This document shows positions 1-64,000 of a stretch of DNA of 64,000 nt, piece by piece. The notes beneath the pieces are model-generated. The model was not told where the DNA came from. It did not search any database and worked only from the letters and a program-made list of their open reading frames with translations. Origin of the DNA: Winogradskyella aurantiaca (GTDB lineage Bacteria > Bacteroidota > Bacteroidia > Flavobacteriales > Flavobacteriaceae); assembly GCF_003362725.1 (NCBI RefSeq), contig NZ_QKTV01000001.1:186001-250000 (forward strand), given 5' to 3'. A program made the position numbers and the translations under genes. Each line of letters opens with the position of its first letter. The stretch's first letter is position 1.

Positions 1-66
1 AGAATCACTATTTCTGCAGGAAGCCAACAGGATAATTAGAATGACTATAACAAAATGCTGTTTCAT
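1..66 (-). CDS. Lipoprotein, N-terminal fragment cut by the window edge
   Basis: Reading the minus strand from the ATG at 66 gives 22 residues before the window ends. They start MKQHFVIVILIILLASCRNS: a short charged start, a hydrophobic core, and a lipobox (LASC) with the acylated cysteine at residue 17. This is a typical Bacteroidota lipoprotein signal, so the mature protein is probably anchored in the outer or inner membrane. It is divergent from the lipoprotein gene starting at 126, with 59 bases between the two starts. Nothing of the mature domain is visible, so no function can be given. Confidence 0.7.
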   Translation of the reverse strand, partial: MKQHFVIVILIILLASCRNSDS

Positions 67-125
67 GTTGATACCTTATTTTTGTTCAAAATTAGCTATA
101 AATCATCAGTATTAAAACTAAGCAA

Positions 126-1238
126 ATGATCAAGAAATTTTTGGTATTACTTGCTGTCACAGCAATTGTATCCTGTAAAGACAAAGCTTCTAATGAAAAT
201 TCAGTTGCAACTTCTGATATGGCTTCAACTGAAGGATTTGATTCTTTAATTTATCCTGAAGAACGCAAACATTTTAAATCTATACGACAGATTACTTTTG
301 GTGGGGATAATGCCGAGGCCTACTGGAGTTTTGATGATAAAAAGCTTATTTTTCAATCAAATTTTAAGGATTGGGGAGTTAACTGCGACCAGATGTTCCT
401 GATGAACCTTGAAGACAGCTTTGAAAACCACAAACCCCCAATGGTTAGCACGGGAATGGGCAGAACCACCTGTTCTTATTTTCTGCCGGATAACAAACAC
501 ATTATCTACGCTTCAACCCATTTGGGGGCTGAAGAGTGCCCGGATACACCACTGAGAAAAAATGGAAAATATATCTGGCCCATTTACGATAGTTATGACA
601 TATTTGTGGCGGATCTACAGGGGAATATTGTAAGCCAGCTGACTAATGAAGTGGGTTATGACGCTGAACCAACTGTATCTCCGATGGGTGATAAAATCGT
701 GTTTACATCAACACGCAGCGGGGATTTGGAATTATACACCATGAATCTTGATGGATCGGATGTTAAACAAATAACTAATGAATTGGGCTATGATGGAGGA
801 GCCTTCTTTTCACCCGATGGCAGCAAAATTATTTTCAGATCATCCAGACCAAAAACGGAGCAGGAGATCAAAGAGTATAAAGAATTGTTAGCAGAAGGAT
901 TGGTTGAGCCAACTAATATGGAGCTTTATATCTGCAATGCTGATGGTTCTGATTTAAGGCAGCTTACAGATCTTGGTAACGCTAATTGGAGTCCTTTCTT
1001 TCATCCATCAGGAGATAAAATCCTGTTTTCTTCAAACTTTGAAGCCGAGCGTGGGTTTCCTTTTAATTTATACATGATAGACATCGATGGGAAAAACCTA
1101 ACCAGAATTACCCATGGTGAAACCTTTGATGCCTTCCCAGTATTTTCCAATAATGGTAAGTATCTGGCCTTTTCATCGAACCGAAATAATGGTGGAAACA
1201 GGGATACCAACCTGTTTATAGCAGAGTGGCAGGATTAA
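126..1238 (+). CDS. TolB/PD40-type beta-propeller lipoprotein
   Basis: 370 residues. The N-terminus MIKKFLVLLAVTAIVSCKDK is a lipoprotein signal with lipobox IVSC. The rest holds repeated WD40-like PD40 blades of the form 'sPdGdkIvF.S.r.g..eLY.mn.DGs...qlT', clearest at about residues 175-240 and again at about 290-360. Such propellers occur in TolB and in many Bacteroidota surface proteins, where they usually mediate protein-protein contacts. No catalytic domain is fused, so a role beyond an envelope propeller is not shown. The gene ends six bases before the stop of the convergent barrel gene. TolB itself is periplasmic and part of Tol-Pal; no tol/pal genes are nearby, so I do not call it tolB. 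Confidence 0.8.
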   Translation: MIKKFLVLLAVTAIVSCKDKASNENSVATSDMASTEGFDSLIYPEERKHFKSIRQITFGGDNAEAYWSFDDKKLIFQSNFKDWGVNCDQMFLMNLEDSFENHKPPMVSTGMGRTTCSYFLPDNKHIIYASTHLGAEECPDTPLRKNGKYIWPIYDSYDIFVADLQGNIVSQLTNEVGYDAEPTVSPMGDKIVFTSTRSGDLELYTMNLDGSDVKQITNELGYDGGAFFSPDGSKIIFRSSRPKTEQEIKEYKELLAEGLVEPTNMELYICNADGSDLRQLTDLGNANWSPFFHPSGDKILFSSNFEAERGFPFNLYMIDIDGKNLTRITHGETFDAFPVFSNNGKYLAFSSNRNNGGNRDTNLFIAEWQD

Positions 1239-1243
1239 GAATG

Positions 1244-3694
1244 TTAATTTTCTCGCTCTTTGATTCGTTCCCGTTCTTGAACATCGGATGTGCGCTCGTT
1301 TGAAACTAATTTGGTGTTACCAAACTTATAGCGGAATCCCAGCTTAATAAACCTATTGTCAAGATTGGAGAAATAAGAATTGGACTGATTGAGATACTCC
1401 GTTGTTACCAGAACATCCTGCTCGTTAAAAAGATCTTCCATCGACAAAGTAATAACCGCTCTATCATCCCATAAAGACTTTGAGATACTCAAGTCAGAAT
1501 ACAGCCGTGCTGACACCAAACTCAATCCCTGCAAACTTTTAGAAGCGTAGGTCAAGTTAAAATTTATATTGAGTGAATTGTCTTTTAGTAAGCTCAACGT
1601 ATTTGATAGTTGACTGTAATTAGTCCATTGGGACAAGGAAACAAAATCATCATTAATTTGAGTTTCTTCGGTTATATTAAAAAAGGAGGTTAGTGCAAAA
1701 ACGCTCCAACGATCCGTCAAATAGAAATCTACCCAAAGGTCAAAGCCATATTCCACCGTTTTATCAAGATTAGCTGGAATATAGGCGATTATATTGGTGT
1801 TATTGTTTTGTCGTGGTAATTCCTGAATATCACCTTTCCTGTATGAATAATAGGATTGAGCTGTAAAATATTTTAGAAAATTAACCCCGATTTCAAAGTA
1901 GTCTCTAAAGGTGGGTTGAAGAAGTGGATTTCCAACCACCACGGTATTTTCATTTAGAAAAAACCTAAACGGGTTCAGATTACTATAATTGGGTCTGGTT
2001 ATACTTCTCTTATAATTAAAAAATAAACTGGTGTTATCTGAAATGTTATGTAAAACGCTCAAGTTTGGAAACCATTCGAGGTAATCCTGTAAGTTAGTCT
2101 CGCCAAGAGAGATGGATTGCCCTTCAATGTTGGTCTGCTCTACCCGGAGCCCTAGGGTAAGGTTCCACTTATCCCAGCTTTTCGAAAAATTGACGTAGGC
2201 GGCAAAAACCTTCTCATCATATTTGTAAGCATCAGAATTTAAAGGGTCTAGAACAGGGACTCCGTTTACAATATCTGTTTTAGTGATATCACTATCTGTT
2301 TGAACATTCGAAAACTTAGCTCCCACATCAAAGGTACCGGTGTCTTCCCCGATAGAGGTACTATAGTCGACCTTTCCATTAAAGATATCTGTTCGTTGAT
2401 TAGCATCGGTGTTGAACTCCGTGTCAAAATCAAAATCATCGTTCATATCAAAGAATTCACTAAATACATTCTGCCCTCTCGAATAGTCATACCCAGTATA
2501 ATGAGCATTCACCCTTAAAACAGCACTATTTTTGAATTGATGCCTATAGCCTATATCTGCACCAACATTATACTTATTATCTCTGGCCAGGTTATCTGCA
2601 GTAAAGCGCGAAAGGAAAATATTGCTCGGATCAGTAATGGTGGTATTATTAAAAATTCCGTATTTGAAAAACGGAGTCAAAAGGCCTGTTGCTGAAAGAC
2701 TTAAGCTGTTTGCATCATCAATTTCATAATCAAGATTAAGGTTAAGGTTATGTGTTTCAGATCTTGTGGTTCTATTAATATCAGAGGTCCAAATATCCAC
2801 CACCTCATTAAAATCATCTAAAAAATTAACCACACCCAAGTTATCCCTGTTAATCTTTTTCTTGGTAAAATTATAGTTGATGTTAAAACTCAACTTGTCA
2901 TTTTTGAAGTATTGACTAGTTCCTAAATTATATCGAGGATAAACCCCTTGCGTAAAGCTCCCATAAATACTTCCTCGGTAACCAGCAATTAAATTTTTAG
3001 ACATATTAATATTAATAACAACCCCACTATCAGCATCGTAGCTCGCTGGTGGGTTAGTTATTACCTCAACCGATTTAATGGCTTCCGCTGGAGCACTTTC
3101 CAATAACTGTATTAACTCATTAGACGTTAACTGAACCCGCTTGTTGTTAATAAAGATTGTAGCCGATGAGCTCTTAACATTAATAGCTCCTTCTGTAACA
3201 ATGACCCCTGGGGTACTTTTTAAAACTTGCATGGTGCTCCCCTCTACAAGGGCTGTATTAGCTACATTAAAAGTGAGGCGGTCTGGCTGCCTAGTAACAG
3301 TTGGTTTCTTAGCTATAATACTAATCTCATCAAGTGTTTCGCTGTTTTCTTCGAGCACTATGGTCTGGAAATCTCGATCCTTGTCTAATAGAAAAACGGA
3401 CTCAAAGGAATTGTAGCCAATAAAGGAAATTGAAATCTTGTATTCTTCAGATGCCAATGGAATTATAGAAAAGTTGCCATAATCGTCTGTACTGGTACCC
3501 GCCACATAAGAAGAATCTGAAGCTCTAGTAAGCAGCACGTTGGCAAATGAAATGGGCTCACCATTGATATCCTGAACCTTTCCAAACACCCCGAACTCTT
3601 GACCCCATAGTTGTGCGCCCACAGTTAACAATACCATCCATAATGCTATGGATTTCTTATGTAAAGCAAATTGCATGATGCGCAATATAAACAT
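1244..3694 (-). CDS. Outer-membrane beta-barrel protein with CarboxypepD-reg domain
   Basis: 816 residues. After a signal peptide ending near WGQ (about residue 32) comes a carboxypeptidase-regulatory-like beta-sandwich (about 35-110: GKVQDINGEPISFANVLL, YVAGTSTDDYGNF). A plug-like segment follows (about 125-235, 'NPPASYDADSGVVININ'), then a long barrel rich in alternating aromatic strands to the C-terminus. This is the OMP_b-brl_3/TonB-dependent-receptor-like architecture common in Bacteroidota. It is shorter than SusC proteins and no SusD partner is adjacent, so the substrate is unknown. The ATG at 3694 is used; a second ATG at 3676 would also leave an intact signal peptide. The C-terminal end is charged (RTSDVQERERIKEREN) rather than a type IX sorting domain. 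Confidence 0.85.
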   Translation of the reverse strand: MFILRIMQFALHKKSIALWMVLLTVGAQLWGQEFGVFGKVQDINGEPISFANVLLTRASDSSYVAGTSTDDYGNFSIIPLASEEYKISISFIGYNSFESVFLLDKDRDFQTIVLEENSETLDEISIIAKKPTVTRQPDRLTFNVANTALVEGSTMQVLKSTPGVIVTEGAINVKSSSATIFINNKRVQLTSNELIQLLESAPAEAIKSVEVITNPPASYDADSGVVININMSKNLIAGYRGSIYGSFTQGVYPRYNLGTSQYFKNDKLSFNINYNFTKKKINRDNLGVVNFLDDFNEVVDIWTSDINRTTRSETHNLNLNLDYEIDDANSLSLSATGLLTPFFKYGIFNNTTITDPSNIFLSRFTADNLARDNKYNVGADIGYRHQFKNSAVLRVNAHYTGYDYSRGQNVFSEFFDMNDDFDFDTEFNTDANQRTDIFNGKVDYSTSIGEDTGTFDVGAKFSNVQTDSDITKTDIVNGVPVLDPLNSDAYKYDEKVFAAYVNFSKSWDKWNLTLGLRVEQTNIEGQSISLGETNLQDYLEWFPNLSVLHNISDNTSLFFNYKRSITRPNYSNLNPFRFFLNENTVVVGNPLLQPTFRDYFEIGVNFLKYFTAQSYYSYRKGDIQELPRQNNNTNIIAYIPANLDKTVEYGFDLWVDFYLTDRWSVFALTSFFNITEETQINDDFVSLSQWTNYSQLSNTLSLLKDNSLNINFNLTYASKSLQGLSLVSARLYSDLSISKSLWDDRAVITLSMEDLFNEQDVLVTTEYLNQSNSYFSNLDNRFIKLGFRYKFGNTKLVSNERTSDVQERERIKEREN

Positions 3695-3756
3695 TGTTAT
3701 AAATTTTTAATTACGGGTTTTCCGCACTTTTATAGTCTTAAGCAGCAATATCTTCA

Positions 3757-3785
3757 TTCGCAGGGCAATAAATACGCTATATTTG
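3757..3785 (+). promoter_or_regulatory. Putative lepA promoter (Bacteroidota type)
   Basis: The -7 box TATATTTG at 3778-3785 matches TAnnTTTG. A weak upstream box (TTCG, 3757-3760) sits 17 bases before it. The start codon of lepA is 27 bases downstream. Confidence 0.5.
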
Positions 3786-3812
3786 CAATCTTAAAATGCA
3801 CAGGGAACAGAG

Positions 3813-5609
3813 ATGAAGCACATAAGAAATTTCTGCATTATTGCTCATATTGACCATGGGAAGAGTACACTTGCTGATCGATTACTGGATTATACAGGGT
3901 CTGTAACTGATCGCGAAAAGCAAGATCAGCTTTTAGACAATATGGATTTGGAACGCGAGAGAGGGATTACTATAAAATCGCATGCCATTCAAATGGAGTA
4001 TGAATATGAAGGTCAGGAATACGTTCTAAACCTTATTGACACCCCAGGTCATGTGGATTTCTCCTATGAGGTTTCACGGTCTATTGCGGCTTGTGAAGGG
4101 GCCTTGCTCATTGTAGATGCAGCCCAAAGCATACAGGCCCAGACAATCTCCAACCTGTACTTGGCATTAGAAAATGATCTGGAAATAATTCCAGTTCTTA
4201 ACAAAATTGACCTCCCAAGCGCCAACCCTGAAGAAGTGACAGACGATATTGTAGATCTTCTCGGTTGTGATCCTGATGAGGTTATTCCAGCAAGTGGTAA
4301 AACAGGGCTAGGTGTTGAAGATATTTTAGCCGCCATTATTGAGCGTATTCCAGCTCCAGAAGGAAAACCAGACGAGCCCTTACAGGCTTTAATTTTTGAT
4401 TCGGTTTACAATCCCTTTCGAGGTGTAGAAACCTATTTTAGGGTAATTAACGGTTCCATAAGAAAAGGGCAGCACATTAAGTTTATTGCTACTGGAAAAG
4501 ATTACTATGCAGATGAGGTGGGCACCTTAAAACTGAATCAAGTACCTAAAAGCAGAATTGAAGCCGGTGATGTTGGGTATTTAATAACGGGAATTAAAGA
4601 TGCCCGCGAAGTAAAAGTCGGTGATACCATAACTGACGCCAAAAACCCAACCACAGAAGCTATTGAAGGGTTTGAGGATGTAAAGCCTATGGTTTTCGCA
4701 GGAATCTATCCTGTAGATACTGAAGACTATGAGGAGTTAAGAAATTCAATGGAAAAACTACAGCTTAACGATGCCTCTTTGGTGTTTCAGCCTGAGAGCT
4801 CAGCAGCCTTAGGTTTTGGGTTCCGTTGTGGGTTTCTTGGGATGCTGCATTTAGAAATTATTCAGGAACGCCTGGAGCGCGAGTTTGATATGACGGTGAT
4901 TACGACGGTTCCTAACGTAAGCTATCATGCCTTTACCAACAAACAACCCGATGATGTTATTCTGGTTAATAACCCTTCAGATCTACCTGAACCGTCCACA
5001 CTAAATCGTGTGGAAGAGCCTTATATTAAAGCATCTATAATTACCAAGGCCGATTTCGTGGGCCCTGTTATGAGTTTGTGTATTGAAAAACGTGGGCAAA
5101 TTACGAACCAAACCTATCTCACTACTGAGCGTGTAGAACTTAACTTTGACATGCCATTGGCCGAGATTGTTTTTGATTTTTACGATAGATTAAAAACAGT
5201 GTCCAAGGGCTATGCTTCTTTTGATTACTCCCCAATTGGTATGCGCAGTTCCAAACTTGTGCGTGTTGACATACTTCTTAATGCCCAAACGGTGGATGCA
5301 CTGTCTGCATTGATACATGCCGACAATGCTTATACCATTGGGAAGAAAATGTGTGAGAAGCTGAGAGAATTAATCCCAAGGCAACAGTTTGACATTCCTA
5401 TTCAGGCTGCCATTGGGGCTAAGATCATTTCAAGAGAGACCATCAAAGCCTTAAGAAAAGATGTCACGGCTAAATGTTATGGTGGTGACATATCAAGAAA
5501 ACGAAAGCTTCTTGAAAAACAGAAAAAAGGAAAGAAGCGTATGCGTCAGGTCGGCAATGTTGAAATTCCACAGCAGGCATTTATGGCCGTTCTTAAGCTG
5601 AACGATTAA
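3813..5609 (+). CDS. lepA: Elongation factor 4 (LepA), ribosomal back-translocase GTPase
   Basis: 598 residues, the usual LepA length. The G domain shows G1 'AHIDHGKST' (about residue 10-18), the G2 region '[12 protein letters not shown]', G3 'DTPGH' and G4 'NKID'. EF-G-like domains follow, including '[16 protein letters not shown]'. The C-terminal LepA-specific domain contains '[20 protein letters not shown]', characteristic of the family. LepA acts on stalled or mistranslocated ribosomes and influences 30S biogenesis. The gene stands alone, with its own promoter upstream, and converges with the antiporter gene two bases downstream. Confidence 0.98.
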
Positions 5610-5611
5610 GA

Positions 5612-7438
5612 TTAAGTAGTTAGGGGTTTTCCGAGGTAAACCAAGAAAGAGGTTTCCGTTACATTTTCCTTATCCTTGTTATCAGATGAAATAATGTGCA
5701 ATTCACCCGTATTATCTTTTATAAACAAGGGAATGGTGAATTTCTCCTGATCTGTTTTTTCAATTAATTGGTTAAAGTGCTCAACGCTTTTAACCGGTTC
5801 CTCAAGAATCTGAGGAAATGTATTAGCCACATTTAACAATGAGTTATAATCATCTTTTGGTGAAAACAATCCGTCCTGCAGATTGTTCATTGTTGAACCA
5901 GATTCTGTAGATGAAATTAGCCTGAACGAGCCGTTTTCTCCAAAGACTTTTCCAAACCTTTCTAAAGCATACTTATTAATGTCGGTATTCGCCGTCATGG
6001 CCATTAAATAACCCATGTCATTTAATTCAATATCATCCGTCAAAGCGTCTGAATAAATGTTAGCGTTGATAGCTTCCAGGCCAAGTTCTTTGGCCTTATT
6101 TACATTGGACATATTGCTATCAATTAAGACTACATTTCTGTTGTTTTTTACTAAGTACTGCCCCAACATCCTCGAGAAATTCGATGCTCCAAGAATTAAA
6201 ACCCCTTCAGATTTAGTAAGGAACACCCCGACAATTCTAGCGAAAAATCGCGCCGTAGTGGCATTAAACAAAACGGTACCAAGTACAATCATAAATACCA
6301 ACGGGGTAATATATTCTGCGCCCTGAACCCCTTTGTCAATTAACTTACTTCCAAACAAGGAGGCGATCCCAGCAGCAACAATACCCCTTGGGCCTACCCA
6401 ACTTATAAAGGCTTTCTCATTAAATTTTAGATTGGATCCCTGGGTGCTGATGAATACGGCAATTGGTCTGATCACAAAAACAACAATTAGGAATAATGCA
6501 AGAGTCTGCCAGTTGTACAATAATAGCATGTCATCAATATTCATGTTGGCAGCCAGAAGAATAAAGAGAATGGAAATTAGTAAAACACTCAGTGACTCTT
6601 TAAAATACAGCAGCTCGTCAATGTTCTTTAGCTTCATATTGCCCAAAACCATGCCCATAACAACAACGGCCAACAGACCAGACTCGTGCGCAAAAAGATC
6701 AGATTCAACAAATACTAAAAGTACGACTGATAAGGACACCACATTCAACAAGTAATGGGGTATGAGTTTTCTGTTAATAGCAAACGCCAAGCCATGAGCG
6801 AAGGTAAAGCCAAATGTGGTGCCAAATAATACAATTTTGCCAAACTCAATAAAGGCTGTCTGTGTAAACCCACTGTCCCCCTCCACACTAATAAACTCAA
6901 AGACTAATACCGCCACCAAAGCACCAATAGGATCTATTAAAATACCTTCCCATTTTAAAACTGTTGAAACATCTTTTTTCAAAGGGATATTTCTAAGAAT
7001 TGGAGTTATTACTGTTGGTCCGGTTACAATTATTAAACTCGCAAATAGAAAAGATATATCCCATCTTAGGCCAAACAGATAATGCGCTACAATACCGGCA
7101 CCAAAAAATGTGATGGTGGCTCCAACCGTTATCAATTTGGTAATAGCAGGACCTACATTTTTTATTTCGTTTCGCTTTAAGGTTAACCCCCCCTCAAACA
7201 GAATAATACTAATGGCTAGTGACACGAATTGATATAAAAGATCCCCTGGAAACAATCCTTTTTTTCCATTCCATATGGGTTCAATCCATTTACTACCATC
7301 TTCGGTAAAAAATTCGGCGGCAACGGGGCCAACCAGAAGCCCAATTAGGATTAAGGGTAAGATTGCCGGAATCTTAAATTTCCAGGCCATCCACTGTGCC
7401 AGAATTCCCAATATGATAATGCCTGCTAATTCAATCAT
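5612..7438 (-). CDS. CPA1-type cation/proton antiporter with NAD-binding TrkA-N domain
   Basis: 608 residues. The first 400 or so residues form about 12 hydrophobic helices of the Na+/H+ exchanger fold, with conserved patches such as 'LIIVTGPTVITPILR', 'GLLAVVVMGMVLGN' and 'WVGPRGIVAAGIASLF'. From about 415 a Rossmann-type TrkA-N/RCK domain follows (VLILGASNFSRMLGQYL, VLIDSN), with a further C-terminal extension. The antiporter part would exchange Na+ or K+ for protons across the inner membrane. The nucleotide-binding tail suggests gating by NAD(H) or another nucleotide. The ATG at 7438 is used. It lies 34 bases downstream of the stop of the permease gene in the same orientation, so the two may share a transcript. 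Confidence 0.9.
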   Translation of the reverse strand: MIELAGIIILGILAQWMAWKFKIPAILPLILIGLLVGPVAAEFFTEDGSKWIEPIWNGKKGLFPGDLLYQFVSLAISIILFEGGLTLKRNEIKNVGPAITKLITVGATITFFGAGIVAHYLFGLRWDISFLFASLIIVTGPTVITPILRNIPLKKDVSTVLKWEGILIDPIGALVAVLVFEFISVEGDSGFTQTAFIEFGKIVLFGTTFGFTFAHGLAFAINRKLIPHYLLNVVSLSVVLLVFVESDLFAHESGLLAVVVMGMVLGNMKLKNIDELLYFKESLSVLLISILFILLAANMNIDDMLLLYNWQTLALFLIVVFVIRPIAVFISTQGSNLKFNEKAFISWVGPRGIVAAGIASLFGSKLIDKGVQGAEYITPLVFMIVLGTVLFNATTARFFARIVGVFLTKSEGVLILGASNFSRMLGQYLVKNNRNVVLIDSNMSNVNKAKELGLEAINANIYSDALTDDIELNDMGYLMAMTANTDINKYALERFGKVFGENGSFRLISSTESGSTMNNLQDGLFSPKDDYNSLLNVANTFPQILEEPVKSVEHFNQLIEKTDQEKFTIPLFIKDNTGELHIISSDNKDKENVTETSFLVYLGKPLTT

Positions 7439-7472
7439 AACTAAAAAGTAAAGTTAGTGAGAAAATATGAGG

Positions 7473-9683
7473 CTAGTCAGTGTTTTCTTTAATTGCTAAT
7501 CGCAATACTGAACATGCAGAGTTCTCAGTAAATCGATCTTTACCTGTACCGAATAAAACGCTGCGCCAACTATCCACTTTTGGTGTGCCAAGGACCAGTA
7601 AATCATAGGATGCTGATGCTTTAGATATCGCCTCGATACTATCATTTGACCTCATAACAACAAGTTTGCTTTCAGACTTGGAATTAGCAATTAATTCTAA
7701 GGAGGTGCTTTCCATTTGTTCTAATTCCTCATCTGAGATGGACTCTGGCACCACTCGTAAGAAGGCAAAACTAGCATCGTAAAACTGACAAATACGATCA
7801 GCTACTTCAATAAACTTTTCATCATTTCTTCCAGGTCGCAAAGCGATAAGAACTCTTGTAATATATCTAACTCCATTATCCTTGAATAGGGCCAGGTTTG
7901 AATTGATATGGGTCACCAGCCAGCCTACAGGGTTACTAATAAGTATTCCTGTTCGCGCTTTACCATCCCATCCCATAACCAGCCAATCACAATCTGTCTG
8001 ATCACTAAGTTCATAAATGGTTTCCTGAAGATTATGGGTGACGACCGACTCAAAATCCACATCTAAATCTCTGGTTGTTGCCAGTCGAGAAAAGCGTCTC
8101 GCTAGTGAATTAACTTTTGGGTTTTCTTCAACAACCGCCTCTAGAAATGTCTGATTTGGCACCTCGGTAAGGTTGGCCACTTGTAACTTATCTCTTGTGT
8201 TAAGCGCCGCACCAATTTCTACCAACATCTCAGGAGATGTCTCACTACCTAGCAGTGGCACCACGACCCCAGCGTCGTCCATTATCTCACCGTCTAAATA
8301 AGACTTATCAATTGGAATGTCTGATTTATGTACCTGTTTCTTATTTCGTTTACGTTTATAAAGTAAAAATAAAGCTGGGCGGTGACCGTATTTTCTAAGA
8401 ACACCAACCCTAGACGTCTTTTTGCCATAGCGGAGATATATTAAAACCCCAAGAATAGAAATGGTGATAACAGCTAATATTGGTAAAGCACCGAGCATTA
8501 TTAAAAGTATAATCCCAGTAACAATACCAAATAACTGCATAAAGGGATATAACGGTGAACTGTAGGCAGGCTTATACCATTGTGTGGCCGTCTCTCTTAA
8601 GATGATAACACAAGCATTAACAGAGATAAACATCATTACCATAAAGGCACTTGCCAATTTTGCAATTTTCTCAACATCCAAAAAAATGATTGCTAAGGCC
8701 ATTACAAAACAAGTGAGAATTATAGTGGAGATTGGCGTGAGATATCGACTGTGTATTTTCCCCATAAACTTAGGCATCAACTGGTCAATCGCCATGGCAA
8801 AGGGGAATCTAGAAGCTGCCAAAACGCCAGAATTGGCCATGGATACCAATGTTATAACTCCAACAGCAGCAACGACGTATCCTATGTACTTCCCGCCAAG
8901 GATTTCAGCTATTGTGTAAATAGGCTTAATATCTGAAGACAGGCTTTCCATTGGAATATTCCCCACAAGGACAAAGGCTACAGACACATATATTGCTGAC
9001 ATGATCAATAAAGAAAGCATCATTGCTCTAGGAAGGTTAACACTTGGGTTCTTTATCTCACCTCCAATGGCAGCTATTTTTGTAACACCGGCATATGATA
9101 TGTAGACAAAGGCTACTGTAGAAAACAAACCTGTTGAGCCTTGGCTTAAAAATGGCTCTAACAGATTATCCTGTACTACTGGCAATCCGAAAATGAGGAT
9201 TGTCGATAGGCAAATAATACTAATGCTGACTATAATTTTTTGAACCTTCCCTACTTTTTTGACCCCAAAAATGTTTAGAACTAGTATGACGCTCAAAAAT
9301 AAAATAGCGATGTATTTTGTGAGTCCTGATGACATGTTAACCAGTACTGTTAGATAAGCTCCAAATCCAACTAAAGCGAAGGCGCTTTTAAGAAGTAGGG
9401 ACAACCATAACCCAAGCCCTGCAATGGTACCAAATACTGGTCCAAACGTGCGCTCTATGTATACATAAGTCCCACCTGATGATGGCATGGCTGTTGCCAA
9501 CTCACTTTTAGATAATGCTGCCGGTAAAATACAAATCGCCGCTAAAAGATAAGCGAGCCAAATAGACGAGCCAGTTTTAGCAGCTGCAATTCCCGGAAGT
9601 ACAAAAATTCCACTTCCAAGCATACCCCCGATACTTATGGCTATAGCCGACGACAGGGAAATACTTCTATTAAGTTTTTTCAA
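7473..9683 (-). CDS. APC-superfamily amino-acid permease fused to Usp domains
   Basis: 736 residues. Residues 1-430 contain about 12 transmembrane helices with the APC signature near the N-terminus (SSAIAISIGGMLGSGIFVLP) and 'GGTYVYIERTFGP'. After a basic linker (YKRKRNKKQ) the cytoplasmic part, about 465-735, looks like two universal-stress-protein domains. The first has a degenerate nucleotide loop; the second ends 'YDLLVLGTPKVDSWRSVLFG...ENSACSVLRL', a Usp C-terminal pattern. The protein probably imports an amino acid or cationic amine, with transport modulated by the Usp tail. The substrate cannot be read from the sequence. It lies immediately upstream of the antiporter in the same direction. 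Confidence 0.88.
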   Translation of the reverse strand: MKKLNRSISLSSAIAISIGGMLGSGIFVLPGIAAAKTGSSIWLAYLLAAICILPAALSKSELATAMPSSGGTYVYIERTFGPVFGTIAGLGLWLSLLLKSAFALVGFGAYLTVLVNMSSGLTKYIAILFLSVILVLNIFGVKKVGKVQKIIVSISIICLSTILIFGLPVVQDNLLEPFLSQGSTGLFSTVAFVYISYAGVTKIAAIGGEIKNPSVNLPRAMMLSLLIMSAIYVSVAFVLVGNIPMESLSSDIKPIYTIAEILGGKYIGYVVAAVGVITLVSMANSGVLAASRFPFAMAIDQLMPKFMGKIHSRYLTPISTIILTCFVMALAIIFLDVEKIAKLASAFMVMMFISVNACVIILRETATQWYKPAYSSPLYPFMQLFGIVTGIILLIMLGALPILAVITISILGVLIYLRYGKKTSRVGVLRKYGHRPALFLLYKRKRNKKQVHKSDIPIDKSYLDGEIMDDAGVVVPLLGSETSPEMLVEIGAALNTRDKLQVANLTEVPNQTFLEAVVEENPKVNSLARRFSRLATTRDLDVDFESVVTHNLQETIYELSDQTDCDWLVMGWDGKARTGILISNPVGWLVTHINSNLALFKDNGVRYITRVLIALRPGRNDEKFIEVADRICQFYDASFAFLRVVPESISDEELEQMESTSLELIANSKSESKLVVMRSNDSIEAISKASASYDLLVLGTPKVDSWRSVLFGTGKDRFTENSACSVLRLAIKENTD

Positions 9684-9794
9684 TCAGTTGATGTTTATGC
9701 CCCAAAATAACCTTTTTTTTCCACTCCTATAAAATCACAATAAAATCTAAACTGCCACTTAATTTATAAGGCTTTTTTATATTTTGCGACTGCT

Positions 9795-10658
9795 ATGAGG
9801 TTATACCCTATTGAAGCGGGAAATTTTAAGCTAGATGGAGGGGCTATGTTTGGCGTGGTACCCAAGTCGCTTTGGCAAAAAACCAATCCTGCAGATTCCA
9901 ACAACATGATAGATATTGCCGCTCGGTGTTTACTAATTGAGGACGGAGATCGATTAATCTTAATTGATACAGGTATGGGTGACAAACAAAGCGATAAATT
10001 CTTTGGTTATTACTATCTATGGGGAGATGACTCTATTGATAAGAGTCTAAAAAAATATGGTTTCCATAGAGATGATATAACTGATGTGTTTATGACGCAT
10101 TTACATTTTGATCATTGTGGTGGTAGTATCCAGTGGAATCAAGATCGTACCAGTTTAGAGCCAGCTTTCAAAAATGCTCACTTTTGGAGCAATGAAGATC
10201 ACTGGCTATGGGCTACCCAACCAAATAGACGGGAAAAGGCTTCCTTTTTAAAGGAAAACATCATTCCTATGGAGGAATCAAGCCAATTGAATTTTACTGC
10301 TGTCCCTAACGGGGATATTCTCCAAAATTCAAAATTAGGTTTTGACATCTTTTTTGTCAGTGGCCATACGGATAAACAAATGGTGCCTATGATTTCATAT
10401 GAAGGTAAGACCATATGTTTTATGGCAGATCTTTTACCAACTGCTGGTCACTTACCGCTACCATTTGTTATGGGTTATGATACGCGCCCTTTGATAACGC
10501 TCGATGAAAAAGAGCGATTCTTAAATATGGCCGCAGACAATAACTTCTATCTGTTTCTAGAGCATGATGCTCACAATCAAATTATTACTGTACAACATAC
10601 GGAAAAAGGTGTGCGGTTAAAAGACACCTTTACCTGTCAAGAGATATTCAATTTATAA
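9795..10658 (+). CDS. MBL-fold metallo-hydrolase
   Basis: 287 residues, cytoplasmic (no signal peptide). The zinc-binding HxHxDH motif is present as THLHFDHCGG near residue 105. The second His appears in 'FFVSGHTDKQM', an Asp in 'CFMADLLPTAGHL', and a C-terminal 'LFLEHDAHNQII' completes the set. This is the AHL-lactonase/glyoxalase-II-like branch of the metallo-beta-lactamase fold, but the substrate is not assignable. It begins the run 9795-14041 of three same-strand genes; the S8 protease starts six bases after its stop. Confidence 0.88.
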   Translation: MRLYPIEAGNFKLDGGAMFGVVPKSLWQKTNPADSNNMIDIAARCLLIEDGDRLILIDTGMGDKQSDKFFGYYYLWGDDSIDKSLKKYGFHRDDITDVFMTHLHFDHCGGSIQWNQDRTSLEPAFKNAHFWSNEDHWLWATQPNRREKASFLKENIIPMEESSQLNFTAVPNGDILQNSKLGFDIFFVSGHTDKQMVPMISYEGKTICFMADLLPTAGHLPLPFVMGYDTRPLITLDEKERFLNMAADNNFYLFLEHDAHNQIITVQHTEKGVRLKDTFTCQEIFNL

Positions 10659-10664
10659 TACTAT

Positions 10665-12263
10665 ATGAAGACTAATTTTAGAAAGCTTTTTGGGCTTGGC
10701 TTGCTTGGACTGATAATGTCCTGTGGAAGTAACACCATCATCTCAACTCCTGTTGAAAACATTGATTCCTCTCCTTTAAAAGTCCAAGAATTAACGGAAG
10801 ATGAAAAAAAGTCTTGGGGGCATCTGGATTTGGCTAAAGATACCATTCCGGGAATGAGTGTTGATAAAGCCTATTCAGAAATCATTAAAAACAGAAAAGG
10901 AGCGTCTGTTATTGTGGCGGTCATTGATTCAGGAATTGACATTGACCATGAAGACTTAGATGATGTTGTTTGGACCAATGAAGATGAGGTTCCAGGCAAT
11001 GGTGTTGATGATGATAATAACGGCTATATTGATGATGTACATGGTTGGAATTTTCTTGGTAAAGGGTATGACGAGCAGTTAGAGTATGTTAGGTTGTTAT
11101 CTCAAAAACTAACTCAGGATGCCAGATATGAAGAAGCGCAAAAACTGCGCGAATCTGAATACCAGAAATATGCCTCCTACAAAATTCAGTATAATCAAAT
11201 AAACCAGCAGTTGCTCAATGCTGATGAAGCCTTAAGAAATCATTTGGGCAAAGAAGATTACACTGAAGAGGATGTCAATAACATTAAGAGTGATGAGCCT
11301 CAAGTGAATCAGGCGGTTCAGTTTGCTCAATATTTATTTAGTAATGGTCTTAGCTCTATGTCTGAGGCAAAAACTGAATTAGGTAATGCCCTTCTCGATA
11401 TCAATGACCGCTTAAACTATAATCTCAACATTGACTTTAACGGTCGAACCACTGGTGACAACCCTAATGACCTTAATGACGTGGGTTATGGTGATGGTAA
11501 TGTATCGCCAGTAAGGAAGACTGAGGCTCATGGCACTCATGTTGCTGGTATTATTGCCGCTGAGCGAAATAATGGTGTTGGTATCAATGGTGTTGCAAAT
11601 AATGTACAAATCATGTCAATTCGTGTGGTGCCTAATGGAGATGAGTACGACAAAGATGTGGCTCTGGCTATAAGGTACGCTGTCGATAATGGGGCAAAAG
11701 TTATTAATGGTAGTTTTGGTAAATCCTTCTCTCCTCATAAGGAGTGGGTGTGGGATGCTATTAAGTACGCGGCTGATAATGATGTGGTCATTGTACATGC
11801 CGCTGGTAACGATAGTAATGATATAGATGTTGAGCCTAATTTTCCAACCGATAATAACAACGGACAAGAAGTGGCAGATAATTATATCTCCGTTGGCTCA
11901 TTAACTAATTCCTATGGAAGTAAAATGGTGTCTGAGTTTTCAAACTACGGCAAACAAAATGTAGATGTTTTTGCACCTGGATCTCAGGTATATTCTACTA
12001 CACCCGAGAATGAATACATGTTTAAAGGTGGGACCTCAATGGCCGCACCAGCAGTGGCTGGAGTTGCTGCATTAATAAGGTCCTATTATCCAAAACTCAA
12101 AGCCAACCAGGTTAAGCAGGCGATCTTAGAATCTGGGCTTGCCCTAGATACCCAAGTCATTGTTGGGGGTGAGGCTACAGACATAAGAGCTTTTAACACC
12201 CTTTCCAAAACAGGAAAAATCGTCAATGCATTTAATGCCTTAATTGTTGCTTCTAAATTATAA
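10665..12263 (+). CDS. Subtilisin-like (S8) serine peptidase, lipoprotein
   Basis: 532 residues. The N-terminus has a lipobox (LIMSC, Cys20), so it is probably membrane anchored on the outside of the inner membrane or in the outer membrane. The catalytic triad is intact: Asp88 (VAVIDSGIDIDH), His289 (EAHGTHVAGI) and Ser458 (GGTSMAAPAVAG), with the oxyanion Asn382 in HAAGND. Between Asp and His lies an insertion of about 170 residues. It starts with a Ca-binding-like acidic stretch (GVDDDNNGYIDDVHGWNF) and continues as a charged, helical segment. No C-terminal sorting domain is seen. The M1 peptidase follows after five bases, so the two peptidases are probably co-transcribed. Confidence 0.93.
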   Translation: MKTNFRKLFGLGLLGLIMSCGSNTIISTPVENIDSSPLKVQELTEDEKKSWGHLDLAKDTIPGMSVDKAYSEIIKNRKGASVIVAVIDSGIDIDHEDLDDVVWTNEDEVPGNGVDDDNNGYIDDVHGWNFLGKGYDEQLEYVRLLSQKLTQDARYEEAQKLRESEYQKYASYKIQYNQINQQLLNADEALRNHLGKEDYTEEDVNNIKSDEPQVNQAVQFAQYLFSNGLSSMSEAKTELGNALLDINDRLNYNLNIDFNGRTTGDNPNDLNDVGYGDGNVSPVRKTEAHGTHVAGIIAAERNNGVGINGVANNVQIMSIRVVPNGDEYDKDVALAIRYAVDNGAKVINGSFGKSFSPHKEWVWDAIKYAADNDVVIVHAAGNDSNDIDVEPNFPTDNNNGQEVADNYISVGSLTNSYGSKMVSEFSNYGKQNVDVFAPGSQVYSTTPENEYMFKGGTSMAAPAVAGVAALIRSYYPKLKANQVKQAILESGLALDTQVIVGGEATDIRAFNTLSKTGKIVNAFNALIVASKL

Positions 12264-12268
12264 TTCCA

Positions 12269-14041
12269 ATGAAAATCAAAATATTAATTCCTATTCTGGC
12301 AATTGGACTACTGTCATTTAGTCAAAACTCCTTAACTAAACAACCATATCCTGGCTACTGGCAACAACACGTTGATTATAAAATGGAAATTGATATGGAT
12401 GTAGAATCCTATCAATACGATGGGAAACAAACCCTTACTTATACTAATAATTCGCCAGATGAATTAAACAAGGTGTTTTACCACCTTTACTTCAATGCCT
12501 TTCAACCAGGCAGTGAGATGGATGTTAGATCCCGAACAATTCAAGATCCGGATCCAAGAGTTAAAGACCGTATTAGCAAATTAAACCCTGATGAAATTGG
12601 GTTTATAAAAGTCAATTCTCTCAAGCAAAATGGTACTGATGTAACTTATGAGGTCGCTGGAACTGTTTTAGAGGTCTTATTAAACGAAGCTATAAAACCA
12701 GGAGAGAAAGCAGTTTTTGAAATGGATTTTAAAGGACAGGTCCCAACTCAAATTAGAAGATCAGGAAGAAACAATGCAGAAGGAGTAGCATTGTCCATGA
12801 CTCAATGGTATCCAAAATTAGCAGAGTACGATTTTGAAGGTTGGCATGCCGATCCATACATTGCTCGTGAGTTTCATGGTGTCTGGGGGGATTTTGACGT
12901 GAAGCTAACTATTGATAAAAATTATGTGGTTGGTGGTACTGGGTATTTGGAGAGCGAAACCAAGGTAAAAAAAGGTAAAAAGACACTTCATTTTGTGGCG
13001 CCTGCAGTTCATGATTTTACATGGGTGGCAGATCCAGAATTTAACCACGATGTTCTGGAAATGGAAAACGGACCCACTTTAAATTTCTATTACAAAAAAA
13101 CCATGGATGAGGAGTTTCTTAAAAACTGGAAAGACCTGCAACCAAAGACTGCTGCGCTCATGACATATTTTAGTGAGCATGTGGGGGCATACCCATACAA
13201 ACAATACTCTGTAATTCAAGGGGGAGATGGAGGAATGGAATACGCTATGTGTACCCTTATTACCGGTAAACGTAAATTCGGGAGTTTGGTAGGTGTCACA
13301 GCTCACGAGATGGCTCATACCTGGTTCCAATTTCTTTTAGCCACCAACGAAGCCCGTCATGAATGGATGGATGAGGGATTTACCAGCTATATCTCTGATT
13401 ATGCTATGAATGAAGTAATGCAAAGTGGTAAAGATAATCCTGTGGCTGGATCCTACAGAGGCTATACATACCTGGCTAATTCTGGTGTAGAACAGGCATT
13501 AACTACTCAGGCAGATCGTTATGCTTACAATCAGGCTTATGGAATTTCAGCTTACAGCAAAGGATCCGTATTCTTATCGCAATTAGGTTATGTGATTGGA
13601 AAAGAAAATCTTGATAAAACCATAAAGAAATACTTTGTCGACTTTTCATTTACACATCCAACACCAAATGATATTATTAGAACTGCCGAAAAGGTCTCTG
13701 GCCTTGAACTGGAATGGTACCTGATTGATTTTGCTCAAACAACCAATACCGTTGATTACGGTATTAAATCTATTGAAGGAAAGACAATTGTTCTAGAACG
13801 CATTGGGTTAATGCCAATGCCAATTGACTTACGTGTTACCTATGCTGACGGAAGTACAGAAGATTTGTATGTTCCCCTTCAAATGATGCGGGGTGAAAAA
13901 CCAACAACCGCTCGAGTTCTGGATGATTGGGCCTGGGCCTACCCCACTTATTCTGTGACTCTAGATAAAGAAGTAACTGGAGTGGAAATTGATCCGTCCA
14001 AATTCATGGCTGACATTAAGCCTGAGAACAATAAAAAGTAA
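12269..14041 (+). CDS. M1-family zinc metallopeptidase (aminopeptidase)
   Basis: 590 residues with an N-terminal signal (KILIPILAIGLLSFSQ). The gluzincin motif HEMAHTW and the downstream zinc ligand Glu in 'EWMDEGFTSYIS' are present, as is the exopeptidase-type 'GGMEYAMCTLITG' (GxMEN-like, with Asn replaced by Ala). It therefore belongs to the M1 aminopeptidase family, probably periplasmic or exported, and would trim peptides. The protein is shorter than E. coli PepN, as usual for Bacteroidota secreted M1 enzymes. It is the last gene of the 9795-14041 run and is followed by a strong terminator. Confidence 0.92.
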   Translation: MKIKILIPILAIGLLSFSQNSLTKQPYPGYWQQHVDYKMEIDMDVESYQYDGKQTLTYTNNSPDELNKVFYHLYFNAFQPGSEMDVRSRTIQDPDPRVKDRISKLNPDEIGFIKVNSLKQNGTDVTYEVAGTVLEVLLNEAIKPGEKAVFEMDFKGQVPTQIRRSGRNNAEGVALSMTQWYPKLAEYDFEGWHADPYIAREFHGVWGDFDVKLTIDKNYVVGGTGYLESETKVKKGKKTLHFVAPAVHDFTWVADPEFNHDVLEMENGPTLNFYYKKTMDEEFLKNWKDLQPKTAALMTYFSEHVGAYPYKQYSVIQGGDGGMEYAMCTLITGKRKFGSLVGVTAHEMAHTWFQFLLATNEARHEWMDEGFTSYISDYAMNEVMQSGKDNPVAGSYRGYTYLANSGVEQALTTQADRYAYNQAYGISAYSKGSVFLSQLGYVIGKENLDKTIKKYFVDFSFTHPTPNDIIRTAEKVSGLELEWYLIDFAQTTNTVDYGIKSIEGKTIVLERIGLMPMPIDLRVTYADGSTEDLYVPLQMMRGEKPTTARVLDDWAWAYPTYSVTLDKEVTGVEIDPSKFMADIKPENNKK

Positions 14042-14067
14042 AAAAGCGCCCATGAGGCGCTTTTTTT
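14042..14067. terminator. Bidirectional intrinsic terminator
   Basis: AAAAGCGCC-CATGA-GGCGCTTTT forms a perfect 9-bp stem with T and A runs on the two sides. It ends the M1 peptidase transcript on the plus strand and the convergent AstE-like transcript on the minus strand; its last bases overlap the stop region of that gene. Confidence 0.92.
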
Positions 14068-15274
14068 ATGCGTGAAACCACCCGGATTTTTCATAAAGAT
14101 ACTTTCGAGCAACACGTTCTCTGTTATACAATAAAAGATGTGTTTTGTCTTCCTGTTTATTTCTGTAGCCTAATAAATGAAAGATGGATTTCGCCATGAA
14201 TCGCGTCACTTTTAAGTTGGCTCTTAATATACCGCGTTTTCTATCGAACCATGAAATACCAGGTAACAGAGTTAATAATTGATCCGCCCTGATTTTACGC
14301 AAAAGAGCTGATAACTTTAAAAAGAACACAGGAATAGTCCTGATAATAAAAAAGCCATCTTCTCCCTGCTTTTGGTATAATGGCATAAACAAACGTGCAG
14401 TTAAAGGAGATTTTATTATGGTATCATTGGATAGGGCTAGTTCGTCTCCGAGTTTAATTTTTTGGAAACTCACAAAACCAGGGTTCATTTTAAACTCTTC
14501 AAAGGGCTTGATCTCGTATTTGTACATCACTTCAAAAACCTCTCTTAATCCTCTGGCTTGGTTTCTAAGCGTTCTGTAAAAGTTTGGATAACGAATGAAA
14601 TTCTCCATAGCAGACAAGCCCGCTATGACTATTGACAAGTATATAAAGGCCTCACAGTTAGTGACAGAATCCGCATCTGTGTGTTGTCCTGCTTCAAACC
14701 CAAGAGATACATAACCCTGTTTATTTAAGTAACTCAGAAGGGGTCCTTGAAGATACTCCTCAATCCCTAAAACAATTGGTACTGGAAAATGCATGGAGAA
14801 ATATCGGTTAATTAAAGCGTCATTAATAGTAATAAAAGGAAGCGTTGGGCTTGAAGTGGTGTGAAAATCAATAAAATAAACAGGATTATTGTTTGTTTTA
14901 AGAATTCCCTGAATAATATCAAATAATTCTACCTGTTCTTCTTCTTCCGCGGTTAACCTCTGTTTGGTCGGTAAGGCTTTAACCCGATCTTCTGTCCAAA
15001 TTCTATTCAGATCTTTTTCAATGAAGCGTTTATTGGTACTTAAAGCTTTGAGATTGCCATAGATGCCATAAATTTCACCCTTAATTACCTTTGGGTCTAA
15101 ATCAATCAAAACCTTTTCAAGTGCAGTTACCCCAGCTGGCTCGTTGCCATGAATACCCCCAAAAAAAACTACTGCAGGACCCTCCGAGACTCCTTTTACA
15201 TGGTGAATGATTCGGCTGGACTGTGTTTCCTTCTTGTTCAAAACAGCAACAGGTTGAGGCATGTTACAAATCAT
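14066..15274 (-). CDS. Succinylglutamate desuccinylase/aspartoacylase-family amidohydrolase
   Basis: 402 residues. Zinc ligands of the M14-like AstE/AspA family are visible: 'GGIHGNEPAG' (HxxE, about residue 40), 'FIDFHTTSS' (second His, about 150) and 'SLGFEAGQHTD' (catalytic Glu, about 195-200). 'DLNRIW' is the usual substrate-side motif. The C-terminal 200 residues are longer than in AstE. The family removes an acyl group from an amino acid amide such as N-succinylglutamate or N-acetylaspartate; no other arginine-succinyltransferase pathway gene is here. The frame starts inside the end of the GCS2-like gene (11-base overlap), so translation is probably coupled to it. Confidence 0.87.
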   Translation of the reverse strand: MICNMPQPVAVLNKKETQSSRIIHHVKGVSEGPAVVFFGGIHGNEPAGVTALEKVLIDLDPKVIKGEIYGIYGNLKALSTNKRFIEKDLNRIWTEDRVKALPTKQRLTAEEEEQVELFDIIQGILKTNNNPVYFIDFHTTSSPTLPFITINDALINRYFSMHFPVPIVLGIEEYLQGPLLSYLNKQGYVSLGFEAGQHTDADSVTNCEAFIYLSIVIAGLSAMENFIRYPNFYRTLRNQARGLREVFEVMYKYEIKPFEEFKMNPGFVSFQKIKLGDELALSNDTIIKSPLTARLFMPLYQKQGEDGFFIIRTIPVFFLKLSALLRKIRADQLLTLLPGISWFDRKRGILRANLKVTRFMAKSIFHLLGYRNKQEDKTHLLLYNRERVARKYLYEKSGWFHA

Positions 15275-17108
15275 TGGTGGTTAGAATTCCTAGTAATTCG
15301 CTCTTTCTGGTAACTGGAAGACAATGAATTCTATTATCTCGCATGAGCTGTGCAGCTTCTTCCAATGGTTTTTCCTGTGAAATAGTAATCAGATTTGTTG
15401 TCATAACCTTTTTTACTGGAATATTAAGTTGATCATTTCCTAACTTTATAAGGTCAGTCCAGGACAGAAGTCCACATAGGTCTTTTTGTTTGTTAATTAC
15501 TGGTAAATGATGAATATTTTTCCATTTCATCAGGTGATATACCAGTTCTAAACTATCTTCTTCATCAACCAAAAGAATCTTGGTTTTCATGTTGTGTTTT
15601 ACAATACGCATGTGATGTGGCTTTTTCTCTACTCCGGGGTCTAAAACATCCCAAAATGCCACTGATTTATTCTTTAATTGGTTCTTATAAATATGAGACG
15701 TGATGTTTTGTAAGGCTTCAAAATTGGTTTGTTCTTTTTGCAAGGATCGGTAACTGTTAACCATCCATTCAGCTCCATTTTTATTAGAAATCCGATCTTT
15801 AATAATACCTAGGTAATAATCGATATCCTTCGAAGATATATTGGCTCTTCTAAGAGCTTTCTCGGCCAATGGAATTAATTGCTCTAACAACAATTCAGCG
15901 GCGGGAATTCTTTTTCCAAACCATACAAATTGGGTTTCCATGCCATACCTCGCCGCCTTGTAAAAATTGGACTTCACATCCCTAAACAATAATTGGTCGG
16001 CGATGTTTTCGAAACCATCCTTTTGAGCCAACATTAAGCCCACCCAAAACATCATTGTGGCAATTTCATCTGCAAGGGTTGGTCCAGACGGAATGTAGCG
16101 GCACTCTATTCGTAAATGGGGTTTGTTGTTTCCCACGCCATAACATACTCTGTTCCATTTGTAAACAGTTCCATTATGTAAGGCTAGAGCACGTAATTTA
16201 GGTGTGATTCCTGTTTGGTATAGTTCCTCGCTATCTTCTAGCTCATTAGAGGACAATAAACTTCTAAATCGAGCAATATTGTCTTTAAAAATATCTGTAA
16301 CAGTTCCACGTTCCCAATCAAAACCAAAACTTACACGGGCTTCTTTTTCTTTATGTATAAATGAGTTTGCTCTGGTATCAATACTTTGTGTAAACAGTGC
16401 GATTCTTGTTTCTGCCCACAGTTCTCTTCCAAATAATAAAGGTGAATTAACACAAGTACTTAAAACTGGTCCCGCGATGGCCTGCGCCCAGTTATACTGG
16501 TCTATAAAATTATCAGGATTGATTTGCAGGTGTGTTTGAAAGCTTGTGTTACAAGCCTCTAACATCACACAATCATTAAGCAAATTAAGTTCATCTACCC
16601 CTTTTATATGTACATGAAAATCCTGCTGTCGGGTAGACTTCAAAGTATCATTTAACACATGATACCTAGCTTTGTTAGTCATATACTTTTCTGAAATATG
16701 CTTTAATCTTAAGGTTGGTAATATTCCTGTTAGAATAATTTTAGAATGGTGATCCTTAGCTTTTTCAATAGCGTATTCCAATTTTGATTTAATCTCATCA
16801 TGTAAGGCAGAAAAGCAATTCGCCTTCAGCACAAGTGGGTTGGAATTTAATTCCAGATTGTACCTGCCAATTTCCGTAGTAAAATCATCATCATTTATAT
16901 CATCAAGTACTAAAAGACTGTTATCAGCAGGAAAATAATTATCGGATACCAAACAAAACTCCTGCTCTGCTCCGATTCTTATTGGTTTTTTCTCAAAATC
17001 ATCATTTTCGAGCATGGTATCAAGAACCTTTAGGTCCTTAATTAAATGATGAATGTATAAAGCTTTATCTTTAGGGCGGTCTAATTTTTTAACATGAAGA
17101 TGTCCCAT
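15264..17108 (-). CDS. GCS2-type glutamate-cysteine-ligase-like enzyme with two CBS domains
   Basis: 614 residues. The N-terminal 400 or so residues carry the glutamate-cysteine ligase 2 fold: 'IRIGAEQEFCLVSDN' near residue 45, a 'FHVHIKGVDE' segment, and 'HLRIECRYIPSGPTLADE'. Such enzymes make an ATP-dependent amide bond on a glutamate-like carboxylate. From about 503 to the end there are two CBS repeats ('IHHLPVINKQKDLCGLLSW' and 'IHCLPVTRKSELLGILTTND'), a module that usually binds adenine nucleotides. CBS fusion is unusual for ordinary glutathione enzymes, and no glutathione synthetase is next to it. It is the first gene of a two-gene minus-strand unit with the amidohydrolase at 14066. Confidence 0.85.
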   Translation of the reverse strand: MGHLHVKKLDRPKDKALYIHHLIKDLKVLDTMLENDDFEKKPIRIGAEQEFCLVSDNYFPADNSLLVLDDINDDDFTTEIGRYNLELNSNPLVLKANCFSALHDEIKSKLEYAIEKAKDHHSKIILTGILPTLRLKHISEKYMTNKARYHVLNDTLKSTRQQDFHVHIKGVDELNLLNDCVMLEACNTSFQTHLQINPDNFIDQYNWAQAIAGPVLSTCVNSPLLFGRELWAETRIALFTQSIDTRANSFIHKEKEARVSFGFDWERGTVTDIFKDNIARFRSLLSSNELEDSEELYQTGITPKLRALALHNGTVYKWNRVCYGVGNNKPHLRIECRYIPSGPTLADEIATMMFWVGLMLAQKDGFENIADQLLFRDVKSNFYKAARYGMETQFVWFGKRIPAAELLLEQLIPLAEKALRRANISSKDIDYYLGIIKDRISNKNGAEWMVNSYRSLQKEQTNFEALQNITSHIYKNQLKNKSVAFWDVLDPGVEKKPHHMRIVKHNMKTKILLVDEEDSLELVYHLMKWKNIHHLPVINKQKDLCGLLSWTDLIKLGNDQLNIPVKKVMTTNLITISQEKPLEEAAQLMRDNRIHCLPVTRKSELLGILTTNDL

Positions 17109-17164
17109 GGCGCACCGGATTTAGTAAGTACCTTGTAAGGTAGTGCTAATCTGAGCGTTAAAAA

Positions 17165-17178
17165 ATGATAAATATCAT
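17165..17178. repeat. Short inverted repeat in a divergent promoter region
   Basis: ATGATA-AA-TATCAT, two perfect 6-bp arms with a 2-base centre. It lies between the divergent starts of the GCS2-like gene and rnpA, a position suitable for an operator. No regulator is encoded beside it, so this is only a candidate. Confidence 0.35.
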
Positions 17179-17207
17179 GGGCATGGTGTAGTGCAGAATT
17201 GCTATTA

Positions 17208-17591
17208 ATGAAACCCTTCTCTTTTTCCAGAAATGAAAAGCTTAAAAGTAAAGCACAGATTGATCGCCTCTTCGCTGAAGGAAGATCAATTACAGTCTAT
17301 CCTTTAAAATTAATATTCACAGAAGCCACTTTTGATGACAAAAGTACTATAAAGGCTGCTGTTTCTGTGAGTAAACGCCATCACAAGAAAGCCGTAACAC
17401 GTAATAAAATAAAACGACTACTTAGAGAGGCTTATCGATTAAACAAGCCTTCGGACTTTAACAAAACGGAAACAGGCTTCGCTTTAATGATTTTGTACCT
17501 TAGTAAAGACCAGCCATCTTATGAATTGATACATTCAAAAATGACAATGTTAATGGCTAAGTTTAAAGCCTCAATAGAAAACAAATCATGA
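17208..17591 (+). CDS. rnpA: Ribonuclease P protein component
   Basis: 127 residues from the ATG at 17208 (MKPFSFSRNEKLKSKAQIDR). An in-frame TTG nine bases upstream is less likely as start. The RnpA signature is intact: 'AAVSVSKRHHKKAVTRNKIK' and 'RLLREAYR' around residues 50-80, with the F..G near the N-terminus (LFAEGRSI). The protein binds the catalytic RNase P RNA and helps 5' processing of tRNA precursors. In many bacteria it follows rpmH near dnaA. Here rpmH is absent and the S41 peptidase follows with a 4-base ATGA overlap. Confidence 0.96.
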   Translation: MKPFSFSRNEKLKSKAQIDRLFAEGRSITVYPLKLIFTEATFDDKSTIKAAVSVSKRHHKKAVTRNKIKRLLREAYRLNKPSDFNKTETGFALMILYLSKDQPSYELIHSKMTMLMAKFKASIENKS

Positions 17592-19222
17592 AAAGAAAGC
17601 AGCAAATACTAATTGTTCTCTGTATAGCAGGAATTCTCACGTTTACTAGCGCAGCAAAATTTAATTCCAACTTCTTTGAAATCGCTAAGCAGATAGAAAT
17701 ATTCACCACACTTTTCAAAGAACTTAATATGAATTATGTGGATGATACCAATCCCGGAGAATTGATGGATGGTGCTATAAAAAGTATGCTGGACGATCTG
17801 GACCCTTACACTAAATTTTACAACGAGCAGGATGTTGAAGCTTCAAGAATTAACCAAGCCGGGGATTACACAGGTATTGGAGCCAAAATTCTAACTAAAA
17901 AAGATAAGCTGATTGTAATCGAACCTTATAAGAATTATGCAGCAGATAAAGCCGGACTAAAAGCCGGAGACCAAATAATTAAGGTGGATAATATTAGAGT
18001 GGCTGATTTTAAAGATGACGCCGCCAACTTACTTCAGGGATCTGCTGGAACTTCTGTTGAGATAACTTACCTGCGCAACGGTAAAGAGGAATCTGTGGAA
18101 ATTTCAAGAGAGGCTTTGGAAATCCATGCTGTACCTTATTACGGAATGGTTAATGACAATACTGGTTATATTGTCCTTAGAAAGTTTAATAGAAAAGCAT
18201 CTTCAGAAACCATTGAAGCGTTAGAAGCCTTAAAAGCTGAGGGGGCCACTAAGCTTATACTAGATCTTAGGGGTAATCCTGGGGGCTTATTAAATGAAGC
18301 TGTGAACGTAACCAATATCTTTATTCCAAAAGAACAATTGGTGGTAACCACGAAGTCTAAAGTAAAGAAGTATAACCGAACTTATTTAACCAAAAGAGAT
18401 GCCATTGATCTTGAGATTCCGTTAGTTGTTTTAATTGACGATAGATCTGCATCTGCTAGTGAGATTGTTTCCGGAGCCTTACAAGATATGGATAGAGCAG
18501 TGGTTATTGGGGCGCGTAGTTTTGGAAAAGGTCTGGTGCAACGACCAAAACCAGTAGCTTACGGTACTCAAATGAAAATTACTATATCCAGATATTACAC
18601 CCCTTCCGGACGCTGTATTCAAGCACTGGACTATTGGAATCGGGATGCCGAAGGAAAAGCTACACGCGTTAAGAAAGAAAATTACAATGCATTTAAAACT
18701 AGAAATGGAAGAACTGTTTATGATGGTGGTGGAGTGCAACCGGATATTGAGTTAGAACAGACGGGGCTCTCCCCTATTACAAAGGCTATTGTTAAGGAAC
18801 AGCTTGTTTTTGATTATGCAACCCAATATTACTACAAGAATCCAGAGGTTGATCTTGGTTCTTTTGCCTTAACAGATCGAGATTTTAAAGATTTCAAATC
18901 CTTGATTAAATCTTCAAACTTTGATTTTAATACGAAGACTGAAGATGCCTTGGCAATTCTTGTTGATACTGCAGAAGAGGAAGATATAAGTTCTGATATT
19001 TCAAATTCTATAAAAGCGCTGGAAAAAGAACTAGTTAACTACAAAGAAAAAGCCATCGATGAGAATAGAAATCAGCTAATCAGTTTGTTAACTGATGAAA
19101 TTATTAAACGTTATTATTATAGCGAAGGAGTCTATGATTATTATACTAAGAATAATGCAGAAGTTCTAAAAGCCGCCGATGTTCTTAAAAACACATCTGA
19201 ATACCAGAATATTTTGAGGTAA
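17588..19222 (+). CDS. S41-family C-terminal processing peptidase (CtpA/Prc-like)
   Basis: 544 residues. An N-terminal hydrophobic segment (ILIVLCIAGILTFTSAA) exports or anchors the enzyme. A PDZ domain lies at about 90-165 ('GIGAKI...VIEPYKNYAADKAGLKAGDQII'). The S41 core includes 'ILDLRGNPGGLLNEAV', the catalytic Ser in 'DDRSASASEIVSGALQD', and the general-base Lys a few turns later in 'ARSFGKGLVQ'. The C-terminal 130 residues are helical and charged. It would cleave C-terminal parts of periplasmic substrates. Its start overlaps the rnpA stop by four bases, so it is translationally coupled to rnpA. Confidence 0.94.
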   Translation: MKRKQQILIVLCIAGILTFTSAAKFNSNFFEIAKQIEIFTTLFKELNMNYVDDTNPGELMDGAIKSMLDDLDPYTKFYNEQDVEASRINQAGDYTGIGAKILTKKDKLIVIEPYKNYAADKAGLKAGDQIIKVDNIRVADFKDDAANLLQGSAGTSVEITYLRNGKEESVEISREALEIHAVPYYGMVNDNTGYIVLRKFNRKASSETIEALEALKAEGATKLILDLRGNPGGLLNEAVNVTNIFIPKEQLVVTTKSKVKKYNRTYLTKRDAIDLEIPLVVLIDDRSASASEIVSGALQDMDRAVVIGARSFGKGLVQRPKPVAYGTQMKITISRYYTPSGRCIQALDYWNRDAEGKATRVKKENYNAFKTRNGRTVYDGGGVQPDIELEQTGLSPITKAIVKEQLVFDYATQYYYKNPEVDLGSFALTDRDFKDFKSLIKSSNFDFNTKTEDALAILVDTAEEEDISSDISNSIKALEKELVNYKEKAIDENRNQLISLLTDEIIKRYYYSEGVYDYYTKNNAEVLKAADVLKNTSEYQNILR

Positions 19223-19244
19223 GTGTTAAATTTTTCTATATTTA
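19212..19244 (+). promoter_or_regulatory. Putative promoter of the OmpA-domain gene
   Basis: TTTTG at 19212-19216, a 20-base spacer, and TATATTTA at 19237-19244 (7 of 8 to TAnnTTTG). The start codon is 20 bases downstream. The upstream box overlaps the end of the S41 gene. Confidence 0.5.
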
Positions 19245-19264
19245 ACTCGATTGATTGATTAGCG

Positions 19265-20098
19265 ATGAGAAAGCTTACCTTTTTACTGTTATGCTTTTTT
19301 CAATTGGCCCTATCCCAAAAAGAGGTCAGACACGAGGTATACTTTGAAACCGACAAGTACAATATTCCCGAAACTGAGAAGAATCGCCTTTTATTATTTC
19401 TTGCCGAAATAGATACCATAGATATTCAGCGTATTGAAATTTATGGGTTCACAGATGATCGTGGTAGTGATGATTATAACCTCGTTCTTTCCAGCCAAAG
19501 AGCACAATCTATTAAAGATGTCTTCTCTAATAATGAGTTGGACGAATCGTTAATTTCCAATGTCGATGGAAAAGGTGAAATTCTTCTAAAAATTGTCAAA
19601 GAAACCGATGTACAAAAAATCAGAGGTCTTAATAGAAAAGTAGAGATCATTGTTTACCCTTATGATCCACCTAGAGAACGACCTGAAAAAGTACCTGAAA
19701 ACGCTAAAGAGCGATTAGCAGGAGACTTAAAAGTTGGTGATAAAATTCTATTAGATAATTTACTTTTTGAAACTGGATACTCATACTTAGTACCTACCTC
19801 AAGACAGGTCCTTGATGATATTGCCGAAATTCTAAAAGAACGAACTGATATTTACTTCACCATTGAAGGGCATGTCTGCTGTACTTATGGAGAACGGGAT
19901 GCTATTGATCGTAAAACCAAAAAAAGAAACTTATCTGTCGCTAGAGCGAAATTTGTCTATGACTATCTTCTTGAAGCAGGTGTTAGTCGATTACGAATGA
20001 AATACGTTGGACAAAGACGTAAGTTTCCACTAGGGGGCGAACCAGAATTTGATCGTAGAGTTGAAATATTAGTGACTGGAATCGGGAAATCAGACTAA
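19265..20098 (+). CDS. Secreted protein with two tandem OmpA C-terminal domains
   Basis: 277 residues with a signal peptide (KLTFLLLCFFQLALSQ). Residues about 25-125 form one OmpA-like domain ('EVYFETDKYNIPETEKNRL', 'IEIYGFTDDRGSDDYN', 'LSSQRAQSI'). Residues about 165-275 form a second ('ILLDNLLFETGYSYLVPTS', 'TIEGHVCCTYGERDA', 'LSVARAKFVYDYLLEAGV', 'DRRVEILV'). Each domain keeps the Asp/Arg region that binds diaminopimelate in peptidoglycan. There is no barrel and no lipobox, so it is probably periplasmic and may tie cell-wall strands together. It abuts the convergent GNAT gene with no spacer. Confidence 0.85.
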   Translation: MRKLTFLLLCFFQLALSQKEVRHEVYFETDKYNIPETEKNRLLLFLAEIDTIDIQRIEIYGFTDDRGSDDYNLVLSSQRAQSIKDVFSNNELDESLISNVDGKGEILLKIVKETDVQKIRGLNRKVEIIVYPYDPPRERPEKVPENAKERLAGDLKVGDKILLDNLLFETGYSYLVPTSRQVLDDIAEILKERTDIYFTIEGHVCCTYGERDAIDRKTKKRNLSVARAKFVYDYLLEAGVSRLRMKYVGQRRKFPLGGEPEFDRRVEILVTGIGKSD

Positions 20099-20545
20099 CT
20101 AGTTTCGTATCATATTAATATGAGGAATACCGTCTTCAAGGTACCCCTCTCCTACTTCTTTAAATCCTAGATTATTATAAAATTTCTTCAAATAAGTTTG
20201 AGCTGATATTCGTATTTCAAACTTCTTTAAGACATCATTTATGAACGTAATTGATGCGTTCATAATATCATAACCTGCCCCTGAACCTCGTGCTTTTTCC
20301 CTGACCACAACACGTCCGATACTAGATTCATTAAAGTAATCACCAGGCTTAAACAGTCTTGTGTACGCAACAAGTTTATTATTATCATATCCTAAAACAT
20401 GAACTGCTTTTTGATCTTTACTATCTATATCCTGATATACACAATCTTGTTCTACCACAAACACCTCGGATCGTAAACGCAATAATTCATATAACTCGTT
20501 TATAGAAAGCTCATCAAAGTATTTTATTCTAATAGATAACATCAT
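20099..20545 (-). CDS. GNAT-family N-acetyltransferase (ElaA-like)
   Basis: 148 residues. The start resembles ElaA ('LYELLRLRSEVFVVEQDCVYQDID'). The acetyl-CoA pyrophosphate loop is 'RVVVREKARGSGAGYDIM' and the C-terminal strand '...YNNLGFKEVGEGYLEDGIPHI' is typical of the family. Substrate unknown. Translation starts at ATG 20545 or 20542; the former overlaps the upstream CDF stop in a TAATG, so the two genes are coupled. Confidence 0.88.
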   Translation of the reverse strand: MMLSIRIKYFDELSINELYELLRLRSEVFVVEQDCVYQDIDSKDQKAVHVLGYDNNKLVAYTRLFKPGDYFNESSIGRVVVREKARGSGAGYDIMNASITFINDVLKKFEIRISAQTYLKKFYNNLGFKEVGEGYLEDGIPHINMIRN

Positions 20546-21456
20546 TAATCTTGTACTATAACTTGTTTAGAATCACATTTCCCAAATTCTGGTTGAATGG
20601 TAACATGGTTAATGTCATACTTCTCATGCATTAGTTCTTCTATTTGTTCTAATAACGATTCGAAGGTAGAAATCTTAATATCTTCATTAAAGTCGATATG
20701 TGCTTCTAGATGCACTTCATCTTCATTGAGTTGCCATACATGCAAGTGATGCACGTTTTGTACATTGGGAAATTGTTGCATATCCTTTACAATCTCAGGA
20801 ACTGGAATACCCTCAGGAGTAAACAGCATTAATACCTTAGTGGAACTAATTAATAGATTATACCCCATTACAATAAGATAAATTGCAATAGCAAGTGTAA
20901 GAAGACTGTCCACCCAAAATACTTGATAATACTTCATTAGTACGCCTCCTACTAACACCGCTACACTAGCCATTAAATCGGTTAGTAAATGCAAATAGGC
21001 AGATTTTAGATTCATATTATCTTTAGAATTAGATCTAAGTAATAAGACACTAAATCCATTTCCTAAGATAGCAATAACGGATAACCAAATAACCAGATTA
21101 GATTCTACTTCTTGCGGATTTTGAAACCTTTTAAACGCTTCAATAATTAATAGAACAGCGATAACTATTAAGGAAGCAGCATTGATAAAGGCGGCTAAGA
21201 TCTCTGAGCGTTTATAACCAAAGGTACGCTCATACGAAGCTTTCTTTTTCACCAGCTTATTCGCAATAAAACTAATGATCAAGGATAGAACATCCGTGAA
21301 ATTATGCAAGGCATCACTTAAAAGGGCTAAACTTCCAGAAACGATACCTCCAATTACTTGAGATAGGGTAATGGCAATATTAAGGAAGATAGAAATAAGT
21401 AAATTTCTACCATTTAATTCATTCGGGTGATGATGATGATGATGTGAATGCCCCAA
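20545..21456 (-). CDS. Cation diffusion facilitator (CzcD/ZitB-like) metal exporter
   Basis: 303 residues with six transmembrane helices in the first 200. The metal site motif appears in TM2 ('LLSDALHNFTDVLSLIISF', the HxxxD pattern) and TM5 ('LLTDLMASVAVLVGG', also HxxxD). The C-terminal cytoplasmic domain has the HLHVWQL motif. The family exports Zn2+, Cd2+ or Co2+ in exchange for protons. The N-terminus is MGHSHHHHHHPNELNG, a natural run of six histidines likely to bind metal. The frame has no ATG near the start; a TTG at 21456 is the best start. It precedes the GNAT gene with a one-base overlap. Confidence 0.9.
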   Translation of the reverse strand: MGHSHHHHHHPNELNGRNLLISIFLNIAITLSQVIGGIVSGSLALLSDALHNFTDVLSLIISFIANKLVKKKASYERTFGYKRSEILAAFINAASLIVIAVLLIIEAFKRFQNPQEVESNLVIWLSVIAILGNGFSVLLLRSNSKDNMNLKSAYLHLLTDLMASVAVLVGGVLMKYYQVFWVDSLLTLAIAIYLIVMGYNLLISSTKVLMLFTPEGIPVPEIVKDMQQFPNVQNVHHLHVWQLNEDEVHLEAHIDFNEDIKISTFESLLEQIEELMHEKYDINHVTIQPEFGKCDSKQVIVQD

Positions 21457-21497
21457 TTTTAATCTTTAACATGATAAAAGCAGGCATAAATACCGCT

Positions 21498-21932
21498 TTA
21501 ACAACTTAAAGGTATCTTATTTACACGATTTTGATGCCTTCCACCTTCAAATTCTGTATTTAAAAATGTGTCAACCATTTTAAGTGCTTGTGGTATAGCC
21601 GTATATCTGGCAGGAATACAGATAATATTCGCATTGTTGTGCTGACGGGTTAATGCTGTTATTTCATTCATCCAACAAATACCAGCCCTTACATTTTGGT
21701 ACTTATTAGCCGTCATGGCTACTCCATTAGCACTGCCACAAATAAGAATTCCAAAATCCACCTTCCCTGAATCAACATCCTTAGCCACAGGGTGTACAAA
21801 ATCAGGGTAATCTACAGAATCAAAGGTATCAGTTCCATAATTAGTTACGGTAATACCTTTTGCTTCAAGATGTTTTACAATAGCAGCTTTATACTCAGGA
21901 CCAGCATGGTCGTTTCCAATGGATATTGTCAT
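21498..21932 (-). CDS. rpiB: Ribose-5-phosphate isomerase B
   Basis: 144 residues, usual for the RpiB/LacAB family. 'SIGNDHAGPEYKAAIVKHL' at the start holds the substrate-binding Asp-His. 'GILICGSANGVAMTANK' holds the phosphate loop, with Cys as catalytic base. 'GICWMNEITALTRQHNNANI' and the C-terminal 'GGRHQNRVNKI' complete the signature. It interconverts ribose 5-phosphate and ribulose 5-phosphate in the pentose phosphate pathway. It is first in the minus-strand run rpiB-CDF-GNAT, with 41 bases to the CDF start, and is divergent from rnr across the large A+T-rich gap. Confidence 0.95.
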   Translation of the reverse strand: MTISIGNDHAGPEYKAAIVKHLEAKGITVTNYGTDTFDSVDYPDFVHPVAKDVDSGKVDFGILICGSANGVAMTANKYQNVRAGICWMNEITALTRQHNNANIICIPARYTAIPQALKMVDTFLNTEFEGGRHQNRVNKIPLSC

Positions 21933-21956
21933 TTGTAATCGTATTTTTTAATGAAG

Positions 21957-21964
21957 CAAAATTA
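21957..21964 (-). promoter_or_regulatory. Putative -7 box of rpiB
   Basis: TAATTTTG read on the minus strand matches TAnnTTTG, 24 bases before the rpiB ATG. No convincing -33 box was found. Confidence 0.4.
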
Positions 21965-22480
21965 CGAATTAGTTAGCGGAGGTTAACAGCATCTTTAATA
22001 TGTTGTTAATAGATGTTCAAAACTTATCACAACAAAAGTTTTGATTTCAGTTAAATAATTACATATGCGAATTGGAAACAAAAATCAAAATAATAAGTCT
22101 ACTATTTTCATGAAAGATATCAGCATAAAAAATGAAGAAATCAACAGCAATTTTAAAAATTCAATATCAACTTCTATTCAAAAAAATTAATGTCAACAAC
22201 TGTTAATTAAAAAATTGAAACGCTTGAAAATGAAGGACTACTAAAGTTAAGTTAATGTTAACAACACATTGACAAACTGTAAACCTTTTAAAATCAAAAT
22301 TTATTAAACAAAAGTTTTAAGCCCTATTAACAAGCTATCATAATAGACAGTTTTAATTTTAAAAAAGAAAAAAGAATATTAATATATAATTCTATAGTTG
22401 ATAAACTTTTCTTCGGTTTAATAACGTAGTTTTGTTAGGGTTAAGAGTATCTGACTTTTACGTTATATTTTATCTTTAAA
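21965..22480. other. Gene-free, very A+T-rich tract between rpiB and rnr
   Basis: About 515 bases with no supportable gene; the longest ATG frame here is a 26-codon frame at 22110-22190. Long A and T runs dominate. The words TTAAC/GTTAA recur: GTTAACA at about 21973, GTTAATAG at about 22005, TGTTAATT at about 22200, TGTTAACA at about 22255 and CTATTAACA at about 22324. TGTTAATAG and CTATTAACA are reverse complements about 320 bases apart. No exact TTATCCACA DnaA box was found. The rnr promoter lies at its right end. Confidence 0.6.
22427..22434 (+). promoter_or_regulatory. Putative -7 box of rnr
   Basis: TAGTTTTG matches TAnnTTTG, 48 bases before the rnr ATG. The upstream -33 region is T-rich but gives no clear TTTG at the right distance. 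Confidence 0.4.
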
Positions 22481-22482
22481 AG

Positions 22483-24702
22483 ATGCCCAGAAAAAAGAAA
22501 CGAAATTCAAGAAACAGAATTTCAAATCTCAGTAACACCATTCTTTCCATTTTAAAAAAAGACCGAAACAAGTCTTTTAATTATAAACAAATTGCCGCTA
22601 TTCTTGGTGTTAATGATGCTAGTAGCCGTAATCAAATTATCAAGAAGCTTCAACAGTTAAAAATTAAAGGTGAGATAAGAGAAGTCGAGCGCGGACGTTT
22701 TAAAGTCATTTCTAATACTGTTTACCACAAGGGAATACTCGATTTATCTGCCACAGGATCTGGGTACATTATTTCAGACGAATTTAAGGAGGACGTGTTT
22801 ATTGCATCCAATAACATTAATCGCGGATTGGACGGGGATGAGGTAGAGTTTTATGCTTATAAACGACGAAAAAATGGGAGAATCGAAGGTGAAATTACCC
22901 AGGTATTAAAGCGTGCAAAAACGGAATATGTTGGAACAATCCAACTTTTAAAAAAATATGCTTTTGTAATACCTGATAGCCGGAATATGTACAAGGATAT
23001 TTTTGTTCCTATCAATAAAATTAAAGATGCAGAGGAGGGTGATAAGGTTCTTGTTGAACTTAACGATTGGCCGGAAGATGCCGATTCTCCTTATGGTAAA
23101 GTATTAAAGGTACTTGGTAAACCAGGTGAACACAGCACTGAAATCCATAGTATTTTAGCTGATTATGGATTGCCTTATGAATTTCCGCATGAAGTTGAAC
23201 AGTATGCAGATAGTTTAGATACTTTAATAAAAGAAGAAGAGGTTGCGAAGCGCCGGGATATGCGGTCTGACCTTACTTTTACTATAGATCCTAAGGATGC
23301 TAAGGATTTTGATGATGCCTTATCCTTTAAAAAACTAGGTAAAAACCTCTTTGAAATTGGAATTCACATTGCTGATGTTTCACATTACGTAAAGCCTAAT
23401 ACAGTTTTAGATGATGAAGCTTATGAGAGAGCCACTTCGGTGTATTTAGTGGATCGAGTGGTACCTATGCTACCTGAAGTTTTATCTAATAATGCTTGTT
23501 CATTACGTCCTAAAGAAGATAAATATACCTTCTCAGCTGTGTTTCAAATGAATTCAAAAGCAGAGCTTAAGAACCAATGGTTTGGAAGGACTGCCACACA
23601 TTCTGATGCTCGATTTGCTTATGAAGAAGCACAAGCAATTATCGAGGCAAATCCTATATTTAGCCTTTCTAATACTGAATCAGATTCAAATCCAATACAG
23701 ACCAACATACCAAAAGAAGTATCACTTACAGGAAAATCATATGACACCGCTACTGAAATAGCAGAGGCTATTATGGTTTTAGACCGTTTGGCTAAAAAAA
23801 TGCGTTTGCAACGCATGCATTCAGGGGCTATTTCTTTTGATAAGGTAGAGGTCAAATTTAATTTAGACAACGAGGCCAATCCAATTGGGGTGTTTTTTAA
23901 AACGAGTAAGGACGCAAACAAGCTAATTGAAGAATTTATGCTTTTAGCTAATAAAAAGGTGGCTGAGTATATTGGAAAGCAAAGTCCTAAAAAAACCTTT
24001 GTCTATCGCGTTCATGATGAACCAGACGAAGCTAAGTTGTATCAACTTCAGAATGTTGTAGGTCGTTTTGGTTATCAACTTAATTTTAGTAATCGGAAGA
24101 ATATTTCGGCGTCATTGAACAACCTCTTAAAAGAAGTGGTTGGAAAGAAAGAACAAAACTTGGTAGATACTTTGACCATACGTTCTATGAGTAAGGCAGA
24201 ATATACAACTCAAAACATTGGTCATTACGGTTTGGCATTTGACTATTATTCGCATTTTACGTCGCCGATAAGACGCTATCCAGATGTTATGGCACACCGC
24301 TTGTTACAGCATTATTTAGATAATGGCTCCTCCCCTAACGCTGAGGTTTATGAAGAAAAATGCAAACATTCCAGTAACATGGAATATTTAGCCACTAAAG
24401 CAGAACGCGATTCTATAAAGTACATGCAGATTCGTTTTATGCAGGATCATTTGGATGAAGAATTTAAAGGGGTTATTTCTGGCGTGACCGATTGGGGAAT
24501 TTATGTTGAGATTATATCAAACAAATGTGAAGGCATGGTAAGTGTACGAGATATGACTGATGATCGTTATGATTTTGATGAAGAACAATATGCCCTGGTT
24601 GGTAGATCATCAGGAAAAGTGTATCAGCTTGGAGAAGAAGTGATGGTGAAGGTTAAAAACACCGACTTAATTAAGAAACATCTGGATTTTTATTTAATTT
24701 AA
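22483..24702 (+). CDS. rnr: Ribonuclease R (RNB-domain 3'-5' exoribonuclease)
   Basis: 739 residues. The order is: a basic N-terminus (MPRKKKRNSRNR), a winged-helix-like segment (about 20-70), cold-shock OB domains (about 80-230), and the catalytic RNB domain from about 255. The RNB signature is 'TFTIDPKDAKDFDDALSF', with the metal-binding aspartates. 'HFTSPIRRYPDVMAHR' is the conserved C-terminal RNB motif. An S1 domain ends the protein ('FKGVISGVTDWGIYVEI'). It degrades structured RNA in the cytoplasm. Its promoter lies in the A+T-rich gap and a head GIN gene follows after 30 bases. Confidence 0.97.
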   Translation: MPRKKKRNSRNRISNLSNTILSILKKDRNKSFNYKQIAAILGVNDASSRNQIIKKLQQLKIKGEIREVERGRFKVISNTVYHKGILDLSATGSGYIISDEFKEDVFIASNNINRGLDGDEVEFYAYKRRKNGRIEGEITQVLKRAKTEYVGTIQLLKKYAFVIPDSRNMYKDIFVPINKIKDAEEGDKVLVELNDWPEDADSPYGKVLKVLGKPGEHSTEIHSILADYGLPYEFPHEVEQYADSLDTLIKEEEVAKRRDMRSDLTFTIDPKDAKDFDDALSFKKLGKNLFEIGIHIADVSHYVKPNTVLDDEAYERATSVYLVDRVVPMLPEVLSNNACSLRPKEDKYTFSAVFQMNSKAELKNQWFGRTATHSDARFAYEEAQAIIEANPIFSLSNTESDSNPIQTNIPKEVSLTGKSYDTATEIAEAIMVLDRLAKKMRLQRMHSGAISFDKVEVKFNLDNEANPIGVFFKTSKDANKLIEEFMLLANKKVAEYIGKQSPKKTFVYRVHDEPDEAKLYQLQNVVGRFGYQLNFSNRKNISASLNNLLKEVVGKKEQNLVDTLTIRSMSKAEYTTQNIGHYGLAFDYYSHFTSPIRRYPDVMAHRLLQHYLDNGSSPNAEVYEEKCKHSSNMEYLATKAERDSIKYMQIRFMQDHLDEEFKGVISGVTDWGIYVEIISNKCEGMVSVRDMTDDRYDFDEEQYALVGRSSGKVYQLGEEVMVKVKNTDLIKKHLDFYLI

Positions 24703-24732
24703 AAAGCATAAATCATTAATCGAAAATAAATT

Positions 24733-25407
24733 ATGAAACAAATTATCTATTATCTGCTGGTTGTGGTAACTGTTACGGTTCAGGGACAAAGCACTATTGA
24801 AAAATCCCTTGGAGATTTTAGCACCTTAAAAGTGTACGATTTAATTAATGTTGCAATGATTAAATCCGATGAGAATAAGGCAGTTATTAAGGGTAGTGAC
24901 AAAGAAGAAGTGGAATTTGTTAATAGGAATGGTAAACTAAAAATTAGAATGGATCCTGAGCACGCATTTAATGGTGATGGTGTTGATATAACACTTTACT
25001 TCAAATCTGTTGACGTTGTTGACGCTAACGAGGGTGCTAGAGTAAAAATTAAACAAGCTATTAAACAATATGAGATAGATTTAAAAACCCAGGAAGGTGC
25101 CTATATAGAGGCCGAGCTTGATGTTACTTACGCTAATATTAGAGCGGTTACTGGGGGTATTGTACATACGACAGGTACAGCAAAAAACCAGGATGTTTCC
25201 GTTTATACAGGTGGTATTTATGAAGGTGAACAGATGTCATCAGAATTTAGCGAAGTCAGTATTCAAGCAGGGGGAGAGGTCTCTGTTAATTGTTCTGATC
25301 GTTTAGAGATTAAAATAAAGGCTGGTGGTGATGTTTATATATACGGAAACCCTAAAATGGTGGATGAAAAAAGAGTTTTTGGAGGCCGTGTAAAACGTGT
25401 GGATTAA
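24733..25407 (+). CDS. Head GIN-domain (DUF2807) secreted protein
   Basis: 224 residues with a signal peptide (IIYYLLVVVTVTVQGQ). The remainder is a single-stranded beta-helix-like repeat: alternating short strands with G, T and charged residues ('VDVVDANEGARVKIKQAIK', 'YIEAELDVTYANIRAVTGG', 'VSIQAGGEVSVNCSD', 'IKAGGDVYIYGNP'). This matches the DUF2807 putative auto-transporter adhesin/head GIN family, abundant in Bacteroidota. Function is unknown; the location is probably periplasm or cell surface. It follows rnr by 30 bases on the same strand. Confidence 0.85.
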   Translation: MKQIIYYLLVVVTVTVQGQSTIEKSLGDFSTLKVYDLINVAMIKSDENKAVIKGSDKEEVEFVNRNGKLKIRMDPEHAFNGDGVDITLYFKSVDVVDANEGARVKIKQAIKQYEIDLKTQEGAYIEAELDVTYANIRAVTGGIVHTTGTAKNQDVSVYTGGIYEGEQMSSEFSEVSIQAGGEVSVNCSDRLEIKIKAGGDVYIYGNPKMVDEKRVFGGRVKRVD

Positions 25408-25421
25408 GTAGTCTCTTTTAT

Positions 25422-25429
25422 TATTTTTG
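25422..25429 (+). promoter_or_regulatory. Putative -7 box before the LysE-family gene
   Basis: TATTTTTG matches TAnnTTTG, 16 bases before the TTG start codon, so the leader would be very short. No clear upstream box. Confidence 0.3.
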
Positions 25430-25445
25430 TGACAAACCCCATGCT

Positions 25446-26126
25446 TTGTTATTAGACGATATATTAGCGGCCATTCCATTTGGTATTTTACTAGCGTTTA
25501 CGATAGGCCCAGTATTTTTTGTCTTATTGGAAACTAGTGCCACCAAAGGTTTTGCTAGCGCTGTCATTTTTGATCTTGGCGTGGTTCTAGCAGATATAGT
25601 ATTTATTTTTCTAGCCTTTTTCAGCACTAATAAACTACTTGAAAAGATAAAGGACGATCCCAATTTTCTGGTGTTTGGCGGTGTTTTATTAATTGTTTAC
25701 GGGTTAATTTCTTTTATTAAAACATCCAAATCTTTCAGATCCATTGTAAGAGATTATCAAAAAGTAAAAATAAAGAAGGGGTACTGGAAGCTTTTTGTCA
25801 AAGGGTTTTTACTCAATTTTATCAATATAGGTGTGCTTCTAGGCTGGTTAGGTTTTATTGTTATTGGCACTTCGATAACTTCCTCAGAAAATGGTGTTTT
25901 GGTTTTTATAAGCACGATGATTATCACCTATTTTATTACAGATTTGGTAAAAATTGCAGCGGCAAAACGCCTGAGAAACCGTTTAACTCCAAAACGTATT
26001 TTTAAGACTAAGAAAATTGTAGCCTTAGTTATTCTAGGTTTTGGCATTCTTTTGCTCTCACAGGGTCTATTTCCAGAATTATTTGAGGAAGGAAAAGAGC
26101 AAATTCAAAAAGTGCAATCCTATTAA
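25446..26126 (+). CDS. LysE-family amino-acid exporter
   Basis: 226 residues with about six hydrophobic helices. The start 'IPFGILLAFTIGPVFFVLLE' is the LysE/RhtB signature, with the conserved GP in TM1. The best start is TTG at 25446; the ATG five bases upstream is in another frame and meets a stop at once. The family exports amino acids or small metabolites across the inner membrane; the substrate is not readable. Same strand as the DUF2807 gene, 38 bases after its stop. Confidence 0.83.
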   Translation: MLLDDILAAIPFGILLAFTIGPVFFVLLETSATKGFASAVIFDLGVVLADIVFIFLAFFSTNKLLEKIKDDPNFLVFGGVLLIVYGLISFIKTSKSFRSIVRDYQKVKIKKGYWKLFVKGFLLNFINIGVLLGWLGFIVIGTSITSSENGVLVFISTMIITYFITDLVKIAAAKRLRNRLTPKRIFKTKKIVALVILGFGILLLSQGLFPELFEEGKEQIQKVQSY

Positions 26127-26228
26127 GTTGAATAACGTTAAAGATTCCACAAACATTTTTATTGGCACGTTTCTTGATGTATATTCCTACACTTAAATCA
26201 TTAGTTAACCAAGTAATCTAAAATCATC

Positions 26229-26882
26229 ATGAAAAAAACAATCATCACCACAGTAATGGCATTTCTAGTCATGTGCACTTTTGGTCAAAGCAAGAAAGAT
26301 CACTATGTCTTTCCAGAATTTAAAGAAGCTGTGGCCGTCTTTAAAGACGGTTCTGAGCAGACTGGCTATTTAAACTATAATGGGCTTACAAAAAACTTTG
26401 CTCTTTTGAAGGATGGTGAAATAAAATCTGTTTCTAAGAAGGACGCCGAAAATGTAGACATGGTCTACATCGAAAACAGAAAGTTTATCTACCGAGGCGA
26501 CCAGTTTTATGAGATTATTTTTAGAACTTCAAAAGTAGAGTTACTCGTTGAGTATAATGCCACTTTAAAAACGAATACCGAAGGCCGTAATGCCTACGGT
26601 AGTTCGTCTCAAACCACGTCGACCCAAGTTGTTTCCACCGTTGAAAATTCTAGTGTGGTTTTAAACACTGACCTACCAGAAGCTTACAGTGTTGAAATGA
26701 AACTGAATTACATCTTAACAGATAAAAAAGGCACAGAAATTTTTAAGAGTCTTAATCAAATAAAAAAACATTACGCGAAGCATAAAAAGCAATATAAAGC
26801 TTACGTAAAGGCAAAAGATGTGGACTTTTACGACCCCGCAAGCGTCGGGGCACTTATATCGTATTTGAAGTCTCTTAGCTAA
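26229..26882 (+). CDS. Hypothetical secreted protein
   Basis: 217 residues, not recognised. It starts with a signal peptide (KTIITTVMAFLVMCTFGQ). The mature part opens with 'FPEFKEAVAVFKDGSEQTGYLNYNG', resembling a small beta domain that binds or presents a 'dG....G.l.y' motif. A serine/threonine-rich linker (about 125-140) follows, then a lysine-rich helical C-terminus (KKHYAKHKKQYKAYVKAKD). It is probably periplasmic. It is the last gene before a strong terminator and has its own 102-base upstream gap. Confidence 0.7.
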   Translation: MKKTIITTVMAFLVMCTFGQSKKDHYVFPEFKEAVAVFKDGSEQTGYLNYNGLTKNFALLKDGEIKSVSKKDAENVDMVYIENRKFIYRGDQFYEIIFRTSKVELLVEYNATLKTNTEGRNAYGSSSQTTSTQVVSTVENSSVVLNTDLPEAYSVEMKLNYILTDKKGTEIFKSLNQIKKHYAKHKKQYKAYVKAKDVDFYDPASVGALISYLKSLS

Positions 26883-26884
26883 AT

Positions 26885-26918
26885 AAAAAAAGCCTCTTCA
26901 ATTCGAGAGGCTTTTTTT
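26885..26918. terminator. Bidirectional intrinsic terminator between a CDS and tRNA-Cys
   Basis: A perfect 13-bp inverted repeat, AAAAAAAGCCTCT and AGAGGCTTTTTTT, with an 8-base loop. It sits three bases after the stop of the plus-strand gene and two bases after the 3' end of the minus-strand tRNA, so it can end both transcripts. Confidence 0.93.
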
Positions 26919-26920
26919 GA

Positions 26921-26990
26921 GGCGTCTAGCGGATTCGAACCGCTGTAAAAGGTTTTGCAGACCTCTGCCTAGCCACTCGGCCAAGACGCC
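26921..26990 (-). tRNA. tRNA-Cys (anticodon GCA)
   Basis: On the minus strand the 7-bp acceptor stem is GGCGTCT/AGACGCC. The D arm is GCC...GGC. The anticodon arm has loop CTGCAAA (anticodon GCA) and a 5-bp stem with one G-T pair. The T arm is AGCGG-TTCGAAT-CCGCT. It is 70 bases long. The 3' CCA is not encoded (TCA follows), so it would be added enzymatically. The bidirectional terminator at 26885-26918 lies immediately downstream. Confidence 0.95.
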
Positions 26991-27041
26991 AATAATAGAG
27001 GGCAAATGTAAAAAAAATAACTCTAGGAAGCTATTACTATC

Positions 27042-27401
27042 CTATTTTTTGGATTGACCCATTCGCACACTAACTTGTTGCACATCTCCACCAATTGGGG
27101 GATTAATTTTGCTCACGGTGATCTTTGCTTTTCTAACCATATCACTAGCTTCAAATATGCGATTAAGAATGCGTTGAGCAACGTGTTCGAGGAGTTTTGA
27201 AGGAATGGCCATCTCCTCTTTTACAATCCGGTTGAGCAGTACATAATCAACAGTGTCAATTAAATTATCGGACTCAGCAGACCTCTTTAAATCAGCCTTA
27301 ACCGTAAGGTCTACTCTGTAATCACTTCCAATTGCGGTTTCCTCCTTAAGACATCCGTGATAGGAGTAGGTCCTTATATTTTCTAACAGTATTTCTCCCA
27401 T
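27042..27401 (-). CDS. folB: Dihydroneopterin aldolase
   Basis: 119 residues, the normal FolB size. 'ENIRTYSYHGCLKEETAIGS' matches the N-terminal active-site segment with the conserved Tyr and Glu. The conserved glutamate of 'KLLEHVAQRILNRIF' and 'KINPPIGGDVQQVSVRM' complete the tunnelling fold. It converts 7,8-dihydroneopterin to 6-hydroxymethyl-dihydropterin in folate synthesis. It starts directly after the stop of the zinc-ribbon gene, with no spacer. Confidence 0.93.
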   Translation of the reverse strand: MGEILLENIRTYSYHGCLKEETAIGSDYRVDLTVKADLKRSAESDNLIDTVDYVLLNRIVKEEMAIPSKLLEHVAQRILNRIFEASDMVRKAKITVSKINPPIGGDVQQVSVRMGQSKK

Positions 27402-27611
27402 TTAATTGGTAAATAGATCAAAGATATTACTCAGAGCACTGGTCTTAGCCTTAAAAAACTCGGTATAAGTGCAACGCTCGCATGTAATAGAGGTATATTT
27501 TTCTGTTTGTACATCAAAAATCTTGGAGAGGGTTCCTCCGGCAGCTCTCATTTGTCCTGTCTCATAGGTGCGATTGCCGCATTTTGGACACTTATAATTC
27601 AACTGATTCAT
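27402..27611 (-). CDS. Small zinc-ribbon protein (YpzJ/DUF2082-like)
   Basis: 69 residues with two CxxC knuckles: CPKC near the N-terminus and CERC near residue 46, spaced as in a zinc ribbon. 'MRAAGGTLSKIFDVQTEKYT' and 'TEFFKAKTSALSNIFDLF' are typical of the small YpzJ-type ribbon proteins predicted to bind nucleic acid. Function unknown. It is the upstream partner of folB on the minus strand and divergent from glnS. Confidence 0.8.
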   Translation of the reverse strand: MNQLNYKCPKCGNRTYETGQMRAAGGTLSKIFDVQTEKYTSITCERCTYTEFFKAKTSALSNIFDLFTN

Positions 27612-27649
27612 AATTTGTGGATTAGTAAATTAGATACCTTAAAAATAAC

Positions 27650-27677
27650 TTGAAAATCCCAGATTTCCTTACTTTTG
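27650..27677 (+). promoter_or_regulatory. glnS promoter (Bacteroidota type)
   Basis: TTG at 27650-27652, a 17-base spacer and TACTTTTG at 27670-27677, matching TTG-N17-TAnnTTTG. The glnS ATG is 31 bases downstream. Confidence 0.7.
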
Positions 27678-27707
27678 CCCTCATTATCACAGCTATAGTC
27701 GTTACGA

Positions 27708-29714
27708 ATGTCAGAAGAAATAAAGTCACTCAATTTTATTGAGCACATTATTGAAGAAGATCTTAAAAATGGTCTGGACAGGAGCCAATTAAAGTTTCGG
27801 TTTCCGCCGGAACCTAATGGCTATTTGCACATTGGCCATACTAAGGCAATTGGTATTAGCTTTGGGCTAGGGGAGACGTATAACGCCCCGGTGAATCTTA
27901 GATTTGATGATACCAACCCCGCCAAAGAAGAACAGGAATATGTAGACGCAATTAAACGCGACATTGAGTGGCTGGGTTATAAGTGGGCAGAAGAATGCTA
28001 TTCGTCCGACTATTTCCAGCAACTTTACGATTGGGCTGTACAAATGATAAAAGATGGTTTAGCATATGTGGACAGCCAGTCCTCAGAGGCCATAGCAGAG
28101 CAAAAAGGTACTCCAACCGAACCGGGTATTAATGGTCCGTTTAGAGATCGTTCTGTTGAAGAGAATTTAGATCTCTTTTCACGAATGAAGGATGGTGAAT
28201 TTGATGCCGGGGCACATGTGCTTAGAGCAAAAATAGACATGACACACCCCAACATGCTAATGAGGGACCCTATCATGTACCGTATTTTACACGCAGCTCA
28301 TCATAGGACAGGCGAAGATTGGTGCATTTATCCCATGTACGACTGGACACACGGTGAGAGCGATTATTTAGAACAAATCTCACACTCATTATGCTCTTTG
28401 GAATTTAAACCCCACAGACCACTTTATAATTGGTTTAGAGATCATGTGCATTCTTACAGTAAGGATAACTTGCCATTACCTCCTAAACAACGTGAATTTG
28501 CTAGATTAAATCTCAGTTATACGATCATGAGCAAGCGTAAACTGTTGCTCCTGGTTGAGGAGGGTATTGTTAGTGGTTGGGATGATCCAAGAATGCCTAC
28601 TATTTCAGGATTGAGAAGACGCGGTTATACACCTAATTCTATTAGAGAATTCATTGATCGGGTAGGGGTGGCGAAGCGAGAAAACATAATTGATGTGGCT
28701 CTTCTTGAATTTTCTGTGAGAGAAGACTTGAATAAAACTGCCAACCGGGTAATGGGCGTTTTGGATCCTTTAAAGTTGGTCATAACCAATTATCCGGAGG
28801 ATAAAGTAGAGTGGCTTGATACTGAAAATAACCCCGAAAACCCAAAGGCAGGTAATAGAAAGATTCCATTTACCAGGGAAGTATTTATTGAAAGGGAAGA
28901 TTTTAGGGAAGAAGCTAACCGTAAATTTTTCAGACTAAAACTTGGTGGTGAAGTGCGCTTAAAAAGCGCCTACATTGTAAAAGCAGAATCTGTTGTTAAA
29001 AATGAATCGGGGGATATCATTGAGGTTCATTGTACTTACAGTGAAGACAAGGAGAAGCGCGTAAAAGGAACCTTGCATTGGGTGTCTGTTCCACACGCTA
29101 TAACTGCAGAAATAAGAGAGTACGATCGTTTGTTCTTGGATGAAGCGCCAGATGCGGACAAAAACAAAGACTTCATTGAATTTATTAACCCTAATTCTCT
29201 TCAAGTTAAAACCGGATATTTGGAACCAAGCCTTGCCGATGCCAAGGTTGGTGCGCATTTTCAATTTCAACGCATTGGTTATTTCAATGTGGACCCCGAC
29301 ACTAAAGAAGGCAAGTTAGTATTCAACAAAACCGTTGGATTGAGAGATGGCTGGACCAAACAGAACGATACAAAGCCGACGGTTGAAGCGAAGGCGCATG
29401 CTCAAAAACAACAACAAAAATCACCTGTAAGCCTCTTGCAGCAATTTGGAAAAAAGTATCCCAATCTTCCTGAAGAGAAGCGCTTAAAAGTGAGAGAGGA
29501 ATTGGTAAATCTGGCCGCTCAGGTTTCCTATGAGGACCTGGAACCACTGTTTGGAACGGCTGTGAAGAAAGTAGGAACCAGAATTGCCACGATGATTGTG
29601 CTGGCAGAGCTCATAAAAAATGGCCTCGCTAAAAACGAAGCCATTAATACTTTTATTAAAAAGGCACTTGAAGACAAGAACCATTTACTGGTTGAGGAAG
29701 CGAGTGCTGTCTAG
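27708..29714 (+). CDS. glnS: Glutamine--tRNA ligase with C-terminal YqeY-like domain
   Basis: 668 residues. The class I HIGH motif is 'PPEPNGYLHIGHTKAI' and KMSKS appears as 'IMSKRKL'. The catalytic core runs to about 340 and the anticodon-binding beta-barrels to about 550. The last 100 or so residues ('VREELVNLAAQVSYEDLEPL' and the helical end) look like the GatB/YqeY-type tail found in the GlnRS/YqeY fusions of Bacteroidota. It charges tRNA-Gln. The presence of GlnRS, together with a discriminating-type GltX in this window, suggests that the transamidation route is not essential for tRNA-Gln here. Confidence 0.97.
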   Translation: MSEEIKSLNFIEHIIEEDLKNGLDRSQLKFRFPPEPNGYLHIGHTKAIGISFGLGETYNAPVNLRFDDTNPAKEEQEYVDAIKRDIEWLGYKWAEECYSSDYFQQLYDWAVQMIKDGLAYVDSQSSEAIAEQKGTPTEPGINGPFRDRSVEENLDLFSRMKDGEFDAGAHVLRAKIDMTHPNMLMRDPIMYRILHAAHHRTGEDWCIYPMYDWTHGESDYLEQISHSLCSLEFKPHRPLYNWFRDHVHSYSKDNLPLPPKQREFARLNLSYTIMSKRKLLLLVEEGIVSGWDDPRMPTISGLRRRGYTPNSIREFIDRVGVAKRENIIDVALLEFSVREDLNKTANRVMGVLDPLKLVITNYPEDKVEWLDTENNPENPKAGNRKIPFTREVFIEREDFREEANRKFFRLKLGGEVRLKSAYIVKAESVVKNESGDIIEVHCTYSEDKEKRVKGTLHWVSVPHAITAEIREYDRLFLDEAPDADKNKDFIEFINPNSLQVKTGYLEPSLADAKVGAHFQFQRIGYFNVDPDTKEGKLVFNKTVGLRDGWTKQNDTKPTVEAKAHAQKQQQKSPVSLLQQFGKKYPNLPEEKRLKVREELVNLAAQVSYEDLEPLFGTAVKKVGTRIATMIVLAELIKNGLAKNEAINTFIKKALEDKNHLLVEEASAV

Positions 29715-29722
29715 ACTTGCTT

Positions 29723-30244
29723 TTAGTTTTTAACCGGTTCCATATCCACTTGGTCATCCGGAATATCCATTTCCGTTTTAAAATCGGGGAGGATTTGGCT
29801 AGTTAAACCAGGGTTTTTAAGCTGTTTCGCTTCAATAAATTTCCAGTGTTTTGCATTATCATCATAAATGCCTAACAAGTGGCTTGTAGATTTAAGCCGT
29901 TGCCCAGACATGACCATGACATTATAACTTTTAACTAAGCAACGCGACTGCCCTTGTTCTTTAACGATCTCAGAAACTTCAAGAATTTCCGCTCTTTCGA
30001 TTTTAAAGCCCTGAGACTTCATAGTGTCGTATGTTTGAACAATGGTGTTTTTCGCATTCTCCTTACCCCCCATAACCTCAATTATTTCGGGAAGGGTATA
30101 CTTTAAAACTGTGTCAAAGTCTTCCGAAAGCGTTCCTTCGGCAGCCATCTGAGCATCTTTAAGAGCGTCCTCTTTCGTCTGTGCGAAACCCAGAGCTATG
30201 GTTAATATTAGTAAGAGTGTTGTTGCAATAGATTTAATTCTCAT
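29723..30244 (-). CDS. Hypothetical secreted protein
   Basis: 173 residues with signal peptide 'ATTLLLILTIALGFAQ'. The mature domain is a compact alpha/beta fold ('FDTVLKYTLPEIIEVMGG', 'VKSYNVMVMSGQRLKS', 'HWKFIEAKQLKNPGL') without a recognisable catalytic motif. It resembles the small NTF2-like periplasmic domains, but this is weak. Its ATG lies inside the end of the SPFH gene (11-base overlap), so the two are translationally coupled and probably work together at the membrane. Confidence 0.7.
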   Translation of the reverse strand: MRIKSIATTLLLILTIALGFAQTKEDALKDAQMAAEGTLSEDFDTVLKYTLPEIIEVMGGKENAKNTIVQTYDTMKSQGFKIERAEILEVSEIVKEQGQSRCLVKSYNVMVMSGQRLKSTSHLLGIYDDNAKHWKFIEAKQLKNPGLTSQILPDFKTEMDIPDDQVDMEPVKN

Positions 30245-31166
30245 CTTCTTTCTTTTTGTTTTTAGCTTGTTTCATGGCTTCACCAATTTGATTGCTAGCA
30301 GTGAAACTAGCTACCATGTTGTTGAGCATATCGCTACCCGCTTGCGGTGAATTGGGCAGCAAGATAAGATTACTATTGGTTTCTTCACCTATAGATTGTA
30401 AGGTATCGTAATGCTGGGTCACCACAATTAAAGCGGAGGCTTCCTGAGAGTTGATACCCACCTTGTTGAGTACTTCAACAGACTCCTCAAGCCCACGGGC
30501 AATTTCACGACGCTGATCGGCAATACCCTGCCCTTGTAATCGCTTGCTTTCAGCTTCGGCTTTGGCCTTTTCTACGATTAATATACGGGCAGCATCTCCC
30601 TCAAATTGTGCAGCAATTTTTTCGCGCTCAGAAGCATTAATTCGGTTCATAGCGGCTTTTACCTGAGCATCTGGGTCAATGTCTGTTACCAGGGTTTTAA
30701 TGATGTCGTAACCGTATTCAGACATGTATTCTTGTAGCTCCCGCTTCACAGCAATAGCAATATCATCTTTCTTTACAAAGACATCATCCAATTTCATTTT
30801 AGGAACCTCAGCGCGTACTACGTCAAAAACAAAAGAGGTTATTTGATCGTGTGGATATTCAAGCTTATAAAAGGCGTCATATACCTTATCGCGAATAACC
30901 ACATATTGTACCGATACTTTGATCTTAACAAATACGTCATCCAAGGTCTTGGTTTCAACAATAACATCGAGCTGTTGAATTTTTAGACTTAAACGCCCCG
31001 CGACCCTGTCTACTAAAGGAATTTTCATTTGAAGACCTGATTGTCGAATACTTTGGTAGCGACCAAAGCGCTCGATAATAGCAGCTGTTTGTTGTTTAAC
31101 AATAAAGAAGGAGCCAACCAGAATAACGACCCCAACAAAAATTACTGGATATAGAAATAAACCCAT
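30234..31166 (-). CDS. SPFH/Band 7 (stomatin/slipin-like) membrane protein
   Basis: 310 residues. One N-terminal transmembrane helix (YPVIFVGVVILVGSFFIV) is followed by the SPFH domain, with its 'IIERFGRYQSIRQSGLQMK' entry and 'RLSLKIQQLDVIVETKTLDD' strand region. An Ala/Glu-rich coiled coil follows (about 180-240, 'KAKAEAESKRLQGQGIADQR') and a short C-terminal tail. Such proteins oligomerise into membrane microdomain cages and often control membrane proteases. No NfeD or FtsH gene is adjacent; the only partner is the coupled secreted protein at 29723. A 151-base gap separates it from gltX. Confidence 0.92.
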   Translation of the reverse strand: MGLFLYPVIFVGVVILVGSFFIVKQQTAAIIERFGRYQSIRQSGLQMKIPLVDRVAGRLSLKIQQLDVIVETKTLDDVFVKIKVSVQYVVIRDKVYDAFYKLEYPHDQITSFVFDVVRAEVPKMKLDDVFVKKDDIAIAVKRELQEYMSEYGYDIIKTLVTDIDPDAQVKAAMNRINASEREKIAAQFEGDAARILIVEKAKAEAESKRLQGQGIADQRREIARGLEESVEVLNKVGINSQEASALIVVTQHYDTLQSIGEETNSNLILLPNSPQAGSDMLNNMVASFTASNQIGEAMKQAKNKKKEDEN

Positions 31167-31317
31167 GGTATTAATGATGGTTAAGGATTAAACAATGCAG
31201 ACTTAAAGATACGCCTATATTCAAAGAAAAGGACAGGAATCTGTTGAAATAAAAAATTTCAAACGTCTATATTATTAGTGTGTAAAACGAGAATTTGTTA
31301 CACTTTACCCAAAGGCC

Positions 31318-32841
31318 TTAAGCTTGCGCCACTTCTAAAAACGTGTCAAGACGCTTCACACATTCGTTTTTACCAATCATAAACATGATATCAAACACAT
31401 CAGGACCTTTTAAATCACCAACTAAGGCGAGCCTTAATGGCATCATGACCTTTCCAAATCCAATGCCCTGGTCTGTGATCCAGTCTTTAATCTTGGCCTC
31501 CAGATTTTGAGCGGTGAATTCTCGAGTTCGTGTAATTATATGAATTACCTGTTGAAGAATATCTGCAGTTTCTTCTTTAAATCCTTTTTTAAGGGCTTTA
31601 GGGTTGTAATCCACTGGAGCTTCAAAAAAGAAACTACTCAAATCCCAAAAGTCGCTGACAAAAGTCGCACGCTCTTTAATAAGGCCTACGATCAAAGCCA
31701 CATAGTTAATATCAATATCAGCTAAAGCCGAAGTATGAGATTTAAAGCTTTCTGCTAATTCCAAATCCAGTTTGGTTTGTAGGTAATGGTGGTTAAACCA
31801 TTTGGTCTTTTCAGGATCGAAACGCGCTCCGGATTTATTGACTCTGGCCAAATCAAATGACGACACCAACTCCTCGAGGCTAAATAATTCCTGCTCGGTG
31901 CCAGGATTCCATCCTAAAAGCGCCAGAAAATTAACAACCGTTTCCGCAAAGTAGCCATCTTCTTTATAGCCCCGCGAAACATCACCAGATTTGGGATCAG
32001 TCCATTCTAAAGGAAAAACAGGGAAACCTAATTTATCCCCATCGCGCTTGCTTAGTTTTCCTTTACCCACAGGTTTAAGAATTAGTGGTAAATGCGCAAA
32101 TTCTGGACTGGCCCAGCCAAAAGCCTCATATAACAACACATGAAGCGCTAAAGATGGCAGCCACTCTTCACCACGAATTACATGTGAAATTTCCATAAGA
32201 TGATCGTCCACGATATTTGCCAGGTGATAGGTAGGCATACCGTCACTCTTAAACAGGATTTTATCATCCAGAATGTTGGTATCAATACGCATATCTCCTC
32301 TTATGATGTCCTTTAATTCAAGAATTCGGTCCTGAGGGGACTTAAATCGTACCACATAGGGTTCGCCGGAAGCAATTCTCGAAGCCACTTCCTCTTCGCT
32401 AAGTACGAGAGAGTTAACAAGCCGTCCTTTTTCTCTGTTATGCCAGTTGTAAATAAAGGTCTTACCATTGGCTTCGTGGTCTTTCCTGTGGGCATCTAAT
32501 TGCTCGGACGTATCAAAAGCGTAGTAAGCCTTGCCAGAGGCAAGGAGCTCATCAGCGTAGCGTATATAAAGATGCTTGCGTTCACTTTGTCTGTACGGGC
32601 CATACCCTCCATCTTTTTCAGGCCCTTCATCGTAGGGAATGCCAGACCAATTAAGGGACTCAGTAATATATGCTTCAGCACCCTCTACGAAACGGTTTTG
32701 ATCGGTGTCTTCTATGCGAAGCACAAAATCTCCTTGATGTTTTTTAGCAAACAAATAGTTGAATAAAGCCGTTCTTAAGCCGCCAATATGAAGCGGACCA
32801 GTTGGGCTGGGAGCAAATCTTACACGTACTTTCTGAGCCAT
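31318..32841 (-). CDS. gltX: Glutamate--tRNA ligase
   Basis: 507 residues, as usual for bacterial GluRS. The HIGH motif is 'PSPTGPLHIGGLRTALFNY' near the N-terminus and KMSKS is 'KGKLSKRDGD' around residue 265. The anticodon-binding helices fill the C-terminus. It attaches glutamate to tRNA-Glu. The gene has its own promoter at 32862-32893. Confidence 0.97.
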   Translation of the reverse strand: MAQKVRVRFAPSPTGPLHIGGLRTALFNYLFAKKHQGDFVLRIEDTDQNRFVEGAEAYITESLNWSGIPYDEGPEKDGGYGPYRQSERKHLYIRYADELLASGKAYYAFDTSEQLDAHRKDHEANGKTFIYNWHNREKGRLVNSLVLSEEEVASRIASGEPYVVRFKSPQDRILELKDIIRGDMRIDTNILDDKILFKSDGMPTYHLANIVDDHLMEISHVIRGEEWLPSLALHVLLYEAFGWASPEFAHLPLILKPVGKGKLSKRDGDKLGFPVFPLEWTDPKSGDVSRGYKEDGYFAETVVNFLALLGWNPGTEQELFSLEELVSSFDLARVNKSGARFDPEKTKWFNHHYLQTKLDLELAESFKSHTSALADIDINYVALIVGLIKERATFVSDFWDLSSFFFEAPVDYNPKALKKGFKEETADILQQVIHIITRTREFTAQNLEAKIKDWITDQGIGFGKVMMPLRLALVGDLKGPDVFDIMFMIGKNECVKRLDTFLEVAQA

Positions 32842-32861
32842 GAGTGTGATTAAATTTTTTG

Positions 32862-32893
32862 CAAAGATAGACCTATAATACAGCGCTGCAAAA
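32862..32893 (-). promoter_or_regulatory. gltX promoter (Bacteroidota type)
   Basis: Read on the minus strand: TTTTG (32893-32889), a 19-base spacer and TATCTTTG (32869-32862). This is the best match to the TTTG-N19-TAnnTTTG consensus in the window. The gltX ATG lies 20 bases downstream. Confidence 0.78.
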
Positions 32894-32901
32894 CAGAGTG
32901 T

Positions 32902-33156
32902 TTAAGACTGCAAAATTTTTGGCACCGCAATAAGACCCAACCAGATAAGCGCTATCACAATTCCCAATTATAAAAGCATGATTAAAAAGACATAAGCATG
33001 ACTTCTTGTTGTAAAAATCCAGGGAAACTTCTCCTTAAAATGGGGTTGCTTTTTCAAAACCAGATCATTGATCCAAACATGTAGGTATTTAAAAAGGTAA
33101 AAGGATGCAAAAGCAATGACCGAGGCAACAATATTGAATGTTAATTTGGGATCTAT
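32902..33156 (-). pseudogene. Broken small membrane-protein gene
   Basis: Reading from 33156 down to 32902 in one frame gives a protein-like sequence: DPKLTFNIVASVIAFASFYL, then a soluble stretch (KKQPHFKEKFPWIFTTRSHA) and YVFLIMLL. A TAA stop at 32970-32968 interrupts it, and LGIVIALIWLGLIAVPKILQ follows in the same frame to a second stop at 32904-32902. The codon at the expected start is ATA (33156-33154), not ATG. The two hydrophobic stretches fit a two-helix membrane protein of about 83 residues. A lost start and an internal stop in an otherwise clean frame suggest recent decay; a sequencing error would explain only one of the two. It begins five bases after the alkB stop, so it was probably the downstream gene of that unit. 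Confidence 0.55.
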
Positions 33157-33160
33157 GGGC

Positions 33161-34210
33161 CTATATCTTAGCCAGTCTCATAGATTCGGGAACACGACGG
33201 TTCATCAAGTTAAACCAAATAGGTGGCAGCATGGCAATCACCATGGACGTTGGGTAACCAAAAGGTAGTTGCGGACTAGTATCGTGACAGTCCAAAATCT
33301 GATACTTTTTCGAAGACTTAAAGTGGTGATCACTGTGTCTTGTAAGTTCATAAAGCACAATTCTGCCAATAACATGATTGGAGTTCCACGAGTGCATTTC
33401 TTTGACCCGCTCATAGCGGCCCGATTTAGTTTTCATGCGCCTTAAGCCATAGTGCTCAATGTAGTTAACGGTTTCTAGTAATAAGAACCCAACAATGCCT
33501 ACTAACAATGCAAAAACAGCTATAGAACTTCCCCAAATAAGATACACCGTAAGCAAATACAAAATCTGGAACAAAACATACCAAATCATATCGTTCTTTA
33601 TGGAAATAAACGGAAGCGATTGCTGCTTTAATAGTTTGGATTGTATGGCCCAGGCACTTGAGTATTGTCTAAAGGTAGAGGTCATCCAAAACGAATAGAC
33701 CGACTGGTTGTATTTAGCGGTAGCTGGATCTTCAGGAGTTGCAGCATGCAGGTGATGACCATAATTATGTTCAATATAAAAGTGCATGTAGAACGAAGGA
33801 AGCAGTAAGAGTTTGCCAATAAAGCGTTCATTGGTCTGCTGCCGGTGACCCAATTCATGGGCCACATTAATGCCGTTAACCCCTAACACAATACCAACAG
33901 AAAAGATTAGGCCCGCATATTCGTAGGATTCCAGATTTTGCTGACTCAGGAGAATAAATGAGCCGATCAACAAGCCAAATACGATGGGGACATTGAGGTA
34001 TAGGAGCCAATCAAACACCTTATTTTTTAGACGATTTTTAGAGTCATCTTCACTCAAATTTGAGGGATCAACCGGAAACAGGACTTCCAAAACAGGAATG
34101 AGAACAAAGGTGTAAACCGGTGTAGCCCATAGCCACCAGTCTTGTAAACTCAAGCCTAAAACAGCTGTTAATGGGATGGAAAAAGCCATTAGGTATTTAA
34201 AGTCGCTCAT
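33161..34210 (-). CDS. alkB: AlkB-type alkane 1-monooxygenase (integral-membrane diiron hydroxylase)
   Basis: 349 residues with about six transmembrane helices. All histidine boxes of membrane alkane hydroxylases are present: 'HELGHR', 'EHNYGHHLHA' and 'LTRHSDHHFKSS', together with the AlkB-specific 'NYIEHYGLRR'. The enzyme would hydroxylate the terminal carbon of medium-chain alkanes, or a related lipid chain, using rubredoxin-type electron donors. No rubredoxin or alkane-catabolic gene is adjacent, so the substrate in this organism is open. It has a separate upstream region and precedes the broken membrane gene at 32902. Confidence 0.9.
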   Translation of the reverse strand: MSDFKYLMAFSIPLTAVLGLSLQDWWLWATPVYTFVLIPVLEVLFPVDPSNLSEDDSKNRLKNKVFDWLLYLNVPIVFGLLIGSFILLSQQNLESYEYAGLIFSVGIVLGVNGINVAHELGHRQQTNERFIGKLLLLPSFYMHFYIEHNYGHHLHAATPEDPATAKYNQSVYSFWMTSTFRQYSSAWAIQSKLLKQQSLPFISIKNDMIWYVLFQILYLLTVYLIWGSSIAVFALLVGIVGFLLLETVNYIEHYGLRRMKTKSGRYERVKEMHSWNSNHVIGRIVLYELTRHSDHHFKSSKKYQILDCHDTSPQLPFGYPTSMVIAMLPPIWFNLMNRRVPESMRLAKI

Positions 34211-34337
34211 GAGATAAAATTTGGTGTTTGTAGTTCATTTGGGGCCACAGCATTCAATCTTTAATTAACACAATCTTACCAAATTTAAGAAAATGATAAT
34301 AAAATATTGTCGTAGTTTAGTTGTAGACAAGGGGGCT

Positions 34338-37300
34338 ATGGGAAGTTTTGAGCTGATAAAAGAGAAATTAGAGGGGTTTATCCGGAAGTATTATTTGAAC
34401 GACCTGATCAAGGGCGCGATTCTATTTCTAGCTTTCGGGTTGCTGTACCTGCTTGCCACTGTCTTTGTTGAGTATTTATTGTGGTTGGAATCTGGCTGGA
34501 GAACCTTGCTATTTTGGTGCTTTGTTGTTGTCGAGCTTTTCTTGTTTGGGAGGTTTATTGCACTTCCTCTGGCTAAGTTGTTTAAGCTAAAATCCGGTAT
34601 CAGTTATGATGAGGCCTCGAAAATTATTGGAGAACACTTTCCAAATGTCAACGATCGCCTGCTCAACGTCCTACAATTGAGCAAGAATAAGACCCAGTCA
34701 GACCTCTTGCTGGCGAGTATTGATCAAAAATCACGAGAACTAGAACCCATTCCATTTAAAACCGCAATTGACTTTAAGGCCAACATCAAATACACACGGT
34801 ATATGGCAATACCTGTGGTTATACTATTACTGTCATTGCTAACTGATAACTTTAATTGGTTTAGCAACAGTTATGAGCGTGTGGTCAATTACCAGACTGC
34901 TTACGAGCCACCGTCACCATTTCAATTTTTTATTGTCAACGACAACCTCGAGGCGATCGAGAACGCTCCATTTGTCTTGGAGGTGCGTACCTCAGGCTCC
35001 GTAATTCCTGAAGCGGTGCAATTACAGTACAATAACGAATCTTACTTCCTGCAACCAAAAGGTAATGGGCAGTTTCAGTTTGTATTTACACAATTAACAG
35101 ATGATATTATTTTCGAGCTGTATGCCAACGAGGTTAATTCGCAGCCTTACGAGTTAAAGGTGCTGAAAACACCAAGTTTAGAGTACTTGGAAATGGAACT
35201 GCAATACCCAAGACATACTGGTAAACAAAACGAAATTATTAAAAGTAGCGGAAACGCTATAGTACCAGAGGGCACTACAGTGAATTGGAATGTAAAAACT
35301 AGAGAAGCATCAGAAGTAAAGATCTATGCACAGGATACACTGCAATTCACTCAGGAAGAACAAAACGCGTTTAAGGCACAAAAGCAGCTATTTTCTAACT
35401 ATGCTTATGCTTTGGTGTCTAGTAATTTAAATCTTAAGGACTATGAGCGTTTGGCCTATAATGTGAAGGTGGTGAAGGATGCCTATCCAGAATTGAGTAT
35501 TAAAAGCAAATTAGATTCTTTGGATCAGCAGACGCTTTACTTTTTTGGACAAGCTAGTGATGATTATGGTTTACGCGCACTTAATCTGGTCTATTACGAG
35601 GTTAATAACCCTGAAGTTGAACAGCGTGTCAAACTACCAATTGGTGCGGGTAACTATTCGGAGTTTGTTAATGCGTTCCCAGATCAAATTGAGCTAAAAG
35701 AAGGGGTGCCTTATGAGCTTTATTTTGAGGTTGTGGACAACGATCGTATACATGGCTTTAAAAGCACCAAAAGTCAGCTGTTTAGTTACAGAAAACGCAC
35801 TGCAGAGGAAGAACAGACCCAGCAACTTCAGCAACAAAGTGAGACCATTAAGAAAATGGATGATACCTTTAAGAAACTTGATGATCAGGACAAGAAGCTG
35901 GAGGAATTCTCTAAGACCCAGAAGGAAAAAGAAGCGCTTAATTTCAATGACCGAAAGAAGTTTCAGAATTTCCTCAAACGACAGAAGCAGCAGGAAGAAC
36001 TCATGAAGAGTTTTAACAAGAACCTTCAGGAAAACCTTCAGGAGTTTAACAAGGAAGAGCAGGACCCCTTTAAAGAAGAATTGCAACAGCGCCTAAAGGA
36101 TAATGAGCAGCAACTGGAGAAAGATGAGAAATTGTTGGAGGAGCTGGAGCGCATGCAGGATAAGATCAACAAAGAAGAATTTAGCCAGAAGTTAGACGAA
36201 CTGGCCAAGCAGAATAAGAATAAAAAGCGCAGTATGAAGCAGCTTTTAGAGTTGACCAAGCGCTACTATGTGGCTAAAAAAGCCGAGAAGGTTCAGGGGG
36301 AGCTGGAACAATTGGCAGAAGAACAAAAGAAACTGTCAGAAGACGAGCGCAATAATAGTTCCAAGAATCAGGAAAAGCTCAATGAAGAATTTTCAAAGAT
36401 TAGAGATGATCTAGATAAATTAAAGAAAGATAATAGTGCACTACAAAAGCCAATGAGCCTCCCAGAAGATAAGCTCACAGAAGAGCGTATAGAGAAGGAT
36501 CAGCAAGATGCGACTGAGCAATTGGAAAAGAAAGAAAGCGAGCAAAGTGATAAAGGAGGGCAGCCTGAAGAAATGAAGGACCAGGAGGAACAGAAAAAAG
36601 CACAACAAAAGGCACAGCAGAAGCAGAAGGCAGCAGCTCAGAAAATGAAAAAGATGAGCGATAACCTTAAAAAGATGCAGCAGTCTGGCGGCGGTATGGG
36701 TGGTGCCCAGCAGATGCAAGAAGATGCAGAGATGCTAAGGCAGATCCTGGACAATCTGGTGTTGTTTTCATTTGACGAAGAAAAGTTAATGAATCAGTTT
36801 AAGTCCATTGATATTGATAACAATCAATACGGTAAATACATTGTGGACCAAAGCACCTTACGTACGCATTTTGAGCATGTGGATGACAGTTTGTTTGCCT
36901 TGTCATTAAGGCAGCCTAAATTATCTGAAAATGTCAACAAGCAGATATCTAATGTCTATTTCAACATAGATAAGGCCTTAGGGCAGTTATCTGAGAACAG
37001 GCTGTATCAAGGTATCTCCTACCAGCAATACACCATCACTGCAGCTAATGAATTGGCTAGTTTTTTAAGTGATATGCTGGATAATATGGAGCAACAACTG
37101 AACATGATGCCTGGCTCAGGCGGCGGGTCAGGTGAGCAGCTGCAAGATATTATTATTAGCCAGGAAGAGTTGAATAAAATGATGCAGGAAGGCATGGAAA
37201 AAGCACAAGGCCAGGAAAGCGGCAATCAAAGTGAGAACAAAGGGAAAGGTGAAGGTGAGGAAGGAGAACAAAAAGGCGAGCAGCAAGGAGAGAACGGTGA

Positions 37301-37880
37301 AGAAGGCCAAGAAGGAAATGAAGGTGAAGAAGGAGAAAACGGAGAGCAAGGAGAAGGTGGAAAAGACAGTAATGACGGAAAAAACGGTGGCGAAGGAGAT
37401 GGTAAAAACGGAGATGGTAATTCTGATAATAATGGTTATGGTGAAGGAAACTCTGAAGAAATGAATAAAGAACTGTATGAGATCTATCAGAAGCAACAAC
37501 AATTAAGACAAGCGCTAGAAAATAAGATTCAAGAATCTAGTGGTGAAACCCAGCAGGAGATCAAAAACTTAATTGAGAAAATGGAAGAGGTGGAGTTAGA
37601 TCTAATCAATAATGGCTTTACCAATCAAACCATGGAAAAGATGCTTGATTTGCAGCATCGCCTGCTCAAATTAGAGAACGCCACTTTTCTTCAAGGTAAA
37701 GAAGAACGACGGGAATCTGAAACCAATTTAAAGCAGTTTGAAGGCAGTAATAGCAGCTTGGAAAAGGCTAAAGAATATTTTAATAGAACCGAGGCCCTAA
37801 ATAGGCAAACTTTACCGCTTAAGGATAATTACAAGAAGAAGGTGCAACAGTACTTTAAGACCAACAATGATCAGTTATAA
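34338..37880 (+). CDS. Large DUF4175-family membrane and coiled-coil protein
   Basis: 1,180 residues from the ATG at 34338 (MGSFELIKEKLEGFIRKYY); an ATG at 34293 would add 15 residues that look non-conserved. Two transmembrane helices follow (about 25-90), and one more near 160-180. A beta-rich extracytoplasmic region runs to about 500. Then comes a long Lys/Glu/Gln-rich coiled coil (about 500-800), a helical block, and an extreme Gly/Glu/Asn-rich stretch (about 970-1060). A last helical domain ends the protein. It matches the DUF4175 family of Bacteroidota, of unknown function, placed beside ybeY and mnmG. The low-complexity parts give many false overlapping frames. The stop overlaps the ybeY start by 14 bases. 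Confidence 0.85.
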   Translation: MGSFELIKEKLEGFIRKYYLNDLIKGAILFLAFGLLYLLATVFVEYLLWLESGWRTLLFWCFVVVELFLFGRFIALPLAKLFKLKSGISYDEASKIIGEHFPNVNDRLLNVLQLSKNKTQSDLLLASIDQKSRELEPIPFKTAIDFKANIKYTRYMAIPVVILLLSLLTDNFNWFSNSYERVVNYQTAYEPPSPFQFFIVNDNLEAIENAPFVLEVRTSGSVIPEAVQLQYNNESYFLQPKGNGQFQFVFTQLTDDIIFELYANEVNSQPYELKVLKTPSLEYLEMELQYPRHTGKQNEIIKSSGNAIVPEGTTVNWNVKTREASEVKIYAQDTLQFTQEEQNAFKAQKQLFSNYAYALVSSNLNLKDYERLAYNVKVVKDAYPELSIKSKLDSLDQQTLYFFGQASDDYGLRALNLVYYEVNNPEVEQRVKLPIGAGNYSEFVNAFPDQIELKEGVPYELYFEVVDNDRIHGFKSTKSQLFSYRKRTAEEEQTQQLQQQSETIKKMDDTFKKLDDQDKKLEEFSKTQKEKEALNFNDRKKFQNFLKRQKQQEELMKSFNKNLQENLQEFNKEEQDPFKEELQQRLKDNEQQLEKDEKLLEELERMQDKINKEEFSQKLDELAKQNKNKKRSMKQLLELTKRYYVAKKAEKVQGELEQLAEEQKKLSEDERNNSSKNQEKLNEEFSKIRDDLDKLKKDNSALQKPMSLPEDKLTEERIEKDQQDATEQLEKKESEQSDKGGQPEEMKDQEEQKKAQQKAQQKQKAAAQKMKKMSDNLKKMQQSGGGMGGAQQMQEDAEMLRQILDNLVLFSFDEEKLMNQFKSIDIDNNQYGKYIVDQSTLRTHFEHVDDSLFALSLRQPKLSENVNKQISNVYFNIDKALGQLSENRLYQGISYQQYTITAANELASFLSDMLDNMEQQLNMMPGSGGGSGEQLQDIIISQEELNKMMQEGMEKAQGQESGNQSENKGKGEGEEGEQKGEQQGENGEEGQEGNEGEEGENGEQGEGGKDSNDGKNGGEGDGKNGDGNSDNNGYGEGNSEEMNKELYEIYQKQQQLRQALENKIQESSGETQQEIKNLIEKMEEVELDLINNGFTNQTMEKMLDLQHRLLKLENATFLQGKEERRESETNLKQFEGSNSSLEKAKEYFNRTEALNRQTLPLKDNYKKKVQQYFKTNNDQL

Positions 37881-38280
37881 CATCGACTATCCTTTTGAAC
37901 TGTTGGATGAGGATAAATACTCCCATTGGATACAAGGTACAATTGAGTTAGAATCTCATGAATTGGGTGAGTTAAGCTACACCTTTGTAACAGACGATGT
38001 CTTACACCAAATGAACGTTGACTATCTGGATCACGATACCTTGACAGATATTATTTCTTTTGACTATACAGTAGGAAAAGTAATACAGGGCGATGTTTTT
38101 ATTTCGGTTGATCGGGTTAAGGATAATGCCAAGGATTTTGAAGTGGATTTTGAAAATGAGTTGGCGCGTGTAATGATTCATGGTGTACTTCATTATTGTG
38201 GCTATAAAGACAAGACGGATTCTGAGAAGGAGCTGATGAGGTCTAAAGAGAACTTCTATCTGGGGCTTTTAGCTAAATAA
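37867..38280 (+). CDS. ybeY: YbeY endoribonuclease (rRNA maturation factor)
   Basis: 137 residues. The metal site is 'MIHGVLHYCGYKDKTDSEKE'. Classical YbeY has HGxLHLxGYDH with three histidine ligands; here the third position is Asp (HGVLHYCGYKD), a form that I recall from other Bacteroidota. The N-terminal part contains 'TLTDIISFDY', the usual TDVLSFPL-like strand. It acts in 16S rRNA 3' maturation and ribosome quality control. It overlaps the DUF4175 gene by 14 bases. Confidence 0.93.
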   Translation: MISYNIDYPFELLDEDKYSHWIQGTIELESHELGELSYTFVTDDVLHQMNVDYLDHDTLTDIISFDYTVGKVIQGDVFISVDRVKDNAKDFEVDFENELARVMIHGVLHYCGYKDKTDSEKELMRSKENFYLGLLAK

Positions 38281-38293
38281 TTGTATTTCAACG

Positions 38294-38301
38294 TATATTT
38301 G
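38294..38301 (+). promoter_or_regulatory. Putative -7 box of mnmG
   Basis: TATATTTG matches TAnnTTTG. Transcription from it would start at about 38308, so parS site 1 would lie in the 5' untranslated region of mnmG. Confidence 0.45.
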
Positions 38302-38327
38302 CAGACTTTTAATTTGGACGGATGAAT

Positions 38328-38343
38328 TGTTCCACGTGGAACA
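38328..38343. other. parS centromere site 1 (ParB/Spo0J binding site)
   Basis: TGTTCCACGTGGAACA, a perfect 16-bp palindrome that fits the bacterial parS consensus TGTTNCACGTGNAACA without mismatch. It sits 13 bases before the mnmG ATG. An identical 16-mer is found 1.9 kb away at 40236. ParB loads at such sites, spreads, and with ParA and SMC segregates the origin region. Confidence 0.9.
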
Positions 38344-38356
38344 TAAAGATTAAAAA

Positions 38357-40228
38357 ATGTTTCAAACTGAATATGATGTTATAGTAGTTGGTGGTGGACA
38401 TGCTGGTAGTGAGGCTGCGACTGCGGCTGCCAATATGGGCTCTAAGACCATTCTAATTACAATGAATCTTCAGAACATTGCCCAGATGTCATGCAACCCT
38501 GCTATGGGTGGAATTGCTAAGGGGCAAATTATAAGAGAGATTGATGCACTTGGTGGCTACAGTGGTATCGTAAGTGATACCAGCGCCATTCAGTTTAAAA
38601 TGTTGAACAAGTCTAAGGGTCCAGCTATGTGGAGTCCCAGGGTGCAGAGTGATCGTATGCGTTTTGCTGAGGATTGGCGACTCTTGTTGGAGCAAACACC
38701 TAATCTTGATTTTTATCAGGAAATGGTAACCGGATTACTAATTGAAAAAGACCAATTGGTTGGTGTGCGAACTTCTTTGGGTGTTGAAGTAAAGGGTAAG
38801 TCTGTTGTTTTGACTAATGGGACTTTTTTAAATGGTCTTATTCATATTGGCGAAAAAAATTTTGGCGGAGGTCGTGCTGGTGAAAAGGCGGCAACAGGTA
38901 TTACGGAACAGTTAATGGATTTGGGATTTGATTCCGGTCGTATGAAGACTGGAACTCCACCACGTGTGGATGGGCGATCCTTAAACTACGATCTAATGAT
39001 TGAACAACCTGGTGACGTCAACCCAGAGAAGTTCTCATATCTGGATGTCACCAAACCATTAACAACCCAACGGTCTTGTCATATGACCTACACCAGTGGT
39101 GAGGTACATGATTTGTTGCGAGAAGGCTTTGATCGATCCCCCATGTTTAATGGTAGAATTAAGAGTATTGGCCCGCGTTATTGTCCTTCTATAGAAGATA
39201 AGATCAATCGCTTTGCAGACAAAGATCGCCATCAGATTTTTGTAGAGCCGGAAGGCTGGAATACGGTGGAAGTTTATGTGAATGGGTTCTCAACCTCACT
39301 CCCTGAGGATGTACAATTCCACGCTTTGCGTAAAGTAAAAGGTTTTGAAAATGTCAAGTTCTTTAGACCCGGATATGCCATCGAATACGATTATTTTCCA
39401 CCCACACAATTGAAACATACGCTGGAAACAAAGTTGGTTGACAACTTGTTTTTTGCAGGTCAAATTAACGGAACTACAGGATATGAAGAAGCGGCCTCTC
39501 AAGGTTTAATGGCCGGTATTAATGCTAGTTTAAAGGTGCAGGAACGAGAAGCCTTTACCTTAAGGCGTGATGAGGCGTACATAGGTGTATTGATTGATGA
39601 TTTAATTACTAAGGGTACTGAAGAACCGTACCGTATGTTCACCTCTAGAGCCGAATATCGTACACTGTTGCGTCAGGATAATGCCGATTTTAGATTAACT
39701 CCAAAAGGATATGAACTAGGTATCGCTTCGGAAGCACGTTTAAGACGCATGGAGGAAAAGCAAAAACAGTCTGAGGATTTTGTAACCTTTTTTAAGAATA
39801 CTAGCGTCGCACCAGAAGAGGCCAATCCGGTTTTAGAAGCTAAGAATTCAGCACCGGTCAAGCAGAAGGATAAGATGTTTAAAATTTATGCGCGTCCTAA
39901 TATTAATTTCGAGGACATGAAACAATTCCAGGAAGTGCAGGATTATTTAACGGCGAATGATTTGGATAATGAGGTGATAGAGCAAACTGAAATTCAAGTG
40001 AAATATGCGGGTTATATCGCCAAGGAAAAGAATAATGCCGATAAGCTGAGCCGCCTTGAAAACCTAAAGATCCCTGCTAATTTTGACTATTCCGTTTTAA
40101 AATCCATGAGTATGGAAGCGCGAGAGAAACTAAAAAAGATCCAACCGGTTACGGTTTCTCAGGCATCAAGAATTAGCGGTGTCTCACCTAATGATATTTC
40201 TGTATTACTGGTATATTTAGGCCGATAA
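38357..40228 (+). CDS. mnmG: tRNA uridine-5-carboxymethylaminomethyl modification enzyme MnmG (GidA)
   Basis: 623 residues. The FAD-binding Rossmann motif is 'DVIVVGGGHAGSEAATAAAN' at the N-terminus. 'MSCNPAMGGIAKGQIIREID' and 'RPGYAIEYDYFPPTQL' are family signatures, and 'FFAGQINGTTGYEEAASQGL' lies in the second dinucleotide region. With MnmE it installs the cmnm5 group at wobble U34 of some tRNAs. In many bacteria gidA lies near the chromosome origin. Here two parS sites bracket it, at 38328 and 40236. Confidence 0.98.
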   Translation: MFQTEYDVIVVGGGHAGSEAATAAANMGSKTILITMNLQNIAQMSCNPAMGGIAKGQIIREIDALGGYSGIVSDTSAIQFKMLNKSKGPAMWSPRVQSDRMRFAEDWRLLLEQTPNLDFYQEMVTGLLIEKDQLVGVRTSLGVEVKGKSVVLTNGTFLNGLIHIGEKNFGGGRAGEKAATGITEQLMDLGFDSGRMKTGTPPRVDGRSLNYDLMIEQPGDVNPEKFSYLDVTKPLTTQRSCHMTYTSGEVHDLLREGFDRSPMFNGRIKSIGPRYCPSIEDKINRFADKDRHQIFVEPEGWNTVEVYVNGFSTSLPEDVQFHALRKVKGFENVKFFRPGYAIEYDYFPPTQLKHTLETKLVDNLFFAGQINGTTGYEEAASQGLMAGINASLKVQEREAFTLRRDEAYIGVLIDDLITKGTEEPYRMFTSRAEYRTLLRQDNADFRLTPKGYELGIASEARLRRMEEKQKQSEDFVTFFKNTSVAPEEANPVLEAKNSAPVKQKDKMFKIYARPNINFEDMKQFQEVQDYLTANDLDNEVIEQTEIQVKYAGYIAKEKNNADKLSRLENLKIPANFDYSVLKSMSMEAREKLKKIQPVTVSQASRISGVSPNDISVLLVYLGR

Positions 40229-40235
40229 TAAGACA

Positions 40236-40251
40236 TGTTCCACGTGGAACA
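40236..40251. other. parS centromere site 2 (ParB/Spo0J binding site)
   Basis: TGTTCCACGTGGAACA, identical to site 1 and a perfect parS match; with one flanking base on each side the palindrome is 18 bp. It lies seven bases after the mnmG stop and before the TTG start of the methyltransferase. Confidence 0.9.
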
Positions 40252-40272
40252 TTATAAATTTCCTCTGTTTTT

Positions 40273-41136
40273 TTGAAACATCCCAACACATTTCAGGTTA
40301 TTGATCAATCGGTATCTAAAGAGTCTTTTACGCTTGAGTATGATGAAGACCTGGACATGTACGCTACAGTTCCGCAACCATCTTTAGAGGACCTACCGCG
40401 TTATTACGAAAGCGAAGATTACATTTCTCATACCAGTAGCCAGCGCAATTTATTTGAGCGTGTCTACCATATGGTTCGTTCTTATATGTTAGGATCTAAA
40501 TTAAAATTGGTGTCTAAACACAGTAGGGGAAAGGGTCAACTCTTAGACATTGGTTGTGGCACAGGAGATTTTTTATTAACAGCTAAAAAAGCTGGCTGGC
40601 AGGTGAGGGGAATCGAACCCAATGTTCAGGCCAGAGAATTGGCTAAGGACAAAGTTGAAGACGTATTTGAAGTGGAGCATCTACTTAGTTTAAAAGAACA
40701 GTCGTTTGATGTGATCACTCTCTGGCATGTTTTGGAACATTTGCCAAAGCTGGAAGAGCACCTTAAAATTTTACAGCGACTTGTTAAACCTAATGGCCTT
40801 TTGGTGATCGCCGTCCCTAATTTTAAGTCTTATGATGCCCAGCACTATAAAAATCATTGGGCGGCTTTTGATGTACCTAGACATTTATGGCATTTTTCTA
40901 AAGCTTCAATTCAGAAATTATTGGGGCAATACGATTTTGAATTGTTTAATACCAAACCTATGTGGTTTGATTCTTTTTATGTGAGTATGCTTTCTGAAAA
41001 ACAAAAGGGGTCTCAATTAGGATTTCTAAAAGGGGCTTGGACAGGAATGATTTCAAACCTAAAGGGCCTAGGATCCAAAGAGTACTCATCGCATATTTAT
41101 CTTTTAAGGCCTAAAACTCAAAATAAGCCCTTTTAA
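40273..41136 (+). CDS. Class I SAM-dependent methyltransferase
   Basis: 287 residues from a TTG start. The SAM-binding motif I is 'LLDIGCGTGDFLLTAKKAGW' (about residue 92-111). Motif II 'VRGIEPN' and post-motif 'FDVITLWHVLEHLPKLEEHL' follow, giving a UbiG/Methyltransf_11-12-like enzyme. The C-terminal segment 'HYKNHWAAFDVPRHLWHFS' is typical of the group often acting on small molecules or cell-surface precursors; the substrate cannot be named. It follows mnmG and parS site 2 and is the last core gene before the accessory-looking pocket. Confidence 0.87.
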   Translation: MKHPNTFQVIDQSVSKESFTLEYDEDLDMYATVPQPSLEDLPRYYESEDYISHTSSQRNLFERVYHMVRSYMLGSKLKLVSKHSRGKGQLLDIGCGTGDFLLTAKKAGWQVRGIEPNVQARELAKDKVEDVFEVEHLLSLKEQSFDVITLWHVLEHLPKLEEHLKILQRLVKPNGLLVIAVPNFKSYDAQHYKNHWAAFDVPRHLWHFSKASIQKLLGQYDFELFNTKPMWFDSFYVSMLSEKQKGSQLGFLKGAWTGMISNLKGLGSKEYSSHIYLLRPKTQNKPF

Positions 41137-41360
41137 GCGTTTTTCAACCAAGGGGTCGCAAAAGTATATTCTGCAATTTTGAAGTGGTCTAAAAACACTG
41201 TTTTACAACATGACATGTTATAAGCTACGTTTATAGTAAATCGAAAAAAGCATAGGTTTTGTCTATTATGCAAAAATTAGCTATTTAGCTTCTGAATGGT
41301 TCGTTACAACAGCTTTCAAAAATCAATTACTTTAAACTACTTCCCCAAAAATCCAATTTG

Positions 41361-41368
41361 TAGTTTTG
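41361..41368 (+). promoter_or_regulatory. Putative -7 box before the membrane-protein gene
   Basis: TAGTTTTG matches TAnnTTTG. It lies 17 bases before the inverted repeat at 41386 and 83 bases before the start codon at 41452. No clear upstream box. Confidence 0.35.
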
Positions 41369-41385
41369 TAGGAAATGTATAATGA

Positions 41386-41409
41386 AAATAAACACATTTG
41401 TGTTTATTT
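41386..41409. repeat. Perfect 11-bp inverted repeat
   Basis: AAATAAACACA-TT-TGTGTTTATTT: two perfect 11-bp arms with a 2-base centre. With a likely -7 box at 41361 it would lie just downstream of the transcription start, a good position for an operator. It could also fold as an RNA hairpin, but it is too weak and too close to a gene start to call a terminator. Confidence 0.6.
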
Positions 41410-41451
41410 AGTTGTTGTGAGCAAGCCCTAAAAATCGACGTGAAAAAATAA

Positions 41452-42093
41452 ATGGATTCATTAAAGCTGATATTAAAATTATTCCTGCCCCCGTTTTTGT
41501 CAGTTTCAATTCTATATTTTACAGAATCAAATTTATATGCCTATCCGTTAGTTTTCAGTCTAACGTTAAGCCTATCAAATTACCAGTCATTCAGGAGTGA
41601 TCTACCTAAAGGTATCCTTTTGAGTCTAGTTTATTGCTATGCAGCGTTTTTAATCGGAATTCTAGTATCAAGTGGATTCTACAGACTTTTCGAACTACTT
41701 GGAATTCCGAATGACATAAAAATTGGGAATTGGTTTTATACCGACTTGTCTCTTTGCTTAGGAGCATTTATAACTGCACCTGTATTAACAATGTTTCTAT
41801 TAAAATCATTGTTTAAAGAGACAACATCCCGCTTTACAAATTGGATTATCTCAGTTACGATTTTCGTATTTGTATCAATAAGTTTTATTCATTCAGAGCA
41901 AGATGTAAAAAACTATTTCAACATTATAAACCTGTGGCAATTGGTTATAATGTTCGGACTACAATTGATCATCAATCAAAACGCCATACTGGAAAAACTG
42001 GGCGCAAAAAAAAGCCAGCTCACAACACCACCTATAATGCATAGCTACTCTTCAGGTAGTTGGAGATTATTTCCTACATTTAATTTTAAATAA
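41452..42093 (+). CDS. Hypothetical multi-pass membrane protein
   Basis: 213 residues, not recognised. About five hydrophobic segments: 8-35, 55-75 (GILLSLVYCYAAFLIGILVS), 95-120, 130-150 and 165-185. The C-terminal tail (KKSQLTTPPIMHSYSSGS) is soluble. The composition is ordinary for the host. It lies in a gene-poor pocket and has no partner with a known function; the downstream neighbour at 42283 is also an orphan. Confidence 0.65.
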   Translation: MDSLKLILKLFLPPFLSVSILYFTESNLYAYPLVFSLTLSLSNYQSFRSDLPKGILLSLVYCYAAFLIGILVSSGFYRLFELLGIPNDIKIGNWFYTDLSLCLGAFITAPVLTMFLLKSLFKETTSRFTNWIISVTIFVFVSISFIHSEQDVKNYFNIINLWQLVIMFGLQLIINQNAILEKLGAKKSQLTTPPIMHSYSSGSWRLFPTFNFK

Positions 42094-42116
42094 ATGCATG
42101 AACGTTGCGAACTTGC

Positions 42117-42165
42117 AGCGCGCTCCACTACCGGCTAGAAAACCAAAGCAGACCGGAGTGGCGCT
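42117..42165. repeat. G+C-rich stem-loop with unpaired bases
   Basis: Left arm 42117-42134 and right arm 42153-42165. CCGG (42131-42134) pairs with CCGG (42153-42156), CACT (42126-42129) with AGTG (42157-42160), and GCGC (42120-42123) with GCGC (42161-42164). This leaves A42130 and TC42124-42125 unpaired on one side and an 18-base loop. It is the most G+C-rich spot of the pocket and contrasts with the A+T-rich genes on both sides. The region to 42260 holds further small repeats, for example GCTAA-ACCA-TTAGC at 42231-42244. Confidence 0.5.
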
Positions 42166-42282
42166 TAGCCACGCTGTCACTCGCGACATATCATAGCCAA
42201 ACCGTTACACGCCGTATGCATGAAGGCAGGGCTAAACCATTAGCTGCGATAATCCATGTGTGAAACATTTCAATGAAGCGAA

Positions 42283-42726
42283 ATGAAATTTATTCAACTT
42301 ATTGCCATAATAGGATTGGTATTGGGACTCAACGAAAATACATTGTCTGAAGTGGGACGATCAAAGGTTCGCACGAACATTACTATGCGAGTTGGTGACG
42401 GCTGCTTTGACGAAACACATTTACATATCCAACCTGACAATAACCCACAAATAGTAAATCTACAGGAACTTGAAAAATTAATAACAATTAATGAGACTGA
42501 TTTTGATTTATATGATCGCGATGATTTTGTAATCACCTATTCTTATATCGTCCATGCTGACCAACAGGGCAACGTAGAGTCAATAGATCTATCAGCTGCC
42601 TCCAATTTGTGGTCAAAAGATCACGTTGAAAGTGCCGCAAGACAGCTTAAATTTCAAGTGGCACTAAAGGACGGGAAGCCTATAGATTGTGTATATTTTG
42701 TATGGTTCAATTTCAGACGTGAATGA
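42283..42726 (+). CDS. Hypothetical secreted protein, weakly TonB-C-like
   Basis: 147 residues, not recognised with confidence. The N-terminal stretch 'FIQLIAIIGLVLGLNENTLS' may be a signal peptide. The C-terminal 70 residues ('IVHADQQGNVESIDLSAASN', 'HVESAARQLKFQVALKDG', 'VYFVWFNFRR') follow the pattern of a TonB C-terminal domain: a 'G.V....' strand, a helix, a '..kF.pa...G.pi' turn and a final strand. No proline-rich linker is present. The start codon lies in the right arm of a short hairpin (CATTTC 42266-42271, GAAATG 42280-42285). Confidence 0.6.
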   Translation: MKFIQLIAIIGLVLGLNENTLSEVGRSKVRTNITMRVGDGCFDETHLHIQPDNNPQIVNLQELEKLITINETDFDLYDRDDFVITYSYIVHADQQGNVESIDLSAASNLWSKDHVESAARQLKFQVALKDGKPIDCVYFVWFNFRRE

Positions 42727-42813
42727 TAATAACTTTATTAACACAACCTAAGGCACCATCTCAGCTGATCCTAGAGAGATACTAGTGTGAAAAAATAAAA
42801 ACGGATGTAACAG

Positions 42814-42838
42814 TGCGTAGCGCAATCTGCTAGGCAGA
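42814..42838. repeat. Two adjacent short hairpins with TAG loops
   Basis: TGCG-TAG-CGCA (42814-42824) followed two bases later by TCTGC-TAG-GCAGA (42826-42838). Both have a three-base TAG loop. They lie downstream of the orphan gene at 42283 in a G+C-rich patch; neither is followed by a T run, so they are not standard terminators. Confidence 0.45.
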
Positions 42839-42913
42839 GGAATCATATAACACTCTTTTTGACAAACCTATATTAAAAGTACTGTTTAAATTTCTCTAAG
42901 ACCTAGGTATAGC

Positions 42914-42921
42914 TATCTTTG
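42914..42921 (+). promoter_or_regulatory. Putative -7 box of the OmpH-like gene
   Basis: TATCTTTG matches TAnnTTTG, 22 bases before the ATG at 42944. No clear -33 box. Confidence 0.45.
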
Positions 42922-42943
42922 GCCCCTTAGCAAATCCATTAGT

Positions 42944-43465
42944 ATGAAACAGTTCCTAAGTCTTTTAGTTCTTTTACTCGTTGTAACCGCCTGTCAGAAT
43001 CAGGAAAAACTCGGGTATATTGATAGATCTGTCGTCATTAATGGCTACGAGAAAAAGGTTAACATCGAGCAGCGATTTGAGGTTATGAATCAGGATTTTA
43101 TCAAACGTCGTGATAGTCTTATCCAGGCCTATGAGCTGGAACGCACCCAGGCCAGTGTACGTGCTCAGTCCATGACTCCACAACAGGTACAGCAACTCAG
43201 TCAGCAGTTTCAGCAAAAGGAAGCCTTTATTGGGCAGCAAATTCAGGCAGAACAGCAGCAACTGCAGCAGGCCTTTGATGCCGAGATTGATTCAGTGATC
43301 ATGGAAGTGAAGGAGTACGTCACTACCTATGGGAAGGCCAACAACTACACCTTTATTTTTGGTACTAGTGATGCTACCAATACCGTCATGTTTAGTTCTG
43401 AGAGCAACGATATTTCTCAGACCATTCTGTATCAGCTTAACAGCGATTATAAAAAGACAAATTAG
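42944..43465 (+). CDS. OmpH/Skp-like periplasmic chaperone, lipoprotein
   Basis: 173 residues. A lipoprotein signal (LLLVVTACQNQ) is followed by 'KLGYIDRSVVINGYEKKVNI', the Skp/OmpH N-terminal strand. A long Gln-rich coiled coil (about 45-110) forms the tentacle helices, and 'GKANNYTFIFGTSDATNTVM' returns to the beta body. Skp-like proteins hold unfolded outer-membrane proteins in the periplasm; the lipid anchor is a difference from E. coli Skp. It converges with holB, overlapping it by four bases. Confidence 0.85.
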   Translation: MKQFLSLLVLLLVVTACQNQEKLGYIDRSVVINGYEKKVNIEQRFEVMNQDFIKRRDSLIQAYELERTQASVRAQSMTPQQVQQLSQQFQQKEAFIGQQIQAEQQQLQQAFDAEIDSVIMEVKEYVTTYGKANNYTFIFGTSDATNTVMFSSESNDISQTILYQLNSDYKKTN

Positions 43466-44604
43466 GCAACACTCTTGCGGTGCAGTAGGCGTGTGAGCTT
43501 TATGGACAAATCAGTCAAGATGATCTTTGAGTTGCCATTGCGCTCAATGTGATACACGGCTTTTTCCAACTCATCCGTTATTTCCATGATGTTGGAATTG
43601 TGCACAAAGGGCGCAAACTTTTCCAATTTAAAATTTTCAACCTGAGGCTCCATATACACCAGCTCGGTGGCCTTGTAGTTGAGTAGTAAGGCCTGCCTAA
43701 AATAGCTTAAACAAAAGAGTAGGAACTGCTTCTGTGTTTCTCTACCAGTCTTAGCAATTTCCTCACTCCAGGTAATCAGATCATGAATGGCCGACTTATT
43801 TCCTTTTGCCTTAAAGGCTGAGCGTACCCATATGACAAACCACTTTTCAAATTGCAAGTCCTCGCTGTCGCGATAGACCAGGTCACAGGCTTTATTATAG
43901 TTGCCTTCAGACTGGTGAGCAATCTTTTGCGCCACATTAGAGTCCACATCGTAATCGCGTACAAGGCCCTCTACAATATCATTTTCACTTAAAGGCGGAA
44001 AATGGATGATCTGGCAGCGCGATCTTATGGTGTCGATGAGTTGTTCTTCATCTTCGGCAACTAATACAAATAAGGTTTGTGAGGGAGGTTCCTCAATAAG
44101 CTTGAGTAATTTGTTAGCGCACTCATTGTTCATTTTCTCAGGCATCCAGATGATCATCACTTTGTAACCTCCTTCAAACGATTTTAAGGCTAGAGACTTT
44201 ACAATCTCATGGGCCTCATTAACGCTAATTAAGCCCTGCTTGTTTTCCACACCTAACAGTTTGTACCAGTCAAACAGGTTGCCGTATGGTTGTGTTTTTA
44301 AGAGTTCGCGCCATTCAGTTAGGTAATGGTTGGAGACCGGGTGTTTACTCACCTTTGATGTGGTGGTGACGGGGAATGCAAAGTGCATGTCCGGGTGCGT
44401 AAAATTCTCCATCATCAGTTGATGAGATTCTGTACTACGCGCCGAGGCTTTTAGCAGATAAGACGCATAAGCCAAAGCCATTGGTAGCGTCCCAGAACCT
44501 TCAGGACCAACAAATAATTGCGCATGAGCAATACGTCCCGTATCCACCCCTTTTTTAAGGTAGGATTTGATGTGTTCGTGCCCCAAAACTTCGGAAAACT
44601 CCAT
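43462..44604 (-). CDS. holB: DNA polymerase III subunit delta'
   Basis: 380 residues of AAA+ clamp-loader type. The N-terminus 'MEFSEVLGHEHIKSYLKKGV' and the 'IAHAQLFVGPEGSGTLPMAL' segment are the delta'/gamma motif. The P-loop lysine is replaced by Thr (GPEGSGT), as expected for the non-hydrolysing delta' subunit. 'MNNECANKLLKLIEEPPSQT' and the sensor-like 'IRSRCQIIHF' are well conserved. It forms part of the clamp loader that places the beta clamp on DNA. Divergent from pgk across 62 bases. Confidence 0.9.
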   Translation of the reverse strand: MEFSEVLGHEHIKSYLKKGVDTGRIAHAQLFVGPEGSGTLPMALAYASYLLKASARSTESHQLMMENFTHPDMHFAFPVTTTSKVSKHPVSNHYLTEWRELLKTQPYGNLFDWYKLLGVENKQGLISVNEAHEIVKSLALKSFEGGYKVMIIWMPEKMNNECANKLLKLIEEPPSQTLFVLVAEDEEQLIDTIRSRCQIIHFPPLSENDIVEGLVRDYDVDSNVAQKIAHQSEGNYNKACDLVYRDSEDLQFEKWFVIWVRSAFKAKGNKSAIHDLITWSEEIAKTGRETQKQFLLFCLSYFRQALLLNYKATELVYMEPQVENFKLEKFAPFVHNSNIMEITDELEKAVYHIERNGNSKIILTDLSIKLTRLLHRKSVA

Positions 44605-44639
44605 GTAGCAAATCTAGCATTTTTTAGCGTCCTAATAAC

Positions 44640-44647
44640 TATATTTG
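44640..44647 (+). promoter_or_regulatory. Putative -7 box of pgk
   Basis: TATATTTG matches TAnnTTTG, 19 bases before the pgk ATG, in the holB-pgk divergent spacer. No clear -33 box. Confidence 0.5.
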
Positions 44648-44666
44648 TAGCCTTAAACACCGTATC

Positions 44667-45854
44667 ATGAAGACTATAGATAATTTTGATTTTAATAATA
44701 AACGTGCCCTAATACGAGTCGACTTTAATGTACCTTTAAATAACAATTTAGAGGTGACGGATACCACTCGAATTGTAGCGGCCAAACCAACCATTATAAA
44801 GATCCTTGAGGATGGTGGTTCTTGTGTGTTAATGACGCACCTTGGACGTCCAAAAGGACCAGAAGATAAATTCTCTTTAAAACATATTGTTGATACGGTA
44901 CAGGATATTATTGGTGTCAATGTCAAATTTGTAAACGACTGTGTTGGTTCTGAGGTAGAGGCAGCGGCCAATGATTTAAAGTCTGGTGAAATTTTATTAC
45001 TTGAGAACTTAAGATTTCACCCAGAGGAAAAAGCTGGAGACCCTGGTTTTGCTGAAGCCTTATCCAAGTTGGGCGACATTTATGTGAATGATGCCTTTGG
45101 AACGGCCCACCGTGCTCATGCTTCTACAGCTGTTGTGGCGGATCATTTTCCAGAAAATAAGTGCTTTGGTTACTTATTAGCTCAGGAGATTGTGAGCATT
45201 AAAAAAGTATTGGAAACTGGAGAGAAACCTGTTTTGGCAGTATTAGGAGGAGCTAAGGTCTCTTCTAAAATCACCATTATCGAAAACATTTTAGATAAGG
45301 TAGACCACCTGATCATCGGAGGGGGTATGACCTTTACCTTCATTAAAGCTCAAGGCGGGAGCATCGGAGATTCTATTTGTGAAGATGATAAAATGGATTT
45401 GGCCCTTGATATTTTAAAACAAGCAAAACAAAAAGGAGTACAGGTACACTTACCAACCGATGTTATTGCGGCAGATGCCTTTGATAATAATGCCAATACT
45501 CAGGTCTGCGACGTCACTGCTATTCCGGATGGTTGGCAAGGTCTGGATGCTGGTCCTAATTCTGTAAAGCGATTTGGTGAAGTGGTTAATGAAAGCAAAA
45601 CCATTTTATGGAATGGTCCGTTAGGCGTTTTTGAAATGGAAAGCTTTGCTAAAGGAACCATTGCTTTAGGCGATGCTATAGCTGAAGCTACAGCTAATGG
45701 TGCATTTTCACTTGTTGGCGGTGGTGATTCTGTGGCAGCCGTGAAACAATTTGGTTTTGAAAAGGCCGTTAGTTATGTGAGTACCGGTGGTGGTGCCATG
45801 TTAGAAAGCCTGGAAGGAAAAGTGCTTCCTGGAATTGCGGCTATCAACAAATAG
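44667..45854 (+). CDS. pgk: Phosphoglycerate kinase
   Basis: 395 residues, the usual PGK length. '[16 protein letters not shown]' holds the 3-phosphoglycerate-binding segment. '[10 protein letters not shown]', '[11 protein letters not shown]' and '[15 protein letters not shown]' follow, and the nucleotide-binding '[16 protein letters not shown]' and '[15 protein letters not shown]' close the C-terminal domain. It makes ATP from 1,3-bisphosphoglycerate in glycolysis. The MltD-like gene follows after 28 bases. Confidence 0.98.
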
Positions 45855-45882
45855 CCACTTTTATTGACTTAGATATAGTTGT

Positions 45883-47445
45883 ATGCGAAAAATATGGCCC
45901 CTTATTTTTCTATTTGTCGTAGCCTCTGGTAATAGCCAGGTGGTACAGGACTCTATTGTGGTAAAGGAATCCCCCAAAGATTCGGTTATCGATGGTAAAT
46001 TATTGAACAGCCCTAAAATTGAACCCGCTGTATCCGATTCTATTCCCGGTGCTACGTTTGAAGATTTGGAGCAAGCAGCGGAATATGAACGCAAGTGGCT
46101 AGAGGAACTATACGAGAACAGTCTTTATGATACTATTTACAAGTCTATTGAAGATCTGGATTATGAAGAAGTGGACTTTCCGGAATTACCAACCGATACC
46201 TTAAAAGCACGCTTGGCTAAGTTAGATGCTAAAACACCTTTCAATATTGCTTACAACCCTGGCCTGGAAAGTGTTATTAAAAATTACCTAAAGAATCGTC
46301 CTAAAACCATGCAGCGATTGATGGGCTTAAGCCATATGTACTTTCCCATGTTTGAGGAGGCGTTGGACCAGTACGATATACCATTAGAAGTTAAGTATCT
46401 GGCCATTGTAGAGTCGGCATTAAACCCAAGAGCACGGTCGCGTGTTGGCGCCACAGGCCTATGGCAGTTTATGTTTACTACCGGAAAGATGTACGGACTG
46501 GATGTGAGCAGTTATGTGGATGAGCGTAGAGACCCTATTAAATCTACCGAAGCAGCAGCTAAATATTTAGCAAAACTCTATCAGATTTTTGGGGATTGGG
46601 ACCTGGCTTTAGCGGCCTACAATTCAGGACCAGGCAATGTTAACAAAGCAATTAGAAGGTCTGGTGGTTATGAGAACTACTGGAATATTAGGCCCTTTTT
46701 ACCACGTGAAACAGCAGGCTATGTGCCAGCGTTTTTAGCAACCTTATACATTTTTGAATATGCCGAAGAACACGGTTTTGGTCCGCAAAAACCCATGTTT
46801 CATCATATGGAGACGGACACCATCCGCGTGAAACAGATGATAACCTTAGATCAGGTATCTGAAGTTACAGGGGTTAATGTAGAACAGCTACAATTTTTAA
46901 ACCCGTCATACAAACTGGATATCATTCCGGTAATTGAAGGTGAGAATTACTATCTTAGACTACCGCGTTATGCGGCGGGCATTTTTGTGGCTAACGAAGA
47001 GAAGATTTATGCCTTTGCCAAAGCGGAGTTTGACAAACGCGAAAAGCCACTGCCACAATACTTTGATAATGATACGAAGGTGCGCTACCGTGTACGCTCG
47101 GGGGATTATTTGGGTAGGATCGCCCGTAAATATGGGGTTAGGGTAAGCCAGATCAAGCAATGGAACGGGCTACGGAGTAACAACATTCGGGTAGGACAGC
47201 GTTTGACCATTTACCCGAGAAATGCAGCAAATGTCAATATCTCTGGGAGCAAATCTCAAACGAAAGCCGCGCCTAAAAAACCGGTGAATACAAAGGGTAA
47301 AAAAACCTACACGGTTCAAGAGGGAGATTCCCTTTGGACCATTGCTCAGAAGTTTGAAGGGGTTTCGGTTGACAACCTAAAAGAATGGAATAACATTACC
47401 AGTAACCGCCTTAAGATTGGAATGGTTCTTGTGGTGTCCCAATAA
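45883..47445 (+). CDS. MltD-like lytic murein transglycosylase with two LysM domains
   Basis: 520 residues. A short signal (WPLIFLFVVASGNSQ) leads to an acidic linker. The SLT catalytic domain (about 110-260) has the catalytic Glu in 'AIVESALNPRARSRVGATG' and the 'ALAAYNSGPGNVNKAIRRSG' motif. Two LysM repeats follow near 405-450 ('RYRVRSGDYLGRIARKYGV') and 475-518 ('TYTVQEGDSLWTIAQKFEG'). It cleaves glycan strands of peptidoglycan in the periplasm. It leads the wall-related genes downstream, the DUF4837 gene following 11 bases later. Confidence 0.94.
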   Translation: MRKIWPLIFLFVVASGNSQVVQDSIVVKESPKDSVIDGKLLNSPKIEPAVSDSIPGATFEDLEQAAEYERKWLEELYENSLYDTIYKSIEDLDYEEVDFPELPTDTLKARLAKLDAKTPFNIAYNPGLESVIKNYLKNRPKTMQRLMGLSHMYFPMFEEALDQYDIPLEVKYLAIVESALNPRARSRVGATGLWQFMFTTGKMYGLDVSSYVDERRDPIKSTEAAAKYLAKLYQIFGDWDLALAAYNSGPGNVNKAIRRSGGYENYWNIRPFLPRETAGYVPAFLATLYIFEYAEEHGFGPQKPMFHHMETDTIRVKQMITLDQVSEVTGVNVEQLQFLNPSYKLDIIPVIEGENYYLRLPRYAAGIFVANEEKIYAFAKAEFDKREKPLPQYFDNDTKVRYRVRSGDYLGRIARKYGVRVSQIKQWNGLRSNNIRVGQRLTIYPRNAANVNISGSKSQTKAAPKKPVNTKGKKTYTVQEGDSLWTIAQKFEGVSVDNLKEWNNITSNRLKIGMVLVVSQ

Positions 47446-47456
47446 ATTTTAAAATC

Positions 47457-48440
47457 ATGCAACAGAAGTACATTCTTTACTTTCTATTATGTTTTCTAAT
47501 TGTTTCCTGTTCTGATAAGGACAAAAAGAAGGAACGTTATTTAACAGAATCCTCAGGTAATATAAACAGTATATCTCTGGTATCAGATAACCTGGTATGG
47601 GAAGGTAAAGTTGGTGAAAAGGTGCGCGATATTTTTGCAGCTCCTTTAGTTGGCCTTCCGCAGGAAGAACCCATTTTTAGTATTAGACAAATTCCAGAGC
47701 AAGTCTTTGATGGCTTTGCTACCAAGAACCGCTTGATCTTAAAGTTGGAAAAAGTGGATACAACGGCTGTCGTCATTCTTAAGGATGTGTACGCCAGACC
47801 GCAAACAGTGGTGGTCATAAAAGGTCAGTCCGAGGATGAATTAATTTCATTACTAGAGTCCAACACCAATAAGATTGTTGCGGCGTTTAATAAAGAAGAG
47901 GTGCGCGAGAAGCTAAGAAGAATCAATAAGTCGCTTCTAAAAGATGAGCCTATGGAAACGGCCCTAAAGTTTCAGATAGACATTCCATCGGCTTACAGGA
48001 TTGCGCTTAACGATGAGAATTTTTTCTGGGTAAGAAAGAGTCTCACCAATACCATGACCATGGATTTTATGTTTTATGAGGTTCCTTTAAGTACTATTCG
48101 CAATGGAGATAGTGCTATTGTGGATATTGTAAGATTAAGAGATTCGATTTCTAAGTATAAGATCCCAGGGGAAGATGGTATTGTTATGTCTACGGAAGAT
48201 GCCTATGTTCCGGCACTCTTTGAAACCAGTATTGATGGCTATATGGCATATGAAACCCGCGGGATGTGGGAGATAAAAGGTGAGTACATGGCAGGACCCT
48301 TTATTAATTATGCCATCCGAGATGAAGCTAACGACCGCTACATCATTGCAGAGGGCTATGTTTATGCTCCCTCTTTAAATAAGCGAGAATACATTTTTGA
48401 ACAGGAGGCCATTATTAAATCCATGAAAATAAAGCCATAA
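47457..48440 (+). CDS. DUF4837-family lipoprotein
   Basis: 327 residues with lipobox 'IVSC' (QKYILYFLLCFLIVSCSDKD). The mature domain contains 'GKVGEKVRDIFAAPLVGLPQ', 'FQIDIPSAYRIALNDENFFW' and 'YETRGMWEIKGEYMAGPF', which fit the DUF4837 family of Bacteroidota. Function is unknown. It lies 11 bases after the transglycosylase and ends at a bidirectional terminator, so the two probably form one transcript and may act together in the envelope. Confidence 0.8.
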   Translation: MQQKYILYFLLCFLIVSCSDKDKKKERYLTESSGNINSISLVSDNLVWEGKVGEKVRDIFAAPLVGLPQEEPIFSIRQIPEQVFDGFATKNRLILKLEKVDTTAVVILKDVYARPQTVVVIKGQSEDELISLLESNTNKIVAAFNKEEVREKLRRINKSLLKDEPMETALKFQIDIPSAYRIALNDENFFWVRKSLTNTMTMDFMFYEVPLSTIRNGDSAIVDIVRLRDSISKYKIPGEDGIVMSTEDAYVPALFETSIDGYMAYETRGMWEIKGEYMAGPFINYAIRDEANDRYIIAEGYVYAPSLNKREYIFEQEAIIKSMKIKP

Positions 48441-48441
48441 A

Positions 48442-48465
48442 AAAACCCCGCAGTAGCGGGGTTTT
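48442..48465. terminator. Bidirectional intrinsic terminator
   Basis: AAAACCCCGC-AGTA-GCGGGGTTTT: a perfect 10-bp stem with flanking A and T runs. It ends the DUF4837 transcript and the convergent tatA transcript. Confidence 0.93.
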
Positions 48466-48483
48466 ATGTATCAATACGTTTGA

Positions 48484-48663
48484 TTATTCTTCGATTTTTT
48501 TGGAATCGTCGTCTTTGCTGGCATCCTTAAACTCTTTGATACCACTTCCAAGACCGCGCATTAATTCCGGGATTTTTTTACCCCCAAACAACAAGATAAT
48601 GGCTAAACCAATAATTACCCATTGCCAGGGCCCCACAACTAAGAAATAACTTAATAAACTCAT
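48484..48663 (-). CDS. tatA: Twin-arginine translocase subunit TatA/TatE
   Basis: 59 residues from the ATG at 48663 ([20 protein letters not shown]); a TTG 21 bases upstream is in frame but adds a non-conserved head. One transmembrane helix ([15 protein letters not shown]) is followed by the '[20 protein letters not shown]' amphipathic helix, the TatA signature. A charged tail ends the protein. TatA forms the pore-like part of the Tat exporter for folded proteins. tatC is not in the window. Confidence 0.96.
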
Positions 48664-48681
48664 ATCATTTTCTTTACAGGG

Positions 48682-48689
48682 CAAAGTTA
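48682..48689 (-). promoter_or_regulatory. Putative -7 box of tatA
   Basis: TAACTTTG on the minus strand matches TAnnTTTG, 18 bases before the tatA ATG. No convincing -33 box. Confidence 0.4.
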
Positions 48690-48774
48690 ATAATTAAACT
48701 TTAATAACCGCTTATTTGATCAAGAATACCCTTCTAGAGACGGGCATTTCTCGTATTTTGACTAATTTTAAGGC

Positions 48775-49638
48775 GTGAAAGCAAAGGATAAAAAAGAACG
48801 GAAGTTAGCAGATCGATTACTCAACAAGTATCGTTTGGTTATTCTTAATGAAGACACCTTTGAGGAACGCTTTGCAATTAAGTTGTCTCGGTTAAACGTT
48901 TTTATTCTGTTTTCACTCTCATCTATTACTCTGGTTTTTTTTACCACACTGCTTATTGCTTTTACTCCACTGCGTGAGTACATTCCGGGATATTCGTCTT
49001 CGGCTTTAAAGAAAAAAGCAACAATATTGACTTATAAAACGGATTCCATACAAAGAGAGCTTGAATTAAACGAGCGTTATTTAGCATCAATAAGGAGCGT
49101 ATTAACTGGTGAAATTGAAGAGGTGGATTTTAACCGTGATTCAATAATTAATGCCGCTGCTCAGGATGTTGAGCTTGTTGGCCCTAGTAGATCGGACTCT
49201 ATTTTAAGAGAAAAAGTTAGAAAGGAGGATAAATACAACCTGTTTGCCAACCCGGAGGAGCCTACACGTTTTGTCTTGTTTCCGCCTGTAAAAGGAACCA
49301 TCTCAGACGCCTATAATTTTGAGAATAATCACTTTGCCACTGATGTTGCGGTAACCTTAAATACCCCTATAAAAGCTGTGGCAGATGGTACGGTTATCTT
49401 TAGTGAATGGACTGTTGAAACAGGATATGTGATTATTTTGGCACACGAAGCTGACCTGTTATCCGTTTACAAGCATAACGGATCTTTAACTAAAAGCCAG
49501 GGCGATATAGTAAAATCAGGGGAGGTCATAGCGTTATCCGGTAATTCGGGAGAATATACCACCGGGCCTCACTTACATTTCGAACTTTGGAATAAGGGAT
49601 ACCCACTGAATCCAGAAAATTTTATTGATTTTCAATAG
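48775..49638 (+). CDS. M23-family peptidoglycan metallopeptidase
   Basis: 287 residues from a GTG start. A cytoplasmic basic head and one transmembrane helix (about 40-65) lead to a periplasmic helical region. The LytM/M23 domain starts near 180: 'NNHFATDVAVTLNTPIKAVA' gives the His and Asp ligands (HxxxD) and 'TGPHLHFELWNKGYPLNP' the HxH. It would cleave peptide cross-links of the wall, or act as a degenerate activator; the ligands look intact. It is close upstream of the GH3 gene. Confidence 0.9.
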   Translation: MKAKDKKERKLADRLLNKYRLVILNEDTFEERFAIKLSRLNVFILFSLSSITLVFFTTLLIAFTPLREYIPGYSSSALKKKATILTYKTDSIQRELELNERYLASIRSVLTGEIEEVDFNRDSIINAAAQDVELVGPSRSDSILREKVRKEDKYNLFANPEEPTRFVLFPPVKGTISDAYNFENNHFATDVAVTLNTPIKAVADGTVIFSEWTVETGYVIILAHEADLLSVYKHNGSLTKSQGDIVKSGEVIALSGNSGEYTTGPHLHFELWNKGYPLNPENFIDFQ

Positions 49639-49645
49639 ACAATTT

Positions 49646-51148
49646 ATGCCTTCAATAAAAGCTTTACTAGCCAAACCAGTTGCAAAGCTTGTTAAACGAT
49701 CCATCGATCGATGGGCCTCCAATCCAATTGGAACTCAGAATAAAGTGTTCAAGGAGCTAATAAATTCTGCCAAGACAACTAGTTTTGGGAAAGATCATGA
49801 CTTTTCTGAAATCAGCACTCATGAAGATTTTGTAGCCAGGGTTCCTGTTCGAGATTATGAAGCGTTGCGATCTTATGTGGACCGAATGGTAGATGGTGAA
49901 CCAGATGTTCTCTGGCCGGGTAGACCCTTGTACTATGCTAAAACATCTGGCACAACATCTGGGTCTAAATACATTCCAATTACAAAAGAAAGTATGCCAA
50001 CTCATATAAGTGCTGCTAGAAATGCCATTCTCATGTACATCGCGGAAACAGGCAATTCTCAATTTGTTGATGGTAAAATGATTTTTCTTCAGGGCAGCCC
50101 CGTTATGGGCAAAACTAATGACGTTAACACAGGAAGATTGTCGGGGATCGTGGCACATTATGTGCCTAAATACCTTCAGAGAAACAGGTTGCCTAGTTAT
50201 GAGACCAACTGTATTGAAGACTGGGATACTAAAGTTGATGCAGTAGTGGAGGAGACTATAAATGAGAATATGACCATTATTTCCGGAATTCCACCATGGG
50301 TTCTTGGTTATTTTGAAAAACTGAAGCAACTTTCGGGGAAGTCCATTGGAGATCTGTTTAAAAATTTTAATCTCTTTATTTATGGGGGTGTTAATTACCA
50401 GCCCTATAAAGCAAAATTCGACGAGCTCATTGGGAGATCGGTCGATAGTATTGAACTGTATCCGGCCAGTGAAGGGTTTTTTGCATTTCAGGACAAACAA
50501 AATGACCGTGGAATGTTGCTATTATTAGACTCTGGCATCTTTTACGAGTTTATAAAGGTCGATGCGTTTTTTAATGAGAATCCGAGTCGAATTACCCTTT
50601 CTGAAGTTGAAGTTGGAGTAAATTATGTAATGATTATTTCAACCTCAGCTGGCTTATGGGCTTACAATGTTGGAGATACTATCGCTTTCACGTCTACAAG
50701 TCCCTATAAGGTGATTGTGACTGGGCGAATCAAACATTTTATCTCGGCGTTTGGAGAGCATGTTATAGGCAAGGAGGTTGAAAAAGCTATGGAAGAGGCT
50801 ATAAACCTTCATGGTGGAGTGGTTAATGAATTTACGGTTGCACCACAAGTAAATCCAGAAACGGGACTTCCTTATCATGAGTGGTTTGTGGAATTTGATA
50901 AGCTACCGGTCGATTTATCAAGATTTAATGAGACACTTGATAAATCCTTGCAGGAACAAAATTCTTATTATAAGGATTTAATAGTTGGTCAGATATTAAA
51001 ACCATTAGTTATTACAAAAGTTCGAGTTAATGGTTTTGAACAGTATATGGACTCCAGGGGTAAATTAGGAGGTCAAAATAAAACACCCAGATTGGCTAAC
51101 GATCGAAAGATAGTTGATGAGATGATTGGTCAGAACTTAGTCTTTTAA
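49646..51148 (+). CDS. GH3-family acyl-adenylating enzyme
   Basis: 500 residues from the ATG at 49646 (MPSIKALLAKPVAKLVKR); an in-frame TTG at 49625 is an alternative. The adenylate-binding motif is 'LYYAKTSGTTSGSKYIPIT', with 'ELYPASEGFFAFQD' as second motif and 'VTGRIKHFISAFGEHV' toward the C-terminal lobe. These are the motifs of the GH3 auxin/jasmonate amido-synthetase superfamily, which in plants conjugates amino acids to hormones. In Bacteroidota the GH3 proteins have no assigned substrate. It follows the M23 peptidase by seven bases. Confidence 0.87.
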   Translation: MPSIKALLAKPVAKLVKRSIDRWASNPIGTQNKVFKELINSAKTTSFGKDHDFSEISTHEDFVARVPVRDYEALRSYVDRMVDGEPDVLWPGRPLYYAKTSGTTSGSKYIPITKESMPTHISAARNAILMYIAETGNSQFVDGKMIFLQGSPVMGKTNDVNTGRLSGIVAHYVPKYLQRNRLPSYETNCIEDWDTKVDAVVEETINENMTIISGIPPWVLGYFEKLKQLSGKSIGDLFKNFNLFIYGGVNYQPYKAKFDELIGRSVDSIELYPASEGFFAFQDKQNDRGMLLLLDSGIFYEFIKVDAFFNENPSRITLSEVEVGVNYVMIISTSAGLWAYNVGDTIAFTSTSPYKVIVTGRIKHFISAFGEHVIGKEVEKAMEEAINLHGGVVNEFTVAPQVNPETGLPYHEWFVEFDKLPVDLSRFNETLDKSLQEQNSYYKDLIVGQILKPLVITKVRVNGFEQYMDSRGKLGGQNKTPRLANDRKIVDEMIGQNLVF

Positions 51149-51173
51149 TGGTATATTTACCGGTTAAAATAAG

Positions 51174-52850
51174 ATGAGGATACAACGCACACATGAAAGA
51201 ACACGAGCACAGGAAAGTTCCAGTGCTATTGAGCGCATGTATATTACTATGCGGCATCTTTTTAACCGTGGCTTTTACAAACCAATGGGAGTTTCAGGAG
51301 AGACCTTGAGGCAAGCACTATTACTTCTAAGCCCTGAGATTTATGGTTCCATTGGCGAGGACAAGGCAGAATTAGAAGGATTAATCTACGTCATGGATCG
51401 TTTGCCAGCAGGAATAGAGGAGTGTACCTATATAAATTTAACCAGTGATGAAGGGTATTCATCTTCGCATTTAAAACCCATTATCCCTGCTAAAAGAAGG
51501 CGTAACTGCTATCGGATCGATGAAGCGCAAATGAACATTGAGATCACCCGAGGGCGTTCAGAGATTTATGATATTCTTACCCACTTAACCTTCCTGTTTG
51601 TTGAATCTCATAAAATCAGCCAACGGGTCTTAATAGATGATGAAGGAAAGACTACCAGAGATTGGATTAAGATTGAAGAAGCGGTTAACAGTTCCAAAAA
51701 GTTAACATTAAAGGAGCGGGAGATCACCGCCACTCATTTGGCTACGGTTATTGGTAGAACCTATGAGGAGGTTATGCAGGTTTATTCAGATTTTAGCACC
51801 CCGTCACAACCCGATCGATTTCTTCACGTGATTTATTGGATTGGAAAGTTGGCTATTCAAGAGGCTATTGGTAAGGAGAAGCGAACCATTTCTTTTAGCC
51901 AAGTGTTGCGCGAGCGTCTGGGGCAGCATTTACATGGAGAGATCTGGGCTAATGACATCAAGGCTACACTTGATAAATCTGGTCTTCTATCAAGACCCAT
52001 TCATATTATTAGCGCAAACATGCATAGTGTGATGAACACCTTTTTTGCAAAAAAGGCACTCAAGACTGATGCTGATCAATTAGATGATGTAGACTTATTC
52101 CAAATGCTCAGTAAATCTGAGAATGAGAAAAAACGACAGAAGGTAGAAACCTATGGCATCAAGAATGGTATGACTGTTTTAAAGGATGCCTCAGGAACCA
52201 ACATAAATGTTCAAATTTTTGATCTTGCTAAAGTGCGTCCACAGGAGGAATGGTCATCATTAGAAGACATACCAGTAATTGTTGTGATGGATTATGCTTT
52301 TGGCGAACAGGCTTATGAAACTATGGATGAGCTTTTAAAGCCCTACAAAAAGAAGAACAACCAGGTGCATCTAGATGTGAGGTCGGTTTCATTAATGGGT
52401 AAGGCAGGTATATTGCATGGAGGAAAGGGGGATATTATGGTGCCTTCAGCCCATGTTTTTGAGGGGACCGCAGACAATTACCCCTTTGAAAATGAACTGA
52501 GTCGCGAAGATTTATTAGATTGTGGTGTGGCCGTATATGAAGGAGCTATGGTAACTGTGTTGGGAACCTCTTTACAGAACAAGGAAATATTGAAATTTTT
52601 TAGAGATTCTACCTGGAATGTTGTGGGTCTTGAAATGGAAGGTGCACATTATCAAAAAGCTATTCAAGCTGCTTCCAAGGTTCGAGGAAATATTAGATCT
52701 GATGTTAAGGTAAGGTATGCCTATTATGCCAGCGATAACCCCTTAGAAACAGGAAGTACATTAGCATCTGGCGGACTTGGAGAATCTGGGGTAAGACCTA
52801 CCTATTTGATTACAGAAAAAATTATAAACCAAATAATAAAAGACAACTAA
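51174..52850 (+). CDS. Hypothetical protein with C-terminal nucleoside-phosphorylase-like domain
   Basis: 558 residues. I believe this is the protein that appears as DUF6909 in Bacteroidota, but I am not certain. The N-terminal 300 residues are helical and have no named domain ('SSAIERMYITMRHLFNRGFY', 'EVNSSKKLTLKEREITATHL'-type repeats of alpha helices). The C-terminal 220 residues have the phosphorylase-superfamily patterns 'IPVIVVMDYAFGEQAYETMD' and 'NVVGLEMEGAHYQKAIQAAS', the latter near the catalytic-glutamate motif of AMP and methylthioadenosine nucleosidases. It may cleave or bind a nucleoside. Its stop overlaps the Wzz-like start by one base. Confidence 0.65.
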   Translation: MRIQRTHERTRAQESSSAIERMYITMRHLFNRGFYKPMGVSGETLRQALLLLSPEIYGSIGEDKAELEGLIYVMDRLPAGIEECTYINLTSDEGYSSSHLKPIIPAKRRRNCYRIDEAQMNIEITRGRSEIYDILTHLTFLFVESHKISQRVLIDDEGKTTRDWIKIEEAVNSSKKLTLKEREITATHLATVIGRTYEEVMQVYSDFSTPSQPDRFLHVIYWIGKLAIQEAIGKEKRTISFSQVLRERLGQHLHGEIWANDIKATLDKSGLLSRPIHIISANMHSVMNTFFAKKALKTDADQLDDVDLFQMLSKSENEKKRQKVETYGIKNGMTVLKDASGTNINVQIFDLAKVRPQEEWSSLEDIPVIVVMDYAFGEQAYETMDELLKPYKKKNNQVHLDVRSVSLMGKAGILHGGKGDIMVPSAHVFEGTADNYPFENELSREDLLDCGVAVYEGAMVTVLGTSLQNKEILKFFRDSTWNVVGLEMEGAHYQKAIQAASKVRGNIRSDVKVRYAYYASDNPLETGSTLASGGLGESGVRPTYLITEKIINQIIKDN

Positions 52851-53905
52851 TGAGTGACAACAAACCATCAAATTCAGAAAATGAGGAAGTTGATTTAGGC
52901 CAATTGTTTAATGCTATTGGCAAACTTTTTGATAATTTTTTTCTCTTTTTAGGTAAGATTCTCAAAGGCTTATTTGAGGTTGTTATCTACGCTTTGAAAC
53001 CTATTGTCAATAATTTTAAACTAATAACAATAGTTGTTTTAGCTTCTGCAATAATAGGTTATGTTTTTCAGAAACTTGAGACACCCACTTATGAGTCTGA
53101 TATGTTAGTTCGACCATATTTCGAATCTAAATATCAATTAGCCAATAATGTCAATTACTTTAATGCCCTCATAAAAGAACGGAATATTGCAGAATTAAGT
53201 GCCATATTTGAAATTGATTCTGTTGAAGCCATGAATTTAATAGGCTTTGAAATGGCTATTGGACCAGAAACCGCCAATGATCTACTAGTTGAATATGATC
53301 GATATATCAAGTCAATTGATAGTGCTCTAGCTTCGGGTGTAACCTATGATGATTTCATTGATAATCGAGATATTCTTAATGCAAATATATTCTCCATAAC
53401 AGCCCGGGCGACGGTTAACGATGTATTTGTAGGATTAGAGAAGGGGTTCGCAAAGACATTTGAAAATGAGTATTCAAAACGACTAAAAGAAAAAAGGGAT
53501 GACACAATTAACCTTCGTAAAGTCTCACTCGAAAAACAGTTAGAGGAAATTAAAAATCTTCAAGATGTTTACGTAAAGGTAATCGAAAAAGAGTCTGAAA
53601 AACCTGAGGTGAGCATTGGCACAGAAGGAATGTTTCCATTGCAACAAACTAAACGTGAAACCAAAGAATTTGATTTATTACAAAACGAACTTCAGATAAG
53701 ACGCACTATTAATAAACTAGATGAACAGTTGGTTAAGACGGACAGCTATTTCGATATTTTAGCTGGTTTTGAGGAGGTTGGAGCAAGAAGTTCTAATATT
53801 AGAACCAACAAGACGTTTGTTTATCCAGCTATTGTATTTGCGATTTTAGTTTTTTCATTCGTATTTGTTAAATGCTTTGTATTTATTAAAAACTATGGTG
53901 AATAA
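52850..53905 (+). CDS. Wzz-like polysaccharide chain-length regulator
   Basis: 351 residues. The N-terminal helix pair (about 30-75) includes 'LITIVVLASAIIGYVFQ' and the C-terminal helix (about 325-345) 'YPAIVFAILVFSFVFVKCF'. Between them are about 250 residues of coiled coil ('TINLRKVSLEKQLEEIKNLQ'). Two terminal membrane segments with a periplasmic coiled coil is the Wzz/PCP layout. The tyrosine kinase part of PCP-2a proteins is absent. It would control the length of the polysaccharide made by the following genes. The rfbB ATG lies 11 bases inside its end. Confidence 0.82.
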   Translation: MSDNKPSNSENEEVDLGQLFNAIGKLFDNFFLFLGKILKGLFEVVIYALKPIVNNFKLITIVVLASAIIGYVFQKLETPTYESDMLVRPYFESKYQLANNVNYFNALIKERNIAELSAIFEIDSVEAMNLIGFEMAIGPETANDLLVEYDRYIKSIDSALASGVTYDDFIDNRDILNANIFSITARATVNDVFVGLEKGFAKTFENEYSKRLKEKRDDTINLRKVSLEKQLEEIKNLQDVYVKVIEKESEKPEVSIGTEGMFPLQQTKRETKEFDLLQNELQIRRTINKLDEQLVKTDSYFDILAGFEEVGARSSNIRTNKTFVYPAIVFAILVFSFVFVKCFVFIKNYGE

Positions 53906-54944
53906 AAAAGTGCTTATTACAGGGGGTTGCGGCTTTATTGGATCACACGTTGTAAGACTATTTGTTAATAAGTACCCCCAGTACAATATATTTAATCTGG
54001 ATGCGTTAACATATTCAGGAAATCTTGAAAACCTAGTTGATATCGAGAACGCATCTAACTATACATTCTTGAAGAATGATATAAATGATGCAGATTCTAT
54101 AAATCATCTTTTTAAATCTTATAAATTTGATTCGGTTATTCATTTGGCAGCCGAATCTCATGTAGACCGATCTATTTCTGATCCACTGCAATTTGCAAAA
54201 ACCAATATTCTGGGCACCATTAATCTTTTGGATTCTTTTAAGAAGCACGCACAGGGCGAAAACCGTTTATTTTATCACATAAGCACTGATGAGGTGTATG
54301 GAACACTTGGTGAAACGGGTTTGTTTAATGAAACCACATCGTATGACCCACATTCTCCTTATTCTGCTTCTAAGGCTAGTTCAGACCATTTTGTCCGCGC
54401 CTACGGAGACACCTATGGACTTCCCATAGTCATCTCAAATTGCTCTAATAATTATGGTCCCAACCAGTTTCCAGAAAAATTAATACCCCTGTTTATTAAT
54501 AATATCATTAATAGAAAATCTTTGCCTGTATATGGCGATGGCAATTACACTAGAGATTGGCTTTATGTAGTGGACCATGCTAAAGCTATTGATCTAATTT
54601 TTCATAAAGCAGATAGAGGCCAGACCTATAATATAGGTGGTTTTAATGAATGGAAAAATATTGACTTGGTAAATCTTCTTTGTGATCTTATGGACGAGAG
54701 GTTGGGTCGAGAAAAAGGAGAGTCAAGAGCACTAATCACCTATGTAAAGGATCGGCCGGGTCATGATTTGAGGTACGCTATTGATGCATCTAAAATTAAT
54801 AAAGACCTTAACTGGACACCGTCCTTGCAGTTTGAAGAAGGACTGGGTAAAACAATTGACTGGTATTTAAATAATGCAGATTGGCTTGACAATATTACGA
54901 GTGGTGAGTACCAAACATATTATTCGAAACAATACGAAAATTAA
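53895..54944 (+). CDS. rfbB: dTDP-glucose 4,6-dehydratase
   Basis: 349 residues from ATG 53895 (MVNKKVLITGGCGFIGSHVV); an in-frame TTG at 53865 would add 10 residues from inside the previous gene and is unlikely. Extended short-chain dehydrogenase fold: NAD motif GGCGFIGSHVV, 'STDEVYG', catalytic 'YSASKAS' and the dehydratase-specific 'YTRDWLYVVDHAKAIDLIFH'. It makes dTDP-4-keto-6-deoxyglucose, the first committed step to dTDP-L-rhamnose. It is first of the rfbBACD set, in the order B-A-C-D. Confidence 0.97.
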   Translation: MVNKKVLITGGCGFIGSHVVRLFVNKYPQYNIFNLDALTYSGNLENLVDIENASNYTFLKNDINDADSINHLFKSYKFDSVIHLAAESHVDRSISDPLQFAKTNILGTINLLDSFKKHAQGENRLFYHISTDEVYGTLGETGLFNETTSYDPHSPYSASKASSDHFVRAYGDTYGLPIVISNCSNNYGPNQFPEKLIPLFINNIINRKSLPVYGDGNYTRDWLYVVDHAKAIDLIFHKADRGQTYNIGGFNEWKNIDLVNLLCDLMDERLGREKGESRALITYVKDRPGHDLRYAIDASKINKDLNWTPSLQFEEGLGKTIDWYLNNADWLDNITSGEYQTYYSKQYEN

Positions 54945-54947
54945 CAG

Positions 54948-55811
54948 ATGAAAGGGATAATTCTGGCCGGAGGTTCCGGTACACGTTTACATCCAATAAC
55001 ATTGGCAGTAAGTAAACAGTTAATGCCTGTTTATGATAAGCCAATGATATACTACCCATTGTCTACCTTAATGTGGTCGGGAATTAATGAGATTCTTATC
55101 ATTTCAACTCCAAAGGATTTACCACTATTTAAGCAGCTTCTGGGAGATGGGGTTAAATTTGGTTGCCGATTTGAATATGCAGTTCAGGAGCACCCCAATG
55201 GTTTGGCAGAAGCTTTTATTATTGGAGAGGAATTTATAGGGGATGATAAAGTCGCTTTAATTCTTGGGGATAATATTTTTTACGGCTCAGGACTTTCTAA
55301 GAAGCTTCAATCCAATAACAATCCAGAAGGCGGGATTATCTATGCCTATCATGTGCATGATCCCGAGCGCTATGGTGTTGTGGAGTTTGATAACAGTGGC
55401 CAGGTAATTTCAATCGAAGAAAAACCAGATAACCCCAAATCTAATTTTGCGGTGCCTGGAATTTATTTTTACGACAACGACGTTGTTGCTATCGCAAAAA
55501 CCATTGCACCAAGTGCCCGAGGGGAGCTAGAAATAACAGATGTTAATAAGGAGTATTTGAAGCGTGGAAAATTAAAGGTTAGCGTTCTGGATAAGGGAAC
55601 GGCTTGGCTCGATACCGGCACGTTCAACTCATTAATGCAAGCATCGCAATTTGTCCAGGTAATTGAAGAGCGTCAGGGCTTAAAAGTAGGCGCTATCGAG
55701 GAGGTGGCCTATAAGATGAATTATATTAATGCGAACCAGTTAAAGGAATTAATTGATCCACTTCAAAAGAGTGGTTACGGCAAGCACTTATTAAATTTGA
55801 TTACTGAGTAA
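54948..55811 (+). CDS. rfbA: Glucose-1-phosphate thymidylyltransferase
   Basis: 287 residues. The nucleotidyltransferase signature is '[20 protein letters not shown]' at the N-terminus. '[10 protein letters not shown]' and '[19 protein letters not shown]' are conserved, as is '[13 protein letters not shown]'. It joins dTTP and glucose 1-phosphate to give dTDP-glucose and is usually inhibited by dTDP-rhamnose. It follows rfbB by three bases. Confidence 0.97.
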
Positions 55812-56353
55812 TGAAGATTGAGAAGACACCATTGGAGGGAAGCGTTCTTTTTAAACCAAAGGTATTTGAGGATCATAGGGGTTACTTTTTTGAATCATTC
55901 AAGGCTAAAGTTTTAGTTGATAATGGTCTTGATTTTGATTTCGTTCAGGACAATGAATCAAAGTCGCAAAAAGGAGTCCTAAGAGGCTTACATTACCAAA
56001 AAGGGCCTCACGCACAGGCTAAATTAGTTCGTGTAATTGCTGGTAGTGTATTGGATGTAATTGTAGATATGAGACCTGCCTCATCAACCTTTGGAGAGCA
56101 TTTTAAAGTCATCCTTTCTGAACAAAACAAATGGCAATTACTAGTACCTAGAGGTTTTGCGCATGGATTCCTTGTTCTTGAAGACAATACAATCTTTTCA
56201 TACAAATGTGATAATTATTATCATAAAGAATCAGAACGAGGCGTCCTTTTTAGTGATGAGGATTTGAATATTGACTGGGGTATGACTAATGACGCGCTGA
56301 TATTGTCTGAAAAAGACCTACTTCTTCCCAAATTTAAAGATGCGGACATATGA
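55811..56353 (+). CDS. rfbC: dTDP-4-dehydrorhamnose 3,5-epimerase
   Basis: 180 residues, cupin fold. 'VQDNESKSQKGVLRGLHYQK' has the catalytic His, and 'DVIVDMRPASSTFGEHFKVI', 'LVPRGFAHGFLVLED' and 'YKCDNYYHKESERGVLF' are standard. It epimerises C3 and C5 of the keto sugar. Its ATG overlaps the rfbA stop (TAATG). Confidence 0.96.
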   Translation: MKIEKTPLEGSVLFKPKVFEDHRGYFFESFKAKVLVDNGLDFDFVQDNESKSQKGVLRGLHYQKGPHAQAKLVRVIAGSVLDVIVDMRPASSTFGEHFKVILSEQNKWQLLVPRGFAHGFLVLEDNTIFSYKCDNYYHKESERGVLFSDEDLNIDWGMTNDALILSEKDLLLPKFKDADI

Positions 56354-57207
56354 TTCGTGTTTTAGTTACCGGTGCCAATGGACAATTAGGCTCTTGCATT
56401 AAACAGCAATCTTTAGAACATCCGGATATTGTTTTTCATTTTTTAGGATCAAACGAACTTAACATCACTGATCCTGAAAATCTCAGAACTGTATTTTCAA
56501 AACCTTTTGACTATTGTATTAATTGCGCGGCGTATACGCAGGTCGATAATGCTGAGAGCAACAGTCGTCTAGCGCATTCAATAAACGAAAATGGCGTAAA
56601 GGAGTTGGCAAAGCTGTGTCATAAGCATAACGTGGTATTAATCCATATTTCTACCGATTTTGTCTTCGATGGCAAAAAAAGAAGCGCCTATACTGAAACA
56701 GATCATACCAATCCCTTAGGAGTTTACGGGTTAAGCAAGTTAAAAGGAGAGCAAGCTATTGAAAGGTTAATGACGCAGTATTTTATTTTAAGAACTTCTT
56801 GGTTATATAGCGAGCATGGAAATAATTTTGTAAAAACCATGCTAAGACTTGCCAAGGAGCGGGATTCTATATCGGTAGTAAATGATCAATTTGGATCACC
56901 AACGTATGCGATGGATTTAGCCAAAACGATTGTTAAATTAGTCAGCTCTAAATCTGATGCCTACGGTCTCTATCATTATTCAAATCACGGTCAAATATCA
57001 TGGTTTGATTTCGCCTCTAAAGTTTTTGAATTTAAAGGAATCTCAATAAGTTTGAAGCCAATTAAAACAGCGGACTTTCCCACTTTAGCTAAACGTCCTA
57101 AATTTTCGGTTTTAGACACCACTAAAATTCAGGAAAATATAAAGGCTGAGATAAATGATTGGGAGGAGAGTCTACAGTTGGCATTAACAAATATGTATGG
57201 ATCCTAA
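56350..57207 (+). CDS. rfbD: dTDP-4-dehydrorhamnose reductase
   Basis: 285 residues. The dinucleotide motif is 'VLVTGANGQLGSCI'. 'HISTDFVFDGKK' and the catalytic 'YGLSKLKGEQ' give the SDR triad, and 'RTSWLYSEHGNNFVKTMLRL' with 'VVNDQFGSPTYAMDLAKTIV' are typical of RfbD. It reduces the 4-keto group to give dTDP-L-rhamnose. It starts in an ATGA overlap with rfbC and overlaps the cysQ start by 11 bases. Confidence 0.95.
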   Translation: MIRVLVTGANGQLGSCIKQQSLEHPDIVFHFLGSNELNITDPENLRTVFSKPFDYCINCAAYTQVDNAESNSRLAHSINENGVKELAKLCHKHNVVLIHISTDFVFDGKKRSAYTETDHTNPLGVYGLSKLKGEQAIERLMTQYFILRTSWLYSEHGNNFVKTMLRLAKERDSISVVNDQFGSPTYAMDLAKTIVKLVSSKSDAYGLYHYSNHGQISWFDFASKVFEFKGISISLKPIKTADFPTLAKRPKFSVLDTTKIQENIKAEINDWEESLQLALTNMYGS

Positions 57208-57997
57208 TATAATAATAGCTGCCGAAGCCGCCATAAAGGCCGGTGAGGCTATAATGGCTATTTATGAGTCCGATTTTAGTGTTGAGCTAAAAGATGACAA
57301 GTCCCCACTAACCTTAGCTGATCAAGAGGCTAATACCATTATTAATCGTATTCTTAACAAGACTAATATCCCCATCATTAGTGAAGAGAATAAAGAAATC
57401 GACTATCAAATAAGACGCCAATGGTCCGAAGTTTGGATTGTTGATCCGTTGGATGGCACCAAAGAATTTATAAAAAGAAATGGTGAGTTTACAGTTAATA
57501 TCGCCTTAGTTGTTGATGGGAAGCCGCAACAGGGGATTATTTACGTTCCTGTTACCAGAACACTTTACATTGGTGATGTTCTAAATATGAAAGCAGTTAG
57601 GATCGTTACCGATGGATTTACGGCTATAACAAAGGACGATTTAAATGGCGCTGAGATTTTAAGCTCTAGATCGAATGACATTGATAATTGCCGTGTTGTG
57701 GGTAGCAGATCCCATATGAATGAGGATACAAGCACTTTTATAGAGACTATAAAATCAACAGGCAAAAAAGTGGAAATTGTTTCAAAAGGGAGTTCTCTTA
57801 AGTTTTGTATCGTAGCGGAAGGAAAAGCTGACGTTTATCCAAGATTTGCCCCTACAATGGAATGGGATACTGCTGCAGGCCAGGCAATTTGTGAGGCTGT
57901 TGGAATTTCAGTTATTTCTAAGTTAACAGGAGAACCCATGCAATACAATAAAGAAAATCTGTTAAACCCCTACTTTCTAGTTGGAAATCCTCTATGA
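57197..57997 (+). CDS. cysQ: 3'(2'),5'-bisphosphate nucleotidase CysQ
   Basis: 266 residues of the inositol-monophosphatase superfamily. The metal motif is 'VDPLDGTKEF' with 'PIISEENKEI' upstream and 'EWDTAAGQAICEA' downstream, as in CysQ. It removes the 3'-phosphate of PAP, the by-product left when sulfotransferases use PAPS, or hydrolyses PAPS itself. Its position between dTDP-rhamnose and sulfate-activation genes fits clearance of PAP made during sulfation. It overlaps rfbD and the DUF2061 start (ATGA). Confidence 0.95.
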   Translation: MDPNIIIAAEAAIKAGEAIMAIYESDFSVELKDDKSPLTLADQEANTIINRILNKTNIPIISEENKEIDYQIRRQWSEVWIVDPLDGTKEFIKRNGEFTVNIALVVDGKPQQGIIYVPVTRTLYIGDVLNMKAVRIVTDGFTAITKDDLNGAEILSSRSNDIDNCRVVGSRSHMNEDTSTFIETIKSTGKKVEIVSKGSSLKFCIVAEGKADVYPRFAPTMEWDTAAGQAICEAVGISVISKLTGEPMQYNKENLLNPYFLVGNPL

Positions 57998-58422
57998 GCG
58001 ATCATTCTCAGAAACGACATTTAGCTAAAACCATTACATGGAGAATAGTGGGAACTTTAGACACGATTATTCTATCATGGTTAATTTCAGGGAATCCTAC
58101 TATTGGCCTAAAGGTTGGATTAGCTGAGGTTCTAACAAAAATGGTCCTTTATTATATGCATGAACGCATATGGTTTAAAGTTAACCTGAATAAAGATGGG
58201 GTCATTTTGGAAAGTAGAAAGCGCCATTTGGCCAAAACCTTTACCTGGCGAACCATTGGAACGCTCGACACTATGTTATTGGCTTGGCTGATTTCTGGTG
58301 ACCCTGTGATGGGCTTTCAAATTGGACTATTTGAGGTAATAACTAAAATGATTTTGTACTACCTGCATGAAAGAGCATGGTATAAGGTTAATTTTGGACT
58401 GGAAAAGAGATCTAGCAGATAG
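57994..58422 (+). CDS. Membrane protein with two tandem DUF2061 repeats
   Basis: 142 residues made of two near-copies. Repeat 1 (about 7-66) begins KRHLAKTITWRIVGTLDTII and ends YYMHERIWFKVN; repeat 2 (about 75-133) begins KRHLAKTFTWRTIGTLDTML and ends YYLHERAWYKVN. Each repeat has a basic start, two hydrophobic helices and a conserved HER. The whole would have about four transmembrane helices. DUF2061 has no established function, but it recurs next to sulfate-activation genes in Bacteroidota. It starts in an ATGA overlap with cysQ, four bases before cysC, so it is locked into the PAPS operon. A sulfate or metabolite permease role is a guess. Confidence 0.85.
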   Translation: MSDHSQKRHLAKTITWRIVGTLDTIILSWLISGNPTIGLKVGLAEVLTKMVLYYMHERIWFKVNLNKDGVILESRKRHLAKTFTWRTIGTLDTMLLAWLISGDPVMGFQIGLFEVITKMILYYLHERAWYKVNFGLEKRSSR

Positions 58423-58426
58423 CATC

Positions 58427-59029
58427 ATGGAAGACAATATTTTTAGGCAGGGATACAAAATCTCAAAAATGCAAAGGACATCAAGGAATAAGCATAATGC
58501 ATTTCTAATTTGGTTTACCGGATTATCAGGTTCTGGCAAGTCAACCCTGGCGAATCAACTCGAGTTGTTGCTTCATAATAAAGGCGTTTCCACCTACACT
58601 CTAGATGGGGATAATATTCGAATGGGATTAAATAAAGACCTATCGTTTACGGCAGCGGATCGTTCTGAGAATATTCGCAGAATTGCTGAGGTTGCCAATT
58701 TGATGGTAGACGCTGGACTTGTTGTACTTGCGGCTTTTGTATCTCCATTTAAAAAGGATCGTCAGAATATAAGAGAAGTTGTTAAAGGAGTTAACTTTGT
58801 TGAGGTTTTTGTAAACACCTCAATTGAAGCATGTGAGCAGAGAGATGTTAAGGGCTTATACAAGAAAGCAAGAAGCGGCGAAATCAAGAATTTCACTGGA
58901 ATAGATTCGCCCTACGAAGTTCCTGAAACCCCAGATATTGAGGTGACAACTGAAAACCTTACGATTGAAGAATCGGTAGAATTAATATACAATCACATAA
59001 AACCAAAATTATTTTCGGATTATGAGTAA
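58427..59029 (+). CDS. cysC: Adenylyl-sulfate kinase
   Basis: 200 residues from ATG 58427 (MEDNIFRQGYKISKMQRTSR); an upstream ATG at 58367 lies inside the DUF2061 gene and is rejected. The P-loop is 'WFTGLSGSGKSTLANQLELL', then 'DGDNIRMGLNKDLSFTAADR' and 'FVSPFKKDRQNIREVV', all CysC signatures. It phosphorylates APS to PAPS, the universal sulfate donor. It overlaps the cysD start by eight bases. Confidence 0.97.
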   Translation: MEDNIFRQGYKISKMQRTSRNKHNAFLIWFTGLSGSGKSTLANQLELLLHNKGVSTYTLDGDNIRMGLNKDLSFTAADRSENIRRIAEVANLMVDAGLVVLAAFVSPFKKDRQNIREVVKGVNFVEVFVNTSIEACEQRDVKGLYKKARSGEIKNFTGIDSPYEVPETPDIEVTTENLTIEESVELIYNHIKPKLFSDYE

Positions 59030-59927
59030 GTATTACTTGAATTATTTGGATGAATTGGAAAGTGAAGCCATTTATGTGCTAAGAGAGGTGGCTGCACAAT
59101 TTCAAAATCCGGTTATTTTGTTTTCCGGTGGTAAAGATTCTATTGTAGTCACTCACCTTGCTAAAAAAGCATTTTACCCAGCTAAAATACCTTTTCCCTT
59201 AATGCATGTTGATACTGGGCATAATTTTCCAGAGACGATAGCATTTAGAGATAATATTATAAATGAACTCGGGGCTCAGCTGATAGTGGGCTCAGTACAG
59301 GATTCGATTGACAATGGTCGTGTGGCTGAAGAAAGAGGTAAGAATGCTACAAGAAATGCTCTTCAAATAACCACACTCTTAGATGCTATTGAGGAAAACT
59401 CGATAGATTGCGCCATTGGTGGAGGTCGAAGGGACGAAGAGAAGGCGAGGGCTAAAGAACGCTTTTTTTCTCATAGAGATGATTTTGGTCAATGGGATCC
59501 AAAGAACCAAAGACCAGAACTTTGGAACTTGTTTAATGGGAAACATTTTGAAGGGGAGCATTTTAGGGCTTTTCCTATTAGTAATTGGACAGAAATGGAT
59601 GTTTGGAATTACATCAATAGAGAAAATATTTCAATTCCCTCCTTGTATTTTGCGCATGAGAGAGAAGTAGTTTGGAGGCAGAATTCATGGATTCCTAATT
59701 CTGAGTTTCTCAAACTTGATGAGGATGAAGAAGTGGTACTTAAAAAAGTGAGGTTTAGAACTTTAGGCGATATTACGATAACCGGGGGTATTGAGTCAGA
59801 CGCTGATACTGTAGAAAAAATTGCGTTAGAGGTTTCTGGAATGAGACAGACGGAGAGAGGCAACAGAAGTGATGATAAGAGATCTGAATCAGCAATGGAA
59901 GATCGCAAAAGACAAGGTTATTTTTAA
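59022..59927 (+). CDS. cysD: Sulfate adenylyltransferase subunit 2
   Basis: 301 residues. The PP-loop is 'LFSGGKDSIVVTHLAKKAF', followed by 'LMHVDTGHNFPETIAFRDNI' and the C-terminal 'GRRDEEKARAKERFFSHRD'. This is the ATP pyrophosphatase-type catalytic subunit of ATP sulfurylase. It pairs with the CysN GTPase immediately downstream (11 bases apart) and overlaps cysC upstream. Confidence 0.97.
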   Translation: MSKYYLNYLDELESEAIYVLREVAAQFQNPVILFSGGKDSIVVTHLAKKAFYPAKIPFPLMHVDTGHNFPETIAFRDNIINELGAQLIVGSVQDSIDNGRVAEERGKNATRNALQITTLLDAIEENSIDCAIGGGRRDEEKARAKERFFSHRDDFGQWDPKNQRPELWNLFNGKHFEGEHFRAFPISNWTEMDVWNYINRENISIPSLYFAHEREVVWRQNSWIPNSEFLKLDEDEEVVLKKVRFRTLGDITITGGIESDADTVEKIALEVSGMRQTERGNRSDDKRSESAMEDRKRQGYF

Positions 59928-59938
59928 TAGAAAAACGT

Positions 59939-61192
59939 ATGTTAGATAACAACCAATTGTTAAGGTTTACAACTGCGGGGAGCGTAGACGATGGGAAAAG
60001 TACTTTAATTGGAAGATTGCTTTATGATTCAAAATCGATATTTGAAGACCAACTTGCAGCAATAGAAAAAACCAGTAAGAAAAAAGGGCATGACGGTGTA
60101 GATTTAGCCTTATTTACCGATGGGTTACGTGATGAAAGAGAACAGGGGATAACTATCGACGTGGCATACAGGTATTTTACAACACCTAAAAGAAAATTTA
60201 TTATTGCAGATACCCCGGGCCATATTCAGTATACCAGAAATATGGTCACAGGTGCTTCAACGGCTAATGCAGCCATTATTCTGGTCGATGCAAGACATGG
60301 TGTGATCGAACAAACTAAAAGACATTCGTTTATAGCTTCATTGCTTCAAATCCCCCATATCATAGTTTGCATTAATAAAATGGACCTTGTTGATTTTAGT
60401 GAAGCTGCATATAATGAGGTTATTGAGCAGTTTGAAGAGTTTTCGTCAAAACTTTTAGTTAAAGACGTTCGGTTTATCCCTTTAAGTGCTTTAAATGGTG
60501 ATAATGTCGTTAACAGATCTGATAATATGGAATGGTATCAAGGCGCGCCCCTGCTTCATACCTTAGAAACGCTGCACATTAGTAGTGACATTAATAAGAT
60601 TGACGCAAGATTTCCTGTGCAAACTGTATTAAGACCCCAGAGTGAATCTCACAGAGACTATAGGGGGTATGCTGGACGTATCGCAAGTGGTGTTCTTAGA
60701 GTAGGAGACGAGGTAACAGCCATGCCTTCTGGCTTCACTTCTTCTATCAAGTCAATTCATAGTTTTACAACGGATTTGAAAGAAGCCTATGCGCCCATGT
60801 CGGTTTCGATCACGTTAAATGATGATATTGATATTAGTAGAGGCGATATGATTGTTAGAACTAATAATCAACCCGAAGCCTCTCAGGACCTCGAGGTTAT
60901 GCTTTGTTGGCTTAATAACGATGAGGCAAAGCCTAGAGCCAAGTATTTGATACGGCATACCTCTAATGAAGAAAAAGCGATGATCAAAGAGGTGGTGTAT
61001 AAAATTGATATTGAAACATTAGACAGAAACTTCGAAGACAAATCATTAAAAATGAATGATATCTGTAGAGTAAAAATTAGAACGACAAAGCCATTAATGG
61101 TTGATTCTTACAGAGACAACCGATCTACCGGGAGTATTATTCTTGTTGATGATATGACCAATGAGACTGTGGCGGCTGGTATGATTGTTTGA
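59939..61192 (+). CDS. cysN: Sulfate adenylyltransferase subunit 1 (CysN GTPase)
   Basis: 417 residues. Translation-factor GTPase motifs: G1 'GSVDDGKSTLIGRLLYDS', 'EREQGITIDVAYRYF', 'DTPGHIQYTRN' and 'NKMDLVDFSE'. EF-Tu-like beta barrels follow ('FPVQTVLRPQSESHRDYRGY'). GTP hydrolysis drives the unfavourable ATP sulfurylase reaction carried out with CysD. It is shorter than E. coli CysN (475), as in other Bacteroidota. No APS kinase is fused; it is encoded separately as cysC. Confidence 0.97.
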   Translation: MLDNNQLLRFTTAGSVDDGKSTLIGRLLYDSKSIFEDQLAAIEKTSKKKGHDGVDLALFTDGLRDEREQGITIDVAYRYFTTPKRKFIIADTPGHIQYTRNMVTGASTANAAIILVDARHGVIEQTKRHSFIASLLQIPHIIVCINKMDLVDFSEAAYNEVIEQFEEFSSKLLVKDVRFIPLSALNGDNVVNRSDNMEWYQGAPLLHTLETLHISSDINKIDARFPVQTVLRPQSESHRDYRGYAGRIASGVLRVGDEVTAMPSGFTSSIKSIHSFTTDLKEAYAPMSVSITLNDDIDISRGDMIVRTNNQPEASQDLEVMLCWLNNDEAKPRAKYLIRHTSNEEKAMIKEVVYKIDIETLDRNFEDKSLKMNDICRVKIRTTKPLMVDSYRDNRSTGSIILVDDMTNETVAAGMIV

Positions 61193-61207
61193 CATAAAAA
61201 AATTAGA

Positions 61208-61759
61208 ATGTTTAGAAAGAAAGTTCTGTTAATTTATTTAGTTGTTTTATTGATTTCATGTAAAAATGAAAAAGATAAAAGCAATTCACAAGTAAAGGAG
61301 AGTTCAACGTCCTTGATTGAACAGACCAACAACTATTTTCAGATTCTTATCAATGTAAGAGTACCGAAAGATGATACTTTTGAAATTTATTATTACGAGA
61401 CTGGTTCTTCAACCTTTCACTCTAAAGATTTCGTTTCTAAGAAAATTCTGGGCAATGAATATGATCAAGACATTTTATTTGATTTACCAGAAAACATGTA
61501 TCCAGAAAGATTGAGACTTGATCTTGGAAAAAATGTCAATCAAGACCCTATTAAATTAAATTCTGTTACTCTAATTTGGAACGATAAGAAATATGAGTTT
61601 TCTAAGGAGGAGTTAAAAAATGACTTAAGGCCGAGTAAGTTTGTAATTTTTGACAAGGAACGGCTTATTGTAAAAACAGTCGAAGTGAATGGAAGATATG
61701 ACCCCTATTTTTATACTATGAATTTAAATAATATCGTAGACTTTTTGTTAGAAGATTAA
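61208..61759 (+). CDS. Hypothetical lipoprotein
   Basis: 183 residues, not recognised. Lipoprotein signal 'VLLIYLVVLLISCKNEKDKS' with lipobox LISC, then a Ser/Lys linker. The mature part looks like an all-beta domain ('YFQILINVRVPKDDTFEIYY', 'NMYPERLRLDLGKNVNQDPI', 'SVTLIWNDKKYEFSKEELKN'), which resembles the carbohydrate- or sugar-processing accessory domains seen beside capsule genes, but this is not firm. It sits 16 bases after cysN and nine bases before the fusion gene at 61769, in one transcript. Confidence 0.72.
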   Translation: MFRKKVLLIYLVVLLISCKNEKDKSNSQVKESSTSLIEQTNNYFQILINVRVPKDDTFEIYYYETGSSTFHSKDFVSKKILGNEYDQDILFDLPENMYPERLRLDLGKNVNQDPIKLNSVTLIWNDKKYEFSKEELKNDLRPSKFVIFDKERLIVKTVEVNGRYDPYFYTMNLNNIVDFLLED

Positions 61760-61768
61760 AGGTATTTG

Positions 61769-63391
61769 ATGAAAAAATTATTAATTATTATTCCTGCACG
61801 TGGAGGTTCTAAAGGGATTCCTAGAAAAAACTTAAGAACGTTAAATGGGAAGCCTCTAATCTATTATTCCATTAAAAATTCGAATTTTTCCGACAAGTAT
61901 AAAATTGATTGCTATGTTTCAACTGATGATCAAGAAATTGAATTGATATCCAAAAAATTTGGAGCTTCAGTTATTAGAAGAACAGGTGATTTGTCTAATG
62001 ACATAGCTACATTGGACCCTGTAATTTATTATTCATTCAAAAAAATCAAAAGGAAATCTTCAAATATCGATTATGATGCCGTTATAACTATTCAGCCAAC
62101 TTCTCCACTATTAAGCCCTGATTCAATTGAAATGGCCGTTGACAATTTTTTTAGCAATAACTTGGACACTCTTATTTCTGGAATAGATGAGCGGCATTTG
62201 ACATGGAAGAAGATTAATAACAGATATGTACCTAATTACAAAGAACGATTAAACAGGCAGCAATTGCCTAAAGTATACAAAGAAACAGGTGGTTTTGTCA
62301 TCACCAAGCCAGAGTTTATTACAATAAATTCACGTTTTGGCCCAAAAGTTGAAATATTTCCTCTTAGTAAAAAAGAGAGTATAGATATTGATGATTTTGA
62401 TGACTGGAATTTATGTGAGTATTATATTAAAAGAAAGACAATTTTATTTGTTGTTTCTGGCTATTCGGAAATTGGTATGGGACATGTGTACAATACTTTA
62501 AGTATAGCCAATGAAATTTTAAACCACAGAGTGGTTTTTTTAGTTACTAAAAAAAGTCAGTTAGCCTATGATAAGATATCCGAATCTAACTATGAAGTTC
62601 ACCTTCAAAAAGAAGATGATATAATTGATGATATACTAAAGTATAAACCAGATGCAGTAATAAATGATATCTTGGATACTGAAAGAAGTTATATAATTAA
62701 GCTTAAATCGAACAGTATCAAGTGCATTAATTTTGAAGATTTAGGTGAAGGCGCTGAACTTGCTGACTTGGTTATAAATGCTATGTATCCTGAAAATAAA
62801 ATTAGTTTAAATCACTATTACGGCTCAAATTATTTTATTCTAAGGGATGAATTCTTATTTACAAAAAAAATTACAATTAAAGAAAATATAGAAAATATAC
62901 TGATTTCGTTTGGTGGGGTTGATCCGAACAATTATACCGAAAGAGTATTAGATCTTCTCTGTAGTAAATTTGACAAAAGCTATAATATCTCCGTTGTCAC
63001 AGGGTTAGGTTATAACGGATTTAGAAGGCTACAAAAAAAACACCCTAATATTGACATAAAAGTCAACATTAACAATATATCAGACGAATTTAAGAATTCT
63101 GATCTCATCTTTACCTCAGCAGGTAGAACTACTTTTGAAGCAGCTTCATTAGGTGTGCCATGCATCGTATTATGTCAAAACAGAAGAGAAACAACTCATT
63201 TCTTTGCCTCCGAAAAAAATGGCTTTTATAATTTAGGATTGGGGTATGAATCTTCGGATTCGAAAATTCTAATGGCATTTAATAAAGTAACGGACCTAAA
63301 ATTAAGACAATTAATGCATCAAAGAATGTTAAGTAATAGTATTAAAATGGGGAAACGAAGAGTTGTTAAATTAATTAATGAAGTTTTGTGA
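61769..63391 (+). CDS. CMP-nonulosonic acid synthetase fused to a PseG-like UDP-sugar hydrolase
   Basis: 540 residues from ATG 61769. Residues 1-220 are an acylneuraminate cytidylyltransferase: 'LIIIPARGGSKGIPRKNLRT' holds the CTP-binding loop and 'VITIQPTSPLLSPDSIEMAV' the core motif. From about 225 a PseG-type GT-B hydrolase follows: 'VVSGYSEIGMGHVYNTLSIA' with the GMGH motif, 'ILISFGGVDPNNYTERVLDL', and 'IFTSAGRTTFEAASLGVPCI'. PseG removes UDP from a 6-deoxy UDP-sugar in pseudaminic acid synthesis, so one chain holds two non-adjacent steps of a nonulosonic acid pathway. The start codon TTG at 61766 is less likely. The NeuB-family gene starts two bases after its stop. Confidence 0.88.
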   Translation: MKKLLIIIPARGGSKGIPRKNLRTLNGKPLIYYSIKNSNFSDKYKIDCYVSTDDQEIELISKKFGASVIRRTGDLSNDIATLDPVIYYSFKKIKRKSSNIDYDAVITIQPTSPLLSPDSIEMAVDNFFSNNLDTLISGIDERHLTWKKINNRYVPNYKERLNRQQLPKVYKETGGFVITKPEFITINSRFGPKVEIFPLSKKESIDIDDFDDWNLCEYYIKRKTILFVVSGYSEIGMGHVYNTLSIANEILNHRVVFLVTKKSQLAYDKISESNYEVHLQKEDDIIDDILKYKPDAVINDILDTERSYIIKLKSNSIKCINFEDLGEGAELADLVINAMYPENKISLNHYYGSNYFILRDEFLFTKKITIKENIENILISFGGVDPNNYTERVLDLLCSKFDKSYNISVVTGLGYNGFRRLQKKHPNIDIKVNINNISDEFKNSDLIFTSAGRTTFEAASLGVPCIVLCQNRRETTHFFASEKNGFYNLGLGYESSDSKILMAFNKVTDLKLRQLMHQRMLSNSIKMGKRRVVKLINEVL

Positions 63392-63392
63392 A

Positions 63393-64000
63393 ATGAGAAA
63401 ATTAAAAGAAATAATTAAAGATTTTAGTTATAATCCTTATTTAGTAGAAAGACCATATGTTATAGCTGAGGCTGGTGTAAACCATGAAGGATCAATGGAT
63501 CTCGCCAAGCAATTAATTGATGAGGCTAAAGAAGGTGGTGCGCATGCTATCAAGTTTCAAACCTATAAGGCTGAAACAATAGCGTCGAAATTCAGTCCAT
63601 CATACTGGGATACAACTAAAGAATCCACTAAGAGTCAGTTTGAACTATTTAAGAAATATGATAAATTTTGGAAAAAGGAATATGAAGAATTAAAAACATG
63701 TTGCGATAAAGCAAATATTGAGTTTTTATCTACACCATTTGACATTGAGTCAGCTAAGTTTCTAAATGACTTAATGGATGTTTTCAAAATATCATCTTCA
63801 GATATTACAAATACCCCCTTTATTGAGTATATGTGTAGTTTCAAAAAGCCAATTATTTTATCTACAGGAGCATCTTATCTTTGGGAAATACAAGAAGCCG
63901 TTGAGACAATAATGCACCATGGTCTTCCTTTATGTTTAATGCAATGTGTATTAAATTATCCCACTTTAGATCATAATGCAAATCTAGGTATGATAAAGGA
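63393..64000 (+). CDS. NeuB-family nonulosonic acid synthase, 3'-truncated by the window end
   Basis: About 202 residues visible from ATG 63393; the frame is open to the last base. 'RPYVIAEAGVNHEGSMDLAK' is the NeuB N-terminal motif, followed by 'HAIKFQTYKAE', 'FLSTPFDIESAKFLNDLM', 'VFKISSSDITNTPFI' and 'PIILSTGASYLWEIQEAVET'. The enzyme condenses phosphoenolpyruvate with an N-acetylated hexose such as ManNAc or a 2,4-diacetamido sugar. The AGVNH form of the first motif resembles NeuB and LegI; PseI usually shows a different (SGNH) form. The C-terminal antifreeze-like domain lies beyond the window. Confidence 0.9.
   Translation, partial: MRKLKEIIKDFSYNPYLVERPYVIAEAGVNHEGSMDLAKQLIDEAKEGGAHAIKFQTYKAETIASKFSPSYWDTTKESTKSQFELFKKYDKFWKKEYEELKTCCDKANIEFLSTPFDIESAKFLNDLMDVFKISSSDITNTPFIEYMCSFKKPIILSTGASYLWEIQEAVETIMHHGLPLCLMQCVLNYPTLDHNANLGMIK

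Follow-up and report, generated by a model that had tools for sequence, protein, structure and literature searches.

A tandem DUF2061 gene lies within a cys operon

The window (the whole stretch of 64,000 nucleotides that was analyzed) contains an operon with the gene order cysQ-DUF2061-cysC-cysD-cysN (Table 1). As originally predicted, the DUF2061 gene overlaps the 3' end of cysQ by four bases and is followed, after four bases, by the start of cysC. PF09834 is the sole Pfam family matched by the encoded protein, which it covers in two segments (E 4.2e-44; score 149 bits, cut-off 23.1). We found a single DUF2061 gene and one CysD match in this genome, together with a second PAPS_reduct protein, encoded elsewhere, that is cysH-like and may be CysH. 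With dTDP-sugar genes immediately upstream and a cytidylyltransferase gene 3' of the operon (past one gene without a Pfam match), the operon appears to sit in a surface-polysaccharide locus. Upstream of the polysaccharide genes the window also encodes a GH3-family protein (49625-51148; PF03321, PF23571 and PF23572), a member of a family known chiefly for plant hormone conjugation. That the operon itself lacks a sulfate permease, as had been noted originally, holds; candidate permeases are present elsewhere in the genome, with matches to SulP, Na_sulph_symp, CitMHS and TauE.

Table 1. Features of the DUF2061 operon and its 5' flank, in window coordinates
Feature	Position	Strand	Basis or remark
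Four dTDP-sugar genes immediately 5' (dehydratase-like, nucleotidyl transferase, dTDP_sugar_isom, RmlD)	53865..57207	+	start of first gene uncertain
cysQ, 3'(2'),5'-bisphosphate nucleotidase	57197..57997	+	TIGR01331 above cut-off
Tandem DUF2061 gene, 142 aa	57994..58422	+	ORF with ATG start; PF09834 match
Repeat 1, two-helix hairpin, residues 7-66	58012..58191	+	
Repeat 2, two-helix hairpin, residues 76-135	58219..58398	+	
cysC, APS kinase	58427..59029	+	PF01583 and TIGR00455
cysD, ATP sulfurylase small subunit	59022..59927	+	TIGR02039 above cut-off
cysN, ATP sulfurylase large subunit	59939..61192	+	TIGR02034 above cut-off

The protein comprises two homologous repeats, each a predicted hairpin

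The two repeats are identical at 40 of 60 residues and 118 of 180 bases, against a maximum of 13 of 60 identical residues in 1000 shuffles of the window protein. Judged by sequence they are clearly homologous, although near-identical, as they were first described, is too strong a term. AlphaFold2 predicts four helices (residues 3-32, 35-64, 75-101 and 104-131; mean pLDDT 86, pTM 0.74), in agreement with the original proposal of two helices per repeat and four in a single chain. Among 13 tandem relatives, the repeats within one protein are on average ~65% alike, whereas the equivalent repeats of different species are 72-73% alike, indicating that the duplication predates most of those species. 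In a comparison of three relatives with a single repeat, each proved closer to repeat 2 than to repeat 1. Sulfur operons often carry such single-repeat forms, which makes the duplication dispensable. Away from cys genes, Pseudomonadota have tandem DUF2061 genes as well (L157, L162, L176, L177, L180, L189, L194, L197, L199 and L212; L210, L217, L223, L224 and L228), with repeat spacings of ~190 and ~310-330 bases, and the domain appears to have been duplicated on more than one occasion. Across 22 aligned DUF2061 units, the residues R, K, R, Y, H, E, R and W are invariant.

Neither sequence nor structure comparison placed the protein in an established transporter family. Neither the window protein nor any of 22 relatives matched a second Pfam family above cut-off, and TSUP/TauE-SafE (PF01925), SulP (PF00916), DASS (PF00939) and CitMHS (PF03600) were matched neither by the window protein nor, at E <= 10, by these relatives. 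PiT/CysP (PHO4, PF01384) was likewise unmatched by the window protein, and the one hit among the 22 relatives (E 0.089) was judged to be chance. Kinship with GtrA-type flippases, suggested by the motif pattern, was discarded, as none of the 22 relatives matched GtrA at E <= 10. By sequence, no solved relative was found, the best hit (ribosomal protein L19, E 0.66) being judged chance. When the model of the window protein was searched against the PDB there was no match at E <= 0.001, and no transporter fold was matched; the best VIA Z, 5.4, may reflect merely a common helical arrangement. No CysZ chain was among the PDB matches listed, which leaves room for a shared fold. In BFVD, the top two structural matches were DUF2061 phage proteins (E 2.7e-5 and 1.4e-3; TM 0.77 and 0.78 over the query).

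Linkage to sulfur genes is a property of one DUF2061 subfamily

A search with the window protein, which is biased toward close relatives, gave 33 loci, 26 of which are sulfur-linked as judged by reading their neighborhoods; the unlinked loci are L016, L020, L024, L026, L029, L030 and L035, and contig ends cut several. A census of DUF2061 beside cys genes, as suggested with the original prediction, gave opposite pictures in two phyla. DUF2061 is present in 31 of 296 Bacteroidota genomes, and in 22 of the 31 it is fused to, or lies within 3 kb of, cysC, cysD, cysH or cysN; six of the nine unlinked genomes carry a distinct sequence type around 'SNIYT'. In Pseudomonadota, where 91 of 398 genomes have the domain, it lies mostly away from sulfur genes, the outcome named with the original prediction as one that would refute it: only two of 97 fetched loci have cys genes within 6 kb (L230 and L241; the domain itself was recovered again in 95 of the loci). 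We therefore reject a sulfur role for the whole family.

Linkage instead follows a sequence motif. Domains with the [WY]R motif are sulfur-linked in 65 of 94 cases and those lacking it in 1 of 98, in counts that include both repeats of tandem proteins, a few duplicate loci and a few hand-set labels. Within Pseudomonadota the motif-bearing type is mostly unlinked (1 of 12 loci linked, by hand count), and the domain tree, built from few columns, is poorly resolved. Most Pseudomonadota members share with the window type the two-helix domain, the C-terminal HE[RK]-x-W and, in some, tandem copies, but differ from it in lacking the [ST][WY]R motif and in lying away from cys genes. The sulfur role that was first proposed for DUF2061 in general is therefore supported, by operons, fusions and permease exclusion (see below), as one confined to this subfamily.

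The same counts bear on the idea that DUF2061 is a general small membrane protein, concerned for example with iron or membrane quality, that hitch-hikes in cys operons. Such a role would accommodate the 95 of 97 Pseudomonadota loci that are not near cys genes, as well as the appearance of DUF2061 genes (Caulobacter CC_0155 and Shewanella SO_4740) in the iron-responsive gene tables of two papers (PMC3751524, PMC12442407). We nonetheless regard it as improbable: linkage across several phyla, in varied gene orders and with repeated fusion to two enzymes, would be unexpected of a hitch-hiker, as would the near restriction of linkage to one sequence type. In the titles and abstract openings of the literature on DUF2061, COG3205 and PF09834 there was no tie to sulfur or transport.

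DUF2061 occurs in PAPS, reductive and nod contexts

Sulfur-linked DUF2061 genes are found in two main kinds of operon. In the PAPS type, which is often located within polysaccharide loci (L003-L013, L086, L099), a tandem gene stands in the order cysQ-DUF2061-cysC-cysD-cysN, as in the window; a sulfotransferase gene lies close to the L003 operon. In the reductive type (e.g. L069-L071, L074 and L076), a single unit stands in the order Rrf2-DUF2061-cysH-cysD-cysN, followed by sulfite reductase and siroheme genes. MED-G20 genomes have one DUF2061 unit ahead of cysQ. A further arrangement, sulfotransferase-DUF2061-cysD-cysN, is found in two Mesorhizobium strains inside the nod cluster of a symbiosis plasmid, where the cysN product includes a CysC-like part; there are three more DUF2061 matches in Mesorhizobium. 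Of seven plasmid loci that were opened, six are sulfur-linked and one, in Bradyrhizobium, is not. Since DUF2061 occurs in operons with cysH and in operons with cysC, the substrate common to these contexts, the nod cluster included, would be sulfate. At two further loci (L091 and L092) a single DUF2061 gene comes, by eye, right after a UDP-sugar dehydrogenase-like gene, with cysD ~14-27 kb away on the same contig.

Phage genomes provide another setting. A CysC tblastn match is present in three of 15 viral loci, and on the viral contigs L256 (6022-7011) and L259 (5589-6207) DUF2061 overlaps or touches a P-loop kinase that matches APS_kinase (E 4e-5 and 1e-8, respectively), making these neighbors putative APS kinases. 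The L256 kinase is joined to a cytidylyltransferase-like part; on the same contig, the ORF preceding DUF2061 has no match and another ORF (9929-10552) falls below the Sulfotransfer_2 cut-off.

DUF2061 is fused to CysC or CysN in several lineages

Although DUF2061 is unfused in the window, relatives carry it in one open frame with the enzymes of sulfate activation. DUF2061::CysC occurs at three loci in two phyla, namely L014 (Cyclobacteriaceae), L090 (another Bacteroidota family) and L355 (Gemmatirosa, in the order cysQ, DUF2061::cysC, cysD). CysN::DUF2061 occurs at three Microvirga plasmid loci from two organisms (L067, L353 and L354), and in the pseudomonadotal L241 a 557-residue protein joins CysN (39-452) to a divergent DUF2061 (489-545). 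Because the fused enzymes, CysN and CysC, work in the cytosol, the DUF2061 hairpin should have its two ends there as well, which fits the basic residues at either end.

These fusions would be explained equally well if DUF2061 were an anchor or scaffold that carried no sulfate itself but tethered CysC, CysD and CysN to the membrane, next to a SulP or SLC13 permease whose gene lies elsewhere. This is the main rival to a permease, and holding the enzymes at the membrane was also among the original suggestions; besides the fusions, it gains from there being just two helices per unit and from the wide occurrence of SulP, which is present in 265 of 296 Bacteroidota genomes and in 20 of the 22 sulfur-linked ones. 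We rank it below transport and consider it unlikely, given that many DUF2061 genes lie away from any such enzyme, that the invariant charged residues are probably more than a plain anchor requires, and that an anchor leaves unexplained the absence of TauE and SLC13-type permeases from DUF2061 operons. SulP is missing from G140 and G188 and is weak in G074 (7e-5; one of the 20), and each of these three genomes encodes CitMHS and TauE proteins elsewhere, so that we found no genome in which DUF2061 could be the sole sulfate permease. The sulfate-binding protein TIGR00971 was absent from all four genomes tested.

No TauE or SLC13-type permease was found in DUF2061 operons

CysD matches are present in 156 of the 296 Bacteroidota genomes, 106 of them exceeding the cut-off, and we compared DUF2061 loci with 53 cysD regions from genomes that have CysD and lack DUF2061, a non-random set picked to span families and later extended to extra genera. 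Permease families were set by Pfam on nine representatives and otherwise by profiles derived from the DUF2061-less regions themselves. Of these 53 regions, 38 have a TauE/TSUP or CitMHS/SLC13-type permease no more than 3 kb from the cys genes (28 of the first 40 and 10 of the 13 added), compared with none of 22 DUF2061-bearing regions and none of 27 further named DUF2061 loci with cys anchors, 19 of which have DUF2061 within 3 kb. Fifteen of the 53 have neither DUF2061 nor a permease, and in DUF2061-positive genomes seven cysD loci away from DUF2061 also all lack one; an operon-encoded permease is thus not obligatory.

Because the profiles came from the DUF2061-less set, we separately scanned the 22 and 27 DUF2061 regions for hidden permeases, taking ORFs of at least 150 residues with at least four hydrophobic segments within 3 kb of the cys genes. 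None of the resulting 17 ORFs (3 and 14), all Pfam-scanned, belongs to a known sulfate-permease family. They comprise polysaccharide flippases (one with a MatE match below cut-off), cation efflux, SNF, cytochrome-c assembly, Lnt and FeoB proteins and one MFS protein; the last, unassigned and on the opposite strand at L028, is the only one that could qualify as an anion permease.

Fisher tests give p = 1.7e-8 for 28/40 versus 0/22 and p = 1.8e-9 for 38/53 versus 0/22, but in rows that are related to one another. In a 71-row CysD tree (40 DUF2061-less regions, being the first set, plus 19 DUF2061 regions and 12 named loci), DUF2061 state changes seven times, four of these changes being forced by well-supported branches, and a paired test finds ~2.8 opposite changes and none in the same direction (p 0.25). 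The exclusion is therefore consistent but not independently significant. Its most telling case falls within one genus code, where in the order Rrf2-X-cysH-cysD-cysN the position X is occupied by TauE (L295, L296) or by DUF2061 (L079, L081), although the CysD proteins of the two pairs are not sisters. In a separate observation, a TauE domain is joined in one ORF to the NAD-binding half of siroheme synthase at L303 (7700-9310, by Pfam) and, by cluster and length, at L307, L308 and L313.

As TauE/SafE is a sulfite exporter by its Pfam name, its use of the equivalent slot in reductive operons raises the alternative that DUF2061 substitutes for it in the export or leakage of sulfite or another by-product. 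We think this very improbable, as PAPS- and Nod-type operons have DUF2061 and produce no sulfite, and the alternative permease in PAPS-type operons is of the SLC13 type.

A candidate minimal sulfate permease

The permease-like slot, the charged residues at or near the cytosolic helix ends and the fusions to the first sulfate-using enzymes are most simply explained by an oligomeric sulfate permease. Of the roles first proposed for DUF2061, moving sulfate is thus the best reading; from gene context, we give about an even chance to this subfamily being a minimal oligomeric permease that serves the sulfate-activating enzymes. In such a scheme each unit would form a two-helix membrane hairpin with both termini in the cytosol, and several units, two of them supplied per chain by a tandem gene, would pack side by side in one orientation to make a pore or carrier. 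Sulfate would cross a cytosolic mouth lined with the invariant basic and polar residues, in the motifs R-x3-K-x3/4-[WY]-R at the start and Y-[YF]-x-H-E-R-x-W at the end, and be consumed at once by CysD/CysN and CysC. In the window, the PAPS produced may serve sulfation of the adjacent surface polysaccharide, reduction, or both. We infer transport, oligomeric state, orientation and direct hand-over alike.

By our estimate, a potential of -120 mV would at equilibrium keep a divalent anion ~10,000-fold more dilute in the cell than in the medium, so entry would require either that coupled CysDN/CysC activate the sulfate immediately or that the charged residues provide ion coupling; seawater sulfate is given as ~28 mM (PMC5840216). 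In its widest form the proposal is of an unrecognized sulfate-transport family, among the smallest, in which units of ~60-70 residues and two helices form an oligomeric pore coupled, sometimes covalently, to ATP sulfurylase or APS kinase so that entry and activation are one vectorial step, and which stands in for TSUP/SLC13-type permeases in the sulfate operons of several lineages and serves Nod-factor sulfation and possibly some phages. That wider claim we hold tentatively, as a doubtful one.

Outside a handful of model species, little is known of how sulfate enters most bacteria, and a survey of sulfate reducers states, in its available text, that further transporter families may remain uncharacterized (PMC5840216). 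New here are the one-frame fusions, the arrangement in the Mesorhizobium nod cluster and the exclusion between DUF2061 and other permeases. If correct, the permease reading would assign a function to one subfamily of an uncharacterized Pfam family, improve the annotation of sulfated-polysaccharide loci in marine Bacteroidota, and provide a simple setting in which to study the entry of a divalent anion into a cell with a negative interior, in particular whether activation pulls sulfate in.

Comparison with known sulfate permeases

Three known systems resemble the proposed permease in part. The SLC13/DASS-type permeases with TrkA_C domains adjoin cysQ, cysC or cysD in PAPS-type operons that lack DUF2061, but are proteins of ~600 residues with 7-12 hydrophobic segments, unrelated to DUF2061 in sequence. 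CysZ of Corynebacterium glutamicum (TSUP/DUF81/TauE-SafE, PF01925), a membrane protein of the cysHDN operon described in the available text as required for growth below 5 mM sulfate and as a proposed sulfate permease (PMC1266029), is a precedent for a membrane protein in a cys operon, and TauE fills the equivalent slot in Bacteroidota; with 309 residues and six predicted helices, it has no sequence match to DUF2061. The E. coli-type CysZ of Gammaproteobacteria, described as an oligomeric sulfate permease with a fold of its own that forms a dual-topology hexamer (PMC5967866), is the precedent for oligomeric assembly and a private fold, whereas the fusions suggest that DUF2061 adopts a single orientation in the membrane.
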